DNA from: a virus
DNA: 44,779 nucleotides
Virus record (IMG/VR): IMGVR_UViG_3300032285_000510
Coordinates: 1-44,779 of that record
Direction: 5' to 3' (one strand)
Shown: positions 1 through 44,779 of the stretch, piece by piece
How positions within the stretch are numbered: the first letter of the stretch is position 1
Layout of the letters: every line of letters begins with the position of its first letter
Translations under genes and position numbers: made by a program
The notes under the pieces: model-generated
Databases searched by the model: none
Told to the model about the DNA's origin: nothing
What the model saw: only the letters and a program-made list of their open reading frames with translations

Positions 1-381
1 AGAATCAAAATCAACCTTGTAGTAAATTGAAGTTAGGTCAATTGCAGTAATTGTTACTGTGGCTTTTACTGTAGTTGTGCTTTTAGAAACTAATGTTGCT
101 GTTACCACTGGAGTTTTTGTAAAGGTTGTTGAAAATGGTATTTGACCAGTTTTTGCAACAGTCTTAGTTACTTTTTCAGAATTAACAATATTAATAGTTT
201 GTGCATCAACACTTAAAGAACTTGTTTTAGATGTTGGATAGTTTGAGTTATTAACTTTAATATTTGAATTTCCGTATGTTGCTAATTCAGTATTGATGCT
301 AATTAGTGAACTAACTATATCATAAATGTATTGGGTATCTATTGGTTGCCCATTGCTTGGTAATGAAGGAACTTTTGCCAT
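1..381 (-). CDS. Virion tip/appendage protein with H-type lectin-like repeat, 3' end outside window
   Basis: The gene starts with ATG at 381 and runs off the left edge; 127 codons are visible without a stop. The first 40 residues (MAKVPSLPSNGQPIDTQYIY...) look like a helical attachment segment. Residues of about 75-120 read GQIPFSTTFTKTPVVTATLV followed by alternating beta-type Thr/Val sequence. This resembles the H-type lectin fold of phage and host surface proteins (strand, PxV turn, strand), but without a search it is only a resemblance. It lies after the tip proteins, as expected for a receptor-contact or tip protein. The start is supported by an extended -10 box whose predicted transcription start is the A of this ATG; there is no ribosome binding site. 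Function beyond virion appendage is not established. Confidence 0.6.
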   Translation of the reverse strand, partial: MAKVPSLPSNGQPIDTQYIYDIVSSLISINTELATYGNSNIKVNNSNYPTSKTSSLSVDAQTINIVNSEKVTKTVAKTGQIPFSTTFTKTPVVTATLVSKSTTTVKATVTITAIDLTSIYYKVDFDS

Positions 382-387
382 AATTTA

Positions 388-396
388 ATTATACCA
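388..396 (-). promoter_or_regulatory. Extended -10 promoter TGGTATAAT, predicted leaderless
   Basis: The minus strand reads TGGTATAAT, then six bases, then ATG at 381. Canonical initiation seven bases after the last T of the -10 falls on the A of the start codon. No convincing -35 and no Shine-Dalgarno sequence are seen. Confidence 0.6.
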
Positions 397-399
397 CAC

Positions 400-1272
400 C
401 TAGAACCTCATATTTGTTACTGTTCCAGCAGTAAGAGGCTGTGTGGAAGTTACCTTTATAGATATAGCACTAGTTCTTGCTGCTACACGAACCACCCCAC
501 CATTACCAGTTCCAAGACCAGAGTCAGCGAATATTCTTCTACCAATATATTTATTTCCAAGTGGAAAATCTCCTGCTGGAGATGCAGTTGTAATTGTGAT
601 TATTCCTGTATAAAGACCATCAACAGCAACGGTAGAAACAGTTCCTAAAGTTCCATTTGCACCTTGCCAAACACTTTCAACTGGTGTCATAGCAAGAAAA
701 GTAGTTTCACCTTGTGAAAAAATATTATCATATTTTGGAAATGATGATGCAAAAATTGCCATCTGAACATACTGAACAGAAGTATTTAATCTATCAAAAG
801 TTAAACTATCTGATGTTGTTGTTCCTAAAAATTGCCAGTCAGACCAAACAGCAGTATTATCTTTCCAAGAAACATAAATATCATATGTTTTATTTATTTG
901 TAATTCTGTTGGAATTTTCCAAGAACATGTGTATTGTGTATCATATGGAGCAGATGCTCCTGCATCAATTTCTGGTTTACTAATAGATGCACTATATCCA
1001 GTTGATGGTTGTGCATAACCATTTGATGGGTGTGGGTCAGCACCTGCTGTTGATACTAATGCTCTAGTGTATGCTGTTAGTCCAGAATAAAGTTCAAGTA
1101 TTGAAGATGTTTGACCTTTTTCATTTTTAGGAAAATTTACTGTAATGGGTGATGACCAATCTGATACTCTCGAACCATCTTTAGATTTTACTCTATATTT
1201 TAAAACATATTTGCCAGTTGATACTAAACCATTTATATCTGATACTGGTATTTTAACTATTTTATTTGTCAT
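400..1272 (-). CDS. Tail tip/fibre protein with fibronectin III-like N-terminus
   Basis: A 290-residue protein starting MTNKIVKIPV. Residues 10-50 (GKYVLKYRVKSKDGSRVSDW, then SSPITV) have the look of a fibronectin type III strand pattern, in which a YxxxYRV strand is followed by SxWS. A second Ser/Trp-rich stretch, YDIYVSWKDNTAVWSDWQF at about 135-155, repeats the theme. The C-terminal third is beta-rich and Gly/Thr-rich. Fn3-like domains are common in siphovirus tip proteins and are thought to bind cell-surface glycans weakly. The ATG at 1272 was chosen over a TTG at 1290: it follows the upstream stop by one base and has GGGG six bases before it. It is the fourth gene of a tightly packed tip block. 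Exact function is unknown. Confidence 0.65.
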   Translation of the reverse strand: MTNKIVKIPVSDINGLVSTGKYVLKYRVKSKDGSRVSDWSSPITVNFPKNEKGQTSSILELYSGLTAYTRALVSTAGADPHPSNGYAQPSTGYSASISKPEIDAGASAPYDTQYTCSWKIPTELQINKTYDIYVSWKDNTAVWSDWQFLGTTTSDSLTFDRLNTSVQYVQMAIFASSFPKYDNIFSQGETTFLAMTPVESVWQGANGTLGTVSTVAVDGLYTGIITITTASPAGDFPLGNKYIGRRIFADSGLGTGNGGVVRVAARTSAISIKVTSTQPLTAGTVTNMRF

Positions 1273-1273
1273 G

Positions 1274-2935
1274 TTATGCCCCAATACCAAGGTCTAATCT
1301 AAAATTAACTAAATTGTTAGTATTTGCTTTTTTATTAATTTTATTTAAAGAACTATTATTTACAACTGTATAGGCTGTTAATGCATATAATGGGTTTGCT
1401 GTAGTAAGATTTTCATATCTTAAGCCATCAATAGCAATAGCAAAATTATCTGTTGGTGTTCCCGATACCTCAACAGAACAATATACTTTAACAGATGAAA
1501 CATCTTTCCAATTGAATCCAGTTGTGGTTGTAATACTAGAAATAGGCAAAGAACTTACAATATATCTATTACCATAAGCAACACTTGTATCTGATTTAAT
1601 AAATGAAGCCCTTGCATAATCCTGACCATTTGAAGATAAAAATTCAAACATTATATTAATTGAATCTATCAAGGTAGATGTAACAGAACTGGCAGCATTT
1701 ACTAAAGAGAAAGCCAGTCTTAACTCATCTGTTGATGATGCAGTGCTAAGGTCTACCCCAGGATTTTGTAAATTTATATAATCCGATGTTGACGTAAAGG
1801 TTGGACTAGTGTAGTCAGACAAGGCTCCTGGAAGAATTAATGCATCCCCAAGTAATCTTGGTTGCTCTTGTCTTATTTTACGATAAGTGTTTGCTTTCCA
1901 ATAATTATCATCAGAACTTACAAAAATTGGTATAGTTGTTGTAAAAGTTGATGTCATTGAATTAGTATAGGTAATATCGCTATATAATTTATTTGTTGCA
2001 TCAAAGTATTGCCAATTTTCTGTTTGAGTAAAGTTTAACAATATTCTACTATCTGAATTTGTATATTGATTTGAACCTAAAGAGTATAGTCCTAATTCAG
2101 TAATATCATATCTAAAAGCATCTGTTATTTCTGCTGTTAAAGATATTTGTTTTGTATACCCAGTAATATTAAAAAGAGAACTATTTGTAGCATAACCAGC
2201 ATATGCTACGTTCCAAAGACTTGAACCCCATGAAACAGAAGAATCATATGGTGTTGCTGTAAATTGATTTACTGATGATGTTAATGTAACTGATGTTATA
2301 ACATATAATCCATTTAGTTGTGGTTGATATAATGGTGAACCTGTTATTACATAAACATCTGTTATATTTACTTTATCTCCAACTGTAAATTGGTTTACTG
2401 TTGATAAACTCATAGCAACTGTAATTTGTTTTGCAGCAGTTATTGTTATTGAGGTTCCTTGAATAACTTGTTTATCAACAATATATGAACGAGATGTAAT
2501 TGGGAATCTTGCCATTTCAAAATCTAGATTTGTTTTTTCTGAAAACTTTTTAGATTTTAAACTACCAATAACCTTAATATTTGTTAGACCACTTCCTGCA
2601 GTCATAGTGGCAGTAGAATTTATAGTTATTTGTGTTGGACTGTTTATAGAAACTACTGTAACTGTTCCGCTTCCAAGACTTCCTGATGATGTAGAAGTTG
2701 CAGTAATAACATCATTTATATCTAAATAATTTAATCCATCGGACATTGTTAGTGTTGCACTATAAATACCATTGGAAGACGTTACTGTGCCAACCGAACC
2801 AGAAGATGCAACTAAAATTCCAGTTTCGTCAGATAGTGGTCGTGCTCCACAGCCAATAGCAATATGAGAGGCATAGGAACTAGCCTGTCCAACTAAATAT
2901 TTAGAAATAATCTCTATTCCAGAACTTGTAATCAT
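1274..2935 (-). CDS. Minor tail / baseplate-tip structural protein
   Basis: A 553-residue protein, almost entirely Ser/Thr/Asn-rich beta sequence. The N-terminus (SKYLVGQASSYASHIAIG, then a short P-L-S-D-E-T-G segment) resembles the start of phage proteins that sit on the tail tip, where a conserved HIAIG-type strand begins the fold. Around residues 165-250 it contains one of the recurrent modules seen elsewhere in this genome (FTVGDKVNITDV...LNGLYVITSV...NQFTATP). The region at about 375-500 (DLSTASSTDELRLAFSLVN, and later IMFEFLSSNGQDYARA) looks like a carbohydrate-binding, LamG-like sandwich. The ATG at 2935 is preceded by AGG seven bases upstream and lies 12 bases after the previous stop. 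Role in the tip is inferred from position only. Confidence 0.6.
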   Translation of the reverse strand: MITSSGIEIISKYLVGQASSYASHIAIGCGARPLSDETGILVASSGSVGTVTSSNGIYSATLTMSDGLNYLDINDVITATSTSSGSLGSGTVTVVSINSPTQITINSTATMTAGSGLTNIKVIGSLKSKKFSEKTNLDFEMARFPITSRSYIVDKQVIQGTSITITAAKQITVAMSLSTVNQFTVGDKVNITDVYVITGSPLYQPQLNGLYVITSVTLTSSVNQFTATPYDSSVSWGSSLWNVAYAGYATNSSLFNITGYTKQISLTAEITDAFRYDITELGLYSLGSNQYTNSDSRILLNFTQTENWQYFDATNKLYSDITYTNSMTSTFTTTIPIFVSSDDNYWKANTYRKIRQEQPRLLGDALILPGALSDYTSPTFTSTSDYINLQNPGVDLSTASSTDELRLAFSLVNAASSVTSTLIDSINIMFEFLSSNGQDYARASFIKSDTSVAYGNRYIVSSLPISSITTTTGFNWKDVSSVKVYCSVEVSGTPTDNFAIAIDGLRYENLTTANPLYALTAYTVVNNSSLNKINKKANTNNLVNFRLDLGIGA

Positions 2936-2947
2936 AATTTTACCTAA

Positions 2948-3769
2948 CTATATTGTATCACTAAAGACACTATTATATGAAATAAATTCAATTTCAACCT
3001 CTTCATCATCTTGAATATCTTGTAATTCTATAAAAATATGGGTAAATGAGGTAGAACTCTTAAACAAATTTGTAATAGTTCCATTAGATACAGCATATCC
3101 ACCTTTAATTGTATAAGAACTAATTTGAAAAGTATTTGTAGAATTGCTTACGGAAGTAACTTTTATTTCTGATGAACCAAGGCTACCAGTTCCATCTGTA
3201 GCAGTTAAAATATCTCCTGCTTGTAATAACTTACTTGCAATAGTTCCAGTAGGAAGAGTAATTGTTGCTGTTCTTGTAGAACCAAGAATGGTAGCACCGC
3301 TAACTGTTGCTGTTTCTGAAACAAAAATGTTTTTATTTATTGTGTCAAAATAAACATTTGGAGAGTTAACACTAGAATATATATCTTCATAATATGAATA
3401 TGTTGTAGTTCCAATATAAACTGGTTTAGAAATATTAACAGGAACATAGTTATTTAAATTAATGTTATATTTATTCAGTATTGCTTCTGTTCCGTCTGCT
3501 TGTTTTTCATTTTGCTTAGAACTTATTGCTCCCAGAATTTCACTAGAATTTGAAATTATTGACGAATCCGCTTTCAAAATAATATCTGAATATCCACTAT
3601 TAATAAACTCAAGACCACCAATTCCGTCAAAAGTTGCCGAAACTGCATCATCAATATTTATACTTGATGTTTCAATAAATAAATTAGATGTTGCTATTTT
3701 TACCTGATTATTTCTTTTTATTCCATTTAAATAACCAAGTGATTCAGTAATTACTGGTTTTGCTCCCAT
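2948..3769 (-). CDS. Tail-tip protein, unknown family
   Basis: A 273-residue protein beginning MGAKPVITESLGYLNGIKRN. I do not recognise the family. Residues of about 155-230 carry a strand-rich module (LTATDGTGSLGSSEIKVTSV...TFQISS) that echoes one in the next gene (SGSLGSGTVTVVSI...QITINS), so the two proteins share a building block. The C-terminus is acidic (IELQDIQDDEEVEIEF). The start codon overlaps the stop of the 1716-aa hub gene by one base (TAATG) and has GAGGT seven bases upstream, so translation is probably coupled. Position right after the hub gene suggests a tip component or fibre adaptor. Confidence 0.55.
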   Translation of the reverse strand: MGAKPVITESLGYLNGIKRNNQVKIATSNLFIETSSINIDDAVSATFDGIGGLEFINSGYSDIILKADSSIISNSSEILGAISSKQNEKQADGTEAILNKYNINLNNYVPVNISKPVYIGTTTYSYYEDIYSSVNSPNVYFDTINKNIFVSETATVSGATILGSTRTATITLPTGTIASKLLQAGDILTATDGTGSLGSSEIKVTSVSNSTNTFQISSYTIKGGYAVSNGTITNLFKSSTSFTHIFIELQDIQDDEEVEIEFISYNSVFSDTI

Positions 3770-6700
3770 TACACTACCTCACTTAAATATAGTTTCATTT
3801 CTGGACCGTCAGAACCACGGTCATATGTAATATGATACACTATAAATCTTCCTGTTGAATTTTGCAAAACATTATCAATTTCATAATCTATTTGAACAAT
3901 GTCTCCTAATTGAATCATTGGGTTTGCAAAAACTGTAACACAAACTGATTTCTTTGGTGTCATAACTTTATCAACCATCCATTTCATTAGATTATTTGCT
4001 GTATCAAAATTTTGAATATAATTTCCAGAAAGTGTAAAATCTTTTTTACCATAAGTATTTCTACTATTCTGAATAGAGATATACTTATTATTTAAATTAG
4101 AATAATTCTCATAGTTGTTTAATTGACTATTTTGTTTAAAATATTCATCAACAGTTAAATCATGTTGTGATTGTTGTGTGAAAGTTATACCCTGAATTCT
4201 TAAAAAGTTTCCTGTTGATTCATCTAGATTAAGAGCAAAGTCAGATGCATTGAATACCATAAACTCTGCACCATAAGGATTTGACCTAAAGTTTGAAATT
4301 ACATATCCTTGAGATTCATTTAATGTTGGAGATATTTGAGAATATAATGCAGGGTAAGCCTTGTCATAACGAATATTAAAATAAGCACATTCACGCATAA
4401 TGGTTCCAAATTCTTCAAAGTATAGACTATATTTTGGTTGTTGAGAACTTCCAACTTCTTGTAAATATGTTTGAAGAATGGCAGGGTTTATTAAATATTT
4501 CCTGTAATTAGCATTATCTAATTTATTATCAATAAATGCTGATTTTTTATTTATTGGGCTATTTGGTTTTGCAGAATTATCTCCGATAGCAAATACATGT
4601 TCAAAGAAGCATATGCCCTTTCCACGAGTAAACAATGCAATGTTTTTATTATTTGCATTTAGTGGAATTGCATCATTATCTTTAACTGTTGCTATTAATT
4701 TGCCATTTAGGTATAAATTAAATTTTCTTCTATAAGCACCAGCATTTGATGAAAGTTCTTCTGTTTCTACCAATAGGTCATAAACTGTTGGAGTTTTAGT
4801 GCTCATAGATTTTGACATTCCAACAAACTGACCATCATCTACTAAGATAGGAGCATTGCCACTCCACAAAACAACAGGCACAGCCTCTTTAGTATTGGCA
4901 CCCTTTAAAATTTTGTAAAAGAATACATTTGGAATTGACGTTACTTGAGTGTCTTTATCTGTTTTTTCTATAATTGATTCATTTGATAATGCAACAATTT
5001 CAAAATAATATCCAATATTTTTATTAACTGTTGGGTCAATATTAATTGCAATACCTCCACCTGTTCCAGAAACATCATATGTTCCAGAAGAATTTTTATA
5101 TGAATTTAAAATTTCTCCACCAATTGGTGTTTGTTTGGCAGCATTTATGTTTTCATTTGTAGGCAATGGTTGTCCAACAATTCTCATCCTTGTTCCAAAA
5201 GAATATGCAGTAGGGCATTCTGTATTATAGTTTTTATAAACATACGAAATTGCATTATTACTTTTTTGAAGGAATTTTTCTATTTTTCCAGTTTCATTTG
5301 AAATTGATATAGTGCTTGTATTGTCTGTAGTTATTGTGCTTGATGTTGTTGCTGTTACTTTAAATGTTCCATTCCCAGAAGTTAAATTAGATACTAATAC
5401 TTTATCTCCAACTTTGAATTGATGATTATTTCCAATAGTATAAGTTTTTGTTGTTCCATTATAAGCAGTAATAGCATCAATCAATAATGGATTAAAATCA
5501 TGTGGTCCAGAAATAACTAAAGCAGAACTTTTTATTGTTCCATTTGGTTTATTCTTATCCATAGTAGAAGTTGTGTCTAGTTCAGTATAAGATGAAGAGT
5601 CAAAGAAATCTTTAGTTGTTCCAGATACAATTGGCTTATCAAGCATAAATGATATTGAATCTCCAATAGAATATGATATAGTTCCCAGTGGCTCAATAAG
5701 GTCGCTAGTTGCATAAATTGTTGCATTGGTGAGGGTTGATGTGATTTCTTTTGTTAATGTAATTTGATTAGCAGCAGCATTAATACTTTTAATTTTTGTT
5801 CCTTCTGGAATTGCAGAATTACCCAAATCATTGTATTTTACAGATACACTTCCAGCAGTAGTTATATTACCAGCAGCAGAATTTATATTTTTTACAGTAA
5901 AAGATGTTGTTGATGGAATATTTACAACCACATAAGTTCCACGATATTCTGTTGGTAAAACATTTTTAATTCTTATAGTATTTCCAAGTTGCAAGTTATG
6001 TGCAGTACTTGTTGTAATAGTCATATTGCCAGAAGAAAAAGTTGGTGTTTGTAATGGAACAACTACAGATGTATACGGATAAAAGTATAATCCTTCAACT
6101 AATCCTGTTGTATCTGATACATTCAGAGTTGCTGTGGGGCTTGTAGCATTGACACCTTTTATTTCATAAGTTGTTTGTCCATATTGTCCTTTTTGAAATA
6201 ACCATTGGGATTGCATTCTAAATGTCCTATGATTTATTGGATTTAGCCACGAGTTTGTAGAATCTAAAACTGTATGATTAGTTATTGTTGTTCCAAATTG
6301 TGCTCTACCATGCTTAGTAACCACATTGTTTGATACTTCTGCATAAATTCTTACAAATCCTGTAGGAAACATTTTTCCGCCAAATGGAAGTTGTGCAAAA
6401 TATTGTTGATATTCTGAAGTGCTTTGAATCCAAACAGGTGATGATTGTCCTGTTACAGAATATTGAACAGCATCATATTGAATTATTTCTCCATTAGAAT
6501 AAAAGAATCCTTTGTATCTTGTAAGCCAATAAATAGATTGACCAAAGTCCATAGTATTATTTATTAAAATGCCGCCAGAAATGGTTGGTGGATTATTTGA
6601 AAGATTTGAATTTAATACTAAAGCAGACAATGAATAAGAAGATTGATTACCTACTTCATCATTTTCTGGTCTAAGACTTTCAGTACCTGCGACTTCCCAA

Positions 6701-8919
6701 AGAAGAACTGGCTTATATTTATATGCTCTATCTTTATTCAGCATTGACTGTTCTTTAATGGTTGATGTTGATTTCTGAATATACTTATTATTGTAAGTTA
6801 TCTTTCCACCATTATAAATAATACTATCTTCTGCTTCTAGTGATTCTATATTTGCAAGGATTTTTGTAGAAGCATTGTATGGGTCATAGTAGTTTTTAAT
6901 TGCCCCAGTTCCACCACTTAGATTTGATGATGCAAAATCTTTTGTTCCATATAAGGTTATTACTGCATCTCTACCACCATTAGCAGCAGTTGGTGGCATA
7001 ATATAATTTTTTGACATTGTTACAAAGTTGTTGTCTTCGTCAAAAAACATTGATGTTTGTGTTGATTGAGCCAAATCATTTAATACTTCTGCTACGTTTG
7101 TATCTGGAGCAATAAAGAAATATGGAATCTTGTCTTCCGATTCTCCAGTGTTTCTTAAAAATTTATAATTTGAAAAACCTATATTATCCAAAAGTGTTGC
7201 AATTGCAAAACTAAGTGGAACATTTCTTAATAAAATAGAGGGTGCAGTTATTGATTCAAAATAAAATAATAGGTCTCTTAGTGTTAATGTCGCTGTTCTA
7301 TCTGAGGTATTGATTTGTGGAAATCCATCTACATACATTGTTTTTATTGGAACATAATAATCATACATTGTTGGATAACTTCTATCGTCTATAATGTGTT
7401 CATAAAATTTAAATTGTAGATTTTTTGAGGTTATGTTTGATATTAGGCTACCAGTAATGTTTGTGCCATCTGTGGTTAAATCATTATACTCATTGAATGA
7501 TTGGTCATAATCAAATATAGATATAGAGCCTGTTGATGCAAGCAATTGTCCTACTGGAATTCCAGAATTACCGATATCAGAAGCAATCTTTTCAATTGAA
7601 TAGTTAATGGTTTTATCAGATAAATCTGCTACTAATCTTGGTGACATTTCAATTAAATCAAAACTTGAACGATATTGTGTCATTGTATCTACAACAATAC
7701 GAATACCTTTAATGAACTGAAACTCTCTATATGTAGGTGTGAGCGTTGTCGTTGCACTACCGTAAAAATCTGGTGATGTTAATGTAGTCAATTTAGATGT
7801 TGATAATGTTTGACCTTCTTCATTTAAATACCAGCCATATACTGGAGTAAATGATTTAGTAGTCCAATCTGTACCATTCCAAACATAAATTGTTCCAGCA
7901 GTAGTTTTGGTTGGGTCTGCTACCAAATATGCATCTCCAATTCCTCCATCTATTGGTAAAGCATTTACTGAAGGATAATTACCTAATAGTCTTACGTTCA
8001 AATCTAAATTATTTGATGGACCATATTTTGTTGGAGCATTGGTTATTCCATATGCAAGTTCTACATATCCATCAGAACCAATTACCCTTTTACCATTTGT
8101 TCTTGTTTGGTTCAAGGAAAAAGTTTGTACTGTTGTCCAAGTTGTTCCAATAAGAACTTGAACTTTCCACCTTGCTGGAGTTTTTTGATTTACAAGATTT
8201 CCAGTATTTGTTGGGTCTTCGTAAAAGGGGTCATTAAATGATGTATTATTTGATTTTTTATAAGGACCATAATTTGTATCGCCAACACCAGTTTGCATTT
8301 TAACAACAAGTCTATTAGCAGGAACATAGTCTTTATATACTACAAATGGTGCTGTATCATCAATCCAATAATCTCCATTGCCTGTTGCTGTTAAAGCGAT
8401 GCCTCTTTCAACACCACCAAAAGAACCAGACTCTACTCTATAAGAATTCCAATATTTAAATTTATCATCTTTTGATGATAAGTAAAATCTTGGCTGTTTG
8501 TGCATATTTGCATTTGCATAATTTATATAGTTATTTCCTAAAAATCTAACTTTATTGATTCCAGAACGAGGTCTAAATCTAGATATAGTATCTGTAAGTG
8601 AATACAACATTTTTTCTGTTTGATTTAAAACTGAATTAGTTAATGGGTCTAAAGTGTCTAAATTAATTCCAACATTAACAATGATATTTGAATTGGTAGC
8701 CCCTGTATATGCAGATAGTGTATCTGAAAAATCCCAAGATGCAGCAACTGTTCCAAAATTTGCTTCTGTTGCAGTTAGTGTAGCAGGTCTATACCTATAA
8801 TTTCCTAAAGTATAAATGTTATCTGAAAAATTCATATTCCATTCAGCCAGAACTAAGGACTGAAGATTTACAGAAGATGATTGTTCTAAATAGTTTTGAA
8901 GATTGGTATTCTGATACAT
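3769..8919 (-). CDS. Large tail-tip hub protein (Tal/gp27-like hub with central LamG-like region)
   Basis: A 1716-residue protein. Residues of about 440-690 contain the pattern of siphovirus hub proteins: paired strands, then VLNDLAQSTQTSMFFDEDNNF, which matches the usual hub sequence in which a short helix is followed by FDExxNF. The last 90 residues (KSVCVTVFANPMIQLGDIVQ, then TGRFIVYHITYDRG) match the closing hub domain, with its typical NPxxxLGDxV turn. Between them are recurrent beta modules (HNLQLGNTIRIKNVLPTEYR; HQFKVGDKVLVSN) and a concanavalin-like region near residues 1250-1410 (FNLYLNGKLIATVKDND). The ATG at 8919 was preferred over an upstream in-frame start because GGAAGAGG precedes it and it overlaps the previous stop (TAATG). 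It probably closes the tail tube and carries the host-contact proteins encoded after it. Confidence 0.75.
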   Translation of the reverse strand: MYQNTNLQNYLEQSSSVNLQSLVLAEWNMNFSDNIYTLGNYRYRPATLTATEANFGTVAASWDFSDTLSAYTGATNSNIIVNVGINLDTLDPLTNSVLNQTEKMLYSLTDTISRFRPRSGINKVRFLGNNYINYANANMHKQPRFYLSSKDDKFKYWNSYRVESGSFGGVERGIALTATGNGDYWIDDTAPFVVYKDYVPANRLVVKMQTGVGDTNYGPYKKSNNTSFNDPFYEDPTNTGNLVNQKTPARWKVQVLIGTTWTTVQTFSLNQTRTNGKRVIGSDGYVELAYGITNAPTKYGPSNNLDLNVRLLGNYPSVNALPIDGGIGDAYLVADPTKTTAGTIYVWNGTDWTTKSFTPVYGWYLNEEGQTLSTSKLTTLTSPDFYGSATTTLTPTYREFQFIKGIRIVVDTMTQYRSSFDLIEMSPRLVADLSDKTINYSIEKIASDIGNSGIPVGQLLASTGSISIFDYDQSFNEYNDLTTDGTNITGSLISNITSKNLQFKFYEHIIDDRSYPTMYDYYVPIKTMYVDGFPQINTSDRTATLTLRDLLFYFESITAPSILLRNVPLSFAIATLLDNIGFSNYKFLRNTGESEDKIPYFFIAPDTNVAEVLNDLAQSTQTSMFFDEDNNFVTMSKNYIMPPTAANGGRDAVITLYGTKDFASSNLSGGTGAIKNYYDPYNASTKILANIESLEAEDSIIYNGGKITYNNKYIQKSTSTIKEQSMLNKDRAYKYKPVLLWEVAGTESLRPENDEVGNQSSYSLSALVLNSNLSNNPPTISGGILINNTMDFGQSIYWLTRYKGFFYSNGEIIQYDAVQYSVTGQSSPVWIQSTSEYQQYFAQLPFGGKMFPTGFVRIYAEVSNNVVTKHGRAQFGTTITNHTVLDSTNSWLNPINHRTFRMQSQWLFQKGQYGQTTYEIKGVNATSPTATLNVSDTTGLVEGLYFYPYTSVVVPLQTPTFSSGNMTITTSTAHNLQLGNTIRIKNVLPTEYRGTYVVVNIPSTTSFTVKNINSAAGNITTAGSVSVKYNDLGNSAIPEGTKIKSINAAANQITLTKEITSTLTNATIYATSDLIEPLGTISYSIGDSISFMLDKPIVSGTTKDFFDSSSYTELDTTSTMDKNKPNGTIKSSALVISGPHDFNPLLIDAITAYNGTTKTYTIGNNHQFKVGDKVLVSNLTSGNGTFKVTATTSSTITTDNTSTISISNETGKIEKFLQKSNNAISYVYKNYNTECPTAYSFGTRMRIVGQPLPTNENINAAKQTPIGGEILNSYKNSSGTYDVSGTGGGIAINIDPTVNKNIGYYFEIVALSNESIIEKTDKDTQVTSIPNVFFYKILKGANTKEAVPVVLWSGNAPILVDDGQFVGMSKSMSTKTPTVYDLLVETEELSSNAGAYRRKFNLYLNGKLIATVKDNDAIPLNANNKNIALFTRGKGICFFEHVFAIGDNSAKPNSPINKKSAFIDNKLDNANYRKYLINPAILQTYLQEVGSSQQPKYSLYFEEFGTIMRECAYFNIRYDKAYPALYSQISPTLNESQGYVISNFRSNPYGAEFMVFNASDFALNLDESTGNFLRIQGITFTQQSQHDLTVDEYFKQNSQLNNYENYSNLNNKYISIQNSRNTYGKKDFTLSGNYIQNFDTANNLMKWMVDKVMTPKKSVCVTVFANPMIQLGDIVQIDYEIDNVLQNSTGRFIVYHITYDRGSDGPEMKLYLSEVV

Positions 8920-9524
8920 TATACCTCTTCCAGCGTTACTGATACATTCCAAAAATCATAATTGTTAGTACCGCCACGCTTTGCTACAGTCCAATCAAAA
9001 CTAGAAATAAACATTTCAATAACTTCGTTGTATTCTCCTAGATGTCCATATTGACCAGATTCTGCAAAATTTGATTTCTTGTCATATGCTAGAAAAACAT
9101 AAAATGAACCTGTGTGATTACTATACCAATCAAGCAATTCATTTCCACCAGCACCGCCATCAACTGTAAAGGGTTTGATTGTTGATTTACCAGTTGAGTC
9201 ATTAAATTGTGGGTCAAGTCTGAATGCTCTCGATGGCAACATATCCCAAGATGTAGAAATAGTTAGTTTGTCTGCAATGTGGTATGAACGCATACGACCA
9301 TTAATCATGCGTTGACGTTTTTCAATACGCTCTGGCTTAAAAGATATTTCTTTTCTGCCATGGTCAGATAAAATAATAAAATCATCTCCAGCAGTTACTT
9401 GGTTTACTTCATATCCTTGTGGAACGTAGATACCATTGCTAATGATTGGAGGCAGGTCTGACCATAGCATAGCCTGTGGTCTCTTATACTTTTTTCTACC
9501 TGATAAATATACGCTATCTGCCAT
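8919..9524 (-). CDS. Distal tail-like protein downstream of tape measure
   Basis: A 201-residue protein. It sits between tape measure and hub, the usual place of the distal tail protein (Dit), which forms the ring joining tube and hub. Sequence features fit only loosely: a basic N-terminus (SGRKKYKRPQAMLWSDLPP), a central stretch ending RMRSYHIADKLTISTSWDML, and a C-terminal strand pattern (EVIEMFISSFDWTVAKRG...DFWNVSVTLEEV) typical of tube-like beta sandwiches. Start and stop are overlapped with both neighbours by one base (TAATG), so it is probably translationally coupled. AGGAG lies about 12 bases before the ATG. Assignment is mainly positional. Confidence 0.65.
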   Translation of the reverse strand: MADSVYLSGRKKYKRPQAMLWSDLPPIISNGIYVPQGYEVNQVTAGDDFIILSDHGRKEISFKPERIEKRQRMINGRMRSYHIADKLTISTSWDMLPSRAFRLDPQFNDSTGKSTIKPFTVDGGAGGNELLDWYSNHTGSFYVFLAYDKKSNFAESGQYGHLGEYNEVIEMFISSFDWTVAKRGGTNNYDFWNVSVTLEEV

Positions 9525-12500
9525 TATAGAACATTGCTCCTAAGTCTTTGTGAATCAATTCTCTTAATCTGTCTAATAACTGCATCTGCAATATCATTAG
9601 AATCAGAAGATGAATTGACATTTAATGTAATACTATAATTATACACTGATTCGCCATGATAGTTTCCATTATTGATTGCCTTTAGTCTATCTGGTCCCAT
9701 TGTTTCTACTGCTTTTCTTCTAATTACAAATTCTCCTGGGGTAAGCATAGCAGGTACTGTATCAGTTCCATAGATGCCACCACCACGAGCATACCCCTTT
9801 GGAACAACCATACCACCAGAAGCAAAACCTCCCCAAGACCTAACTTCTTTATTTGCAATATCTATTTTATTTTGGAATCCATAAGTAATTCCAACTGAAC
9901 TTAAATCAATACCGCTTTGAACTAATTTTGGAATTTGGTCAATGGCATCGTTTGTTTGCTTATGTCTGTTAAACATGAAGGTAGTCTTTTGACTATATGC
10001 ATCATAAACTGTTTGAAGTTTAGCCTTATTGTCTGGTGTCATGTCTTTCCATGCAACATTTCCAGCACCCAACTTGTTAGCAGCATCTTTATATGCTTTT
10101 TGTTTTGCTAAATAATCTGCTAACTCTGTATTATATGATGTAAATCTATTTTTTATAAGATTAATTACATTTTTAGTTTCTTCTGGTAAGGCATTTAAAA
10201 GATTTTCTGATGCTGCCTTTCCAGCAGCACTATTTGTAATAATTCCATATCCAGTTGGGTCAATATAACTTTCTGCGGTATCTTGTAATGCTACGAGTTT
10301 TGCAAAATCTTTTGTAAATGCTGCTCTTTGACTTTCTTTTACATCTCCATAAATAGATTGCATATTACCGCTTTTAACTGCATTATAAAGTTTACTTGCA
10401 TCTAATTTATAAGTGCTTGCTGCAGAAGTTTGGGCTGCTGTTGATTTAGCATTTGCAGATGCTGATGCTGCATTAAGACCTGCAACAGATGCTGCGTTTT
10501 TTAATGCTCTAAGTTGGGTAGGAGATACTGGAGGATTAATTAATTTACCTTGGTCATTATATTTTCCATTTTTGCTAACTTTTCCTTTAGCATCATATTT
10601 TGTACCAATAGGATTTCCTTTAGCATCTTTTTCTGTATTAGATGAAGAAGATGAAGAAGATGACGAACTACTACTGCCGCTACCGCCACCATTAGGACCT
10701 GGTAAACTAGCCAATGCTTTTCCATTAGCAAGTTGTGTTGCACTAGCCTTAGCAGCAATTAAAGCATTCTTACCAATTTCAATTTGACGATTAAGTTCTA
10801 GAAGTTTAGATGCTGCAATCTTATCTGAGTTATCTGCAATCAATTGTTCTAGTTCAGAACGGTGAACTGTGTGTCCAAGAATTTTTGCTGTAACTGTTTC
10901 CAGTTCTGCTTTTCTGGCATTTTCGATACTTGCTTTAGCATCATCTAGTGCTTGTTTTTCACTATTTTGTTTTGCTTGCATTGCTGCTTTTGCAGCAGCA
11001 GCAATATCACCTTTAGATAATGCATCAGCCAATGTAAGTGTATCTTGTTGACGTTGATTATTTCTTTCTTGAATCCTACCAATTTCATCAAGAGCCTTAA
11101 TACGCTTATCATATTTGTCATTGATTTTCTTTTCTTTACCAGAAATTACATCAAGACCAGCCTGATAAAGTTCATTATCTTTTGCCATTCTTTCTGCTGG
11201 TGAAGCAAGAACATATGATAAACCATATTCCTGCATATCTTTAATTTGTTTAAGTTTGGCAATAAGTTCTCCAGCACCTTTTCTTAATTTACCTGTGCTC
11301 TTATCAATAATTCTATTTTGTTCTTCTGGGGTACCGCCTAAGAAATCATTAATAATTCCAGTATCTCCACCATACTGTTTCATCAAAGATGCAATACCAG
11401 CCATTTGACCAATTGCTTTTGTTCCATATTTTGACAAAGCATTATATGAAGCGGTCCATCCAACTGTAAGTTTTTGAGCATAGTTTGAACCCTCTCTAAG
11501 CATTTGAACATACTTATCAAGGATTGATGGATTTGGTGGTTGGTTGTTTGTGTTATTAGTGTCAGTTGTTAAATCTTGAAGTGCTCCTGCTTTTGTAACT
11601 CTATTTGCTTCATAGGCAGAGTATTCTACCTTAAATTTCTCAACAAGTTCTTTATTGTTTAAATTAGAAAATTGACTTAAAACTCCCTTTTCAGATAAGT
11701 ATGCTTTAATTGCTGGAGCAAGTTGGTCATCTCCTAGATTAACTAATGAATTAAATTCTGTTGTAAAGATAAGTTTATTCTTTTTATCTTTAAACTTATT
11801 AAAATATTTTGTAAACTCTCCCTTGTTACCTTTAGTTAATGCTGCTGTAAGTTCGGCATTATTTCCAGAAACTTTTAATATTGTGTCAAATGTAAAATCT
11901 TTCTTTTTATCTAATTTTTTAAATTCTGCATCAATTTCTTTTGCTTTATCTAGTCCTTCACCTGCATAATAATTTTGAACTGATTTTTTAGTAGTTTCAT
12001 CCATATTATATACGCCAGTAGTCTTGTTAGTTAATTCTAAAGCACTTGCTGTTGAAGCAATTTGTTCCGATGTTTTACCAACCTGATTATTTATAAGTGC
12101 TGTACCATTTGCTGCATCCATGTTTCCTGCAATACCAAGTAATTGATTTATAGCAGTTGGGTTTGTTTTAAGTAGTTCAAGCAAGGTATCTCCAGAAATA
12201 TTCATATTCATAGCATTTTGCATTTGAGTTGTTCCAAGAGTTTTTGATGCAAGTAATTGAGTAAAGAATATTTCTTGTTGGTCACTAAAGCCACTAAAGT
12301 TTTGAACAGCATCACCAACAGCCTTTGCGGTATCTTGGAATCCAGTATCTTTATATGCTTCTGTTAATGCATCTCTAGCAGCCTGTGCTGTTTGACCAGT
12401 ATTTCCAGTGCTTACTATATTATCAAATAGAGTCTGCATTGTTTGCTGAGTATATGTTGTTAAATCTTGTTTATCTTTATCTGTTGCTTTTTTGTTTACT

Positions 12501-15500
12501 GCCAAAGCATCCGTAGCAGCCTGAATAGAGTTCATAGCAGCAATAGTTGATTCATTTACTGCAGCACCCTTTGTTGCATCGTCTGCATTTGTTTTACTTA
12601 TTGTTGTAACTGCATCTAAAGCAAGTTTAATAGAATTTTTAGAAACTTCTAATGGTGTTCCATCTGGTCCAAAAAGACTAGTTATTTTTGCATTAATGTC
12701 AATACCAAATTGAGTATTTTTAATTTGCTTTGCTAGATTAGCAACAATACTTCGTGCTTGTTCTGGTGAAAGGATTCCTTGAGCAATTGCTGTTCCCATT
12801 TGAGACAAAACTAATTGTGATGTTGCTTCTGGGCTACCACTCTTTAATGAGGTTCCTGTTTGCTCTGCTAATGCTTTTCCAGATTCTGACTCCATGTAAG
12901 ATTCACCAAATGTTTTTTTACCTGGCTGGATATAGAAGAAACTGCTTGCAGATGTTTCACGTCTCTTATCCATAAGTTCTCTAGCACCAACTTTTTTAGT
13001 AAACTCTGATAACTGAGCCATCGCCTGAGTTGATGCACCAAGTACTCTTACATTCTTTGCAGATGCATCTCTAAGTTCTTTAAAGTGTGCTTCTACCTGT
13101 CCTGCAATTGTGACCACAGCCATCAAGCCACCAACCACTAAACCAGCAGGTCCAGGAATCATAGACATTGCAGATGTCATAGCACCAATGGCTGGTAGGG
13201 CTGCTGAGGCTGCTTGACCAATTTGACCAGGTATTTGAGTTGCTAAACCAACAACACCAGAAGCAAGATATCCTGCTCCAACTGCTTTACCAGTAAATTT
13301 ATTTGCTTTAAACAATCCAGAAAGTTTTGAAGGACCTTTATCTTCTTTATTATATTGTTTCTGAAGTTCTTTATCTTCTTTATCATATTTCTTTTGCAAG
13401 TTTCTGTCAAATTCAGCCTGTTTTTTAAGAGACATGTCATCATAGCCAGCCTTGACTCTTTCTTGATTTCCAGTTATTTTTCTCTGAGCCTGAATTGCTT
13501 CTTTTTGTCTTTGTCTTGCTTCTTCCTTTTGCTGTTTGATTAGGTCACGCTGTTGCTTATCAGTAAGTTCTGACTGCACTGATGCTTCATTTTGTTTTTC
13601 TGCTGCCTCAATTACAGTACTGTTTTGCTTTTCATCTCTTGTTTCATCAGCAATAAGAATAACTTTTAATGGTCTTTCGTAGTTAAATCCTTCTCCGATA
13701 CCGCCAGGAGGAACACTATTTATACCAAACTCATATCCTGGAACAGATATCATTCCCTTTGAATATCCAGGAATAATTCCGCCCTTAGCATACCCTGGCA
13801 AATTGCCAGCAATCATTTGCTGAATTAGTGGGCGATGTTGTGAAGCCTGTGCCGCAGGAATAACAGCCTCACCAGGAGATAGCATAGCAGGAACTACATC
13901 GCCAGCACCCTTTGGTCCTGGAACTGAGAATACACCATTAGCATAACCCAAAACGCTATTCATATTTGGTGTAAATGGTTCTAATCCAAATCCTGGTTCA
14001 CCAATACGCCAATTTGTTTTAACACTTTGACCACCATAATATCCAACATATCCTTGTTTAATTAAGTATTGAATAAGTTTATCTGAAACTTTTAATCCTT
14101 CTAGGCTGATAGTTTTATTTTTTTTGTCTGTGGTATATCCATATTCTTCTAATAGTTTAGGATTCTTTTCAATTTCACTTATGATTGTAGCATCATCAGC
14201 ATATCCTTTACTTTTTAGTAGTTCATTCCAAGCCTCTTCAGAATATGATTGTCTGTATAAATTCTCTCCAGCATAATCATTCCAAGATTGGTCAGATATT
14301 TTTAATGTTGAAGATGTATATAGTCCAGGACCTTCTAGTGGTCCAGTACCCATCATATTAAATTGATTCCTAACTCTACCTGCTGAAACTGCTTTTTGTT
14401 TTTCGTTCCAACTTCTGTGAATAGCAAACATATCTTCTAGTGCTGCTCTAATACCGCCTGGCATCTTTGATGGGTCTTTTTCATAAGGTTTAACTAATTT
14501 TCTTAATTGATTTAATCTTTGAATTTCTTGTTCTGATTGTCCTTGTGCATTTGGTAAAAGAACATTTACTAAATCTTTTAACAGTTGTTTCTCTGAAGGT
14601 CTATATCTAAGTCCCATTTTTTCTGGCAAACTTGTTGTTTGCCAAACATTTTTAGGGTCAAATTTAACACCTTTTTCTTTAGCCATTTCTTCTGCTACAT
14701 CATAATCAATTTTACCTATTCCTCTACCTGGACCAGCAGCAATAGGGATAGCAGAACGAGTCATAAATTTAGATAAATAACTATTAGCATTTTCTGGATT
14801 GTCCACAAATTGTTTCCATAAATACTTTTCTTGATTTGGTGTCATATTCATTTGTTTTATAAGACTGCCCATTTTATTGTCTTTAATATTTTTAACAATT
14901 CCTAAATACCTTGAAACTCCTGCAGGATTAATTACTTTTAGTTTTGGTTTATCTGCTTTATCTGTTCCCTTAGCATACCCTGGAACAATACCACCAGTAG
15001 CATACTTAGTTTTCTTTAAACCATAGCCAGGTCTAGCACCAACATACCAATCAGTAAAAGCCTTTCCATGTTCATAACCAATATATCCTTCTTCCATAAG
15101 TTTTTGGATAAATGGGTCTGTCCATTTAGCACCAAATACACCACGAATAGTTTTTTGACCAAACCAAGCATCATCAATTCCTCTATTACGCAAAAGATGT
15201 TTATATTCTTGTGCTTTTTGAAGCATAGTTGCTTCATCAATATAACCTTTACTATTTCTTACAAATTCTTTTTCTTCATCAGATAGATTTAGTTTATAAA
15301 CATTATTACCAAAATCGTGAAATAGTTTTTTAGAATCTAGTGGGTCTTCTGCAAAATAAGTTCCTGGACCAAAATATCTTGAATTTACACTTCCAACATC
15401 TTTAGGATGTTTTAAAGCATTAACTCTTAGTCTTGAAGTTGTTCTATGTCTTAGTGCTTCTTGTTTTAATAATGCAATTTCTCCAGGGCTAAGACCTTCA

Positions 15501-18500
15501 TCAATTGCAGACTGAATTTTTTGTTCATGTGCACTTACTTCAGCACCAATAACAAGATTTTCTTTTTTGTCTGCAAATCTGTCTTTCATTTCTTTTGCAG
15601 AGAAAACATTGGACTGACCCATACTTCTTAGTCTTTGCATTAGCCAAGCACTAGCATTTTTACCCTTTGCACCCTGTAACATTGCATATTCTTTACTTTG
15701 ATAGAACTGTGCAACTTGTTGTTTAACTTGTTCTATTCTTGCTAACTGTTGTTCTTTAGGTTTACTTACTAATCCTGAAAGTTCTGGATTTCCTCTTCTA
15801 AATAGTCTTTCTCCACCCTTTGAATCATACATATCAATCATTAATTGTTCTTTTTTCATTCCAGGCTTATACATAGACACAAACTTTTCCATTGCTGGAA
15901 TAGAATATTCTAATTCTTTAATTTTTTGATATTTTCTAAATGCAGAAGCAAATTCATCATTTGGCATCCATTGTTTATAGTTTTTTGGGAAAGCATGATA
16001 TTTAACCATGCCACCAAGTTGTCTATCAGAGAATTCTCCATCCTTTGTTCCAATGCTAAGTAGGCTATCCCATAATGAAGATTTTCTTATTTCGCTACCT
16101 GGAATCATTCCAGGAATAATTCCACCCTTAGCAAGAGCAAGTGGGTCAATTGCCTTAATTCCAAGTCTACTAATAGCAGCACGAGTTTCTGCAAGGTCAT
16201 CATAAAATTCTTCAATGTCATACCATTGCATATACTTAGAAGTCTTATCAGCCTTCATCTGCTCTGGTTTACGATAATCTTTACTTGCTCTAGAAATTAG
16301 TTTTACATTGTTGGTATCAATACCCAGTTTTTGCAGGGTATCCATTGTGACCATATCATATGATTGTGGTCTAGCAGTCATAAGAAGAATCTTATTGCCA
16401 CGTTCCTGAGCAGCCTTTAGTCTAGCAATTGCAGCAGGAATACCTTTAGGACTTTTTGCTACTTCTTCATGCCATTTAGTTCTTTGGTCTTTAGGTAGTT
16501 TTTCATTCTTTTCTCTATGCCCTGGCATGAAAGAAGATAGGTCAAGCAACGTATCATCAATATCAAATACTGATGCTTTTGGTTTTCCTGTTCCAACAAC
16601 ACCACCCCTAGCCATTTTTAAGACTTGACCATTTGTTGCTAAGTCATTAAAGAATTTTCTGCTTCCTTCTGGAATAATTCCATTTGCAGACATTGTGTTA
16701 TATGCTGCTTGCATATCTATTGCAGAAGGTCTCCACTTGATTCCAGGTTTTAGTTTACTAGAATCATAAGTCCATCCTGATGCAGGACCTTTATTATTTC
16801 CAAAACCCTGTTCATAATCTTGCTTTCTAAAAGATAAAACAGTTGGGTCAGTTCCTGGTATTAAAGATAAGTATTGTCTCTGTTGTTCTGGAGTCATCTT
16901 ATTCCAGTTTGCAGGATTAGTTATTTCTGCCCAGTCTGCAGGTTTAGCAAGTTTTTTGTATACTGTTGGTAGTGGTGCATTAAAGTTTTTAAGTGTTGCC
17001 CATCCAGTTGGACCATAGGCTGCTTCTTGTGCTCTTCTGCGTATTTCTTTTTCTTCTATTGTTGCTTCTTTTTTGCCACTTCCTAAACGGTCTAATTCCC
17101 AAGTTCCAAATCTTGTAACGTTTCCTTTTCCAATAACTCTTTCAACACTTGTTCCATTATCATTAAATTTTGCTTTACCTTCTTTTAGCATGTTCAGAAC
17201 AATTGAATGAATTGATTCATTATTTTGACCTAGTTGTTTTGGCTTACTCCTAAGTTGTGCAACCTTAAGTGATAAACCATATAAGGCTTCTTTGCTTTTA
17301 TTAAGGTCAGTAATTTTTGAATTACTGCCTAGAACTCTACCAACAATTTCAGCAATCTTTGGGTCATTTATATTTTCTGATTCAGCATTGATTGCTGCAC
17401 CTAACTCATCCTCAATTGCCTGAGAATTTGGCATTGTTATTCCAGCAATTTCAGCACTCTTAGATAACTTAGCAATAAAACCATTCCAAATTGATGCAAA
17501 AACTTTAGGAGGATATCCAGAAGTTTTCATCTTTTGATTCATGTTTGCTGGAAGTTGTGCAGTTAGATTTGATACTGGCTCAAAGCCTCTTAGTTCTTGT
17601 TGAGTTACTCCTGGCAAAACATCATTAATCTGTTTTAGGAAATCTGGATTCTTGCTAATGTCTAGTGATGCAACTAGATGAGTATCTTGAATATTAAGTT
17701 GTTTCTTTATACTGTCACTGGACATTGACATTAAGCCATTAGCAAATGATTGACTATCTTTTACTCCAACAAAACCACCTTCTGCATATTTCTTAGGAAT
17801 TACTGCAGAATGCATAGCCTGATATTTACGCCAGTCTGTCATTGAACCTTGCTTTAGACGGTTCTCCATATCTGCATATGCAGCCTTTTCTTCTGGGGTA
17901 AGAGAACCAAAACCATTTATAACAGATGGGAATCTAGATAGTACTGAAGCAATCTCAGTCTTCATTGCTGCATCATATTCATCTGCAGACATGCTTCTAG
18001 CAATTTCTGAAGTTGATTCAGCAAAGAACTTCTTAGCACCACCCTTTACACCAAGAAGATTGATAATGGCTTGTTCTTCCATAGAGTTAATTTTGCCACC
18101 AAGCATACGCTTTCCAGATGCCCTCTGGAATACACCAGCAGGACCAACGTCAGCAAGGACATCTCCACCAAGATTTCCAATGCCAAGGTCTTTGTCTCCA
18201 CGAAGAAGAGATGCTACAAGTTGCTTAAAGTATTGTTCTTTAGTAAATGATGTTGGAACTTTAGCAAATTTTTCATCAACTAATGATTCAAGTGCAATGA
18301 ATTTACGATGACCTTCTGGGTCTGTTGGGTCCATCATCGTTACAAGTTTTTGTTTTGGTGAAGATAATTGATGTGCTTCTCTAGCAATCTCAGTACCACG
18401 AAGTTCTGCAAGGGCTGCAGTAAGGTCTACCTGTGGTTTAACAAATACTTTATTACCATCAGCCTTTTCATAAATACCCATAACTCCAAATGCTGGGAAT

Positions 18501-20863
18501 GAGTGACCATTACTTGGCTCAATTTGTCTTACATATTTTTCTGGTGGGGTATTTGCATATGGACCAGAATAAACTTCATCACTAATATCTTTTAATGTTT
18601 GACCAGTTCTAGCAAGACCCTCTGTTTGTTTTTCAGTAAGTGGACCATAAACGCTTTGACGCATTCCAACACCAGTAGTTCCATTTTCAAATCCTGGAAG
18701 ATTACCAGCGACCATACCAGCAATTACTGGAGCATATTTTTGTGCATGTTTTGCAGGAATAACTGCTTCACCTGGGGATAGAAGTGCTGGAACAATATCC
18801 CCTGCACCCTTTGGACCAGGAACCATAGAAACACCAGAAGCATACTTTCTAGGATTCTTCATTGTTGATGTAGGAGTAATACTTGGGTTGCCAACAGGAA
18901 CTCCAGGAATACCAGCATATCCTTGTTGTGCCTCAACTGCTTGACGATATGCTTCTGTAAGTTTTTTAACTGCTTCAGTTTCTGATGTAAATGTTTGACG
19001 AAGTTTAGCATGTGCTTGGTCAAGGGAATCTGCAATAGCAGCACCCTTAAGTTGTTCTGTAGTCATATACTTAGTTTGTTCACCAAGAATATCTGAAGGT
19101 TTAGTTGTTTTATTAATGAATGCTTTAATTCCTGTAAACAACTTCATAATGTTTGCAATACCGTTAGCAAGCAAACCAAATGTCATAAGCAAAATAGGAC
19201 CAATACCTGCAACAGCAGTTACTAAAAGAGTAATAAAGTTTTTAGCACCAGCACTAAGATTATTAAAACCATCTAGAATTTTTCCTACGAATTCAACAAT
19301 TGGGGTAATAGCCTTTAGGAATGCTTCGCCAACAGGAGCAAGTTTTGCTTGCATATCCTGAATAGACTTTTGAAACTTAAACATTGGAGAATCTGAAATC
19401 TTTTTCATTTCTCGTTCTGATAGAATTGCTAATTCTTCTGCTGAATTTTTAGATAGTTCTGCTACCTGTTGTGCCTGACTACCCTCTGCAATTACGTTTT
19501 GAAATAATGTTGAAATACGAGAGAACTGGAACTTACCAAACATTTGTTCAATAGCACGAGCACGGTTAAGTGGGTCAAGAGTGTCTAAGGCTTTTGCAAA
19601 ATCAATGACTGTCTTTTTGAGGTTACCTTTATCTGCTTCAACAATTCCTTTAACATTAATTCCAAATCCTTGTAAAAATTGTGATGCTTTTTGTGATGGA
19701 TTAATCAAAGATGCTAAACCAGATTTAATTGCGTTAGCACCTTCAGATGCATTAATGCCACCTTCCTTCATTGCTGTAAGGAAGAACGCTAGGTCTTTAA
19801 CATCTCCACCAAGTTGTTTTACAACTGGTGCTGCTTTTGGAATAGCAACTGTTAGGTCTTCAATACTTAATGTTGTCTGGTTTTCTACTGCGTTTAGGAA
19901 GTCAATATTTTTTCCAAGGTCTTGAGCAGAAACACCAAAAGCATTTGTAAGGCTAATAGTAGTTTCAAGTGCTTTTTGCTGGTCTACCCCACCAAGAACA
20001 GAAAGTTTTGCAGACTCATTGATTTGTGCTAAAAGGTCTGCACCTGTTTTACCCATAGCGGCTGCTTGAGAAGCCATGTCCATAGTATCTGCAACTGCAA
20101 CACCATATTTGGTAAATTCATTTGCAAGTGCTTGAACAGATTTAACCATTTTATTAGTTTCATCTGTTGTAGTATTCATATCACCATAGACACGTTTAAA
20201 TTTGACTGATGCCTGTTCAATTTGCATATATGCTTTAGCAGCAGCAGAACCAACCATTGTCAATGGAATAGTAAAACCAACCATCAACTGGCGACCAGCC
20301 CACTGAGTGTTCTTACCAAAGTTTAGAAGACTAGTAGAACCTTGCTTCATTAATTGATTAAACAACTGTTGACGTTGAGCAGCAATTTGAGTTTTTGTTG
20401 CAAGGCTATTCATATCAAGAGCAAGTGGCTTTACAGCGATAGCCTTCATAGCACCATTAGCATCACGACCAAGTTTGATGTATTGGGTTTGAACTTCTTT
20501 TACTCGTTCAATTGCTACTTGTTGAATAGTGGCAAATTCTGATTTAAATAATTTACCAAAAGTTTTAGATGCCCCACCTGCATAGCGAAAATATTCGCCA
20601 ATAGACATTTTATTTTTTTCGAGTGATTCTGTGAAAGACTCTGCGGTTGTTTTGATTGTTTGAACATTTGCTCTAAATTTGCCAGTGGCATTAATAGAGT
20701 TTACAAGATTTTGCTGCATAGCAGCAGCAGCAGCAGCATTTTGTGCTCCTGCATTTCGCATGGCTTGTTGAAAGGCTGATATTTGCTGTTGAAGTAATTT
20801 TAGTTGTGCCAGAGCATCTGACGTATCTATATTTACTTTAATGTTGGATTCAATATCAGCCAT
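9524..20863 (-). CDS. Giant tape measure protein (3779 aa) with probable embedded enzyme domains
   Basis: Sets tail length and is ejected ahead of the DNA. Residues 1-180 are helical with a poly-Ala run. Residues of about 180-480 match the PhageMin_Tail (TP901-type) core (GRQLMVGFTIPLTMVGSAAA, later GGVDQQKALETTISLTNAFG). Hydrophobic segments lie near 540-575 and 2525-2590, the latter rich in Gly/Ala as in membrane-penetrating tape measures. Between about 680 and 2360 are regions atypical of tape measures: kinase-like (755-1020), HAD phosphatase (1425-1575), and two related ADP-ribosyltransferase-like domains (1800-1950, 2145-2300), annotated separately. Gly-rich punctuation (AxGGxxPG) separates them. 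A charged coiled coil follows at 2405-2510; a poly-Ser linker is near 3395. The C-terminus has DTVPAMLTPGEFVIRR. Residue numbers are hand counted and may be off by a few. Confidence 0.95.
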   Translation of the reverse strand: MADIESNIKVNIDTSDALAQLKLLQQQISAFQQAMRNAGAQNAAAAAAMQQNLVNSINATGKFRANVQTIKTTAESFTESLEKNKMSIGEYFRYAGGASKTFGKLFKSEFATIQQVAIERVKEVQTQYIKLGRDANGAMKAIAVKPLALDMNSLATKTQIAAQRQQLFNQLMKQGSTSLLNFGKNTQWAGRQLMVGFTIPLTMVGSAAAKAYMQIEQASVKFKRVYGDMNTTTDETNKMVKSVQALANEFTKYGVAVADTMDMASQAAAMGKTGADLLAQINESAKLSVLGGVDQQKALETTISLTNAFGVSAQDLGKNIDFLNAVENQTTLSIEDLTVAIPKAAPVVKQLGGDVKDLAFFLTAMKEGGINASEGANAIKSGLASLINPSQKASQFLQGFGINVKGIVEADKGNLKKTVIDFAKALDTLDPLNRARAIEQMFGKFQFSRISTLFQNVIAEGSQAQQVAELSKNSAEELAILSEREMKKISDSPMFKFQKSIQDMQAKLAPVGEAFLKAITPIVEFVGKILDGFNNLSAGAKNFITLLVTAVAGIGPILLMTFGLLANGIANIMKLFTGIKAFINKTTKPSDILGEQTKYMTTEQLKGAAIADSLDQAHAKLRQTFTSETEAVKKLTEAYRQAVEAQQGYAGIPGVPVGNPSITPTSTMKNPRKYASGVSMVPGPKGAGDIVPALLSPGEAVIPAKHAQKYAPVIAGMVAGNLPGFENGTTGVGMRQSVYGPLTEKQTEGLARTGQTLKDISDEVYSGPYANTPPEKYVRQIEPSNGHSFPAFGVMGIYEKADGNKVFVKPQVDLTAALAELRGTEIAREAHQLSSPKQKLVTMMDPTDPEGHRKFIALESLVDEKFAKVPTSFTKEQYFKQLVASLLRGDKDLGIGNLGGDVLADVGPAGVFQRASGKRMLGGKINSMEEQAIINLLGVKGGAKKFFAESTSEIARSMSADEYDAAMKTEIASVLSRFPSVINGFGSLTPEEKAAYADMENRLKQGSMTDWRKYQAMHSAVIPKKYAEGGFVGVKDSQSFANGLMSMSSDSIKKQLNIQDTHLVASLDISKNPDFLKQINDVLPGVTQQELRGFEPVSNLTAQLPANMNQKMKTSGYPPKVFASIWNGFIAKLSKSAEIAGITMPNSQAIEDELGAAINAESENINDPKIAEIVGRVLGSNSKITDLNKSKEALYGLSLKVAQLRSKPKQLGQNNESIHSIVLNMLKEGKAKFNDNGTSVERVIGKGNVTRFGTWELDRLGSGKKEATIEEKEIRRRAQEAAYGPTGWATLKNFNAPLPTVYKKLAKPADWAEITNPANWNKMTPEQQRQYLSLIPGTDPTVLSFRKQDYEQGFGNNKGPASGWTYDSSKLKPGIKWRPSAIDMQAAYNTMSANGIIPEGSRKFFNDLATNGQVLKMARGGVVGTGKPKASVFDIDDTLLDLSSFMPGHREKNEKLPKDQRTKWHEEVAKSPKGIPAAIARLKAAQERGNKILLMTARPQSYDMVTMDTLQKLGIDTNNVKLISRASKDYRKPEQMKADKTSKYMQWYDIEEFYDDLAETRAAISRLGIKAIDPLALAKGGIIPGMIPGSEIRKSSLWDSLLSIGTKDGEFSDRQLGGMVKYHAFPKNYKQWMPNDEFASAFRKYQKIKELEYSIPAMEKFVSMYKPGMKKEQLMIDMYDSKGGERLFRRGNPELSGLVSKPKEQQLARIEQVKQQVAQFYQSKEYAMLQGAKGKNASAWLMQRLRSMGQSNVFSAKEMKDRFADKKENLVIGAEVSAHEQKIQSAIDEGLSPGEIALLKQEALRHRTTSRLRVNALKHPKDVGSVNSRYFGPGTYFAEDPLDSKKLFHDFGNNVYKLNLSDEEKEFVRNSKGYIDEATMLQKAQEYKHLLRNRGIDDAWFGQKTIRGVFGAKWTDPFIQKLMEEGYIGYEHGKAFTDWYVGARPGYGLKKTKYATGGIVPGYAKGTDKADKPKLKVINPAGVSRYLGIVKNIKDNKMGSLIKQMNMTPNQEKYLWKQFVDNPENANSYLSKFMTRSAIPIAAGPGRGIGKIDYDVAEEMAKEKGVKFDPKNVWQTTSLPEKMGLRYRPSEKQLLKDLVNVLLPNAQGQSEQEIQRLNQLRKLVKPYEKDPSKMPGGIRAALEDMFAIHRSWNEKQKAVSAGRVRNQFNMMGTGPLEGPGLYTSSTLKISDQSWNDYAGENLYRQSYSEEAWNELLKSKGYADDATIISEIEKNPKLLEEYGYTTDKKNKTISLEGLKVSDKLIQYLIKQGYVGYYGGQSVKTNWRIGEPGFGLEPFTPNMNSVLGYANGVFSVPGPKGAGDVVPAMLSPGEAVIPAAQASQHRPLIQQMIAGNLPGYAKGGIIPGYSKGMISVPGYEFGINSVPPGGIGEGFNYERPLKVILIADETRDEKQNSTVIEAAEKQNEASVQSELTDKQQRDLIKQQKEEARQRQKEAIQAQRKITGNQERVKAGYDDMSLKKQAEFDRNLQKKYDKEDKELQKQYNKEDKGPSKLSGLFKANKFTGKAVGAGYLASGVVGLATQIPGQIGQAASAALPAIGAMTSAMSMIPGPAGLVVGGLMAVVTIAGQVEAHFKELRDASAKNVRVLGASTQAMAQLSEFTKKVGARELMDKRRETSASSFFYIQPGKKTFGESYMESESGKALAEQTGTSLKSGSPEATSQLVLSQMGTAIAQGILSPEQARSIVANLAKQIKNTQFGIDINAKITSLFGPDGTPLEVSKNSIKLALDAVTTISKTNADDATKGAAVNESTIAAMNSIQAATDALAVNKKATDKDKQDLTTYTQQTMQTLFDNIVSTGNTGQTAQAARDALTEAYKDTGFQDTAKAVGDAVQNFSGFSDQQEIFFTQLLASKTLGTTQMQNAMNMNISGDTLLELLKTNPTAINQLLGIAGNMDAANGTALINNQVGKTSEQIASTASALELTNKTTGVYNMDETTKKSVQNYYAGEGLDKAKEIDAEFKKLDKKKDFTFDTILKVSGNNAELTAALTKGNKGEFTKYFNKFKDKKNKLIFTTEFNSLVNLGDDQLAPAIKAYLSEKGVLSQFSNLNNKELVEKFKVEYSAYEANRVTKAGALQDLTTDTNNTNNQPPNPSILDKYVQMLREGSNYAQKLTVGWTASYNALSKYGTKAIGQMAGIASLMKQYGGDTGIINDFLGGTPEEQNRIIDKSTGKLRKGAGELIAKLKQIKDMQEYGLSYVLASPAERMAKDNELYQAGLDVISGKEKKINDKYDKRIKALDEIGRIQERNNQRQQDTLTLADALSKGDIAAAAKAAMQAKQNSEKQALDDAKASIENARKAELETVTAKILGHTVHRSELEQLIADNSDKIAASKLLELNRQIEIGKNALIAAKASATQLANGKALASLPGPNGGGSGSSSSSSSSSSSSNTEKDAKGNPIGTKYDAKGKVSKNGKYNDQGKLINPPVSPTQLRALKNAASVAGLNAASASANAKSTAAQTSAASTYKLDASKLYNAVKSGNMQSIYGDVKESQRAAFTKDFAKLVALQDTAESYIDPTGYGIITNSAAGKAASENLLNALPEETKNVINLIKNRFTSYNTELADYLAKQKAYKDAANKLGAGNVAWKDMTPDNKAKLQTVYDAYSQKTTFMFNRHKQTNDAIDQIPKLVQSGIDLSSVGITYGFQNKIDIANKEVRSWGGFASGGMVVPKGYARGGGIYGTDTVPAMLTPGEFVIRRKAVETMGPDRLKAINNGNYHGESVYNYSITLNVNSSSDSNDIADAVIRQIKRIDSQRLRSNVL
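9655..9781 (-). repeat. Tape measure element GD/TDTVPAMLxPGE, C-terminal copy
   Basis: Third copy of the element, near the C-terminus (GGGIYGTDTVPAMLTPGEFV, then a helix ending GNYHG). This version is common at the C-terminus of tape measure proteins. Its likeness to the two internal copies suggests the internal ones mark where foreign modules were inserted. Confidence 0.7.
13793..13927 (-). repeat. Tape measure element GPKGAGD / VPAMLSPGEAVIP, second copy
   Basis: Residues of about 2313-2357 encode VPGPKGAGDVVPAMLSPGEA, then a helix and MIAGNLPGYAKGG. It lies right after the second ADP-ribosyltransferase-like domain and closes the cargo region opened by the first copy at 18692-18826. Confidence 0.8.
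13964..14431 (-). other. ADP-ribosyltransferase-like domain 2 inside tape measure
   Basis: Residues of about 2145-2300. A His (HRSWNEK) precedes GPLEGPGLYTSST, and the domain ends GYVGYYGGQS...NWRIGEPGFGLEPF. GPGxY is the strand-turn seen around the tyrosine of the H-Y-E class (PARP/toxin-like). The position equal to the glutamate candidate of domain 1 (GYIGYEHG) is tyrosine here, so this copy may be inactive or use another residue. It is clearly a paralogue of domain 1 by shared blocks (SKGYxDxAT, GYxGYxxG, W..G.PGxGL). Function is inferred. Confidence 0.4.
15014..15466 (-). other. ADP-ribosyltransferase-like domain 1 inside tape measure
   Basis: Residues of about 1800-1950. The pattern is LRHRTTSRLRV, then SRYFGPGTYFAEDP, then GYIGYEHGKAFTDWYVGARP. 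This matches the order of an H-Y-E type ADP-ribosyltransferase: a His strand, a GxGxYF strand, and a late glutamate. A Gly-rich linker (YATGGIVPGYAKGT) follows. The enzyme family would transfer ADP-ribose from NAD to protein or nucleic acid. Distance from known members cannot be judged without a profile or structure search. Confidence 0.45.
16139..16591 (-). other. HAD-superfamily phosphatase domain inside tape measure
   Basis: Residues of about 1425-1575. All the HAD motifs are visible in order: motif I DIDDT (1434-1438, nucleophile Asp and DxDxT), motif II LLMTARP (Thr 1496), a basic stretch with Lys candidates (KDYRKPEQMKADK), and motif IV FYDD (1553-1556). The spacing resembles the 3'-phosphatase half of T4-type polynucleotide kinase/phosphatase, but the substrate cannot be told from sequence. 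It is flanked by MARGGVVGTGK and LAKGGIIPGM linkers, so it looks like an inserted module. Confidence 0.8.
17804..18601 (-). other. Kinase-like domain inside tape measure
   Basis: Residues of about 755-1020. The order of a protein-kinase or HipA/PI3K-like fold is suggested: a beta hairpin with VFVKP (candidate ATP lysine), a helix with conserved acidic residues (AALAELRGTEIAREAHQL), a hinge (RKFIALES), DKDLGIGNL (candidate catalytic Asp/Asn loop), and LADVG (candidate metal-binding Asp, as in DFG). No single motif is decisive, and the region could instead be an unrelated fold. Confidence 0.4.
18692..18826 (-). repeat. Tape measure element GPKGAGD / VPALLSPGEAVIP, first copy
   Basis: Residues of about 680-724: VPGPKGAGDIVPALLSPGEA, then a short helix (KHAQKYAPVI) and MVAGNLPGFENG. 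It sits at the junction between the conserved tape measure core and the cargo region. Near-identical residues recur at 13793-13927. Confidence 0.8.
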
Positions 20864-20880
20864 TCAACTACACCGCTTTA

Positions 20881-21204
20881 TTAGCCGATTAGACCACCCA
20901 TTAGTGATGCTTCACTAAGTTTGATACCAGATGCTTCTTCAATAACCTTGTAGACTGTTGGAAGGTCCAATAGTTCTTCAAGGGCCTTGACATCCTTGGC
21001 TAGTTCTGGAGCATACTGCTTTAGAGCAATTTGAACACACTCCATGAGAAGTGTCATTGACTTCTCGTTGTCCTCTGCAACTTCTGCGATACCCTCAAAC
21101 TTTGACATAAAAGGGCGTAGAAGAGAGATTTTTAGTGGACGAACTGAAAGAACAGTTCCATCCAATAGTTCTACAGTTTTTGTTTCATTTACAGTTGTAG
21201 ACAT
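20881..21204 (-). CDS. Tail assembly chaperone, short form (gpG-like)
   Basis: A 107-residue protein lying 17 bases before the tape measure, where the short tail assembly chaperone normally is. It holds tape measure and tube subunits during tail assembly and is not part of the virion. It is an obvious paralogue of the N-terminal ~100 residues of the preceding gene: both have ELxDGTVLxxxPLKI, a helix ending FMxKFE, a CVxIxxKQ helix and LPTVYKxIE...GIK. It ends with no room for a frameshifted extension. The ATG at 21204 has a strong AAGGAGG five to six bases upstream. It has its own promoter, so it can be made in excess of the long form. Confidence 0.8.
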   Translation of the reverse strand: MSTTVNETKTVELLDGTVLSVRPLKISLLRPFMSKFEGIAEVAEDNEKSMTLLMECVQIALKQYAPELAKDVKALEELLDLPTVYKVIEEASGIKLSEASLMGGLIG

Positions 21205-21208
21205 GAAT

Positions 21209-21215
21209 CCTCCTT
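21209..21215 (-). promoter_or_regulatory. Strong ribosome binding site AAGGAGG
   Basis: Perfect anti-16S match ahead of the short chaperone gene. It contrasts with the long chaperone gene upstream, which has none. Confidence 0.8.
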
Positions 21216-21231
21216 ATATGGTTTCTAAATA

Positions 21232-21240
21232 ATTATAGCA
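21232..21240 (-). promoter_or_regulatory. Extended -10 promoter TGCTATAAT for short chaperone
   Basis: Minus-strand TGCTATAAT between the two chaperone genes. The predicted start is near 21225, leaving a leader of about 21 bases with AAGGAGG. No good -35 is seen. Confidence 0.6.
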
Positions 21241-21256
21241 CAAACAAAAACAATTA

Positions 21257-21958
21257 TTAAATACTTTCATAGTCTAGCCCCATACCAATACCAAAGCCAT
21301 ATTGCTGTGCTTTGACTCCTTGTAGGGATGTAATGTCATTAGGGTCTCCATTACCAATACCAGAAACTTTTGATGCTACCCTGGCTTTCATGGCTTCCCA
21401 AGGGTCTTCCTGCTGTTTGCCACTTGCTTCATCTAGGTCAACACCCTGCATAGCAGCAAGGAACTTCTTTTCATTATAGTCCAATTCTCTAGTTGTTTCA
21501 AGAATAGCCATTAGTTCTGGCATTGAAATATGAGATTCTAATTCATCAAAGTTTTTCCAAACCCCTAGCACAAATACCTCAGATTCTAGTTTAACTAAAT
21601 CTAGGTTATCCCAAGAATTTTCATTAGATGGCTTAGATGTTTTATTATTTATATTATCATCAGAACCATCTGATTGCATTTTGATACCTGCACAATATTC
21701 TATAATTTTATAAACTGTTGGTAAGTCAACGTTATCTTCAACATCTTCAATTGTTTTTATGCTTGGATAAAACTGTTTCATAGATATTCTCACACAATTT
21801 ATAAGATTAAAAATTGATTCATCATCATTTCTAGAGTTTTTTACATCTTCAAACTTTTCCATAAACTCTTTAAGATATTTAATTTTTAATGGACTTATTT
21901 CTAAGACTGTTCCATCTATAAGTTCTATCTCATTTATATCATATATTTTAGTAGGCAT
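21257..21958 (-). CDS. Tail assembly chaperone, long form (gpGT-like)
   Basis: A 233-residue protein between the tail tube and tape measure genes. Residues 1-100 are homologous to the short chaperone that follows (ELIDGTVLEISPLKI; LPTVYKIIEYCAGIK). After an Asn/Ser-rich linker (about 100-120), a C-terminal half contains a helical domain (MPELMAILETTRELDYNEKK) and a tail PWEAMKARV...GIGMGLDYES, like the T half made by frameshifting in lambda-type phages. Here it is encoded in frame as a full-length gene. The base composition is more AT-rich than that of the tube gene. Start ATG 21958 has no Shine-Dalgarno sequence and lies five bases from an extended -10, so a leaderless message is likely. Confidence 0.75.
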   Translation of the reverse strand: MPTKIYDINEIELIDGTVLEISPLKIKYLKEFMEKFEDVKNSRNDDESIFNLINCVRISMKQFYPSIKTIEDVEDNVDLPTVYKIIEYCAGIKMQSDGSDDNINNKTSKPSNENSWDNLDLVKLESEVFVLGVWKNFDELESHISMPELMAILETTRELDYNEKKFLAAMQGVDLDEASGKQQEDPWEAMKARVASKVSGIGNGDPNDITSLQGVKAQQYGFGIGMGLDYESI

Positions 21959-21963
21959 ACTCT

Positions 21964-21972
21964 ATTATAGCA
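21964..21972 (-). promoter_or_regulatory. Extended -10 promoter TGCTATAAT, predicted leaderless
   Basis: TGCTATAAT followed by five bases (AGAGT) and ATG at 21958. It sits directly after the terminator of the tail tube gene. Confidence 0.6.
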
Positions 21973-22004
21973 AAAGAAACTGCCCCAGGAATCCCCAGGG
22001 CAGT
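21971..22004 (-). terminator. Rho-independent terminator after tail tube gene
   Basis: Seven-base-pair stem ACTGCCC/GGGCAGT (arms at 21998-22004 and 21979-21985) with a 12-base loop, followed on the minus strand by TTTCTTTT. Confidence 0.8.
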
Positions 22005-22031
22005 CTCAAACGATATTAAGTTATATTGATT

Positions 22032-22817
22032 TTAGAAGGTTCTGTCTACAATCTTACCATATGAACCTGAGTCATCTGGAAGAAGACGGAAACTTACTTC
22101 GAATGCAGTAGCAGAGTCACGCTTTGCTGCAACTGTAACTGAATCGATTGAAACAGCACGGTATGCAATGTATACACGTTCCTGCTGGTCTGCAGTAGTT
22201 GGGCTTGTTGAATCGTATCCATCCTTGTTTCCAAGACCTGGACCAACTGCAATAATACCACGCTCTACTGGGTAATCTCCCAAATCACCTGAGTTAATGT
22301 CTAGAATTGAGTCTGTGACTGCTGCCACACCTGCACTAGTTGTAGACAAGGTTGCACCTGATGTAACTGAAGCCAAGTTACCAACTGTAAGTTGGGTAAT
22401 GTTGGTCAAGTTAGATAGGTATGTAACTTCAGAGATTGTAGAAATCAAGTTTCCAAGACCTGGCTGATAGTCAACGTCCTTACCAGCAATTGCTAGAAGT
22501 AGGTTTTCTAGAGTTCCTTCTGCAAGTGTTGTCTTCAGTGTTACCTTCATACCCTGCTTGAAAATCTTAGCAGTGTCTAGTAGTTGGTCTACCATAACTT
22601 CACCAAAATCTGGAGCAAAAGTAATTTCCAAACCGTTGTTGGTGTAACCAACATTGCGGAATGTAGATGCGTAACGGTCTGTTAGCGAAGTCTTGTAAGA
22701 CTCACCACCAACGAAACCTGGAACTGTTGTTGCACTCAGTGACTGTGAATCCTTTGTCACGAAGAATGCTGCGGCACCAACGATAATGTTGGCATTTGTA
22801 CCTCTTGTATATCCCAT
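22032..22817 (-). CDS. Major tail tube protein
   Basis: A 261-residue protein, MGYTRGTNANIIVGAAAFFV. It precedes the tail assembly chaperones, as the tube subunit does in siphoviruses, and is a monocistronic unit with its own promoter and a strong terminator, consistent with high output. The N-terminal third (YASTFRNVGYTNNGLEITFA) and a Thr/Ser-rich middle loop fit the beta-sandwich tube fold; the end ...VSFRLLPDDSGSYGKIVDRT is a typical tube C-terminus. ATG 22817 was preferred over upstream GTG codons at 22829 and 22826 because AAAGGTGG overlaps them and stands eight bases before the ATG. GC content is higher than in neighbouring genes, as in the capsid and nrdJ genes, which suggests codon selection for strong expression. 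Confidence 0.85.
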   Translation of the reverse strand: MGYTRGTNANIIVGAAAFFVTKDSQSLSATTVPGFVGGESYKTSLTDRYASTFRNVGYTNNGLEITFAPDFGEVMVDQLLDTAKIFKQGMKVTLKTTLAEGTLENLLLAIAGKDVDYQPGLGNLISTISEVTYLSNLTNITQLTVGNLASVTSGATLSTTSAGVAAVTDSILDINSGDLGDYPVERGIIAVGPGLGNKDGYDSTSPTTADQQERVYIAYRAVSIDSVTVAAKRDSATAFEVSFRLLPDDSGSYGKIVDRTF

Positions 22818-22851
22818 ATTTTTCACCACCTTTCATTGTGAGAATAATTGG

Positions 22852-22881
22852 GCGTGTTTCCTCTATATAAGTATAACACGC
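22852..22881 (-). promoter_or_regulatory. Extended -10 promoter TGTTATACT of tail tube gene inside an inverted repeat
   Basis: TATACT at 22870-22875 preceded by TGT. Seven-base arms GCGTGTT/AACACGC (22875-22881 and 22852-22858) flank and partly overlap it. The predicted start is near 22863, so the intact hairpin would not be present in the new RNA; the dyad is more likely a DNA operator or a read-through RNA structure. The leader of about 46 bases carries AAAGGTGG. Confidence 0.55.
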
Positions 22882-22889
22882 TTTTATGA

Positions 22890-23414
22890 TTAGTCAAGGA
22901 CTAGGGTTGTATAGTCGTAATAAACAATTATTTTATTACCGCCATAAGTTCTGGCTGTTCCAAAATTAACAATATCTCTGGTTTCTTGTAATTGAAATAC
23001 TTTAAAATTATGGAATCTAAAGTTTGGTTGAATAGTTTCACCTTCAACAATGATTGAACCTTTTCTTACACACCATTCATTAATTTCTTCTGCTGTTTCG
23101 TCTTCACGGTCCATAAGTCTATTTACTTTTTCAGTGATTTTAACCATATTGATAATTGAGTTTTCGGCAGTTGCATAAAAATAGTATAGTAGTTCTTCAC
23201 ATTTGATATGTGGAAATGGACTTTTACGCATTCTAATCATGCGGTCATAGGTACACATAACTCCACCTGGAGGAAAATACTCAGTAACATCATTTATTGT
23301 TGATGGTGTAGTTGGAAAAAATGGCACAGTTTCAAATCCAAGACCTTGTAATTTTTCTTGAAGATAGGCATTTACCCAAAGAACTGGCGTATTTAAAATT
23401 GATGTTCTACTCAT
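22890..23414 (-). CDS. Tail terminator-like protein
   Basis: A 174-residue protein encoded just before the tail tube gene, the usual position of the tail terminator, which caps the tube and joins it to the head. It starts MSRTSILNTPVLWVNAYLQE, and a middle segment CEELLYYFYATAENSIINMV followed by EKVNRLMDREDETAEEIN and FRFHNFKVFQLQETRDIVNF resembles the mixed alpha/beta terminator fold. The start overlaps the preceding stop (TAATG); AAAGGTGG lies about 12 bases before it. Position supports the call more than sequence does. Confidence 0.65.
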   Translation of the reverse strand: MSRTSILNTPVLWVNAYLQEKLQGLGFETVPFFPTTPSTINDVTEYFPPGGVMCTYDRMIRMRKSPFPHIKCEELLYYFYATAENSIINMVKITEKVNRLMDREDETAEEINEWCVRKGSIIVEGETIQPNFRFHNFKVFQLQETRDIVNFGTARTYGGNKIIVYYDYTTLVLD

Positions 23415-24091
23415 TATTCTATTTTACCACCTTTACTCATCCATTCGTATCCAATTTTAAAACCAAGCGATTTACCCTGTTTTGCACCAGAACGAAGGTT
23501 GTGTTTATATGTTTCAACATTTTTAAAATGTTCCATAATGCCACTAGAAATAATAAAAGATTGTGTGAAGTAGTTATCAAAGAAGTCTTTTAATGTTGAT
23601 TCAAAGGAGCCTTGAACACCACTGCCACCAGGATTTTCTACAACGATAGATTTCTTTGTAAAAACTTGTTCCCCATTATCGTTAAAAGTAAGAACCCCAT
23701 TTAGTTTTGGCTTAATGACTACTGGAAGACCTTTTTCCATAATGTTTGCTTTATCATAAAAAGGAGTAGTTGAACCATTTGATACGCTTTTTGATTGTGA
23801 AAAAGTATAATTAAAAGAAATATTATTTTTACCAGTAACTATATAGTCTATGTCAAATAGTCTTGCTTGAGGGCTTCCTTCTTGATACCACTCATAAATA
23901 TGATGTAGTGTTTGTGGACTTACTCTAGCATTTGAGTCTATAAAGTTTTTTAAAGATTCTACAATAGTTTTACCAAAATTATCTAGAAACACTTCTTTTC
24001 CTTTTTCAGCACCATCCAAGAATCCAATAGAATATTGAGTAATATTGTTTAACTCTTGTATAAATGCTTTAGTATCTAGTTCTACTCTCAA
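23414..24091 (-). CDS. Neck / tail completion protein (HK97 gp10-like position)
   Basis: A 225-residue protein between stopper and terminator genes, where HK97 gp10-type neck proteins lie. Residues 1-60 are helical (FIQELNNITQYSIGFLDGAE, then GKTIVESLKNFID), and a middle beta region includes PVVIKPKLNGVLTFND followed by a helical end. The start is a TTG at 24091 overlapping the upstream TGA by three bases (TTGA); I find no better ATG downstream that keeps the N-terminal helix. Only a weak GGCGG precedes it. Role is inferred from gene order. Confidence 0.6.
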   Translation of the reverse strand: MRVELDTKAFIQELNNITQYSIGFLDGAEKGKEVFLDNFGKTIVESLKNFIDSNARVSPQTLHHIYEWYQEGSPQARLFDIDYIVTGKNNISFNYTFSQSKSVSNGSTTPFYDKANIMEKGLPVVIKPKLNGVLTFNDNGEQVFTKKSIVVENPGGSGVQGSFESTLKDFFDNYFTQSFIISSGIMEHFKNVETYKHNLRSGAKQGKSLGFKIGYEWMSKGGKIE

Positions 24092-24537
24092 AGGTCTACC
24101 GCCTGATTTTCGGAACGTCTGAGAATAAGTTTATAATATTCAGTTTTACCAAATGCTCCAATAACAGGATTAAGTGTTGCTACTTCAAATAATGTTGCTT
24201 TTCCAGAACGTGGTCCAGAACTTTCATTATAGATAATTTCTCCATTTGCACTTCTAATATTTGTAATAATAATATTAGTCAATGAATACAATGTTTCTGT
24301 TGTTGATTGAGTTACATCAGAACGTACTCTTCCAGAAATAGAATTATCTATATTTATATTTGCTTCAGCATTAACATCTTTTTTATTTTTAAGTCCTGCT
24401 GGATTAAAAGCACAAGCAACTGATTTATCTAATACCCAAGTCTTTTTAAGATTTCCATATGCTCCTGTTTCAACAATAGGATAATAAATATCCATCAGCA
24501 AAGGATATACAAAGTCTGTTTTTTCACAAGTAGCCAT
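24088..24537 (-). CDS. Head-tail connector stopper-like protein
   Basis: A 149-residue protein placed after the adaptor. It is mostly beta sequence (MDIYYPIVETGAYGNLKKTW; LYSLTNIIITNIRSANGEII), with a basic/aromatic end (YYKLILRRSENQ), consistent with the small beta-barrel stopper ring that closes the portal. The start overlaps the adaptor stop (TAATG), with AGGA eight bases upstream. It could also be another neck ring protein. Confidence 0.6.
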   Translation of the reverse strand: MATCEKTDFVYPLLMDIYYPIVETGAYGNLKKTWVLDKSVACAFNPAGLKNKKDVNAEANINIDNSISGRVRSDVTQSTTETLYSLTNIIITNIRSANGEIIYNESSGPRSGKATLFEVATLNPVIGAFGKTEYYKLILRRSENQAVDL

Positions 24538-25703
24538 TATAGTAATCCTGGTTTAATGAGTGTTCCCTTATAGTTGCTAAGGATTTTATCTACAATCATA
24601 TTTCCAGTACCCTCCAAGAACTGTGGGGCAAACTTAATATCAAACTGGTCAGTGCTATACTCAGTTACAAAACGATTATAATAGTCATTATTTCCACACT
24701 TGATTTCTTCAATAAGCATCTTGCTTGCAATCTCTACATCTGGTGGAACAGCCTTGAATCCAGCATCTACAATAATAATATAGTCGTATCCTCTTGGAAA
24801 AGCAATTGGATAAAAACCATAAAAACCAATATCTCCAACAGCACCAGGAAGATTAAGTGGTGCTTGTTCCATACGGTTATATTCTCCAAATTCCATACGC
24901 ATAATTGCTGAATTATCTAAAGATGGCTTATAACTATATTCCCATTGTGATTGAACACCACCACGAGTAGTAATTGCTTCATTGTTTGTAGCAACCACAG
25001 TTGTGTTGTCAATACTAAAAGTTGTTGAAGTAGGAGTATTTTTTACATAAAAAGTTCCATTAAATTTTGTTGGGGTAACTCCTGAAATGGTTACATATTG
25101 ACCAGTCTGTAAACCATGAGTAATAGTGGTTGTTAGAGTAACAAGACCATTGGCAACAGTTACATTTTGAATTGAAATACCAATAGGTGTATTTTCTGCA
25201 TCATAAACAAGGACGTTATTCTCGTATACTTTTAGTACACGGTTTACTGGATGCCATACAGGAAAATAATCATTACCCTCGCCTGTACGCTGAAGAACTA
25301 GTTTGTGATTATAGAATGCTCCACCAGTTCCAGAACCTTCCATAAGATAGGTATCAATAATAGAACGAGCAATGATTTCATACTTTTTGTATTCTTCAAT
25401 ATCTGCTGTTGTAGTAGCAAGACTATTTGGGTTTGTATATGGTCTATAAACTGTTAAATTATCTTCTAAAACAATTTCACCATATATATCTGTTTCATAA
25501 ATTTTTACCGCAAAGTCACGGTCAAATTGTGCTTTTGCTCTAGGAATAACATATGTAACCTGTTTATTTGAATCTGAAGTTAGAGTGGTTTGTTCAATTG
25601 AGTGGTCCACCAAATCCTCAACTTCAAAAATGTATGGTGCATTTGCACTAGGGACATCCCATTTAGTTGAAATTGGATATGGTGGAACCCTCAATACTTC
25701 CAT
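24537..25703 (-). CDS. Head-tail adaptor with inserted beta module
   Basis: A 388-residue protein. The N-terminal 170 residues and the C-terminal 100 residues (PPDVEIASKMLIEEIKCGNN, then YYNRFVTEYSTDQFDIKFAP and a VDKILSNYKG end) look like one helical connector protein split by an insert. The insert at about 180-250 is a recurrent beta module (THGLQTGQYVTISGVTPTKF...GTFYVKN...TTFSIDN). With a small head protein before it and a stopper after it, it most likely forms the ring below the portal. At 388 residues it is much longer than typical adaptors (about 100-180), the difference being partly the insert. It begins directly after the preceding stop (TAAATG) with GGAGG about 12 bases upstream. 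Confidence 0.6.
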   Translation of the reverse strand: MEVLRVPPYPISTKWDVPSANAPYIFEVEDLVDHSIEQTTLTSDSNKQVTYVIPRAKAQFDRDFAVKIYETDIYGEIVLEDNLTVYRPYTNPNSLATTTADIEEYKKYEIIARSIIDTYLMEGSGTGGAFYNHKLVLQRTGEGNDYFPVWHPVNRVLKVYENNVLVYDAENTPIGISIQNVTVANGLVTLTTTITHGLQTGQYVTISGVTPTKFNGTFYVKNTPTSTTFSIDNTTVVATNNEAITTRGGVQSQWEYSYKPSLDNSAIMRMEFGEYNRMEQAPLNLPGAVGDIGFYGFYPIAFPRGYDYIIIVDAGFKAVPPDVEIASKMLIEEIKCGNNDYYNRFVTEYSTDQFDIKFAPQFLEGTGNMIVDKILSNYKGTLIKPGLL

Positions 25704-26096
25704 TTAGGCAAAAGCCTCCGCCACTTCGTCTGGTGTTGCTAGACGAACGCCACGCTGCTTTAGCCAAAACTCTACATACTTGTTTGGAACAATGTTGTAA
25801 CCAACATTAATTTTTCCAGGTCCATCTGCATATAGATTTCTTGTAGAGAAAATAGCAACCTTTTCTGGTGCAACATCTGTTGCTGTTGGTGCCTTTTCTA
25901 CCTTCGGCTTGTTAGCCTTTGTGGTTGTTGAACCCATTACGCCATCCTCATTGAATCCCAATGTAGGAACGTCTTTTGTTGGTTCTGGTGTTACGATAAC
26001 CTTATCTTCAGCCACTTCTGCTACTGGTTCTACAACTGCATCTACAGTTACTTCTTCAGTTACAGGGGTTGTTTCGGTTTCTTTGTTTTCAGCCAT
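25704..26096 (-). CDS. Small acidic head-associated protein
   Basis: A 130-residue protein. Residues 1-75 are Glu/Thr/Val/Pro-rich low-complexity sequence (TEEVTVDAVVEPVAEVAEDK), whereas the last 55 are compact and look conserved (KVAIFSTRNLYADGPGKINV, then a WLKQRGVRLATPDEVAEAF helix). It follows the capsid gene and has its own promoter and an AAGGAGG site, suggesting high output. A capsid decoration or head-joining role is plausible, but I do not recognise the family. The acidic N-terminus is similar in style to that of the nested scaffold. Confidence 0.6.
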   Translation of the reverse strand: MAENKETETTPVTEEVTVDAVVEPVAEVAEDKVIVTPEPTKDVPTLGFNEDGVMGSTTTKANKPKVEKAPTATDVAPEKVAIFSTRNLYADGPGKINVGYNIVPNKYVEFWLKQRGVRLATPDEVAEAFA

Positions 26097-26103
26097 GATA
26101 AAT

Positions 26104-26131
26104 CCTCCTTAGATTTATTTTAATTATACCA
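26104..26131 (-). promoter_or_regulatory. Extended -10 promoter TGGTATAAT and strong ribosome binding site
   Basis: TGGTATAAT at 26123-26131, predicted start near 26116, then AAGGAGG at 26104-26110 and ATG at 26096. A leadered unit of the same type as at 21232. Confidence 0.6.
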
Positions 26132-26139
26132 GATAAATG

Positions 26140-26173
26140 TAGAAAGGGGGTAGAGAAATTAATCCCTACCCCC
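26140..26173 (-). terminator. Terminator after major capsid gene
   Basis: Eight-base-pair stem GGGGGTAG/CTACCCCC (arms 26166-26173 and 26146-26153) with a 12-base loop, followed by TTTCTACATTT on the minus strand. The T-tract is moderate. Confidence 0.7.
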
Positions 26174-26196
26174 AATCAAAGGATACACATTACAGA

Positions 26197-27339
26197 TTAC
26201 TCTGTAGTTGTGTCTGCGAATGCAACTGCATCCAGTTCTTCCCATGCGATACCGAAACGAACGAATACTGTATATTCTACAGTGTCCTTCTTTGGAACAT
26301 AGAAACGGTTTACAGTGATATCTCTCTGGAAGCCCCAAATACGGTTCTGTGGGAATGTTAGGTCAACAAATCCTGCAGGGTAGTAAGGAACTTCAAGAAC
26401 AGGTACACCTAGAACACGAGTTTGACGTGCACCACCGAAAGTCTGGTTTGCACCACCAAGGAACTCGCCACGACTGCCTTCGGTAGAACCGATGACGTTG
26501 TAGACAGTACCATTGTTCTTAACGATGTTAGCAAATGTGTCTGTACCAGCATAGAACTTTAGACCATTAGTAATGGCACGGTATCTACGAGGCATAGCAA
26601 GAATCAATGACTGCAACTTATCAGTTGTCCAGTCAGTGAAGCCTGTGTCAACAACTTCGTGAGCCTTTCCAAGGTTTGAACCAGAACCAGTGTTTGGACT
26701 AGTCTTTTCCAAGTTAATGAATCCATTCATAATGCTTAGGAATGAACCTGTTGAACCATCACCATTAATGGCTAGGTCTTCGATGTCATTACCGAAAGCA
26801 TTAGTCATTAGACGAACTAGGTGGTCCTCTAGAGCAGCACCCTCGATGTTATCTTCGAGTGACTCTGCAGAAACTTCCCAGTCTAGACGAATCTTCTTGG
26901 TTGTTAGTTCTACCTTTGAGAAAGTAGCACCAGTGTTGGTGTAAGTTGAGACACCCTGGCTTGCAGCACGAATAACACGGTCTCCCACGTTAATCTTCTC
27001 AAGTTCCATTGTGTTTGCTCTCATTGTTACTCTGCGACCGTCCTGTGCAAGTGTGGTTGCGTCCCAAACATAATCGATAAATCGTTTTGCCTGTTCAGGG
27101 CGTAGGATACCAGTACCTGGGTAAGTTGGACTTGCAGTAGCAGATGGATTTACACCATTTGGTCCTGTGGTAACACCAAAGTTAGCGGTTGGGCTGTTGC
27201 TTAGGTATGTACCGTGTTCCGAGAAAGCACCAGTTCCGCTTGTAGGCTGACCTGTTGCTCCGAAAGCACCTTCAGCGTTAGGATAGTTGTTCACTGGACT
27301 AGCGGTTGAAGGCATATTTTTGATAATTTCTTCTGACAT
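26197..27339 (-). CDS. Major capsid protein (HK97 fold)
   Basis: A 380-residue protein, directly downstream of the protease. It has a Gly/Ser/Thr-rich N-terminal arm of about 75 residues (FGATGQPTSGTGAFSEHGTY), then the HK97-fold body: LRPEQAKRFIDYVWDATTLA, strands with WEVSAESLEDN, a long spine helix (LEDHLVRLMTNAFGNDIEDL), the AINGDGS turn typical of gp5-type capsids, and a final domain with VLGVPVLEVPYYP. The ATG at 27339 has AGGAGGTG eight bases upstream; a GTG at 27351 overlaps that site and is rejected. It is followed by a terminator. Higher GC than most neighbours suggests translational selection. The coat subunit assembles around the scaffold encoded upstream and is matured by the protease. 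Confidence 0.92.
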   Translation of the reverse strand: MSEEIIKNMPSTASPVNNYPNAEGAFGATGQPTSGTGAFSEHGTYLSNSPTANFGVTTGPNGVNPSATASPTYPGTGILRPEQAKRFIDYVWDATTLAQDGRRVTMRANTMELEKINVGDRVIRAASQGVSTYTNTGATFSKVELTTKKIRLDWEVSAESLEDNIEGAALEDHLVRLMTNAFGNDIEDLAINGDGSTGSFLSIMNGFINLEKTSPNTGSGSNLGKAHEVVDTGFTDWTTDKLQSLILAMPRRYRAITNGLKFYAGTDTFANIVKNNGTVYNVIGSTEGSRGEFLGGANQTFGGARQTRVLGVPVLEVPYYPAGFVDLTFPQNRIWGFQRDITVNRFYVPKKDTVEYTVFVRFGIAWEELDAVAFADTTTE

Positions 27340-27363
27340 TTTATTTTTCACCTCCTAGTGATT

Positions 27364-27852
27364 TTATTTTAGTAAATCGGATGTTGTGAGGAAACTTCCG
27401 CCCCATACTGATTTTTCCACCAGTACTGGTTCCTGAACGACATCAAAGATGTCGCCAGACTTACGGAAAGCGGTGTCTGCTTCTACAGCATCGATACGCT
27501 TTCCAAGATTGTTAAAATCAGTTTCTGCATCTGTAACCTTTGAGGTAACAAATCCAACTGACTTCTTTAGTTCAGCAACTTCTGCAACTAGTGATGCATT
27601 TGCATCTGCTAGAGACTTTACAATTGCTGCAATGTCGCTAAAGGCTGTTGTAACAGTAGAGCCTAGTTCTGATACTGCCTTGGCAATAACTTCCTCTGAA
27701 CCTGGGACTACTTCTTCTACAACTTCTTCTACATGTGTTGGTTCAACTACTGGAGTCTCTTCAACAACTTCTTCTGTAGCAGGAGCGTCAACTACAACTT
27801 CTGCCTCTGGAGCAACATCTACGATTTCATCATTTACGATTTCATCTGACAT
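27364..27852 (-). CDS. Predicted nested scaffolding protein, internal start in protease gene
   Basis: In-frame ATG at codon 255 of the protease gene, preceded by AAGGAG nine bases upstream, a better site than that of the protease itself. It would give a 162-residue protein: an acidic Glu/Val/Pro region (APATEEVVEETPVVEPTHVE), a helical coiled-coil region (TAFSDIAAIVKSLADANASL, AELKKSVG), and a short C-terminus that could bind coat. The design matches lambda C/Nu3, where the scaffold is the C-terminal part of the protease made from an internal start. The separate product is inferred. Confidence 0.6.
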   Translation of the reverse strand: MSDEIVNDEIVDVAPEAEVVVDAPATEEVVEETPVVEPTHVEEVVEEVVPGSEEVIAKAVSELGSTVTTAFSDIAAIVKSLADANASLVAEVAELKKSVGFVTSKVTDAETDFNNLGKRIDAVEADTAFRKSGDIFDVVQEPVLVEKSVWGGSFLTTSDLLK

Positions 27853-28614
27853 GTTATCATTCTCCTTTTTAATAGTCTTAGAAGTATTAATGCCTTTAGC
27901 ACTATCTACTAAGAACTTTACCATGTTGATTTTGTCATCATCTGACTTTTCAACAAAACCTATGTTCTGCATTACGTTTCCATTTACTGGACTAATTGCA
28001 GTTTCATCTTCTGTGATTGTTACCAATCCTGATTCTTTATCCCAGAATACATTCTCTAGAATTGTTTCTGTACCCTCGCCAGTAATGGTGTCAATACCAT
28101 CTACCTTCTCAACAGAAAGTATATTGGCAAACTGATTTGCTGGACTATCCACCAATGAAAGTTCAACCAAATCATAATCTTTGATAATGCGGATAGCAGC
28201 ATCCATTTTCTCATCATATGCGTCATCCCATTTATTCATCTTACCGCCAATTGAGAAACCTGTGTAAGTTCCGTCAATGACTTTTTCCCATGCATCTTGT
28301 GCACCCTTAGAAATGTATGCTGATACATAAATACCCTGATAGAACTTCTTTGCTTCTGGGTCAAAATATTTATCTTCTTTAAATGCTACCATTTTGCCTA
28401 CTGCTTTTGGTTGGTGCATTTCACGGATGTTACCACGGAATTTAGAGAAGGCGTTCAATGATGCTTCTGGGGTAACTATATCATTCTGCTTGTCAATGTT
28501 ATCAAGCGTAGCAAATCCAGATACGATTCTGCGTTCTGTATCTACTTTGGTAAGGGGCATAGAGATACGGACATTATTTCCGTCAATGTCAAAATGTGCC
28601 TTCTGAATACTCAT
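27364..28614 (-). CDS. Prohead maturation protease with C-terminal scaffold region (S78/XkdF-like)
   Basis: A 416-residue protein. Residues 1-170 show the herpes-like prohead protease pattern: SGFATLDNIDKQNDIVTPEA, EMHQPKAVGK (His 67), GTYTGFSIGGK (Ser 121), and LVELSLVDSPAN, each in the usual spacing. It cleaves scaffold and coat during head maturation. Residues of about 250-416 form an acidic, then helical scaffold-like region with its own internal start. It lies between portal and capsid genes, as usual. The start ATG 28614 is seven bases from a TATAAT and has no close Shine-Dalgarno sequence. Length exceeds a protease alone (about 200 residues) because of the fused scaffold. Confidence 0.88.
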   Translation of the reverse strand: MSIQKAHFDIDGNNVRISMPLTKVDTERRIVSGFATLDNIDKQNDIVTPEASLNAFSKFRGNIREMHQPKAVGKMVAFKEDKYFDPEAKKFYQGIYVSAYISKGAQDAWEKVIDGTYTGFSIGGKMNKWDDAYDEKMDAAIRIIKDYDLVELSLVDSPANQFANILSVEKVDGIDTITGEGTETILENVFWDKESGLVTITEDETAISPVNGNVMQNIGFVEKSDDDKINMVKFLVDSAKGINTSKTIKKENDNMSDEIVNDEIVDVAPEAEVVVDAPATEEVVEETPVVEPTHVEEVVEEVVPGSEEVIAKAVSELGSTVTTAFSDIAAIVKSLADANASLVAEVAELKKSVGFVTSKVTDAETDFNNLGKRIDAVEADTAFRKSGDIFDVVQEPVLVEKSVWGGSFLTTSDLLK

Positions 28615-28621
28615 ACTACTA

Positions 28622-28668
28622 ATTATAGCCCCTTTTTATGAAAGTGTTATGTAATTGTTATTATACCA
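28622..28668 (-). promoter_or_regulatory. Tandem -10 promoters upstream of protease-scaffold gene
   Basis: Distal TGGTATAAT at 28660-28668 (predicted start near 28653, leader of about 39 bases) and proximal TATAAT at 28622-28627, seven bases before the ATG (predicted leaderless). Neither has a recognisable -35. Confidence 0.5.
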
Positions 28669-28673
28669 CTTTT

Positions 28674-30272
28674 TTAAGAGGAGCGTCTCCCCTCGCCTTT
28701 AGGATTTCTACCTGCGGTGGTTGCAGTATTATCTGCTTGAGCCTGTTGACGTTCTCCATCACGAGTTCTATTTTGTGCATTGTTTGCATTAGCATCTGCA
28801 GCCTGTCTAGCAGTTGGCTGAATCATTGCATCACCGTCAGAACGTTCCGAAAGGTTAAGAATTTCACGAGCCTCGTTAGGAGCCATAATTTGGTTCTTAA
28901 CATAATTAGTAAGAATCTGTGATTGAGCCAATTCATCAGTAAGAGTAAGTTCATTAAACTTAAGTTCTAGGACATCAGTCTTTTCACGAATAATCTTATT
29001 AAGAATCTTTTCTAGATTACGCTGTGCTGGTCTTGCAACCTGTTCCTTAAATGTACGGTCTTGTGATAGAGATGCTGCTAGTTGTGCTGAATCGCTGCCA
29101 CCAAGTTTTGACAATGGAACTTGATGAGCAATAAGAATATCATCACGAACCTGTTTACGATACTGTGCAAATGAACCTTCTTGTGGCTCATTTTCAATAG
29201 GTTCCATTTTAAATTCAACTTTGTTAGTATCTGAGTCTCCTGGAAGTGGAATATACAAAGTTCTGTGAGACTGTCCTTTAAGACCTGTTTGCAAGAAACG
29301 GAATAGTTTATCTTCTGCATCCTGTGTAAGTTGTGCACCTTTTAGGGTAACAATATAGCGAGGAACAGCCTTGTTATTGAAATAGTCAATGTTATATTGT
29401 GAAGCAAGTTGGTCTCCAAGAATAGATGCCATAGCAGCCATTACATCTGGAACACCATAAAAAGTATTTAGTGGAGAGTATTCTTTTATATGAATAATCT
29501 CATTAGGTCTTGGGTCATCGGTAATGTAATTTACATTCTTTGCCCCAAAGTTACGGAAATAGACAACCTTGTTTGCAATCAACTGAACATAGCCATCACG
29601 AAGTCTACGAACACGCATAGTAGCAGCAGGAATATGACCAATATATCCAATTTCACCAGTTGTAGTTCTACCTATTTCAATATAGCCATTACCCATTGCA
29701 TGAACATCTGTATAAACCTTTTCCATGATAGATGAAAAAGACTCATCTTGATTTAGACTTTCAATCCAATCACGAAGTTGAACTTTAAGTCTTTCGATAC
29801 GTTTACGAGCACGGTCAATCTGTTCTGCTGATGCTGCTTCTAATTTTAAACTTGTTCTATCGGACACTACAAAATCATAGCCAAGACCAACAGTGTTCTC
29901 AACCTTAGCATCAATAGCAGCATGGTTAGCAAAAGAGGTATCATAATAACTAGCAAGTTCATATGGGTTATATGGTGGGGTAATGACATCAAATAGTCCA
30001 TAAGCATTACGGAATACAACACCTGGATTAATAGCATTAGACCTTGCTCCATTAATACCCATTTGAATTGCACCAGCAGATTCTAGATATGCATCATCTC
30101 CTAGAGCCTTAGACATTCTAGTGCTTCTACGTTTAAAATTAGTATTCATACCAGAATAGTTTTTGATTTCATCCCAAGACTTAGCAAATAGGTCCATACT
30201 AGCAAATTCATTTACTGAAAGTTTTGCTTCATCTAAACGAGCAGGGGTATCTGCATTTTCATAAAAACTCAT
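28674..30272 (-). CDS. Portal protein
   Basis: A 532-residue protein. Recognised by the order of blocks: an early helical part (YELASYYDTSFANHAAIDAK), KVENTVGLGYDFVV, then YIEIGRTTTGEIGYIGHIPA (wing), NEIIHIKEYSPLNTFYGVPD, the PRYIVTLKGAQL region and a crown/stem segment (FAQYRKQVRDDILIAHQVPL). It forms the dodecameric ring through which DNA is packaged and to which the tail is attached. The C-terminal 50 residues are low complexity and basic (GRNPKGEGRRSS). It overlaps the upstream gene (TAATG). No terminase gene lies upstream in this window, which is unusual. Confidence 0.9.
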   Translation of the reverse strand: MSFYENADTPARLDEAKLSVNEFASMDLFAKSWDEIKNYSGMNTNFKRRSTRMSKALGDDAYLESAGAIQMGINGARSNAINPGVVFRNAYGLFDVITPPYNPYELASYYDTSFANHAAIDAKVENTVGLGYDFVVSDRTSLKLEAASAEQIDRARKRIERLKVQLRDWIESLNQDESFSSIMEKVYTDVHAMGNGYIEIGRTTTGEIGYIGHIPAATMRVRRLRDGYVQLIANKVVYFRNFGAKNVNYITDDPRPNEIIHIKEYSPLNTFYGVPDVMAAMASILGDQLASQYNIDYFNNKAVPRYIVTLKGAQLTQDAEDKLFRFLQTGLKGQSHRTLYIPLPGDSDTNKVEFKMEPIENEPQEGSFAQYRKQVRDDILIAHQVPLSKLGGSDSAQLAASLSQDRTFKEQVARPAQRNLEKILNKIIREKTDVLELKFNELTLTDELAQSQILTNYVKNQIMAPNEAREILNLSERSDGDAMIQPTARQAADANANNAQNRTRDGERQQAQADNTATTAGRNPKGEGRRSS

Positions 30273-30667
30273 TAATCATCACGCCCATATAGGTCTAATG
30301 TCTTCTTAGCATCTACAAGTGCACCAAGGTCTGTTTCAGAAGGAATATATCCCTGTGCCATACGGTCAATCTGTTCACTATATTCTTCATCTGATACCTT
30401 GCGAACATTTGCATAAAACAATGGTCTACCATCTGGAAAGCCTAACCATCTTGCTTCATTACGAAGTAATTCAACTCTTGATTCATCACCACGCATAGAG
30501 TCAATGCTTAAGGCATTTCCATGGTCATCTGTTAAGACTTTGCCAGAACGTAGTTGCCAAACATAGATTCCATAATCCGAAAATGGTTCTTCTACGACAG
30601 AAATTTTTGTTTTGCCAATTTGGTTGGGCATGACTTGACCAATATCTTTGTTAGTGTCTATATTCAT
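30272..30667 (-). CDS. Small conserved protein encoded before portal, unknown function
   Basis: A 131-residue protein starting MNIDTNKDIGQVMPNQIGKT. It is mixed beta/alpha: YGIYVWQLRSGKVLTDDHGN, then ESRVELLRNEARWLGFPDGR and a helical end (TDLGALVDAKKTLDLYGR). I do not recognise a family. Its stop overlaps the portal start (TAATG), so the two are probably co-translated, and a head-assembly or packaging-accessory role is possible. ATG 30667 is preferred to a GTG at 30673, since the extended -10 (30675-30683) predicts transcription starting at about 30668. Confidence 0.6.
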   Translation of the reverse strand: MNIDTNKDIGQVMPNQIGKTKISVVEEPFSDYGIYVWQLRSGKVLTDDHGNALSIDSMRGDESRVELLRNEARWLGFPDGRPLFYANVRKVSDEEYSEQIDRMAQGYIPSETDLGALVDAKKTLDLYGRDD

Positions 30668-30674
30668 AACCACT

Positions 30675-30683
30675 AGTATACCA
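30675..30683 (-). promoter_or_regulatory. Extended -10 promoter TGGTATACT, predicted leaderless
   Basis: TGGTATACT seven bases before ATG 30667, lying just after the stop codon of the 1083-aa gene (whose CTATAAT end also looks like a -10). Confidence 0.5.
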
Positions 30684-30685
30684 TA

Positions 30686-33600
30686 TTATAGAGCAGGATA
30701 TGTATATTTGTTAGAAATGTATTCAGAATATATGGTTATTGAATTATCATAAACTAGGGTTTTACTATCTCTGCTATATGTGCCAGGATAAAGAATGTTA
30801 GTTCCTGTATAAATATTATATAAAAGAGTAGCATCCATTGGCTGCTGTGTTGGGTCTTGCATTATTAATAAGTCTACCCAATATGATGGTGTCCAAGAAT
30901 TCCAGGTATATAGAGTACTTCCAGTATTTGGATTTAAAACATTTGACCAAGTTCTATCAATTTGACTATTTAAATAATCTAGATTCTTAAAACCATAAAA
31001 AGATATATTATCTAAGGCTATTGGACCTGTTATGTTAAATTGACCAATAAAATTATCAAAAATTAATGCTTTAGAAAAAACAATTGTAATTAATGTCCAT
31101 GTATTTGTATAGATTATTGGAGTTGCCGAATAATCACCATTTATATAAACTTTGACATTTTCATCTACTCCACCAAGCGTATTAGTTAATTTTATAACCC
31201 TATTTGTATTATTTGAACCAGAAAGGTATGCTGTTGTTGTTGTATCTTTTGAAACAATATTAAAAATTTCTGTATCTCCAGTAAACTGAAATGCTTCTGT
31301 ATTTGATGAATCTGGGTCAATAGTTGCATCATAATAAACAAACATATTTATAGAATTTAGTTTAGAATATGTCATTTGTTTTTCATTTAATGGTATTCTA
31401 ATACCACGTTTTATATTAGAGTCTGTCCTATTAAAACCAACCAATCTTATTCCAGACAATCTTTCCAGGTTTAGATATGGACTGTCTATCTTTTCTATAA
31501 TAAAAGGATTGTACAAATCATAGTCATATGTTGAATTTGATGTATTATATGTATAAGGAATTATATCATTTGAATACTTAGTTCCAACTGGATTTGTAAT
31601 GGTATCATTTAATGCTTGTGATGCTAACTCTAATGTTTTAATAGAAACTGTATTATTGAAAGTATCAGAAACATATATTTCAACATGAGTTACTATTTTT
31701 AATGTAGAAATATCTTGTGATGGTGGCAGATAAATAATCATACCATCAACAACCTCATATTTTGTTGTTGCCCATGATGAATCTGGTTCAACTACCCTGT
31801 CTAATCTTGGAAGTTTTGTTGTTGTAAAATATGAATCAGTTTTATATGTTTCTGATATTGGTTCAAAGGTTATATATGTTTTTACATTTGAGTTTGTTGT
31901 GTCAAAATATTTAATTCCAGATATTGCTGTTGTATTATATACTGGTGCATCATAATCAACATTAAATTGAATAAAATCCAGGGTATAAACTGTTGTAGAG
32001 TTTTTAGTTACATTTTTAGCAAAATGAATTAGTGGTGTTTGGTCTTTCCAATATCCAGATGACCCTACAGTAAAATAATTTTCTGTAGAATATGATGAAT
32101 TATAGTTATGTGAAACATTATAAGTTTTCTTTAGTGTTACAATATCTAGTTCATAACTTGCTAGTAATGTATTGGCTACATATTCTGATGTTCCAGATGT
32201 ATTTGCATTTGCTGGATAATAAAAAGTTCCATCTGCCCTAACCAATGTAGAACGCTTATCTAGTGCTGATTGTGTGAAAAATTTTAGAGATTGAATGTCA
32301 ACATCTGGTGTTGTATTTCCAAGTGTGATATCATTATCTCCAAATGCAAACAATGTTAAATCATTTAAATTATTAAAAAAGTTAAGAATGTCATTACCAT
32401 AACTTTTTGAAAACTTTTCAATATCAATTCCTATTAGCCATTGAGATGTTCCAGAATTTGTATACTCTGAGTCAGTTTTTGTTACCAATGTTGTTTCTAA
32501 ATTAGAATTATATTTAAATTTATAACTAATGTTTGTATCTGAACCATTATACTGCATAGTTATTTTAAAATAATTTTTATCAAATTTATTTATAATTTTA
32601 AAAATAGTTTTTTCGGTAGTTGAAGGTGTTCCAGCATAAGTAACGTGAGTATAAAAACCTTTTAGTTTTTCATTAAATAAATCCATATTTTCAAATTCTA
32701 TATTTGAATTAACTGTTGAAAAAGTAGAATATTTTAAATTCCAGTTATTTGAACCAAGAACGGTTAGATAGTCTTTTAAAGTTTTTATTGTTTCAGTTGA
32801 TGTGTCATAAAAATTAAAATCTGGAAGACTGTATTCTTTATTTGAAATAGAATATTGTGATAAAACTAAATTATCTGATATACCATGTTTCCATTCTGCA
32901 TTATTTGGATAATTTAAATTGTTTGAATATTTTGCACTTGAAAAGTCTATAGATATGGTTTTGCTTCCATATTCTTTATTTATTTTTTCTGGAACAGAAA
33001 CTGCTTGACCATAAGCATAATGAACTTTATTTTGATATGCTGACAAAATATATGGATATATTGCAGGACAATCAAAAATTGCATTTTGAAAAGATAAAAA
33101 CTTTCTTGATGCTGCAACTGAAGTTAGCATGGAAATATCAGATTCTTCTAGGATTAGTTTAATAACTTCTTCTCCATTCAGGAATAGTGAGCATGAATTA
33201 CTTGAATAAGTTATTTGTATCAGCATTGGTTTATTTATTTGTTTAATAAAAGCAATGTCTTTTTTGTTTCCAATCTTTAAAATTAATGAAGTATTGTTGT
33301 AATATAAACCGTTTCCATCATCGGTTCCGTCAGTTGTATTAAAAGTACCAATCAATTTATATTTATCTAAACTATTAGTTCTTTTTATTTTTACCCAAGT
33401 TTCTATGGTATATTGACTATACTTTCCAGCATCACTAAACATTCCAAATGATGGCAATAAAAAAGAACCATACTTTGCATCATTTGAACCATATGCTAAT
33501 GGTAACCTAGACTCCAACATTCCTTTAGAAAAAACATATCCTGGAAATGCTTCTGTGTTATAAGGTGTAAGTTGATATGCCCATTGCTTTTCAACAACGT

Positions 33601-33937
33601 TTCCATTTGTCGTTATACTTCCAGTAGTTGAATTTTCAATTGTAAACTGATTTAATGCTGGTATTGCTGTAATACGATAGAATCCACGATATCCTGTTGG
33701 GACTACTGCACTTATATAAACAAAACTATTTAATATAAAATTATGATTTGTAGATGTTGTAAATGTTCTAGATGTTCCGCTTGCAGATACGGATGATATA
33801 GTAAATGATGTGTTTGAAAAATATGATGACATATCTGTAAATGGACCAGTGCTCAAAAAGTCTTCATCCAATGTCCATGCAGCAATTGGATGTTCTTTTA
33901 AAATTTTATCCATATAAAGATTTGTTTTAGTAGTCAT
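30686..33937 (-). CDS. Large structural protein with LamG-like and recurrent beta modules
   Basis: A 1083-residue protein. After an N-terminal helix (KILKEHPIAAWTLDEDFLST) and a recurrent beta module at about 44-110 (TNHNFILNSFVYISAVVPTG...RGFYRITAIP), residues 120-290 resemble a concanavalin/LamG sandwich (QYTIETWVKIKRTNSLDKYK; SCSLFLNGEEVI, with the usual LNGxxV turn). Two or three further sandwich-like regions follow (at 395-520 and 860-1010). Such proteins display glycan-binding domains on virions. Gene position, before the portal block and after nrdJ, is away from the tail fibre genes, so it could be a head fibre or a tail appendage. It is leaderless by prediction: a TAGAAT box is seven bases from ATG 33937. 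Confidence 0.65.
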   Translation of the reverse strand: MTTKTNLYMDKILKEHPIAAWTLDEDFLSTGPFTDMSSYFSNTSFTISSVSASGTSRTFTTSTNHNFILNSFVYISAVVPTGYRGFYRITAIPALNQFTIENSTTGSITTNGNVVEKQWAYQLTPYNTEAFPGYVFSKGMLESRLPLAYGSNDAKYGSFLLPSFGMFSDAGKYSQYTIETWVKIKRTNSLDKYKLIGTFNTTDGTDDGNGLYYNNTSLILKIGNKKDIAFIKQINKPMLIQITYSSNSCSLFLNGEEVIKLILEESDISMLTSVAASRKFLSFQNAIFDCPAIYPYILSAYQNKVHYAYGQAVSVPEKINKEYGSKTISIDFSSAKYSNNLNYPNNAEWKHGISDNLVLSQYSISNKEYSLPDFNFYDTSTETIKTLKDYLTVLGSNNWNLKYSTFSTVNSNIEFENMDLFNEKLKGFYTHVTYAGTPSTTEKTIFKIINKFDKNYFKITMQYNGSDTNISYKFKYNSNLETTLVTKTDSEYTNSGTSQWLIGIDIEKFSKSYGNDILNFFNNLNDLTLFAFGDNDITLGNTTPDVDIQSLKFFTQSALDKRSTLVRADGTFYYPANANTSGTSEYVANTLLASYELDIVTLKKTYNVSHNYNSSYSTENYFTVGSSGYWKDQTPLIHFAKNVTKNSTTVYTLDFIQFNVDYDAPVYNTTAISGIKYFDTTNSNVKTYITFEPISETYKTDSYFTTTKLPRLDRVVEPDSSWATTKYEVVDGMIIYLPPSQDISTLKIVTHVEIYVSDTFNNTVSIKTLELASQALNDTITNPVGTKYSNDIIPYTYNTSNSTYDYDLYNPFIIEKIDSPYLNLERLSGIRLVGFNRTDSNIKRGIRIPLNEKQMTYSKLNSINMFVYYDATIDPDSSNTEAFQFTGDTEIFNIVSKDTTTTAYLSGSNNTNRVIKLTNTLGGVDENVKVYINGDYSATPIIYTNTWTLITIVFSKALIFDNFIGQFNITGPIALDNISFYGFKNLDYLNSQIDRTWSNVLNPNTGSTLYTWNSWTPSYWVDLLIMQDPTQQPMDATLLYNIYTGTNILYPGTYSRDSKTLVYDNSITIYSEYISNKYTYPAL

Positions 33938-33944
33938 ATGTATA

Positions 33945-33953
33945 ATTCTACCA
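33945..33953 (-). promoter_or_regulatory. Extended -10 promoter TGGTAGAAT, predicted leaderless
   Basis: TGGTAGAAT with seven bases to the ATG at 33937, immediately after the nrdJ terminator. Confidence 0.5.
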
Positions 33954-33955
33954 CA

Positions 33956-33990
33956 TAAGAAAATACCCTGCCAAGTTAATGACAGGGTAT
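33956..33990 (-). terminator. Rho-independent terminator after nrdJ
   Basis: Eight-base-pair perfect stem ATACCCTG/CAGGGTAT (arms 33983-33990 and 33963-33970), 12-base loop, then TTTTCTT on the minus strand. Confidence 0.85.
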
Positions 33991-33999
33991 CTTACTTAT

Positions 34000-36039
34000 T
34001 TAGTTTTTATCTGGAATTTTGATTTCACAGTAATCGGTGGTACAGTAGGCTTCGCCTTGTGCTTCCAGATTGTCTACCCCATCATAGATAGCAGAGAAAT
34101 CAATCTTAGCCAATCTACCGATGTAGTAGTCATAGTCATCTTCTGAAATCTCTGTATATGGCTGTTGTGGATAGACATCATTGCCCATTGACAAGAATGA
34201 TACCGCCTTCAACTGACCTTCATACATATTTAGAACAGAAGTGATATGTTGTGTTTCCTTTTCCTTGTCAAATGATAAGGTTACAGAAACTCCGTTGTCA
34301 GACCAATACTTTTGAGCAGTAGCAGCAAGGGCTGTTTTCTCAAATAGAGTAACATCCTTTTCTGCTCTCTTGTGTCCAGATGCAATTGGAAAATAGACTA
34401 CGGAAGTATTTGCTGATACTAGGTCTGCTTCAATCTTATACCCTGCTGCCTTGAACAAATGAAGCATTGGGTCTTGGTTACTAAAACGGATTGCTCTTAG
34501 ATAGAACTTTCCGCCTGGACCCCAGTGAACACCAGGGGTAGCACCAGAAAGAATTGACACAGAACCAGATGGCTTAACAGTAGTTACACGAATTGATTCA
34601 CGAACACATAGCCATTCTGAATACTTGTTGTCATAGTAGCGAATCTTGTTATAGCCTTCATCCATCCAATTACGGACAGTTGGAAGACCATGCTCATCAG
34701 CAAATGATGCGATACCAGTTAGAGATGTTCCGATTCTACGGTTTCTCTGCATGATACCGTTGGTCTGTTGCCAGTGTGTAGGAAGAAGTGTTACAGTCTT
34801 TCCATACAGATAAGCAAACTTCAATGTACGCAAGAAGTCTTCCTTTGAATCGTGACGATTTAGGTGAACTTCTACAAGTGTACATAGTTCGTATGATTCT
34901 AATGGCTGTTCTGCACATGGATTGAATCCCATAACACGGAAATCCTTTCCATCTGGAGCATCAGCCAAGCGACCATAGTTTCTAGCAACGTCTAGCCAGA
35001 TAAATCCTGGCTCACCATTGTCAGCAATTCGGTGAACATACTTTGAGTAATCCATGCCAACAGTTGCAGAAACTGAGTTGTTTGACATCCAAGCCCATCC
35101 TGGATTCTCTGGGTCGTAAGAGTTACGCTCAGGGAATACTTCTGGATTCTTTAGGTTTAGGAAGTCATTGTCTCCTTCTGCACCCAAAGCAAGGGTAGCA
35201 GAACGTCTGACGTTACCAGATACCACACAAGTACCAATAAGGTTAACCAAGTCAACAATGGCACGAGCATCTAGTGTTTCTCCTGCTCTAGAACCTAAAA
35301 CATGAGAAATTCTTTCATGTAGTTTGATTAGTGGTCCAGGACCAGATGCGACACCACCAAATCCCTTGATTGGTGCACCTTCTGGACGAACTTCTGAATA
35401 GTCAAACTTTTGAATATTTTGATTTGAACGAAGATATGAGTTGATTAGCAATCGAGTTGCTTCTACCCATCCTTCACGAGTATCAGGAATAACATATGTT
35501 ACTTCTGGTTCTGTTGGTGCATAGATAGCAAAGTTTTTATCTTTGCCAAGGGTATCAAAACCAACTCCAATACCTAGCATAAGTGCATCCATTACCCATG
35601 CAAATAGGGCACCTGGGTCATTCTTATCTAAGTCTTTTGTAGATACCATCGCACAATTCTGCAAAGCAGCAGAGTTACGCTTCTCCATTGTGAGTGGTGT
35701 TCCGAATGTCCACATTCCACGACCTGGAGGTGTCCATTTTAGATTGAACATCCTATCAAATGCTTCTTGTGCTGACTTCTGTGCCTTATAGTCATTCCAA
35801 GGGAGACGATTCTCCTTTGCATGGTTTTTCTGGACAGAATACATACCTTCAATAACTCTGCGTACAACTTCGTACCAGCGTTCTTTGGTTCCGTCTTCTT
35901 TGACTCGTGAGTAGGTGCGAACAAAGGTAATTTCACCTAGTGCGTTGCCACCTGCATCCACGAATCCAAAGGGAGATTCCAACGTTTTATACTTTTCGAC
36001 AAAATCTGTTGGTAGGGTAAAAGAAAAAAATTCCGACAT
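34000..36039 (-). CDS. nrdJ: Adenosylcobalamin-dependent ribonucleotide reductase, class II monomeric (RTPR type)
   Basis: A 679-residue enzyme that reduces ribonucleotides to deoxyribonucleotides for phage DNA synthesis. It has the key class II residues: Cys 129 in LQNCAMVSTKD and Cys 386 as the active-site pair, the thiyl radical Cys 375 and Glu 377 in FNPCAEQPLESYELC (the Cys-Cys spacing of 11 equals that of Lactobacillus leichmannii RTPR), TVKPSGSVSILSGATPGVHW, and a C-terminal redox pair CTTDYC (Cys-x4-Cys). Length is a little under the bacterial RTPR (about 739). It uses coenzyme B12 and thus needs a host or environmental supply. It stands alone between structural genes with the best promoter in the window, a -10-spanning dyad, AAAGGTGG seven bases before ATG 36039, and its own terminator. 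Confidence 0.95.
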   Translation of the reverse strand: MSEFFSFTLPTDFVEKYKTLESPFGFVDAGGNALGEITFVRTYSRVKEDGTKERWYEVVRRVIEGMYSVQKNHAKENRLPWNDYKAQKSAQEAFDRMFNLKWTPPGRGMWTFGTPLTMEKRNSAALQNCAMVSTKDLDKNDPGALFAWVMDALMLGIGVGFDTLGKDKNFAIYAPTEPEVTYVIPDTREGWVEATRLLINSYLRSNQNIQKFDYSEVRPEGAPIKGFGGVASGPGPLIKLHERISHVLGSRAGETLDARAIVDLVNLIGTCVVSGNVRRSATLALGAEGDNDFLNLKNPEVFPERNSYDPENPGWAWMSNNSVSATVGMDYSKYVHRIADNGEPGFIWLDVARNYGRLADAPDGKDFRVMGFNPCAEQPLESYELCTLVEVHLNRHDSKEDFLRTLKFAYLYGKTVTLLPTHWQQTNGIMQRNRRIGTSLTGIASFADEHGLPTVRNWMDEGYNKIRYYDNKYSEWLCVRESIRVTTVKPSGSVSILSGATPGVHWGPGGKFYLRAIRFSNQDPMLHLFKAAGYKIEADLVSANTSVVYFPIASGHKRAEKDVTLFEKTALAATAQKYWSDNGVSVTLSFDKEKETQHITSVLNMYEGQLKAVSFLSMGNDVYPQQPYTEISEDDYDYYIGRLAKIDFSAIYDGVDNLEAQGEAYCTTDYCEIKIPDKN

Positions 36040-36046
36040 AGTGTTT

Positions 36047-36101
36047 CCACCTTTCCATAACTGTGATGTATAAAGTATACCACAGTTTTAAGAAAAGTCA
36101 A
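36047..36101 (-). promoter_or_regulatory. nrdJ promoter with -35, extended -10, ribosome binding site and inverted repeat
   Basis: TTGACT (36096-36101), 16-base spacer, TGG-TATACT (-10 at 36074-36079), start predicted near 36067, AAAGGTGG at 36047-36054. An inverted repeat AACTGTG/CACAGTT (36059-36065 and 36081-36087) spans the -10, and GTATA/TATAC lies inside it. The dyad is a candidate operator. It is not the NrdR consensus that I know. Confidence 0.75.
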
Positions 36102-36107
36102 ACACTG

Positions 36108-37193
36108 CTAACTTATTCTATATGTTATCCAAGTATTTGTAGTAGTTCTACGAGAACTAAATCTAGCGGACGTACCAAAAGTAACAGTCGTATTTCCAAC
36201 ATATGTATGACCTGTTCCAGCAGCCATGGTCACAGAACCAGAAGCACCAGTGTTAATCAAAGACCATTGAAATGCTATATCTGTATAGACATTGTGAATA
36301 TTTGTATCCATTAATGTTCCAGTTGGAAGTGTAAGTGTACCAGTAGTTGCACTAGTTACTACAATAAAAGTAAGCAAATCTGTATATGTAAGAGTTCTAG
36401 CAGTTGCTATAGTTGTTGGTGGAGAAGGTTGCTGAAAAAATGTTTTTCCAAATAACAAATTATGTGAAAGTGAAATAGTATTAGTTCCTATACGCACTGA
36501 AGTGCTTGTAGCATTATTAGTTCCTAGATAAATAGTAGTTTGATAAACAGAACTTCCAGATATATTAGAACCAAGGGTCAAATTGTTTCCGTTCTTTGTA
36601 CCACCAGAATGAATTGTTGTGTTTGTTGCGTTTGAACTGTTAGCAACATAAACGTTTGCTGCATAATTATTGCCTAAATATACTGAGCCAGAACCTGTAG
36701 AATTTGTAGCATCTAAATAAAGATTATTTGCATATGTTGTTCCAATATTTATATCTCCAGGAGTAAGAGCAGATGCAGTACCTAAATCATTTACATATCC
36801 TACGTTAATATTTACGTTACCAGATTTAACTGTGCCTGTTATGTTTCCAGTTGCACTAACATCTGCAGATTTAATATTAAGATTTCCACCTGTAATATTA
36901 TCTGCTCCATTAGATGTGCTGTTTGCTCCACCAGCAGAAAGGGTTATAGAAGTTCCAGTTACTGTTGCACTACCAGATACTATTGTTCCAGTAATACCTG
37001 TAATAGATGTACCAGCACCAGTAAATCCAGAACCACCACCAGAAACGGTAGTCCAAATAGGTGTTGCACCTGTGCCTTGTGAAGTTAAAACTTGTCCAGA
37101 AGTTCCTGCCGATGTAGAAAGAGTAAGTTCACCATCAATATTTATTTTAGATAATGTTGGTAACTGTATTCCAGATAATTGTTTTTTTGCCAT
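36108..37193 (-). CDS. Tail fibre / appendage protein
   Basis: A 361-residue protein. The N-terminus (ELTLSTSAGTSGQVLTSQGT, GATPIWTTVSGGG) is a familiar phage fibre leader found just before the distal fibre shaft. The centre is Gly/Asn/Thr-rich repeats (GNLNIKSADVSATGNITGTV...VNINVGY), and the C-terminal 100 residues (TGTLTLPTGTLMDTNIHNVY) form a conserved-looking beta cap with SVTMAAGTGHTY. The start MAKKQ at 37193 is preferred to an upstream in-frame start, because a TGGTATAAT lies exactly six bases before it. Host binding is likely but not shown. Confidence 0.75.
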   Translation of the reverse strand: MAKKQLSGIQLPTLSKINIDGELTLSTSAGTSGQVLTSQGTGATPIWTTVSGGGSGFTGAGTSITGITGTIVSGSATVTGTSITLSAGGANSTSNGADNITGGNLNIKSADVSATGNITGTVKSGNVNINVGYVNDLGTASALTPGDINIGTTYANNLYLDATNSTGSGSVYLGNNYAANVYVANSSNATNTTIHSGGTKNGNNLTLGSNISGSSVYQTTIYLGTNNATSTSVRIGTNTISLSHNLLFGKTFFQQPSPPTTIATARTLTYTDLLTFIVVTSATTGTLTLPTGTLMDTNIHNVYTDIAFQWSLINTGASGSVTMAAGTGHTYVGNTTVTFGTSARFSSRRTTTNTWITYRIS

Positions 37194-37199
37194 ATATAG

Positions 37200-37208
37200 A
37201 TTATACCA
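37200..37208 (-). promoter_or_regulatory. Extended -10 promoter TGGTATAAT, predicted leaderless
   Basis: Six bases separate TATAAT from ATG 37193, so canonical initiation is on the A of ATG. Confidence 0.6.
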
Positions 37209-37210
37209 GA

Positions 37211-38560
37211 CTATCCAATTAGGACAATACGGTAAGTTCCTGCAGAAACAGTTGTAGATGCATTCCAAGTAATAGTTACATCTCCAGTTGGAGCAGAAGA
37301 ACCTGCAGTCTGGTCAACCTTAAAGTCTGCATCAACCAATAGACCACTAGAAACCTCATACATTTGAACTAGAATTCCTGGGGTATTTCCAAGCAAGTGT
37401 GTTGTTGCTGGAATAGACCATGTTGCAGTTCCAGATGATGGAGTAATAGATGCATTAGTTGCAGTATATTTTTTCAATCCAGTAACAGCGGCTACTGCTG
37501 TTGTTACGAATGCTGTAGTGGCAATCTGAGTTGTATTAGTTCCAGCAGTTGCTGTTGGAGCAGTTGGGGTACCAGTCAAAGCAGGTGATGCAAGAGGTGC
37601 AGCATCAGTAATTCCATAACCAGATAGTGTAGTTGGTGTGGAAGAAATCTTTGACCATGTAAGACTTGTAATCCATGATGGGTTTGCATATGTACCAGTA
37701 GTGTAAACACCGTTTGTAACAGTTCCTGCGTTACCTGAAACAGAACCAGTAATTGTATTAGTTACAGTTAGGTTTGTTAGTGTTCCAACGCTAGTAAGTG
37801 AAGAGTTTACTACACCAGAACCAAGAGTTGTTGCATTAAGAACAGTTGTTCCAGCAATCTTAAATACCTTGCCAGTTAGAAGGTTTAGGTCTTCTGATGA
37901 TGTCCATGCACTAGTTGCATTAACCCAGTTAAAAGTTTTGTCAGTTGTACCCTTTAGAGTAATACCTCCACCATCAGCAGTTGTATTATCTGGTGATGTT
38001 ATAGAACCAAGTTCAAGGTTTTTGTCATCAACTGTAATGGTTGTTGAATTAACTGTAGTTGTTGTGCCATTAACAGTAAGGTTTCCTCCAACTGTTACAT
38101 CTCCAGATGTTGTAAGACTTGTTAGAGTTCCAACGCTTGTCAAAGAGGATGCTGTTACCCCTGAATTTAGGGTAGAGCCAGTAAGAGTACCTGCAGCAGC
38201 AGTAACAGTGATATCGGCAGAGCCGTTGAAGGAGACACCATTAATATTTCTAGCAGTTGCAAGAGTAGTTGCGGTAGATGCATTTCCTGTAAGGGCACCT
38301 ACAAAAGTTGTTGAGGTTACTGAAGAAAGACCTGCAATTGTTGTTGCAGATGAACCAATAGTAATAGCAGTTGTTCCAACTGTTACAGTATCAGCGGTAG
38401 TGGCTACGTTGAGGGTAGCAGAACCATTACCAAATACCAATCTACCACCTGAGTAGTATAAAGCACCTGCAGTTGTTCCTGCACCATGTGTGCTATTTAG
38501 CACTGGGTTTAACAATAGATTACTATTTAAATCTATGTTGGTTAAAAACTTTCTTGACAT
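37211..38560 (-). CDS. Long tail fibre-type protein with phage fibre repeat
   Basis: A 449-residue protein. The N-terminal half has repeated Thr/Val/Ala beta turns (TAITIGSSATTIAGLSSVTS; GSTLNSGVTASSLTSVGTLT), and the segment TVDDKNLELGSITSPDNTTA is a marker of T4-like fibre proteins. Residues of about 330-380 carry the fibre repeat (TLSGYGITDAAPLASPALTG; TAPTATAGTNTTQIATTAFV). The end is a compact beta cap (STTVSAGTYRIVLIG). It is trimeric by analogy with other fibres. AAGGAG nine bases before the ATG gives a good start, and the gene follows the previous stop by 14 bases. It probably forms part of a receptor-binding fibre with its neighbours. Confidence 0.8.
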   Translation of the reverse strand: MSRKFLTNIDLNSNLLLNPVLNSTHGAGTTAGALYYSGGRLVFGNGSATLNVATTADTVTVGTTAITIGSSATTIAGLSSVTSTTFVGALTGNASTATTLATARNINGVSFNGSADITVTAAAGTLTGSTLNSGVTASSLTSVGTLTSLTTSGDVTVGGNLTVNGTTTTVNSTTITVDDKNLELGSITSPDNTTADGGGITLKGTTDKTFNWVNATSAWTSSEDLNLLTGKVFKIAGTTVLNATTLGSGVVNSSLTSVGTLTNLTVTNTITGSVSGNAGTVTNGVYTTGTYANPSWITSLTWSKISSTPTTLSGYGITDAAPLASPALTGTPTAPTATAGTNTTQIATTAFVTTAVAAVTGLKKYTATNASITPSSGTATWSIPATTHLLGNTPGILVQMYEVSSGLLVDADFKVDQTAGSSAPTGDVTITWNASTTVSAGTYRIVLIG

Positions 38561-38574
38561 TTCTTATTCTCCTT

Positions 38575-38937
38575 CTAAGACAAGTACGCATATCCTATAT
38601 AAGGTGATGAAAGTGTCACAGTAATTTGATTATTACTGATATATGCAATATCGCCTTCTAGTATATTACCATTATAATCTGTTATTACAACATTTGGCTT
38701 AAAAGACAGGTTATGTGTAATAGTCCATACGGAAAGACTTGCATTTTGTGTATGGGTATAAGAAATGGTTTGGGGGTCAACTTTTGTATAGCCAAGATTG
38801 TTCCAATGAGTGATACCATCACCAATTTTAATTTTATTGGTATCGGTTTCTACTCCAATCTCACCAGCAAGCAGAAGAGGGTTTGTGGAAGTCCAACGAC
38901 TTGCAGTTCCCCTTTTCTGTTGCATAGTTGTAGACAT
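38575..38937 (-). CDS. Small fibre-base protein with Mtd/hyaluronidase-type N-terminus
   Basis: A 120-residue protein. MQQKRGTASRWTSTNPLLLA followed by GEIGVETDTNKIKIGDGITHW is the widespread N-terminal element of phage tail fibres (as in major tropism determinant and hyaluronate lyase fibres), which folds around the fibre base. The second half (SVWTITHNLSFKPNVVITDY) is a short beta domain common in phage appendages (HNLxxxPNV...DxxGN). The protein ends after this domain, so it is probably a bare base or short fibre that works with larger fibres encoded next to it. It starts one base after the previous stop; Met 5 is an alternative start. Confidence 0.75.
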   Translation of the reverse strand: MSTTMQQKRGTASRWTSTNPLLLAGEIGVETDTNKIKIGDGITHWNNLGYTKVDPQTISYTHTQNASLSVWTITHNLSFKPNVVITDYNGNILEGDIAYISNNQITVTLSSPYIGYAYLS

Positions 38938-38938
38938 G

Positions 38939-39184
38939 TTACTCGATTACTTCACTTTCAGTTAATGAATTTAGTTCAATCTTATATTCATCAATTAGTT
39001 GTTCTAGAACATTTAGATTATTATTGATTTCTGTTAGTGCTTGTTCGTTTGGATTTTCCTGATTGTTCAAAACTCTCAGATTAACTGTTAGTTGAAAAGC
39101 CTCAATAGCAAGTTGCTGAAGACGCTGAGTTACTACCGTTTTTCTTTCTTCAACGGTAAGTAATGTATTAAAATCAATAGACAT
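38939..39184 (-). CDS. Small coiled-coil protein, possibly fibre chaperone
   Basis: An 81-residue protein. Nearly all helical with heptad-like Leu/Ile spacing (VEERKTVVTQRLQQLAIEAF; LNNLNVLEQLIDEYKIELNS). It starts at 39184 behind AAAGGTGG and an extended -10, and precedes fibre genes. It lacks a membrane segment. A chaperone or a trimerisation/clamp role for fibre proteins is possible. I do not recognise a family. Confidence 0.6.
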   Translation of the reverse strand: MSIDFNTLLTVEERKTVVTQRLQQLAIEAFQLTVNLRVLNNQENPNEQALTEINNNLNVLEQLIDEYKIELNSLTESEVIE

Positions 39185-39213
39185 GATTTGCCACCTTTCA
39201 ATGTGATAAATAA

Positions 39214-39222
39214 ATTATAGCA
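39214..39222 (-). promoter_or_regulatory. Extended -10 promoter TGCTATAAT (minus) of the small coiled-coil/fibre unit
   Basis: TGCTATAAT; predicted start near 39207, leader of about 23 bases with AAAGGTGG. It is divergent from, and back to back with, the plus-strand promoter at 39230-39258. Confidence 0.6.
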
Positions 39223-39229
39223 TAAAACA

Positions 39230-39258
39230 TAGACATTTAGGTTAATGAGTGGTATAAT
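39230..39258 (+). promoter_or_regulatory. Plus-strand promoter TAGACA-N17-TGGTATAAT for NlpC/P60 gene
   Basis: TAGACA (39230-39235, five of six bases match TTGACA), 17-base spacer, TATAAT at 39253-39258 preceded by TGG. Predicted start 39265. One of only two clear -35/-10 pairs in the window. Confidence 0.75.
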
Positions 39259-39265
39259 TGATATG

Positions 39266-39289
39266 AACACCCTTCAAAAAGGTGTTTTT
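39266..39289 (+). terminator. Hairpin with T-run directly at transcript start
   Basis: AACACC/GGTGTT (39266-39271 and 39281-39286), loop of nine bases, then TTT (five T in all at the 3' side). It lies one base after the predicted transcription start and before the ribosome binding site (AAGGAGG at 39295). Could be a weak attenuator or a 5' hairpin protecting the mRNA. Confidence 0.45.
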
Positions 39290-39306
39290 CCATTAAGGAG
39301 GAAAAT

Positions 39307-39852
39307 ATGAATAATTTAAAAATCAAAAGATTACTCGCCACAGGAATTTTAAGTTTGACTCTGACTGGTTGTGTTACCCCTCAAGCCAGTGCTGCTGAAA
39401 TGCCTAATAACAATGTTGTTACAAAGCAACATAATTTTACAATTGATTTAGTTCACACTGCTAAATTAAATAATAATACCTATAAAATGAAACAAACCCT
39501 GATGAAAATATTTCATCGTGTAAATAAAACTCCGTATGTTTTTAGTGGTTCTACGCCCTATGGTTGGGATTGTTCTGGAATGGTTGTTTGGATGTATAAA
39601 CAATTTGGGATTGAACTTCCACATTCCGCCAACAAACAAGCACATATGGGCAAAAGAGTTTCTAATCCAAAACTTGGAGACATAGTTGTATTTGCATATA
39701 ATGGTTCTACTAATTTTTATCATTCTGGTATTTACATTGGTAAAGGTAAAATAGTAAATTCTAATGTTTACTATGGAACTACAGTTATTGAGCCATTAAG
39801 CGATTATAAAAATAGTCAAATAAGATTTGTAAGAATTGTTCCTACTATTTAG
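39307..39852 (+). CDS. Secreted NlpC/P60-type cell wall hydrolase, likely lipoprotein
   Basis: A 181-residue protein and the only long plus-strand gene between the tail fibre genes. It has a signal peptide with a lipobox LTGC (Cys 22), and also ASAAE, which looks like a signal peptidase I site. The NlpC/P60 catalytic Cys (Cys 89 in YGWDCSGMVVW) and His (His 139 in YHSGIYIG) are present. It would cleave peptide bonds in peptidoglycan stems outside the membrane. This domain is used by phage lysins, but the Sec/lipoprotein signal and lone operon suggest an exported enzyme, for example an envelope-modifying or exclusion function. Own promoter, AAGGAGG six to seven bases before ATG. The stop lies two bases from the stop of the minus fibre gene, with no visible terminator between. 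Confidence 0.85.
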   Translation: MNNLKIKRLLATGILSLTLTGCVTPQASAAEMPNNNVVTKQHNFTIDLVHTAKLNNNTYKMKQTLMKIFHRVNKTPYVFSGSTPYGWDCSGMVVWMYKQFGIELPHSANKQAHMGKRVSNPKLGDIVVFAYNGSTNFYHSGIYIGKGKIVNSNVYYGTTVIEPLSDYKNSQIRFVRIVPTI

Positions 39853-39854
39853 AA

Positions 39855-41546
39855 TTATGCTCCAGCCATTACATACCAGTTAGTTCCATCAGCAACTAGT
39901 GTTGCAAAAGAGCCTACAGTTGCGGAACATATTAATGTTCCAAATGATTGTGTTCCAGTTCTAGGCATTACTACTGATGCTGATGCTACAACCTGAAATG
40001 CTGCTGATTTGTTTACAAAATTAAGAGTCCTACCAGCAGTTGCTGTTGGTAGAGTAACTGTTACAGTTGCTGATGAACCTGTAATATGATAATTTTTTTC
40101 ACCAGCGGCAACAGTAAATGATGCTGATTTTTGCATTACAGAGTCACCAGAGTTAATTACAGTTCCGTTGATTGTAGTAGTTCCTGTGCTTGTTCCAATA
40201 GTAATTGTTTTTGCTCCTGCTGCAGATGAAGCAATATTAACAGTACCAGATGTCAAAGCACCGCCAATAGAAATTGTTCCAGTTGTCAAACCAGTATTAA
40301 ATAGGGCAGCAGTACCAGTAGTTGTTAAAGATGTATTTATTGTGTCTATTGTTGGTGTGGTGATTGTTGGGGAAGAACTTGTAATAATAGTTCCAGATGA
40401 AGGTAATGTTGCACCATTTATAGATGTTACACCTGGTAGTGATGTAATTGTTCCAGTGCCAGCGTTGATAGCAATAGGTTGTGTGCCTAAATAAAATGTT
40501 TGACCTGTAAGAGCAACTGTTCCTGCAAGGTCTGGAAATACAATAGTTTTTGCGGTAGTAAAAGCAGTTTGAAGAATGCCAGTTATACCAGTTGTTCCAT
40601 TTACATCTATGTTTAATCTTTTTGTATTATCTAATGCATCAACAAAATATGTAGTTGAATCAGACAAGGACTTATTTGTAAGAATATCTGTAGTTGCTTT
40701 TCCAATAAGAGTATCTGTTGCTGCTGGTAAAGTGATTGCAAATGATGAAGCACTTGATGCTGGAGTTAGGGTAAAGGTTCCACCGCCACCACTAGGCATA
40801 GCAATGCTAGAGATTCCAGTTATACCTTGACTTACAGATGAAAGTTGAGCAGCAGTAGTTCCAATATAGTAAGTTCCTACACCAATAAATTGTGTAAATG
40901 TTACGTTATCTGTTCCAATTTTAATTGCTCCAGATGGTCCAGTTCCAGTTGCCCCAGAGGTAGTAAGAATCCATGCTTTGTTAGCATTCGTATCTCCATC
41001 AGTTACATATAGGAAATCACCTTCTGCCATTTCACCAGCAATAGAGTTGTTTGAATCTTCTGTACGAGTAAGAATACCTGCTACACCAGATGCTGGGGCT
41101 GTAGATACATAATAGATACCATTTGCTTTTGAGTTAACACCAGAATCTGCAGTAACACCATTTTTTACAAGAACACGGTCATTTAGAGCAAGGGAAATAG
41201 TAGCAGAATCAATATTTTGAGTTCCAGTTGAGGTAAAAGTAATAGTTGCACCAATACCAGTTCCACCAGAAGCATCGGTAGTACCAGCAGCATATGTAGC
41301 AGCAAGGGTTGTAGTAGTTGCAAATTTAGCATTTTCGTGAACATTCACACCAGATTGAACTGCACTAATTTGACTTTGAAGTTTTGTAAGCATACCATAA
41401 ATACCATCAGTAATTGACGCTGTCTTACTAGAACCATAGTAAAGGTAATTTATTGTATCTTGAATATTAGCGGTATCTGTAAGTGCCGAAATATACGGAG
41501 CACCTGTTACACCAGAAATTGTTGGGTATGATAATGCAGTAGCCAT
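39855..41546 (-). CDS. Long tail fibre / appendage protein
   Basis: A 563-residue protein. Residues 1-75 contain helical seed (IQDTINYLYYGSSKTASITD, GIYGMLTKLQSQI), then an N-terminal domain with VLVKNGVTADSGVNSKANGI (the VLVKNGxT block is common in phage neck and fibre proteins), followed by a Thr/Ser/Gly-rich shaft and a C-terminal beta cap (ASFTVAAGEKNYHITGSSAT...VMPRTGTQSFGT). It is adjacent to a fibre-type glycosyltransferase. The stop abuts the plus-strand hydrolase stop. The start ATG at 41546 is predicted leaderless. Confidence 0.75.
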   Translation of the reverse strand: MATALSYPTISGVTGAPYISALTDTANIQDTINYLYYGSSKTASITDGIYGMLTKLQSQISAVQSGVNVHENAKFATTTTLAATYAAGTTDASGGTGIGATITFTSTGTQNIDSATISLALNDRVLVKNGVTADSGVNSKANGIYYVSTAPASGVAGILTRTEDSNNSIAGEMAEGDFLYVTDGDTNANKAWILTTSGATGTGPSGAIKIGTDNVTFTQFIGVGTYYIGTTAAQLSSVSQGITGISSIAMPSGGGGTFTLTPASSASSFAITLPAATDTLIGKATTDILTNKSLSDSTTYFVDALDNTKRLNIDVNGTTGITGILQTAFTTAKTIVFPDLAGTVALTGQTFYLGTQPIAINAGTGTITSLPGVTSINGATLPSSGTIITSSSPTITTPTIDTINTSLTTTGTAALFNTGLTTGTISIGGALTSGTVNIASSAAGAKTITIGTSTGTTTINGTVINSGDSVMQKSASFTVAAGEKNYHITGSSATVTVTLPTATAGRTLNFVNKSAAFQVVASASVVMPRTGTQSFGTLICSATVGSFATLVADGTNWYVMAGA

Positions 41547-41552
41547 ATCCTA

Positions 41553-41561
41553 ATTATAGCA
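41553..41561 (-). promoter_or_regulatory. Extended -10 promoter TGCTATAAT, predicted leaderless
   Basis: TGCTATAAT overlaps the stop codon of the glycosyltransferase gene. Six bases to ATG 41546, so the A of ATG is the predicted start. Confidence 0.6.
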
Positions 41562-42600
41562 CGTCTTCCTTTGTAAATAAATCAAAACTTGATGCTGTCA
41601 TAGAATTGATATTTAGATAAAGTTTATTTTTCCTATTCTTAAACTTCATATTATGATTAGAAACATATAGCATATTTTTGGCAAGGAATCCCCAAACATA
41701 TTCTTTATATTCATAATCAAGAACTCTAGATGTTATCCTTAGTGCTAAATTACAGTATTTCCTGGTTTTTCTATATTTGTTTTTTATAAAATTAAGCATA
41801 GCAATATCTACAAGAAATTCTCTTTCATCTGGAGAATGTTTGCTTGCCTTATATATATATTTTTTATTAGAAGTACAAATAAATAAATTCTTATATTGTC
41901 TTGATTTTTCTATTTCTGCCAAGTCATTTTTAAATTTATCTAAATATTCCAGTATTGTTTTTTTAGCCTCTTTTTTATCGCTTGCCATCAATGCTGCAAT
42001 TTTATAAATCCAATATCGCTTATTATCTTTTTCTTCTTCAAAAGCATCAAAAATCATATCTGAATATCTGTCTGTATTTTCATGCTGATTTGAGTAATGA
42101 TGTATCTCAAAATTTTGTATAAAACCTTCTTTGTGATTTTTATTTCTATCTGGAAAAACAAGTTCGTGAACAAGATATTTCCATCGATAACCATGCCTTG
42201 CATGAACTTTATTTAACAAATATACAACTTGTGGTTGTGTTCTAGATTGAGGGTCTCTCCAAGACCAAATATATTTATATTGAAGTTGTGTAAAACTTGG
42301 GTCAATAGATTCTAGGTCTTTTCTCCATCCTTCAGACAATCTCTCATCAAGGTCAAGTGATATGCACATGTCAATATCATCGGGTAGCAAGGCAAGGGCA
42401 GCATTACGAGCATCATCAAATCTCCAAGGTTTGACAGAGATATCAACTACCTTGATGCCAAGTTTCTTAGCAATACGCTTAGTTTTATCTGTAGAGCCAG
42501 TATCAGCAATTAGTAGATAGTCTGCATCTTTAGCAGAATCATACCATTCCTGGACATTATCTTCTTCATTAAGTGCAATTGTATAAACTGCAATTTTCAT
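41554..42600 (-). CDS. Family 2 glycosyltransferase
   Basis: A 348-residue protein. The GT2 fold is clear: MKIAVYTIALNEEDNVQEWY (N-terminal nucleotide-sugar strand), LIADTGSTDKT, the FDDARNAAL helix and SLDLDERL (DxD-like, residues 81-88). The C-terminal half is helical, with many Lys and Tyr, and no transmembrane helix. It would transfer a sugar from a nucleotide sugar, in the cytoplasm. It lies between collagen-like and fibre genes, with an AAAGGA ribosome binding site seven bases before ATG 42600 and its own promoter. A target in the phage fibre or collagen-like proteins is possible, but glycosylation of host surface precursors is an equal alternative. Confidence 0.85.
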   Translation of the reverse strand: MKIAVYTIALNEEDNVQEWYDSAKDADYLLIADTGSTDKTKRIAKKLGIKVVDISVKPWRFDDARNAALALLPDDIDMCISLDLDERLSEGWRKDLESIDPSFTQLQYKYIWSWRDPQSRTQPQVVYLLNKVHARHGYRWKYLVHELVFPDRNKNHKEGFIQNFEIHHYSNQHENTDRYSDMIFDAFEEEKDNKRYWIYKIAALMASDKKEAKKTILEYLDKFKNDLAEIEKSRQYKNLFICTSNKKYIYKASKHSPDEREFLVDIAMLNFIKNKYRKTRKYCNLALRITSRVLDYEYKEYVWGFLAKNMLYVSNHNMKFKNRKNKLYLNINSMTASSFDLFTKEDVL

Positions 42601-42607
42601 ACCTAAA

Positions 42608-42633
42608 TCCTTTATTCGATATCTATTATAGCA
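42608..42633 (-). promoter_or_regulatory. Extended -10 promoter TGCTATAAT of glycosyltransferase gene with AAAGGA site
   Basis: TGCTATAAT at 42625-42633 begins right after the previous stop. Predicted start near 42618; AAAGGA at 42608-42613. Confidence 0.6.
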
Positions 42634-43164
42634 TTAGCCTACGTTAAATACAGTCAAGTTTACACTTGGTGATACTGGTCTTACTGGGTTTGTTGCAGCA
42701 GCGGTAGTAAGTAATGACATACCTGCAGCACCAGACCACCAATAAAATTGAATGTAGTCTCCAGCATTTACCTGAATAATGTTTTCTACGTTAGCAAGAA
42801 CTTGAGAGTTCTGACTTCCAGTATTTGTAAATGTATATGCAGAATTTGCCACTGCTTGCCCATTCTTAGTCCACCAAACTGTAATATTATAGTTTGATGC
42901 ACCGCCAACAAAAGTAAATTGACCAAGAAAATTTACTAGATAGCGACCTGCATTAGCAAAAGTTAATTGTGAACCATTGACAAGAGATACTCCATTAGAT
43001 GTTCCAGTAGAATTTACCGTTACTAAATTTGCAGATGTTGTTCCTGCAGATGCTTGATTTGTAGTATCGTAAAAATAACCACAATAAAGATTTTGAGCAG
43101 GACCAGTCGCACCTGTTGCACCAATAGGTCCAGGCATTGCTACTAGTTTAATAACTGTTGCCAT
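42634..43164 (-). CDS. Collagen-like protein with C1q/TNF-like head
   Basis: A 176-residue protein. Residues 10-22 form a short collagen stretch (MPGPIGATGATGPA), then a beta-rich domain that resembles the C1q/TNF jelly roll: GYFYDTTNQASAGTT, ANAGRYLVNFLGQFTFVGGA, NYNITVWWTKNG, and VNAGDYIQFYWWSG. This would form a trimer with a receptor-binding head, as in phage fibre knobs. The start is coupled to a six-codon mini-ORF by TAATG. Ends just before the glycosyltransferase promoter. Its role is likely host recognition or a decorating appendage. Confidence 0.75.
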   Translation of the reverse strand: MATVIKLVAMPGPIGATGATGPAQNLYCGYFYDTTNQASAGTTSANLVTVNSTGTSNGVSLVNGSQLTFANAGRYLVNFLGQFTFVGGASNYNITVWWTKNGQAVANSAYTFTNTGSQNSQVLANVENIIQVNAGDYIQFYWWSGAAGMSLLTTAAATNPVRPVSPSVNLTVFNVG

Positions 43165-43184
43165 TAAAAATCAACTCTTTTCAT
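43164..43184 (-). CDS. Six-codon leaderless mini-ORF coupled to collagen-like gene (putative)
   Basis: ATG at 43184 lies exactly six bases after TATAAT (43191-43196), so its A would be the transcript start. It encodes MKRVDF and ends TAA, with TAATG overlap onto the ATG of the collagen-like gene at 43164, which has no good ribosome binding site. It may convert leaderless initiation into coupled translation, or be coincidence. Confidence 0.35.
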   Translation of the reverse strand: MKRVDF

Positions 43185-43190
43185 AAAACT

Positions 43191-43196
43191 ATTATA
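43191..43196 (-). promoter_or_regulatory. -10 promoter TATAAT, predicted leaderless on mini-ORF
   Basis: ATG-TATAAT with no n between TG and TATAAT. It lies in the gap after the collagen-like 98-aa gene. Confidence 0.5.
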
Positions 43197-43198
43197 CA

Positions 43199-43495
43199 TC
43201 AAATAGCACCAGCATCTATCTTTTCTATAGTAAGAGTATTTGTGTTTTGGTCATAAGCAAGACCGCTACCAACTGTAAGGTTTCCCAAAGCACCTGCTGG
43301 TCCCTGGATTCCTTGAATTCCTTGAATACCCTGGATTCCTTGAGGTCCTTGGCTACCTGTGTCACCCTTTGCTCCAGGCATTGGAATAAGTTTGATTGTA
43401 GGAGTAAATCCTTGATTAATAATTTTAACAATTACTTCATTTGTATTATTAGGAACTTCTTGTCCTAAGATTGCTGGCGAATAAAAATTATTCAT
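43199..43495 (-). CDS. Small collagen-like (G-X-Y) protein
   Basis: A 98-residue protein. Between about residues 41 and 71 it holds some ten Gly-X-Y triplets (PGAKGDTGSQGPQGIQGIQG), encoded by near-identical 9-base DNA units at about 43303-43350. The flanks are short helical and beta pieces (NEVIVKIINQGFTPTIKLIP; LGNLTVGSGLAYDQNTNTLT). Collagen-like triple helices are used by phages as trimerising shafts. It begins two bases after the previous stop with no evident ribosome binding site, so it likely depends on coupled translation. Confidence 0.75.
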   Translation of the reverse strand: MNNFYSPAILGQEVPNNTNEVIVKIINQGFTPTIKLIPMPGAKGDTGSQGPQGIQGIQGIQGIQGPAGALGNLTVGSGLAYDQNTNTLTIEKIDAGAI

Positions 43496-43497
43496 TA

Positions 43498-43872
43498 TTA
43501 ATTTATGCTAACATCAGCAAGGGCAGTAATTTTACCGATAACTGGTGTCCATACTTCAGAGTTAATGGTTACTTGCAAGTCAAAAGATAATTCTGTTACA
43601 ATATTTGACTGACCAGTTCCCCATGTTTTAGTTAAACTTGATGGTGCAGTAATATCAACATATCCAGTTCCAGCAGTAACTGTTAATGTATCAAAACCAC
43701 CATCTTTTAGGTCGTAGGCAGAACTTCTAAATGTCCAAGTGGAGATGTCATAATATGTCTCTCCGTCTGTTTGATAAAATTCAATACGAATTCGGGCGGT
43801 ATCACCACGAACAACTCTCCACTGCACAAAAGCAGGGTCAGCACCAAAGTTATCAGGAATTGTATTGTTCAT
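43498..43872 (-). CDS. Baseplate/virion-type protein with VVRGDT N-terminus
   Basis: A 124-residue protein. Near the N-terminus, VQWRVVRGDTARIRIEFYQT resembles the first strand of a domain seen at the start of phage baseplate upper proteins (BppU-like), followed by YYDISTWTFRSSAYDLKDGG. The rest is beta sequence. It is probably a small virion or appendage protein. ATG 43872 was preferred to a GTG at 43890, which lies upstream of the predicted transcription start. A TATAAT is six bases away. Confidence 0.6.
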   Translation of the reverse strand: MNNTIPDNFGADPAFVQWRVVRGDTARIRIEFYQTDGETYYDISTWTFRSSAYDLKDGGFDTLTVTAGTGYVDITAPSSLTKTWGTGQSNIVTELSFDLQVTINSEVWTPVIGKITALADVSIN

Positions 43873-43878
43873 AGAATT

Positions 43879-43884
43879 ATTATA
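43879..43884 (-). promoter_or_regulatory. -10 promoter TATAAT, predicted leaderless
   Basis: Six bases before ATG 43872; it follows a terminator-like hairpin directly. Confidence 0.55.
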
Positions 43885-43889
43885 CACCA

Positions 43890-43943
43890 CAAATAGAAAA
43901 CCAGTGCCTAAAGTGGGTATGAGAGAGAGTATTCAGGCACTGG
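43890..43943 (-). terminator. Terminator-like hairpin between promoter and baseplate-type gene
   Basis: Nine-base-pair perfect stem CCAGTGCCT/AGGCACTGG (arms 43935-43943 and 43901-43909) with a 25-base loop, then TTTTCTATTT on the minus strand. Confidence 0.65.
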
Positions 43944-43954
43944 CTCTATGGTAA

Positions 43955-43963
43955 ATTATACCA
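43955..43963 (-). promoter_or_regulatory. Extended -10 promoter TGGTATAAT directly ahead of hairpin
   Basis: Predicted start near 43948, only a few bases before the hairpin stem at 43943. Lies in ATGGTA/TACCAT dyad context. It could make a short terminated RNA of about 55 bases. Confidence 0.5.
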
Positions 43964-44016
43964 TTTTAAGGGTTTCTGTGTTTTGGTTTGACAAATATTA
44001 AAAAGTATGATACCCT

Positions 44017-44097
44017 CTTATCTATAGAGATAAGCCCTATATATTATATATATTATATATTTATATATAGTATAGTTTATATATTATATATTAATAA
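44017..44097. other. AT-rich non-coding stretch with dyad and TATATTATATA repeats
   Basis: From 44035 to 44097 the sequence is almost only A and T, with repeated TATATTATATA. Next to it, CTTATCT/AGATAAG (44017-44034, loop ATAG) forms a seven-base-pair perfect dyad. There is no good T-run. It may be a replication-origin or regulatory site, or transcription end of the membrane protein gene. No gene is seen. Confidence 0.5.
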
Positions 44098-44391
44098 TCA
44101 AAGTTCGTTTTTTTCTGATTTTTTATTTTTGTTAGTCTTGACACCTTCGTTTATAAGAACGTTATAAAGGTTATCGATTTTATCTTCTAATCTATGTGAT
44201 TTTTCTTCTAATCTTGATACCTGGTCTTTTAATGATGACCCATGATTAGGTTTAAGTTCTGAAAGTTCTCCTTTAAGTTCGTTTGATAGGTTTTTAATTT
44301 CGGCACAAATAAACCAGCGAATACCACCTACAAGAATTGCGACAATAGATAATCCACTAAGGATAAGTCCAGTCCAATCGGTTATTGACAT
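44098..44391 (-). CDS. Small membrane protein with coiled coil, holin-like
   Basis: A 97-residue protein. One membrane helix lies at residues of about 8-26 (LILSGLSIVAILVGGIRWFI), then a highly charged coiled coil (IKNLSNELKGELSELKPNHG; VSRLEEKSHRLEDKIDNLYN) and a Lys-rich end. This resembles small holin-like or membrane-anchored phage proteins, but there is no lysis cassette next to it. ATG 44391 has a -10 nine bases upstream (TATAAT at 44401-44406), giving a predicted three-base leader. A further upstream in-frame start is rejected because it would lie upstream of that promoter. Confidence 0.6.
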   Translation of the reverse strand: MSITDWTGLILSGLSIVAILVGGIRWFICAEIKNLSNELKGELSELKPNHGSSLKDQVSRLEEKSHRLEDKIDNLYNVLINEGVKTNKNKKSEKNEL

Positions 44392-44400
44392 AATAGTATT

Positions 44401-44406
44401 ATTATA
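44401..44406 (-). promoter_or_regulatory. -10 promoter TATAAT of membrane protein gene
   Basis: Start predicted near 44394, leader ATT. A stretch of direct repeats lies just upstream. Confidence 0.5.
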
Positions 44407-44412
44407 CATGAT

Positions 44413-44439
44413 GTTTTGAGTGTTTTGAGTTTTTTGAAA
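44413..44439. repeat. Three tandem nine-base repeats (GTTTTGAGT, third copy diverged)
   Basis: GTTTTGAGT at 44413-44421 and 44422-44430 are identical; 44431-44439 (TTTTTGAAA) is a diverged copy. They lie just upstream of the membrane protein promoter and so could bind a regulator, as iterons do. Confidence 0.6.
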
Positions 44440-44480
44440 CGGTGAAAATAAGAAACACCAAACCCATGTATTCCACAATA

Positions 44481-44495
44481 GGCAAGACACTTGCC
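44481..44495. other. Short inverted repeat GGCAAG-ACA-CTTGCC
   Basis: Perfect six-base arms around three bases, in the divergent region between the minus membrane gene and the plus HTH gene. Possible operator; no T-run. Confidence 0.35.
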
Positions 44496-44559
44496 AAATA
44501 GGTCTAAAAAGGGTTTAAATGCCCCATAGAAGCCATTTGCCCACATAACCCCACATATA

Positions 44560-44568
44560 TGCTATACT
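44560..44568 (+). promoter_or_regulatory. Plus-strand extended -10 promoter TGCTATACT
   Basis: TGC-TATACT with start predicted near 44575. ATG 44595 has GAAAGAGAGAG upstream. Confidence 0.55.
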
Positions 44569-44594
44569 TGTATTCTACCGAAAGAGAGAGCGAT

Positions 44595-44774
44595 ATGGAC
44601 AAAATACCATATGTCAAACAATACGAATCAAAAGAATATCTTGAAGCATGCATAGCAGCCAAGATGACATCAAAAGATATAGCCAATCAGAGTAAAGTGT
44701 CGTATAAACTTATTAACGCTTGGCTGATAGAGCATGGATTGCTTCGCAATACCCCAGACGTTAGGCTACCATAA
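44595..44774 (+). CDS. Small helix-turn-helix protein
   Basis: A 59-residue protein. Residues 11-51 are a predicted helix-turn-helix (EYLEACIAAKMTSKDIANQS, then KVSYKLINAWLIEHGL). It is close to the HTH found in phage HNH endonucleases and resolvase-like proteins (a sequence of the form SxxxIAxxxxVSxxxIxxWL). Its stop TAA overlaps an ATG (TAATG) for the next gene, which continues off the edge. It could be a DNA-binding module of that gene's product. The 59-residue size allows it to work as a small regulator on its own. It faces away from the membrane gene, making this a divergent control region. Confidence 0.6.
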   Translation: MDKIPYVKQYESKEYLEACIAAKMTSKDIANQSKVSYKLINAWLIEHGLLRNTPDVRLP

Positions 44775-44779
44775 TGGAA
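44774..44779 (+). CDS. Start of next gene, cut by window edge
   Basis: ATGGAA begins at 44774, overlapping the HTH gene stop in a TAATG junction like those used throughout this genome. Only two codons are visible, so no product can be named. Confidence 0.3.

Follow-up and report, generated by a model that had tools for sequence, protein, structure and literature searches.

Two tail assembly chaperone genes appear to take the place of a −1 frameshift in a clade of viruses related to Stanwilliamsviridae phages

The window analysed here, the whole of an A+T-rich IMG/VR virus record of 44,779 bases, very probably encodes the gpG-like and gpGT-like tail assembly chaperones of a relative of the Stanwilliamsviridae phages, in which the −1 frameshift has been replaced by an in-frame fusion of the N- and C-domains together with a separate N-domain gene led by a Shine-Dalgarno (SD) sequence, and in which promoters and translation initiation would set the ratio of the two products. 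In most long-tailed phages, a single gene yields both a short and a long chaperone through ribosome slippage. We consider it fairly likely that this frameshift has been exchanged for two genes across a whole clade, with the ratio set through leaderless versus SD-led translation and two promoters, and with frameshifting sister phages available for comparison.

The structural genes are carried on the minus strand, in the order major tail protein, long chaperone, short chaperone and tape measure protein (Table 1). The initial annotation had described a long chaperone encoded in frame and followed by a shorter paralogue of its N-terminal half, and the coordinates, strand and lengths that it gave for both genes are correct. 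The tape measure protein contains an acid phosphatase-like domain of the HAD IIIB type (PF03767, E=2.7e-18, about residues 1409-1553), an unusual cargo for a protein of this kind, and two more segments of similar appearance, YFGPGTYFAEDPLDSKKLF and GPLEGPGLYTSSTLKI, for which Pfam gives no match. Elsewhere in the window, a lone plus-strand gene (39307-39852) stands amid minus-strand genes, and its product has, by eye, the look of a secreted cell wall peptidase of the NlpC/P60 type (WDCSGMVVWMY).

Table 1. Features of the chaperone region and its neighbouring genes, in window coordinates
Feature	Position	Strand	Remarks
Long tail assembly chaperone	21257..21958	-	233 aa; N-domain, linker and C-domain in a single frame
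Long chaperone N-domain, residues 1-94	21677..21958	-	alignment with short protein; PHROG 10504
Hydrophilic linker, about residues 95-115	21614..21676	-	occupies the slippery-site position of frameshifting relatives
Long chaperone C-domain	21260..21613	-	PHROG 10474; homologue of the −1 frame ORF in frameshifting relatives (alignment)
Short tail assembly chaperone	20881..21204	-	107 aa; paralogue of the long N-domain
Terminator-like hairpin, 14 pairs	21976..22007	-	separates the major tail protein gene from the long chaperone gene
Extended −10 (TGCTATAAT) of long gene	21964..21972	-	ends 5 nt before ATG; predicted leaderless start
Promoter-like site of short gene	21232..21260	-	TTAATA, 17 nt, TATAAT preceded by TG
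Shine-Dalgarno AAGGAGG of short gene	21209..21215	-	4 nt before ATG
Major tail protein gene (context)	22032..22829	-	PHROG 885 E=1.9e-6; PHROG 2175 (Ig domain) E=1.3e-31; position
Tape measure protein gene (context), 3779 aa	9524..20863	-	PhageMin_Tail E=7.7e-26; DNA match to Streptomyces phage tape measure genes

The N-domain of the long protein and the short protein align over 96 residues with 45% identity and 69% positives (E=2e-27), so that the paralogy proposed in the initial annotation is clear and the objection that the two might lack significant similarity falls away. In a profile search, PHROG 10504 matched the N-domains of both proteins and PHROG 10474 the C-domain of the long one; neither PHROG has a named function, and a Pfam search gave no chaperone family for either protein. 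The tail of the short protein, SEASLMGGLIG, is similar to the 0-frame tail of frameshifting relatives. Both proteins are homologous (tblastn) to annotated chaperones of Streptomyces and Rhodococcus phages, annotations that are themselves predictions, and the position of the genes between those for the major tail protein and the tape measure protein is kept in the relatives. When an AlphaFold model of the short protein (pLDDT 74) was compared with 256 chains, the best three were YqbN (3KLU, Z 5.8), 5IR0 (Z 4.4) and HK97 gp13 (2OB9, Z 4.2), which are modest matches with all Z values below 8 and do not establish the fold; the model of the long protein is poor beyond the N-domain (mean pLDDT 56) and was left out of the fold search. 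Position, homology and gene order support the assignment of the two proteins as putative tail assembly chaperones, a gpGT-like long form and a gpG-like short form. A short and a long form with a common N-domain are encoded in the window and in all 270 complete loci of the fused class described below.

Relatives were collected from IMG/VR in seven scans seeded with fused, short and frameshifting members, and the loci were sorted by HMMs of the N- and C-domains; the scans rank records by similarity to the query, and rare intermediates may be missed. In the fused class (270 complete loci, 190 distinct), the N- and C-domains stand in one ORF that is followed by a separate N gene, whereas in the frameshift class (256 complete loci, 175 distinct) the N and C ORFs overlap and there is one N copy. 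The two architectures are mutually exclusive across the 526 complete loci, among which neither a fusion without a second N gene nor a frameshift accompanied by a second N gene was found, and the ten loci that fit neither class are all cut by a contig end. The C ORF lies in the −1 frame and overlaps the N ORF in 178 of the 178 two-ORF loci checked. No Streptomyces phage record among the 127 matched by the short protein has more than one N-domain place, and a search for relatives in bacterial and archaeal genomes found none. The comparison with relatives that the initial annotation had called for thus sets the two architectures apart, and shows that the closest relatives of the fused clade (L365, L369, L375 and L459-L538, hereafter the sister clade) are themselves frameshifting.

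The dN/dS (NG86) of the short gene is low, at about 0.18, as are those of the long N-domain (0.17) and the long C-domain (0.10), all of them rough values with dS near saturation. In five loci, a methyltransferase-like gene lies between the two chaperone genes as one and the same insertion, at 4697-5477 in L129 and likewise in L420, L422, L424 and L426; by eye, it resembles a class I SAM-dependent methyltransferase (LELGCGSGND motif). An inserted gene would not be tolerable for a frameshift pair, which argues that the two chaperone genes are separate cistrons. Two candidate correlates of architecture were rejected: G+C is 0.374 in one class and 0.373 in the other, and the tape measure open frames overlap widely in length, with about 1,700-4,060 aa in the fused class (excluding one record apparently cut by a contig end), 1,980-3,240 in the sister clade and 1,570-2,820 in other frameshifting phages.

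The slippery site is conserved where the frames overlap and not where they are fused. A CCCAAAC or CCCAAAT heptamer, read in the N frame as X XXY YYZ, lies within the overlap in 112 of 114 distinct loci of the frameshift class, and CCCAAAC is present in 64/64 members of the sister clade. A perfect 6-bp stem-loop follows 3' of the heptamer in 87 of 118 distinct sequences, compared with 2% of shuffles. Among cultured phages, Moab has CCCAAAT, and the more distant Rhodococcus relatives, which are annotated as joined chaperone frameshift genes, carry GGGAAAA; Streptomyces phage Coruscant (L539) has the −1 frame overlap of N and C without a canonical heptamer, GAC CCG GAA TTG standing at the usual place. 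In the fused clade, the junction is a hydrophilic linker of variable length. The junction in the window contains no slippery heptamer, and CCCAAA occurs in only 7 of 174 distinct fused junctions; some in-frame heptamer is found at the junction in 27 of these 174 genes, and none is conserved. Elsewhere inside the fused gene there is likewise no conserved heptamer, AAAAAAG at about codon 163 recurring in some relatives and being absent from the window. The alternative that the initial annotation had held open, a slippery heptamer with a conserved frame overlap, is therefore absent from both the window and the fused clade.

The two genes of the fused clade differ in their start signals. In the window, the short gene has the extended −10 TGCTATAAT with a −35 match (10 of 12), and the same extended −10 precedes the long gene, which lacks an SD. 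This pattern recurs in the distinct relatives: the long genes have an SD in none of 161, and the extended −10 lies 5-9 nt before the start codon in 143 of them; at a spacing of 5-8 nt it is found in 82/161, compared with 1.3% in shuffles. The short genes have an SD in 159 of 160, with the extended −10 mostly 23-28 nt upstream. A strong hairpin is predicted ahead of the long gene in each of the 60 fused loci sampled, and rarely before the short gene. The promoters and leaderless starts are consensus predictions, and their recurrence across the clade is far above the shuffled expectation. On this basis, the long gene appears to be transcribed from a promoter of its own and translated without a leader; for the short gene, both promoters may contribute transcripts, with an SD-led start. 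The predicted signals of both genes are those that the initial annotation had named, namely a leaderless long gene and a separate promoter and AAGGAGG for the short one, and they prove to be features of the clade. A TTG start is used by the chaperone in 79 of 97 distinct members of the distant frameshifting class (L038-L081 and similar), whereas the sister and fused clades use ATG.

We propose that one gene with two decoded products has become two genes with one product each. In phage lambda, the coat of the tape measure protein consists of the short form; the long form is rarer, and its C-domain brings in the tail tube protein (PMC5009743). By analogy with lambda gpGT, N-domains would cover the tape measure protein here, most of them supplied by the short protein, and the C-domain of the long protein would recruit the tail tube protein to it. 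The two promoters, and the contrast between a leaderless and an SD-led start, would set the ratio of short to long form. The short form would probably be in excess, since its gene has a strong SD and could be transcribed from both promoters. In phage TP901-1, particles made with a permanent gpG-gpT fusion, and thus with the long form only, look normal but are not infectious (PMC4493119); this would account for the lack of any fusion without the short gene.

The −1 frameshift appears to have been replaced by the fusion and the extra N gene, probably once. In a tree of the tape measure protein, the fused and sister clades split from the other frameshifting phages with a support of 100, and both have in common a C-terminal segment, around DPNDI, which is lacking from most of the other aligned frameshifting relatives. 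Given that frameshifting relatives occupy the outer branches, the simplest scenario is that the frameshift was lost in the ancestor of the fused clade. The source of the second N gene is less clear: either tandem duplication or acquisition from a sister-like phage could account for it. In the N-domain tree, the long, the short and the distant frameshifting sequences each form one clade (100/98, 100/100 and 100/97), and the sister clade groups with the short paralogue (97/83), so that a simple tandem duplication is unproven. One could accordingly suppose that an in-frame fusion came about and that the short gene then arrived by recombination from a frameshifting phage of the sister clade, with loss of the C part. 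Besides the tree, identity of the sister N-domains is 57-62% with the short proteins from the window and from L023, against 43-52% with the long ones, and the chaperone start of the sister clade, TGCTATAAT with AAGGAGG, resembles the promoter and SD of the short gene. An exchange of chaperone and tape measure modules is also suggested by L017: its fused chaperones are close to those of the window, its tape measure gene clusters with those of the frameshifting sister clade, and it is probably a recombinant between neighbouring tail modules. However, a faster-evolving long gene can be drawn towards the root, and the topology expected from duplication, with long and short joined, is not rejected (AU p=0.267). 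We therefore treat acquisition of the short gene as a tentative and rather doubtful alternative to its origin by duplication.

Other explanations concern what the two genes do and whether the fusion is real. If the paralogues had diverged in role, the short protein would be a distinct partner and not a plain gpG equivalent, and its ratio to the long form need not mirror gpG:gpGT. The long N-domain does evolve the more rapidly of the two, with a higher dN than the short protein in 83% of pairs, and the paralogues of the window have less than half of their aligned residues in common; but the predicted N-domain elements are the same in both, the short protein is nearest to the single N-domain of the sister clade, and no complete fused locus lacks the short gene, all of which makes divergence in role improbable in our view. 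It is very unlikely that the long gene still yields a short form through residual slippage or other recoding, which would render the second gene redundant: the scattered in-frame heptamers at fused junctions would allow it, but none is conserved, the window's junction has none, and the second gene is present in every complete fused locus with a low dN/dS. A single-base error could in principle join two frames at a slippery site, and an assembly or sequencing error is nevertheless a negligible explanation of the in-frame fusion, which is seen in 190 distinct sequences, drawn from many metagenomes, with protein identities as low as about 50% and all with the extra gene downstream; the number and divergence of these independent contigs led us to reject it. 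Replacement of the frameshift by two chaperone genes is the preferred reading.

The chaperone frameshift is among the best conserved recoding events in phages, and its replacement raises the question of whether selection acts on the ratio of the two products or on the coupling of both in one gene. Here, nature has separated the ratio from one-gene coupling, and close frameshifting relatives serve as controls. Should the ratio be preserved in some other way, then it is the ratio that matters; otherwise, the requirement is less strict than the examples of lambda and TP901-1 imply. For annotators, the practical consequence is that a frameshift should not be imposed on every chaperone pair.

The gpG/gpGT chaperones of lambda and most long-tailed phages were reportedly described by Xu, Hendrix and Duda in 2004. 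The pair described here resembles them in gene position, in a short form that equals the N-domain of the long form, and in a long form that adds a C-domain; unlike gpG/gpGT, it consists of two genes with separate initiation signals and no slippery site. T4-like phages have contractile tails. Their chaperones are reportedly made through a mechanism other than frameshift (Vladimirov, Gautam and Davidson, Virology, 2022). The nearest cultured relatives are Streptomyces phages of Stanwilliamsviridae, in which the homologues of N and C are two ORFs, many of them annotated as tail assembly chaperones. Jay2Jay, Coruscant and Moab share with the window homologous N- and C-domains (PHROGs 10504 and 10474) in the same gene order, but theirs are overlapping N and C frames with one N copy. 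For Microbacterium EA1 phages, separate chaperone ORFs have been predicted (PMC6856279, PMC7302621) and, as in the window, no frameshift is evident; however, the two ORFs of MillyPhilly are an N part and a C part and not paralogues (E=6.2), and its ORF 16 matches the frameshifted C part of Bustleton with 75% identity. The authors of PRFect counted 342 SEA-PHAGES genomes in which two chaperone genes are present but no frameshift is annotated, and suspected many of these to be incomplete annotations (PMC10885494). A literature search, with subscription papers mostly outside its reach, found no description of a fusion with an N-domain paralogue, of a duplication replacing a frameshift, or of a sister clade that still frameshifts. 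Exceptions to the chaperone frameshift have thus already been reported, and we rate the combination of a fused long chaperone with an N-domain paralogue as a further variant among them.
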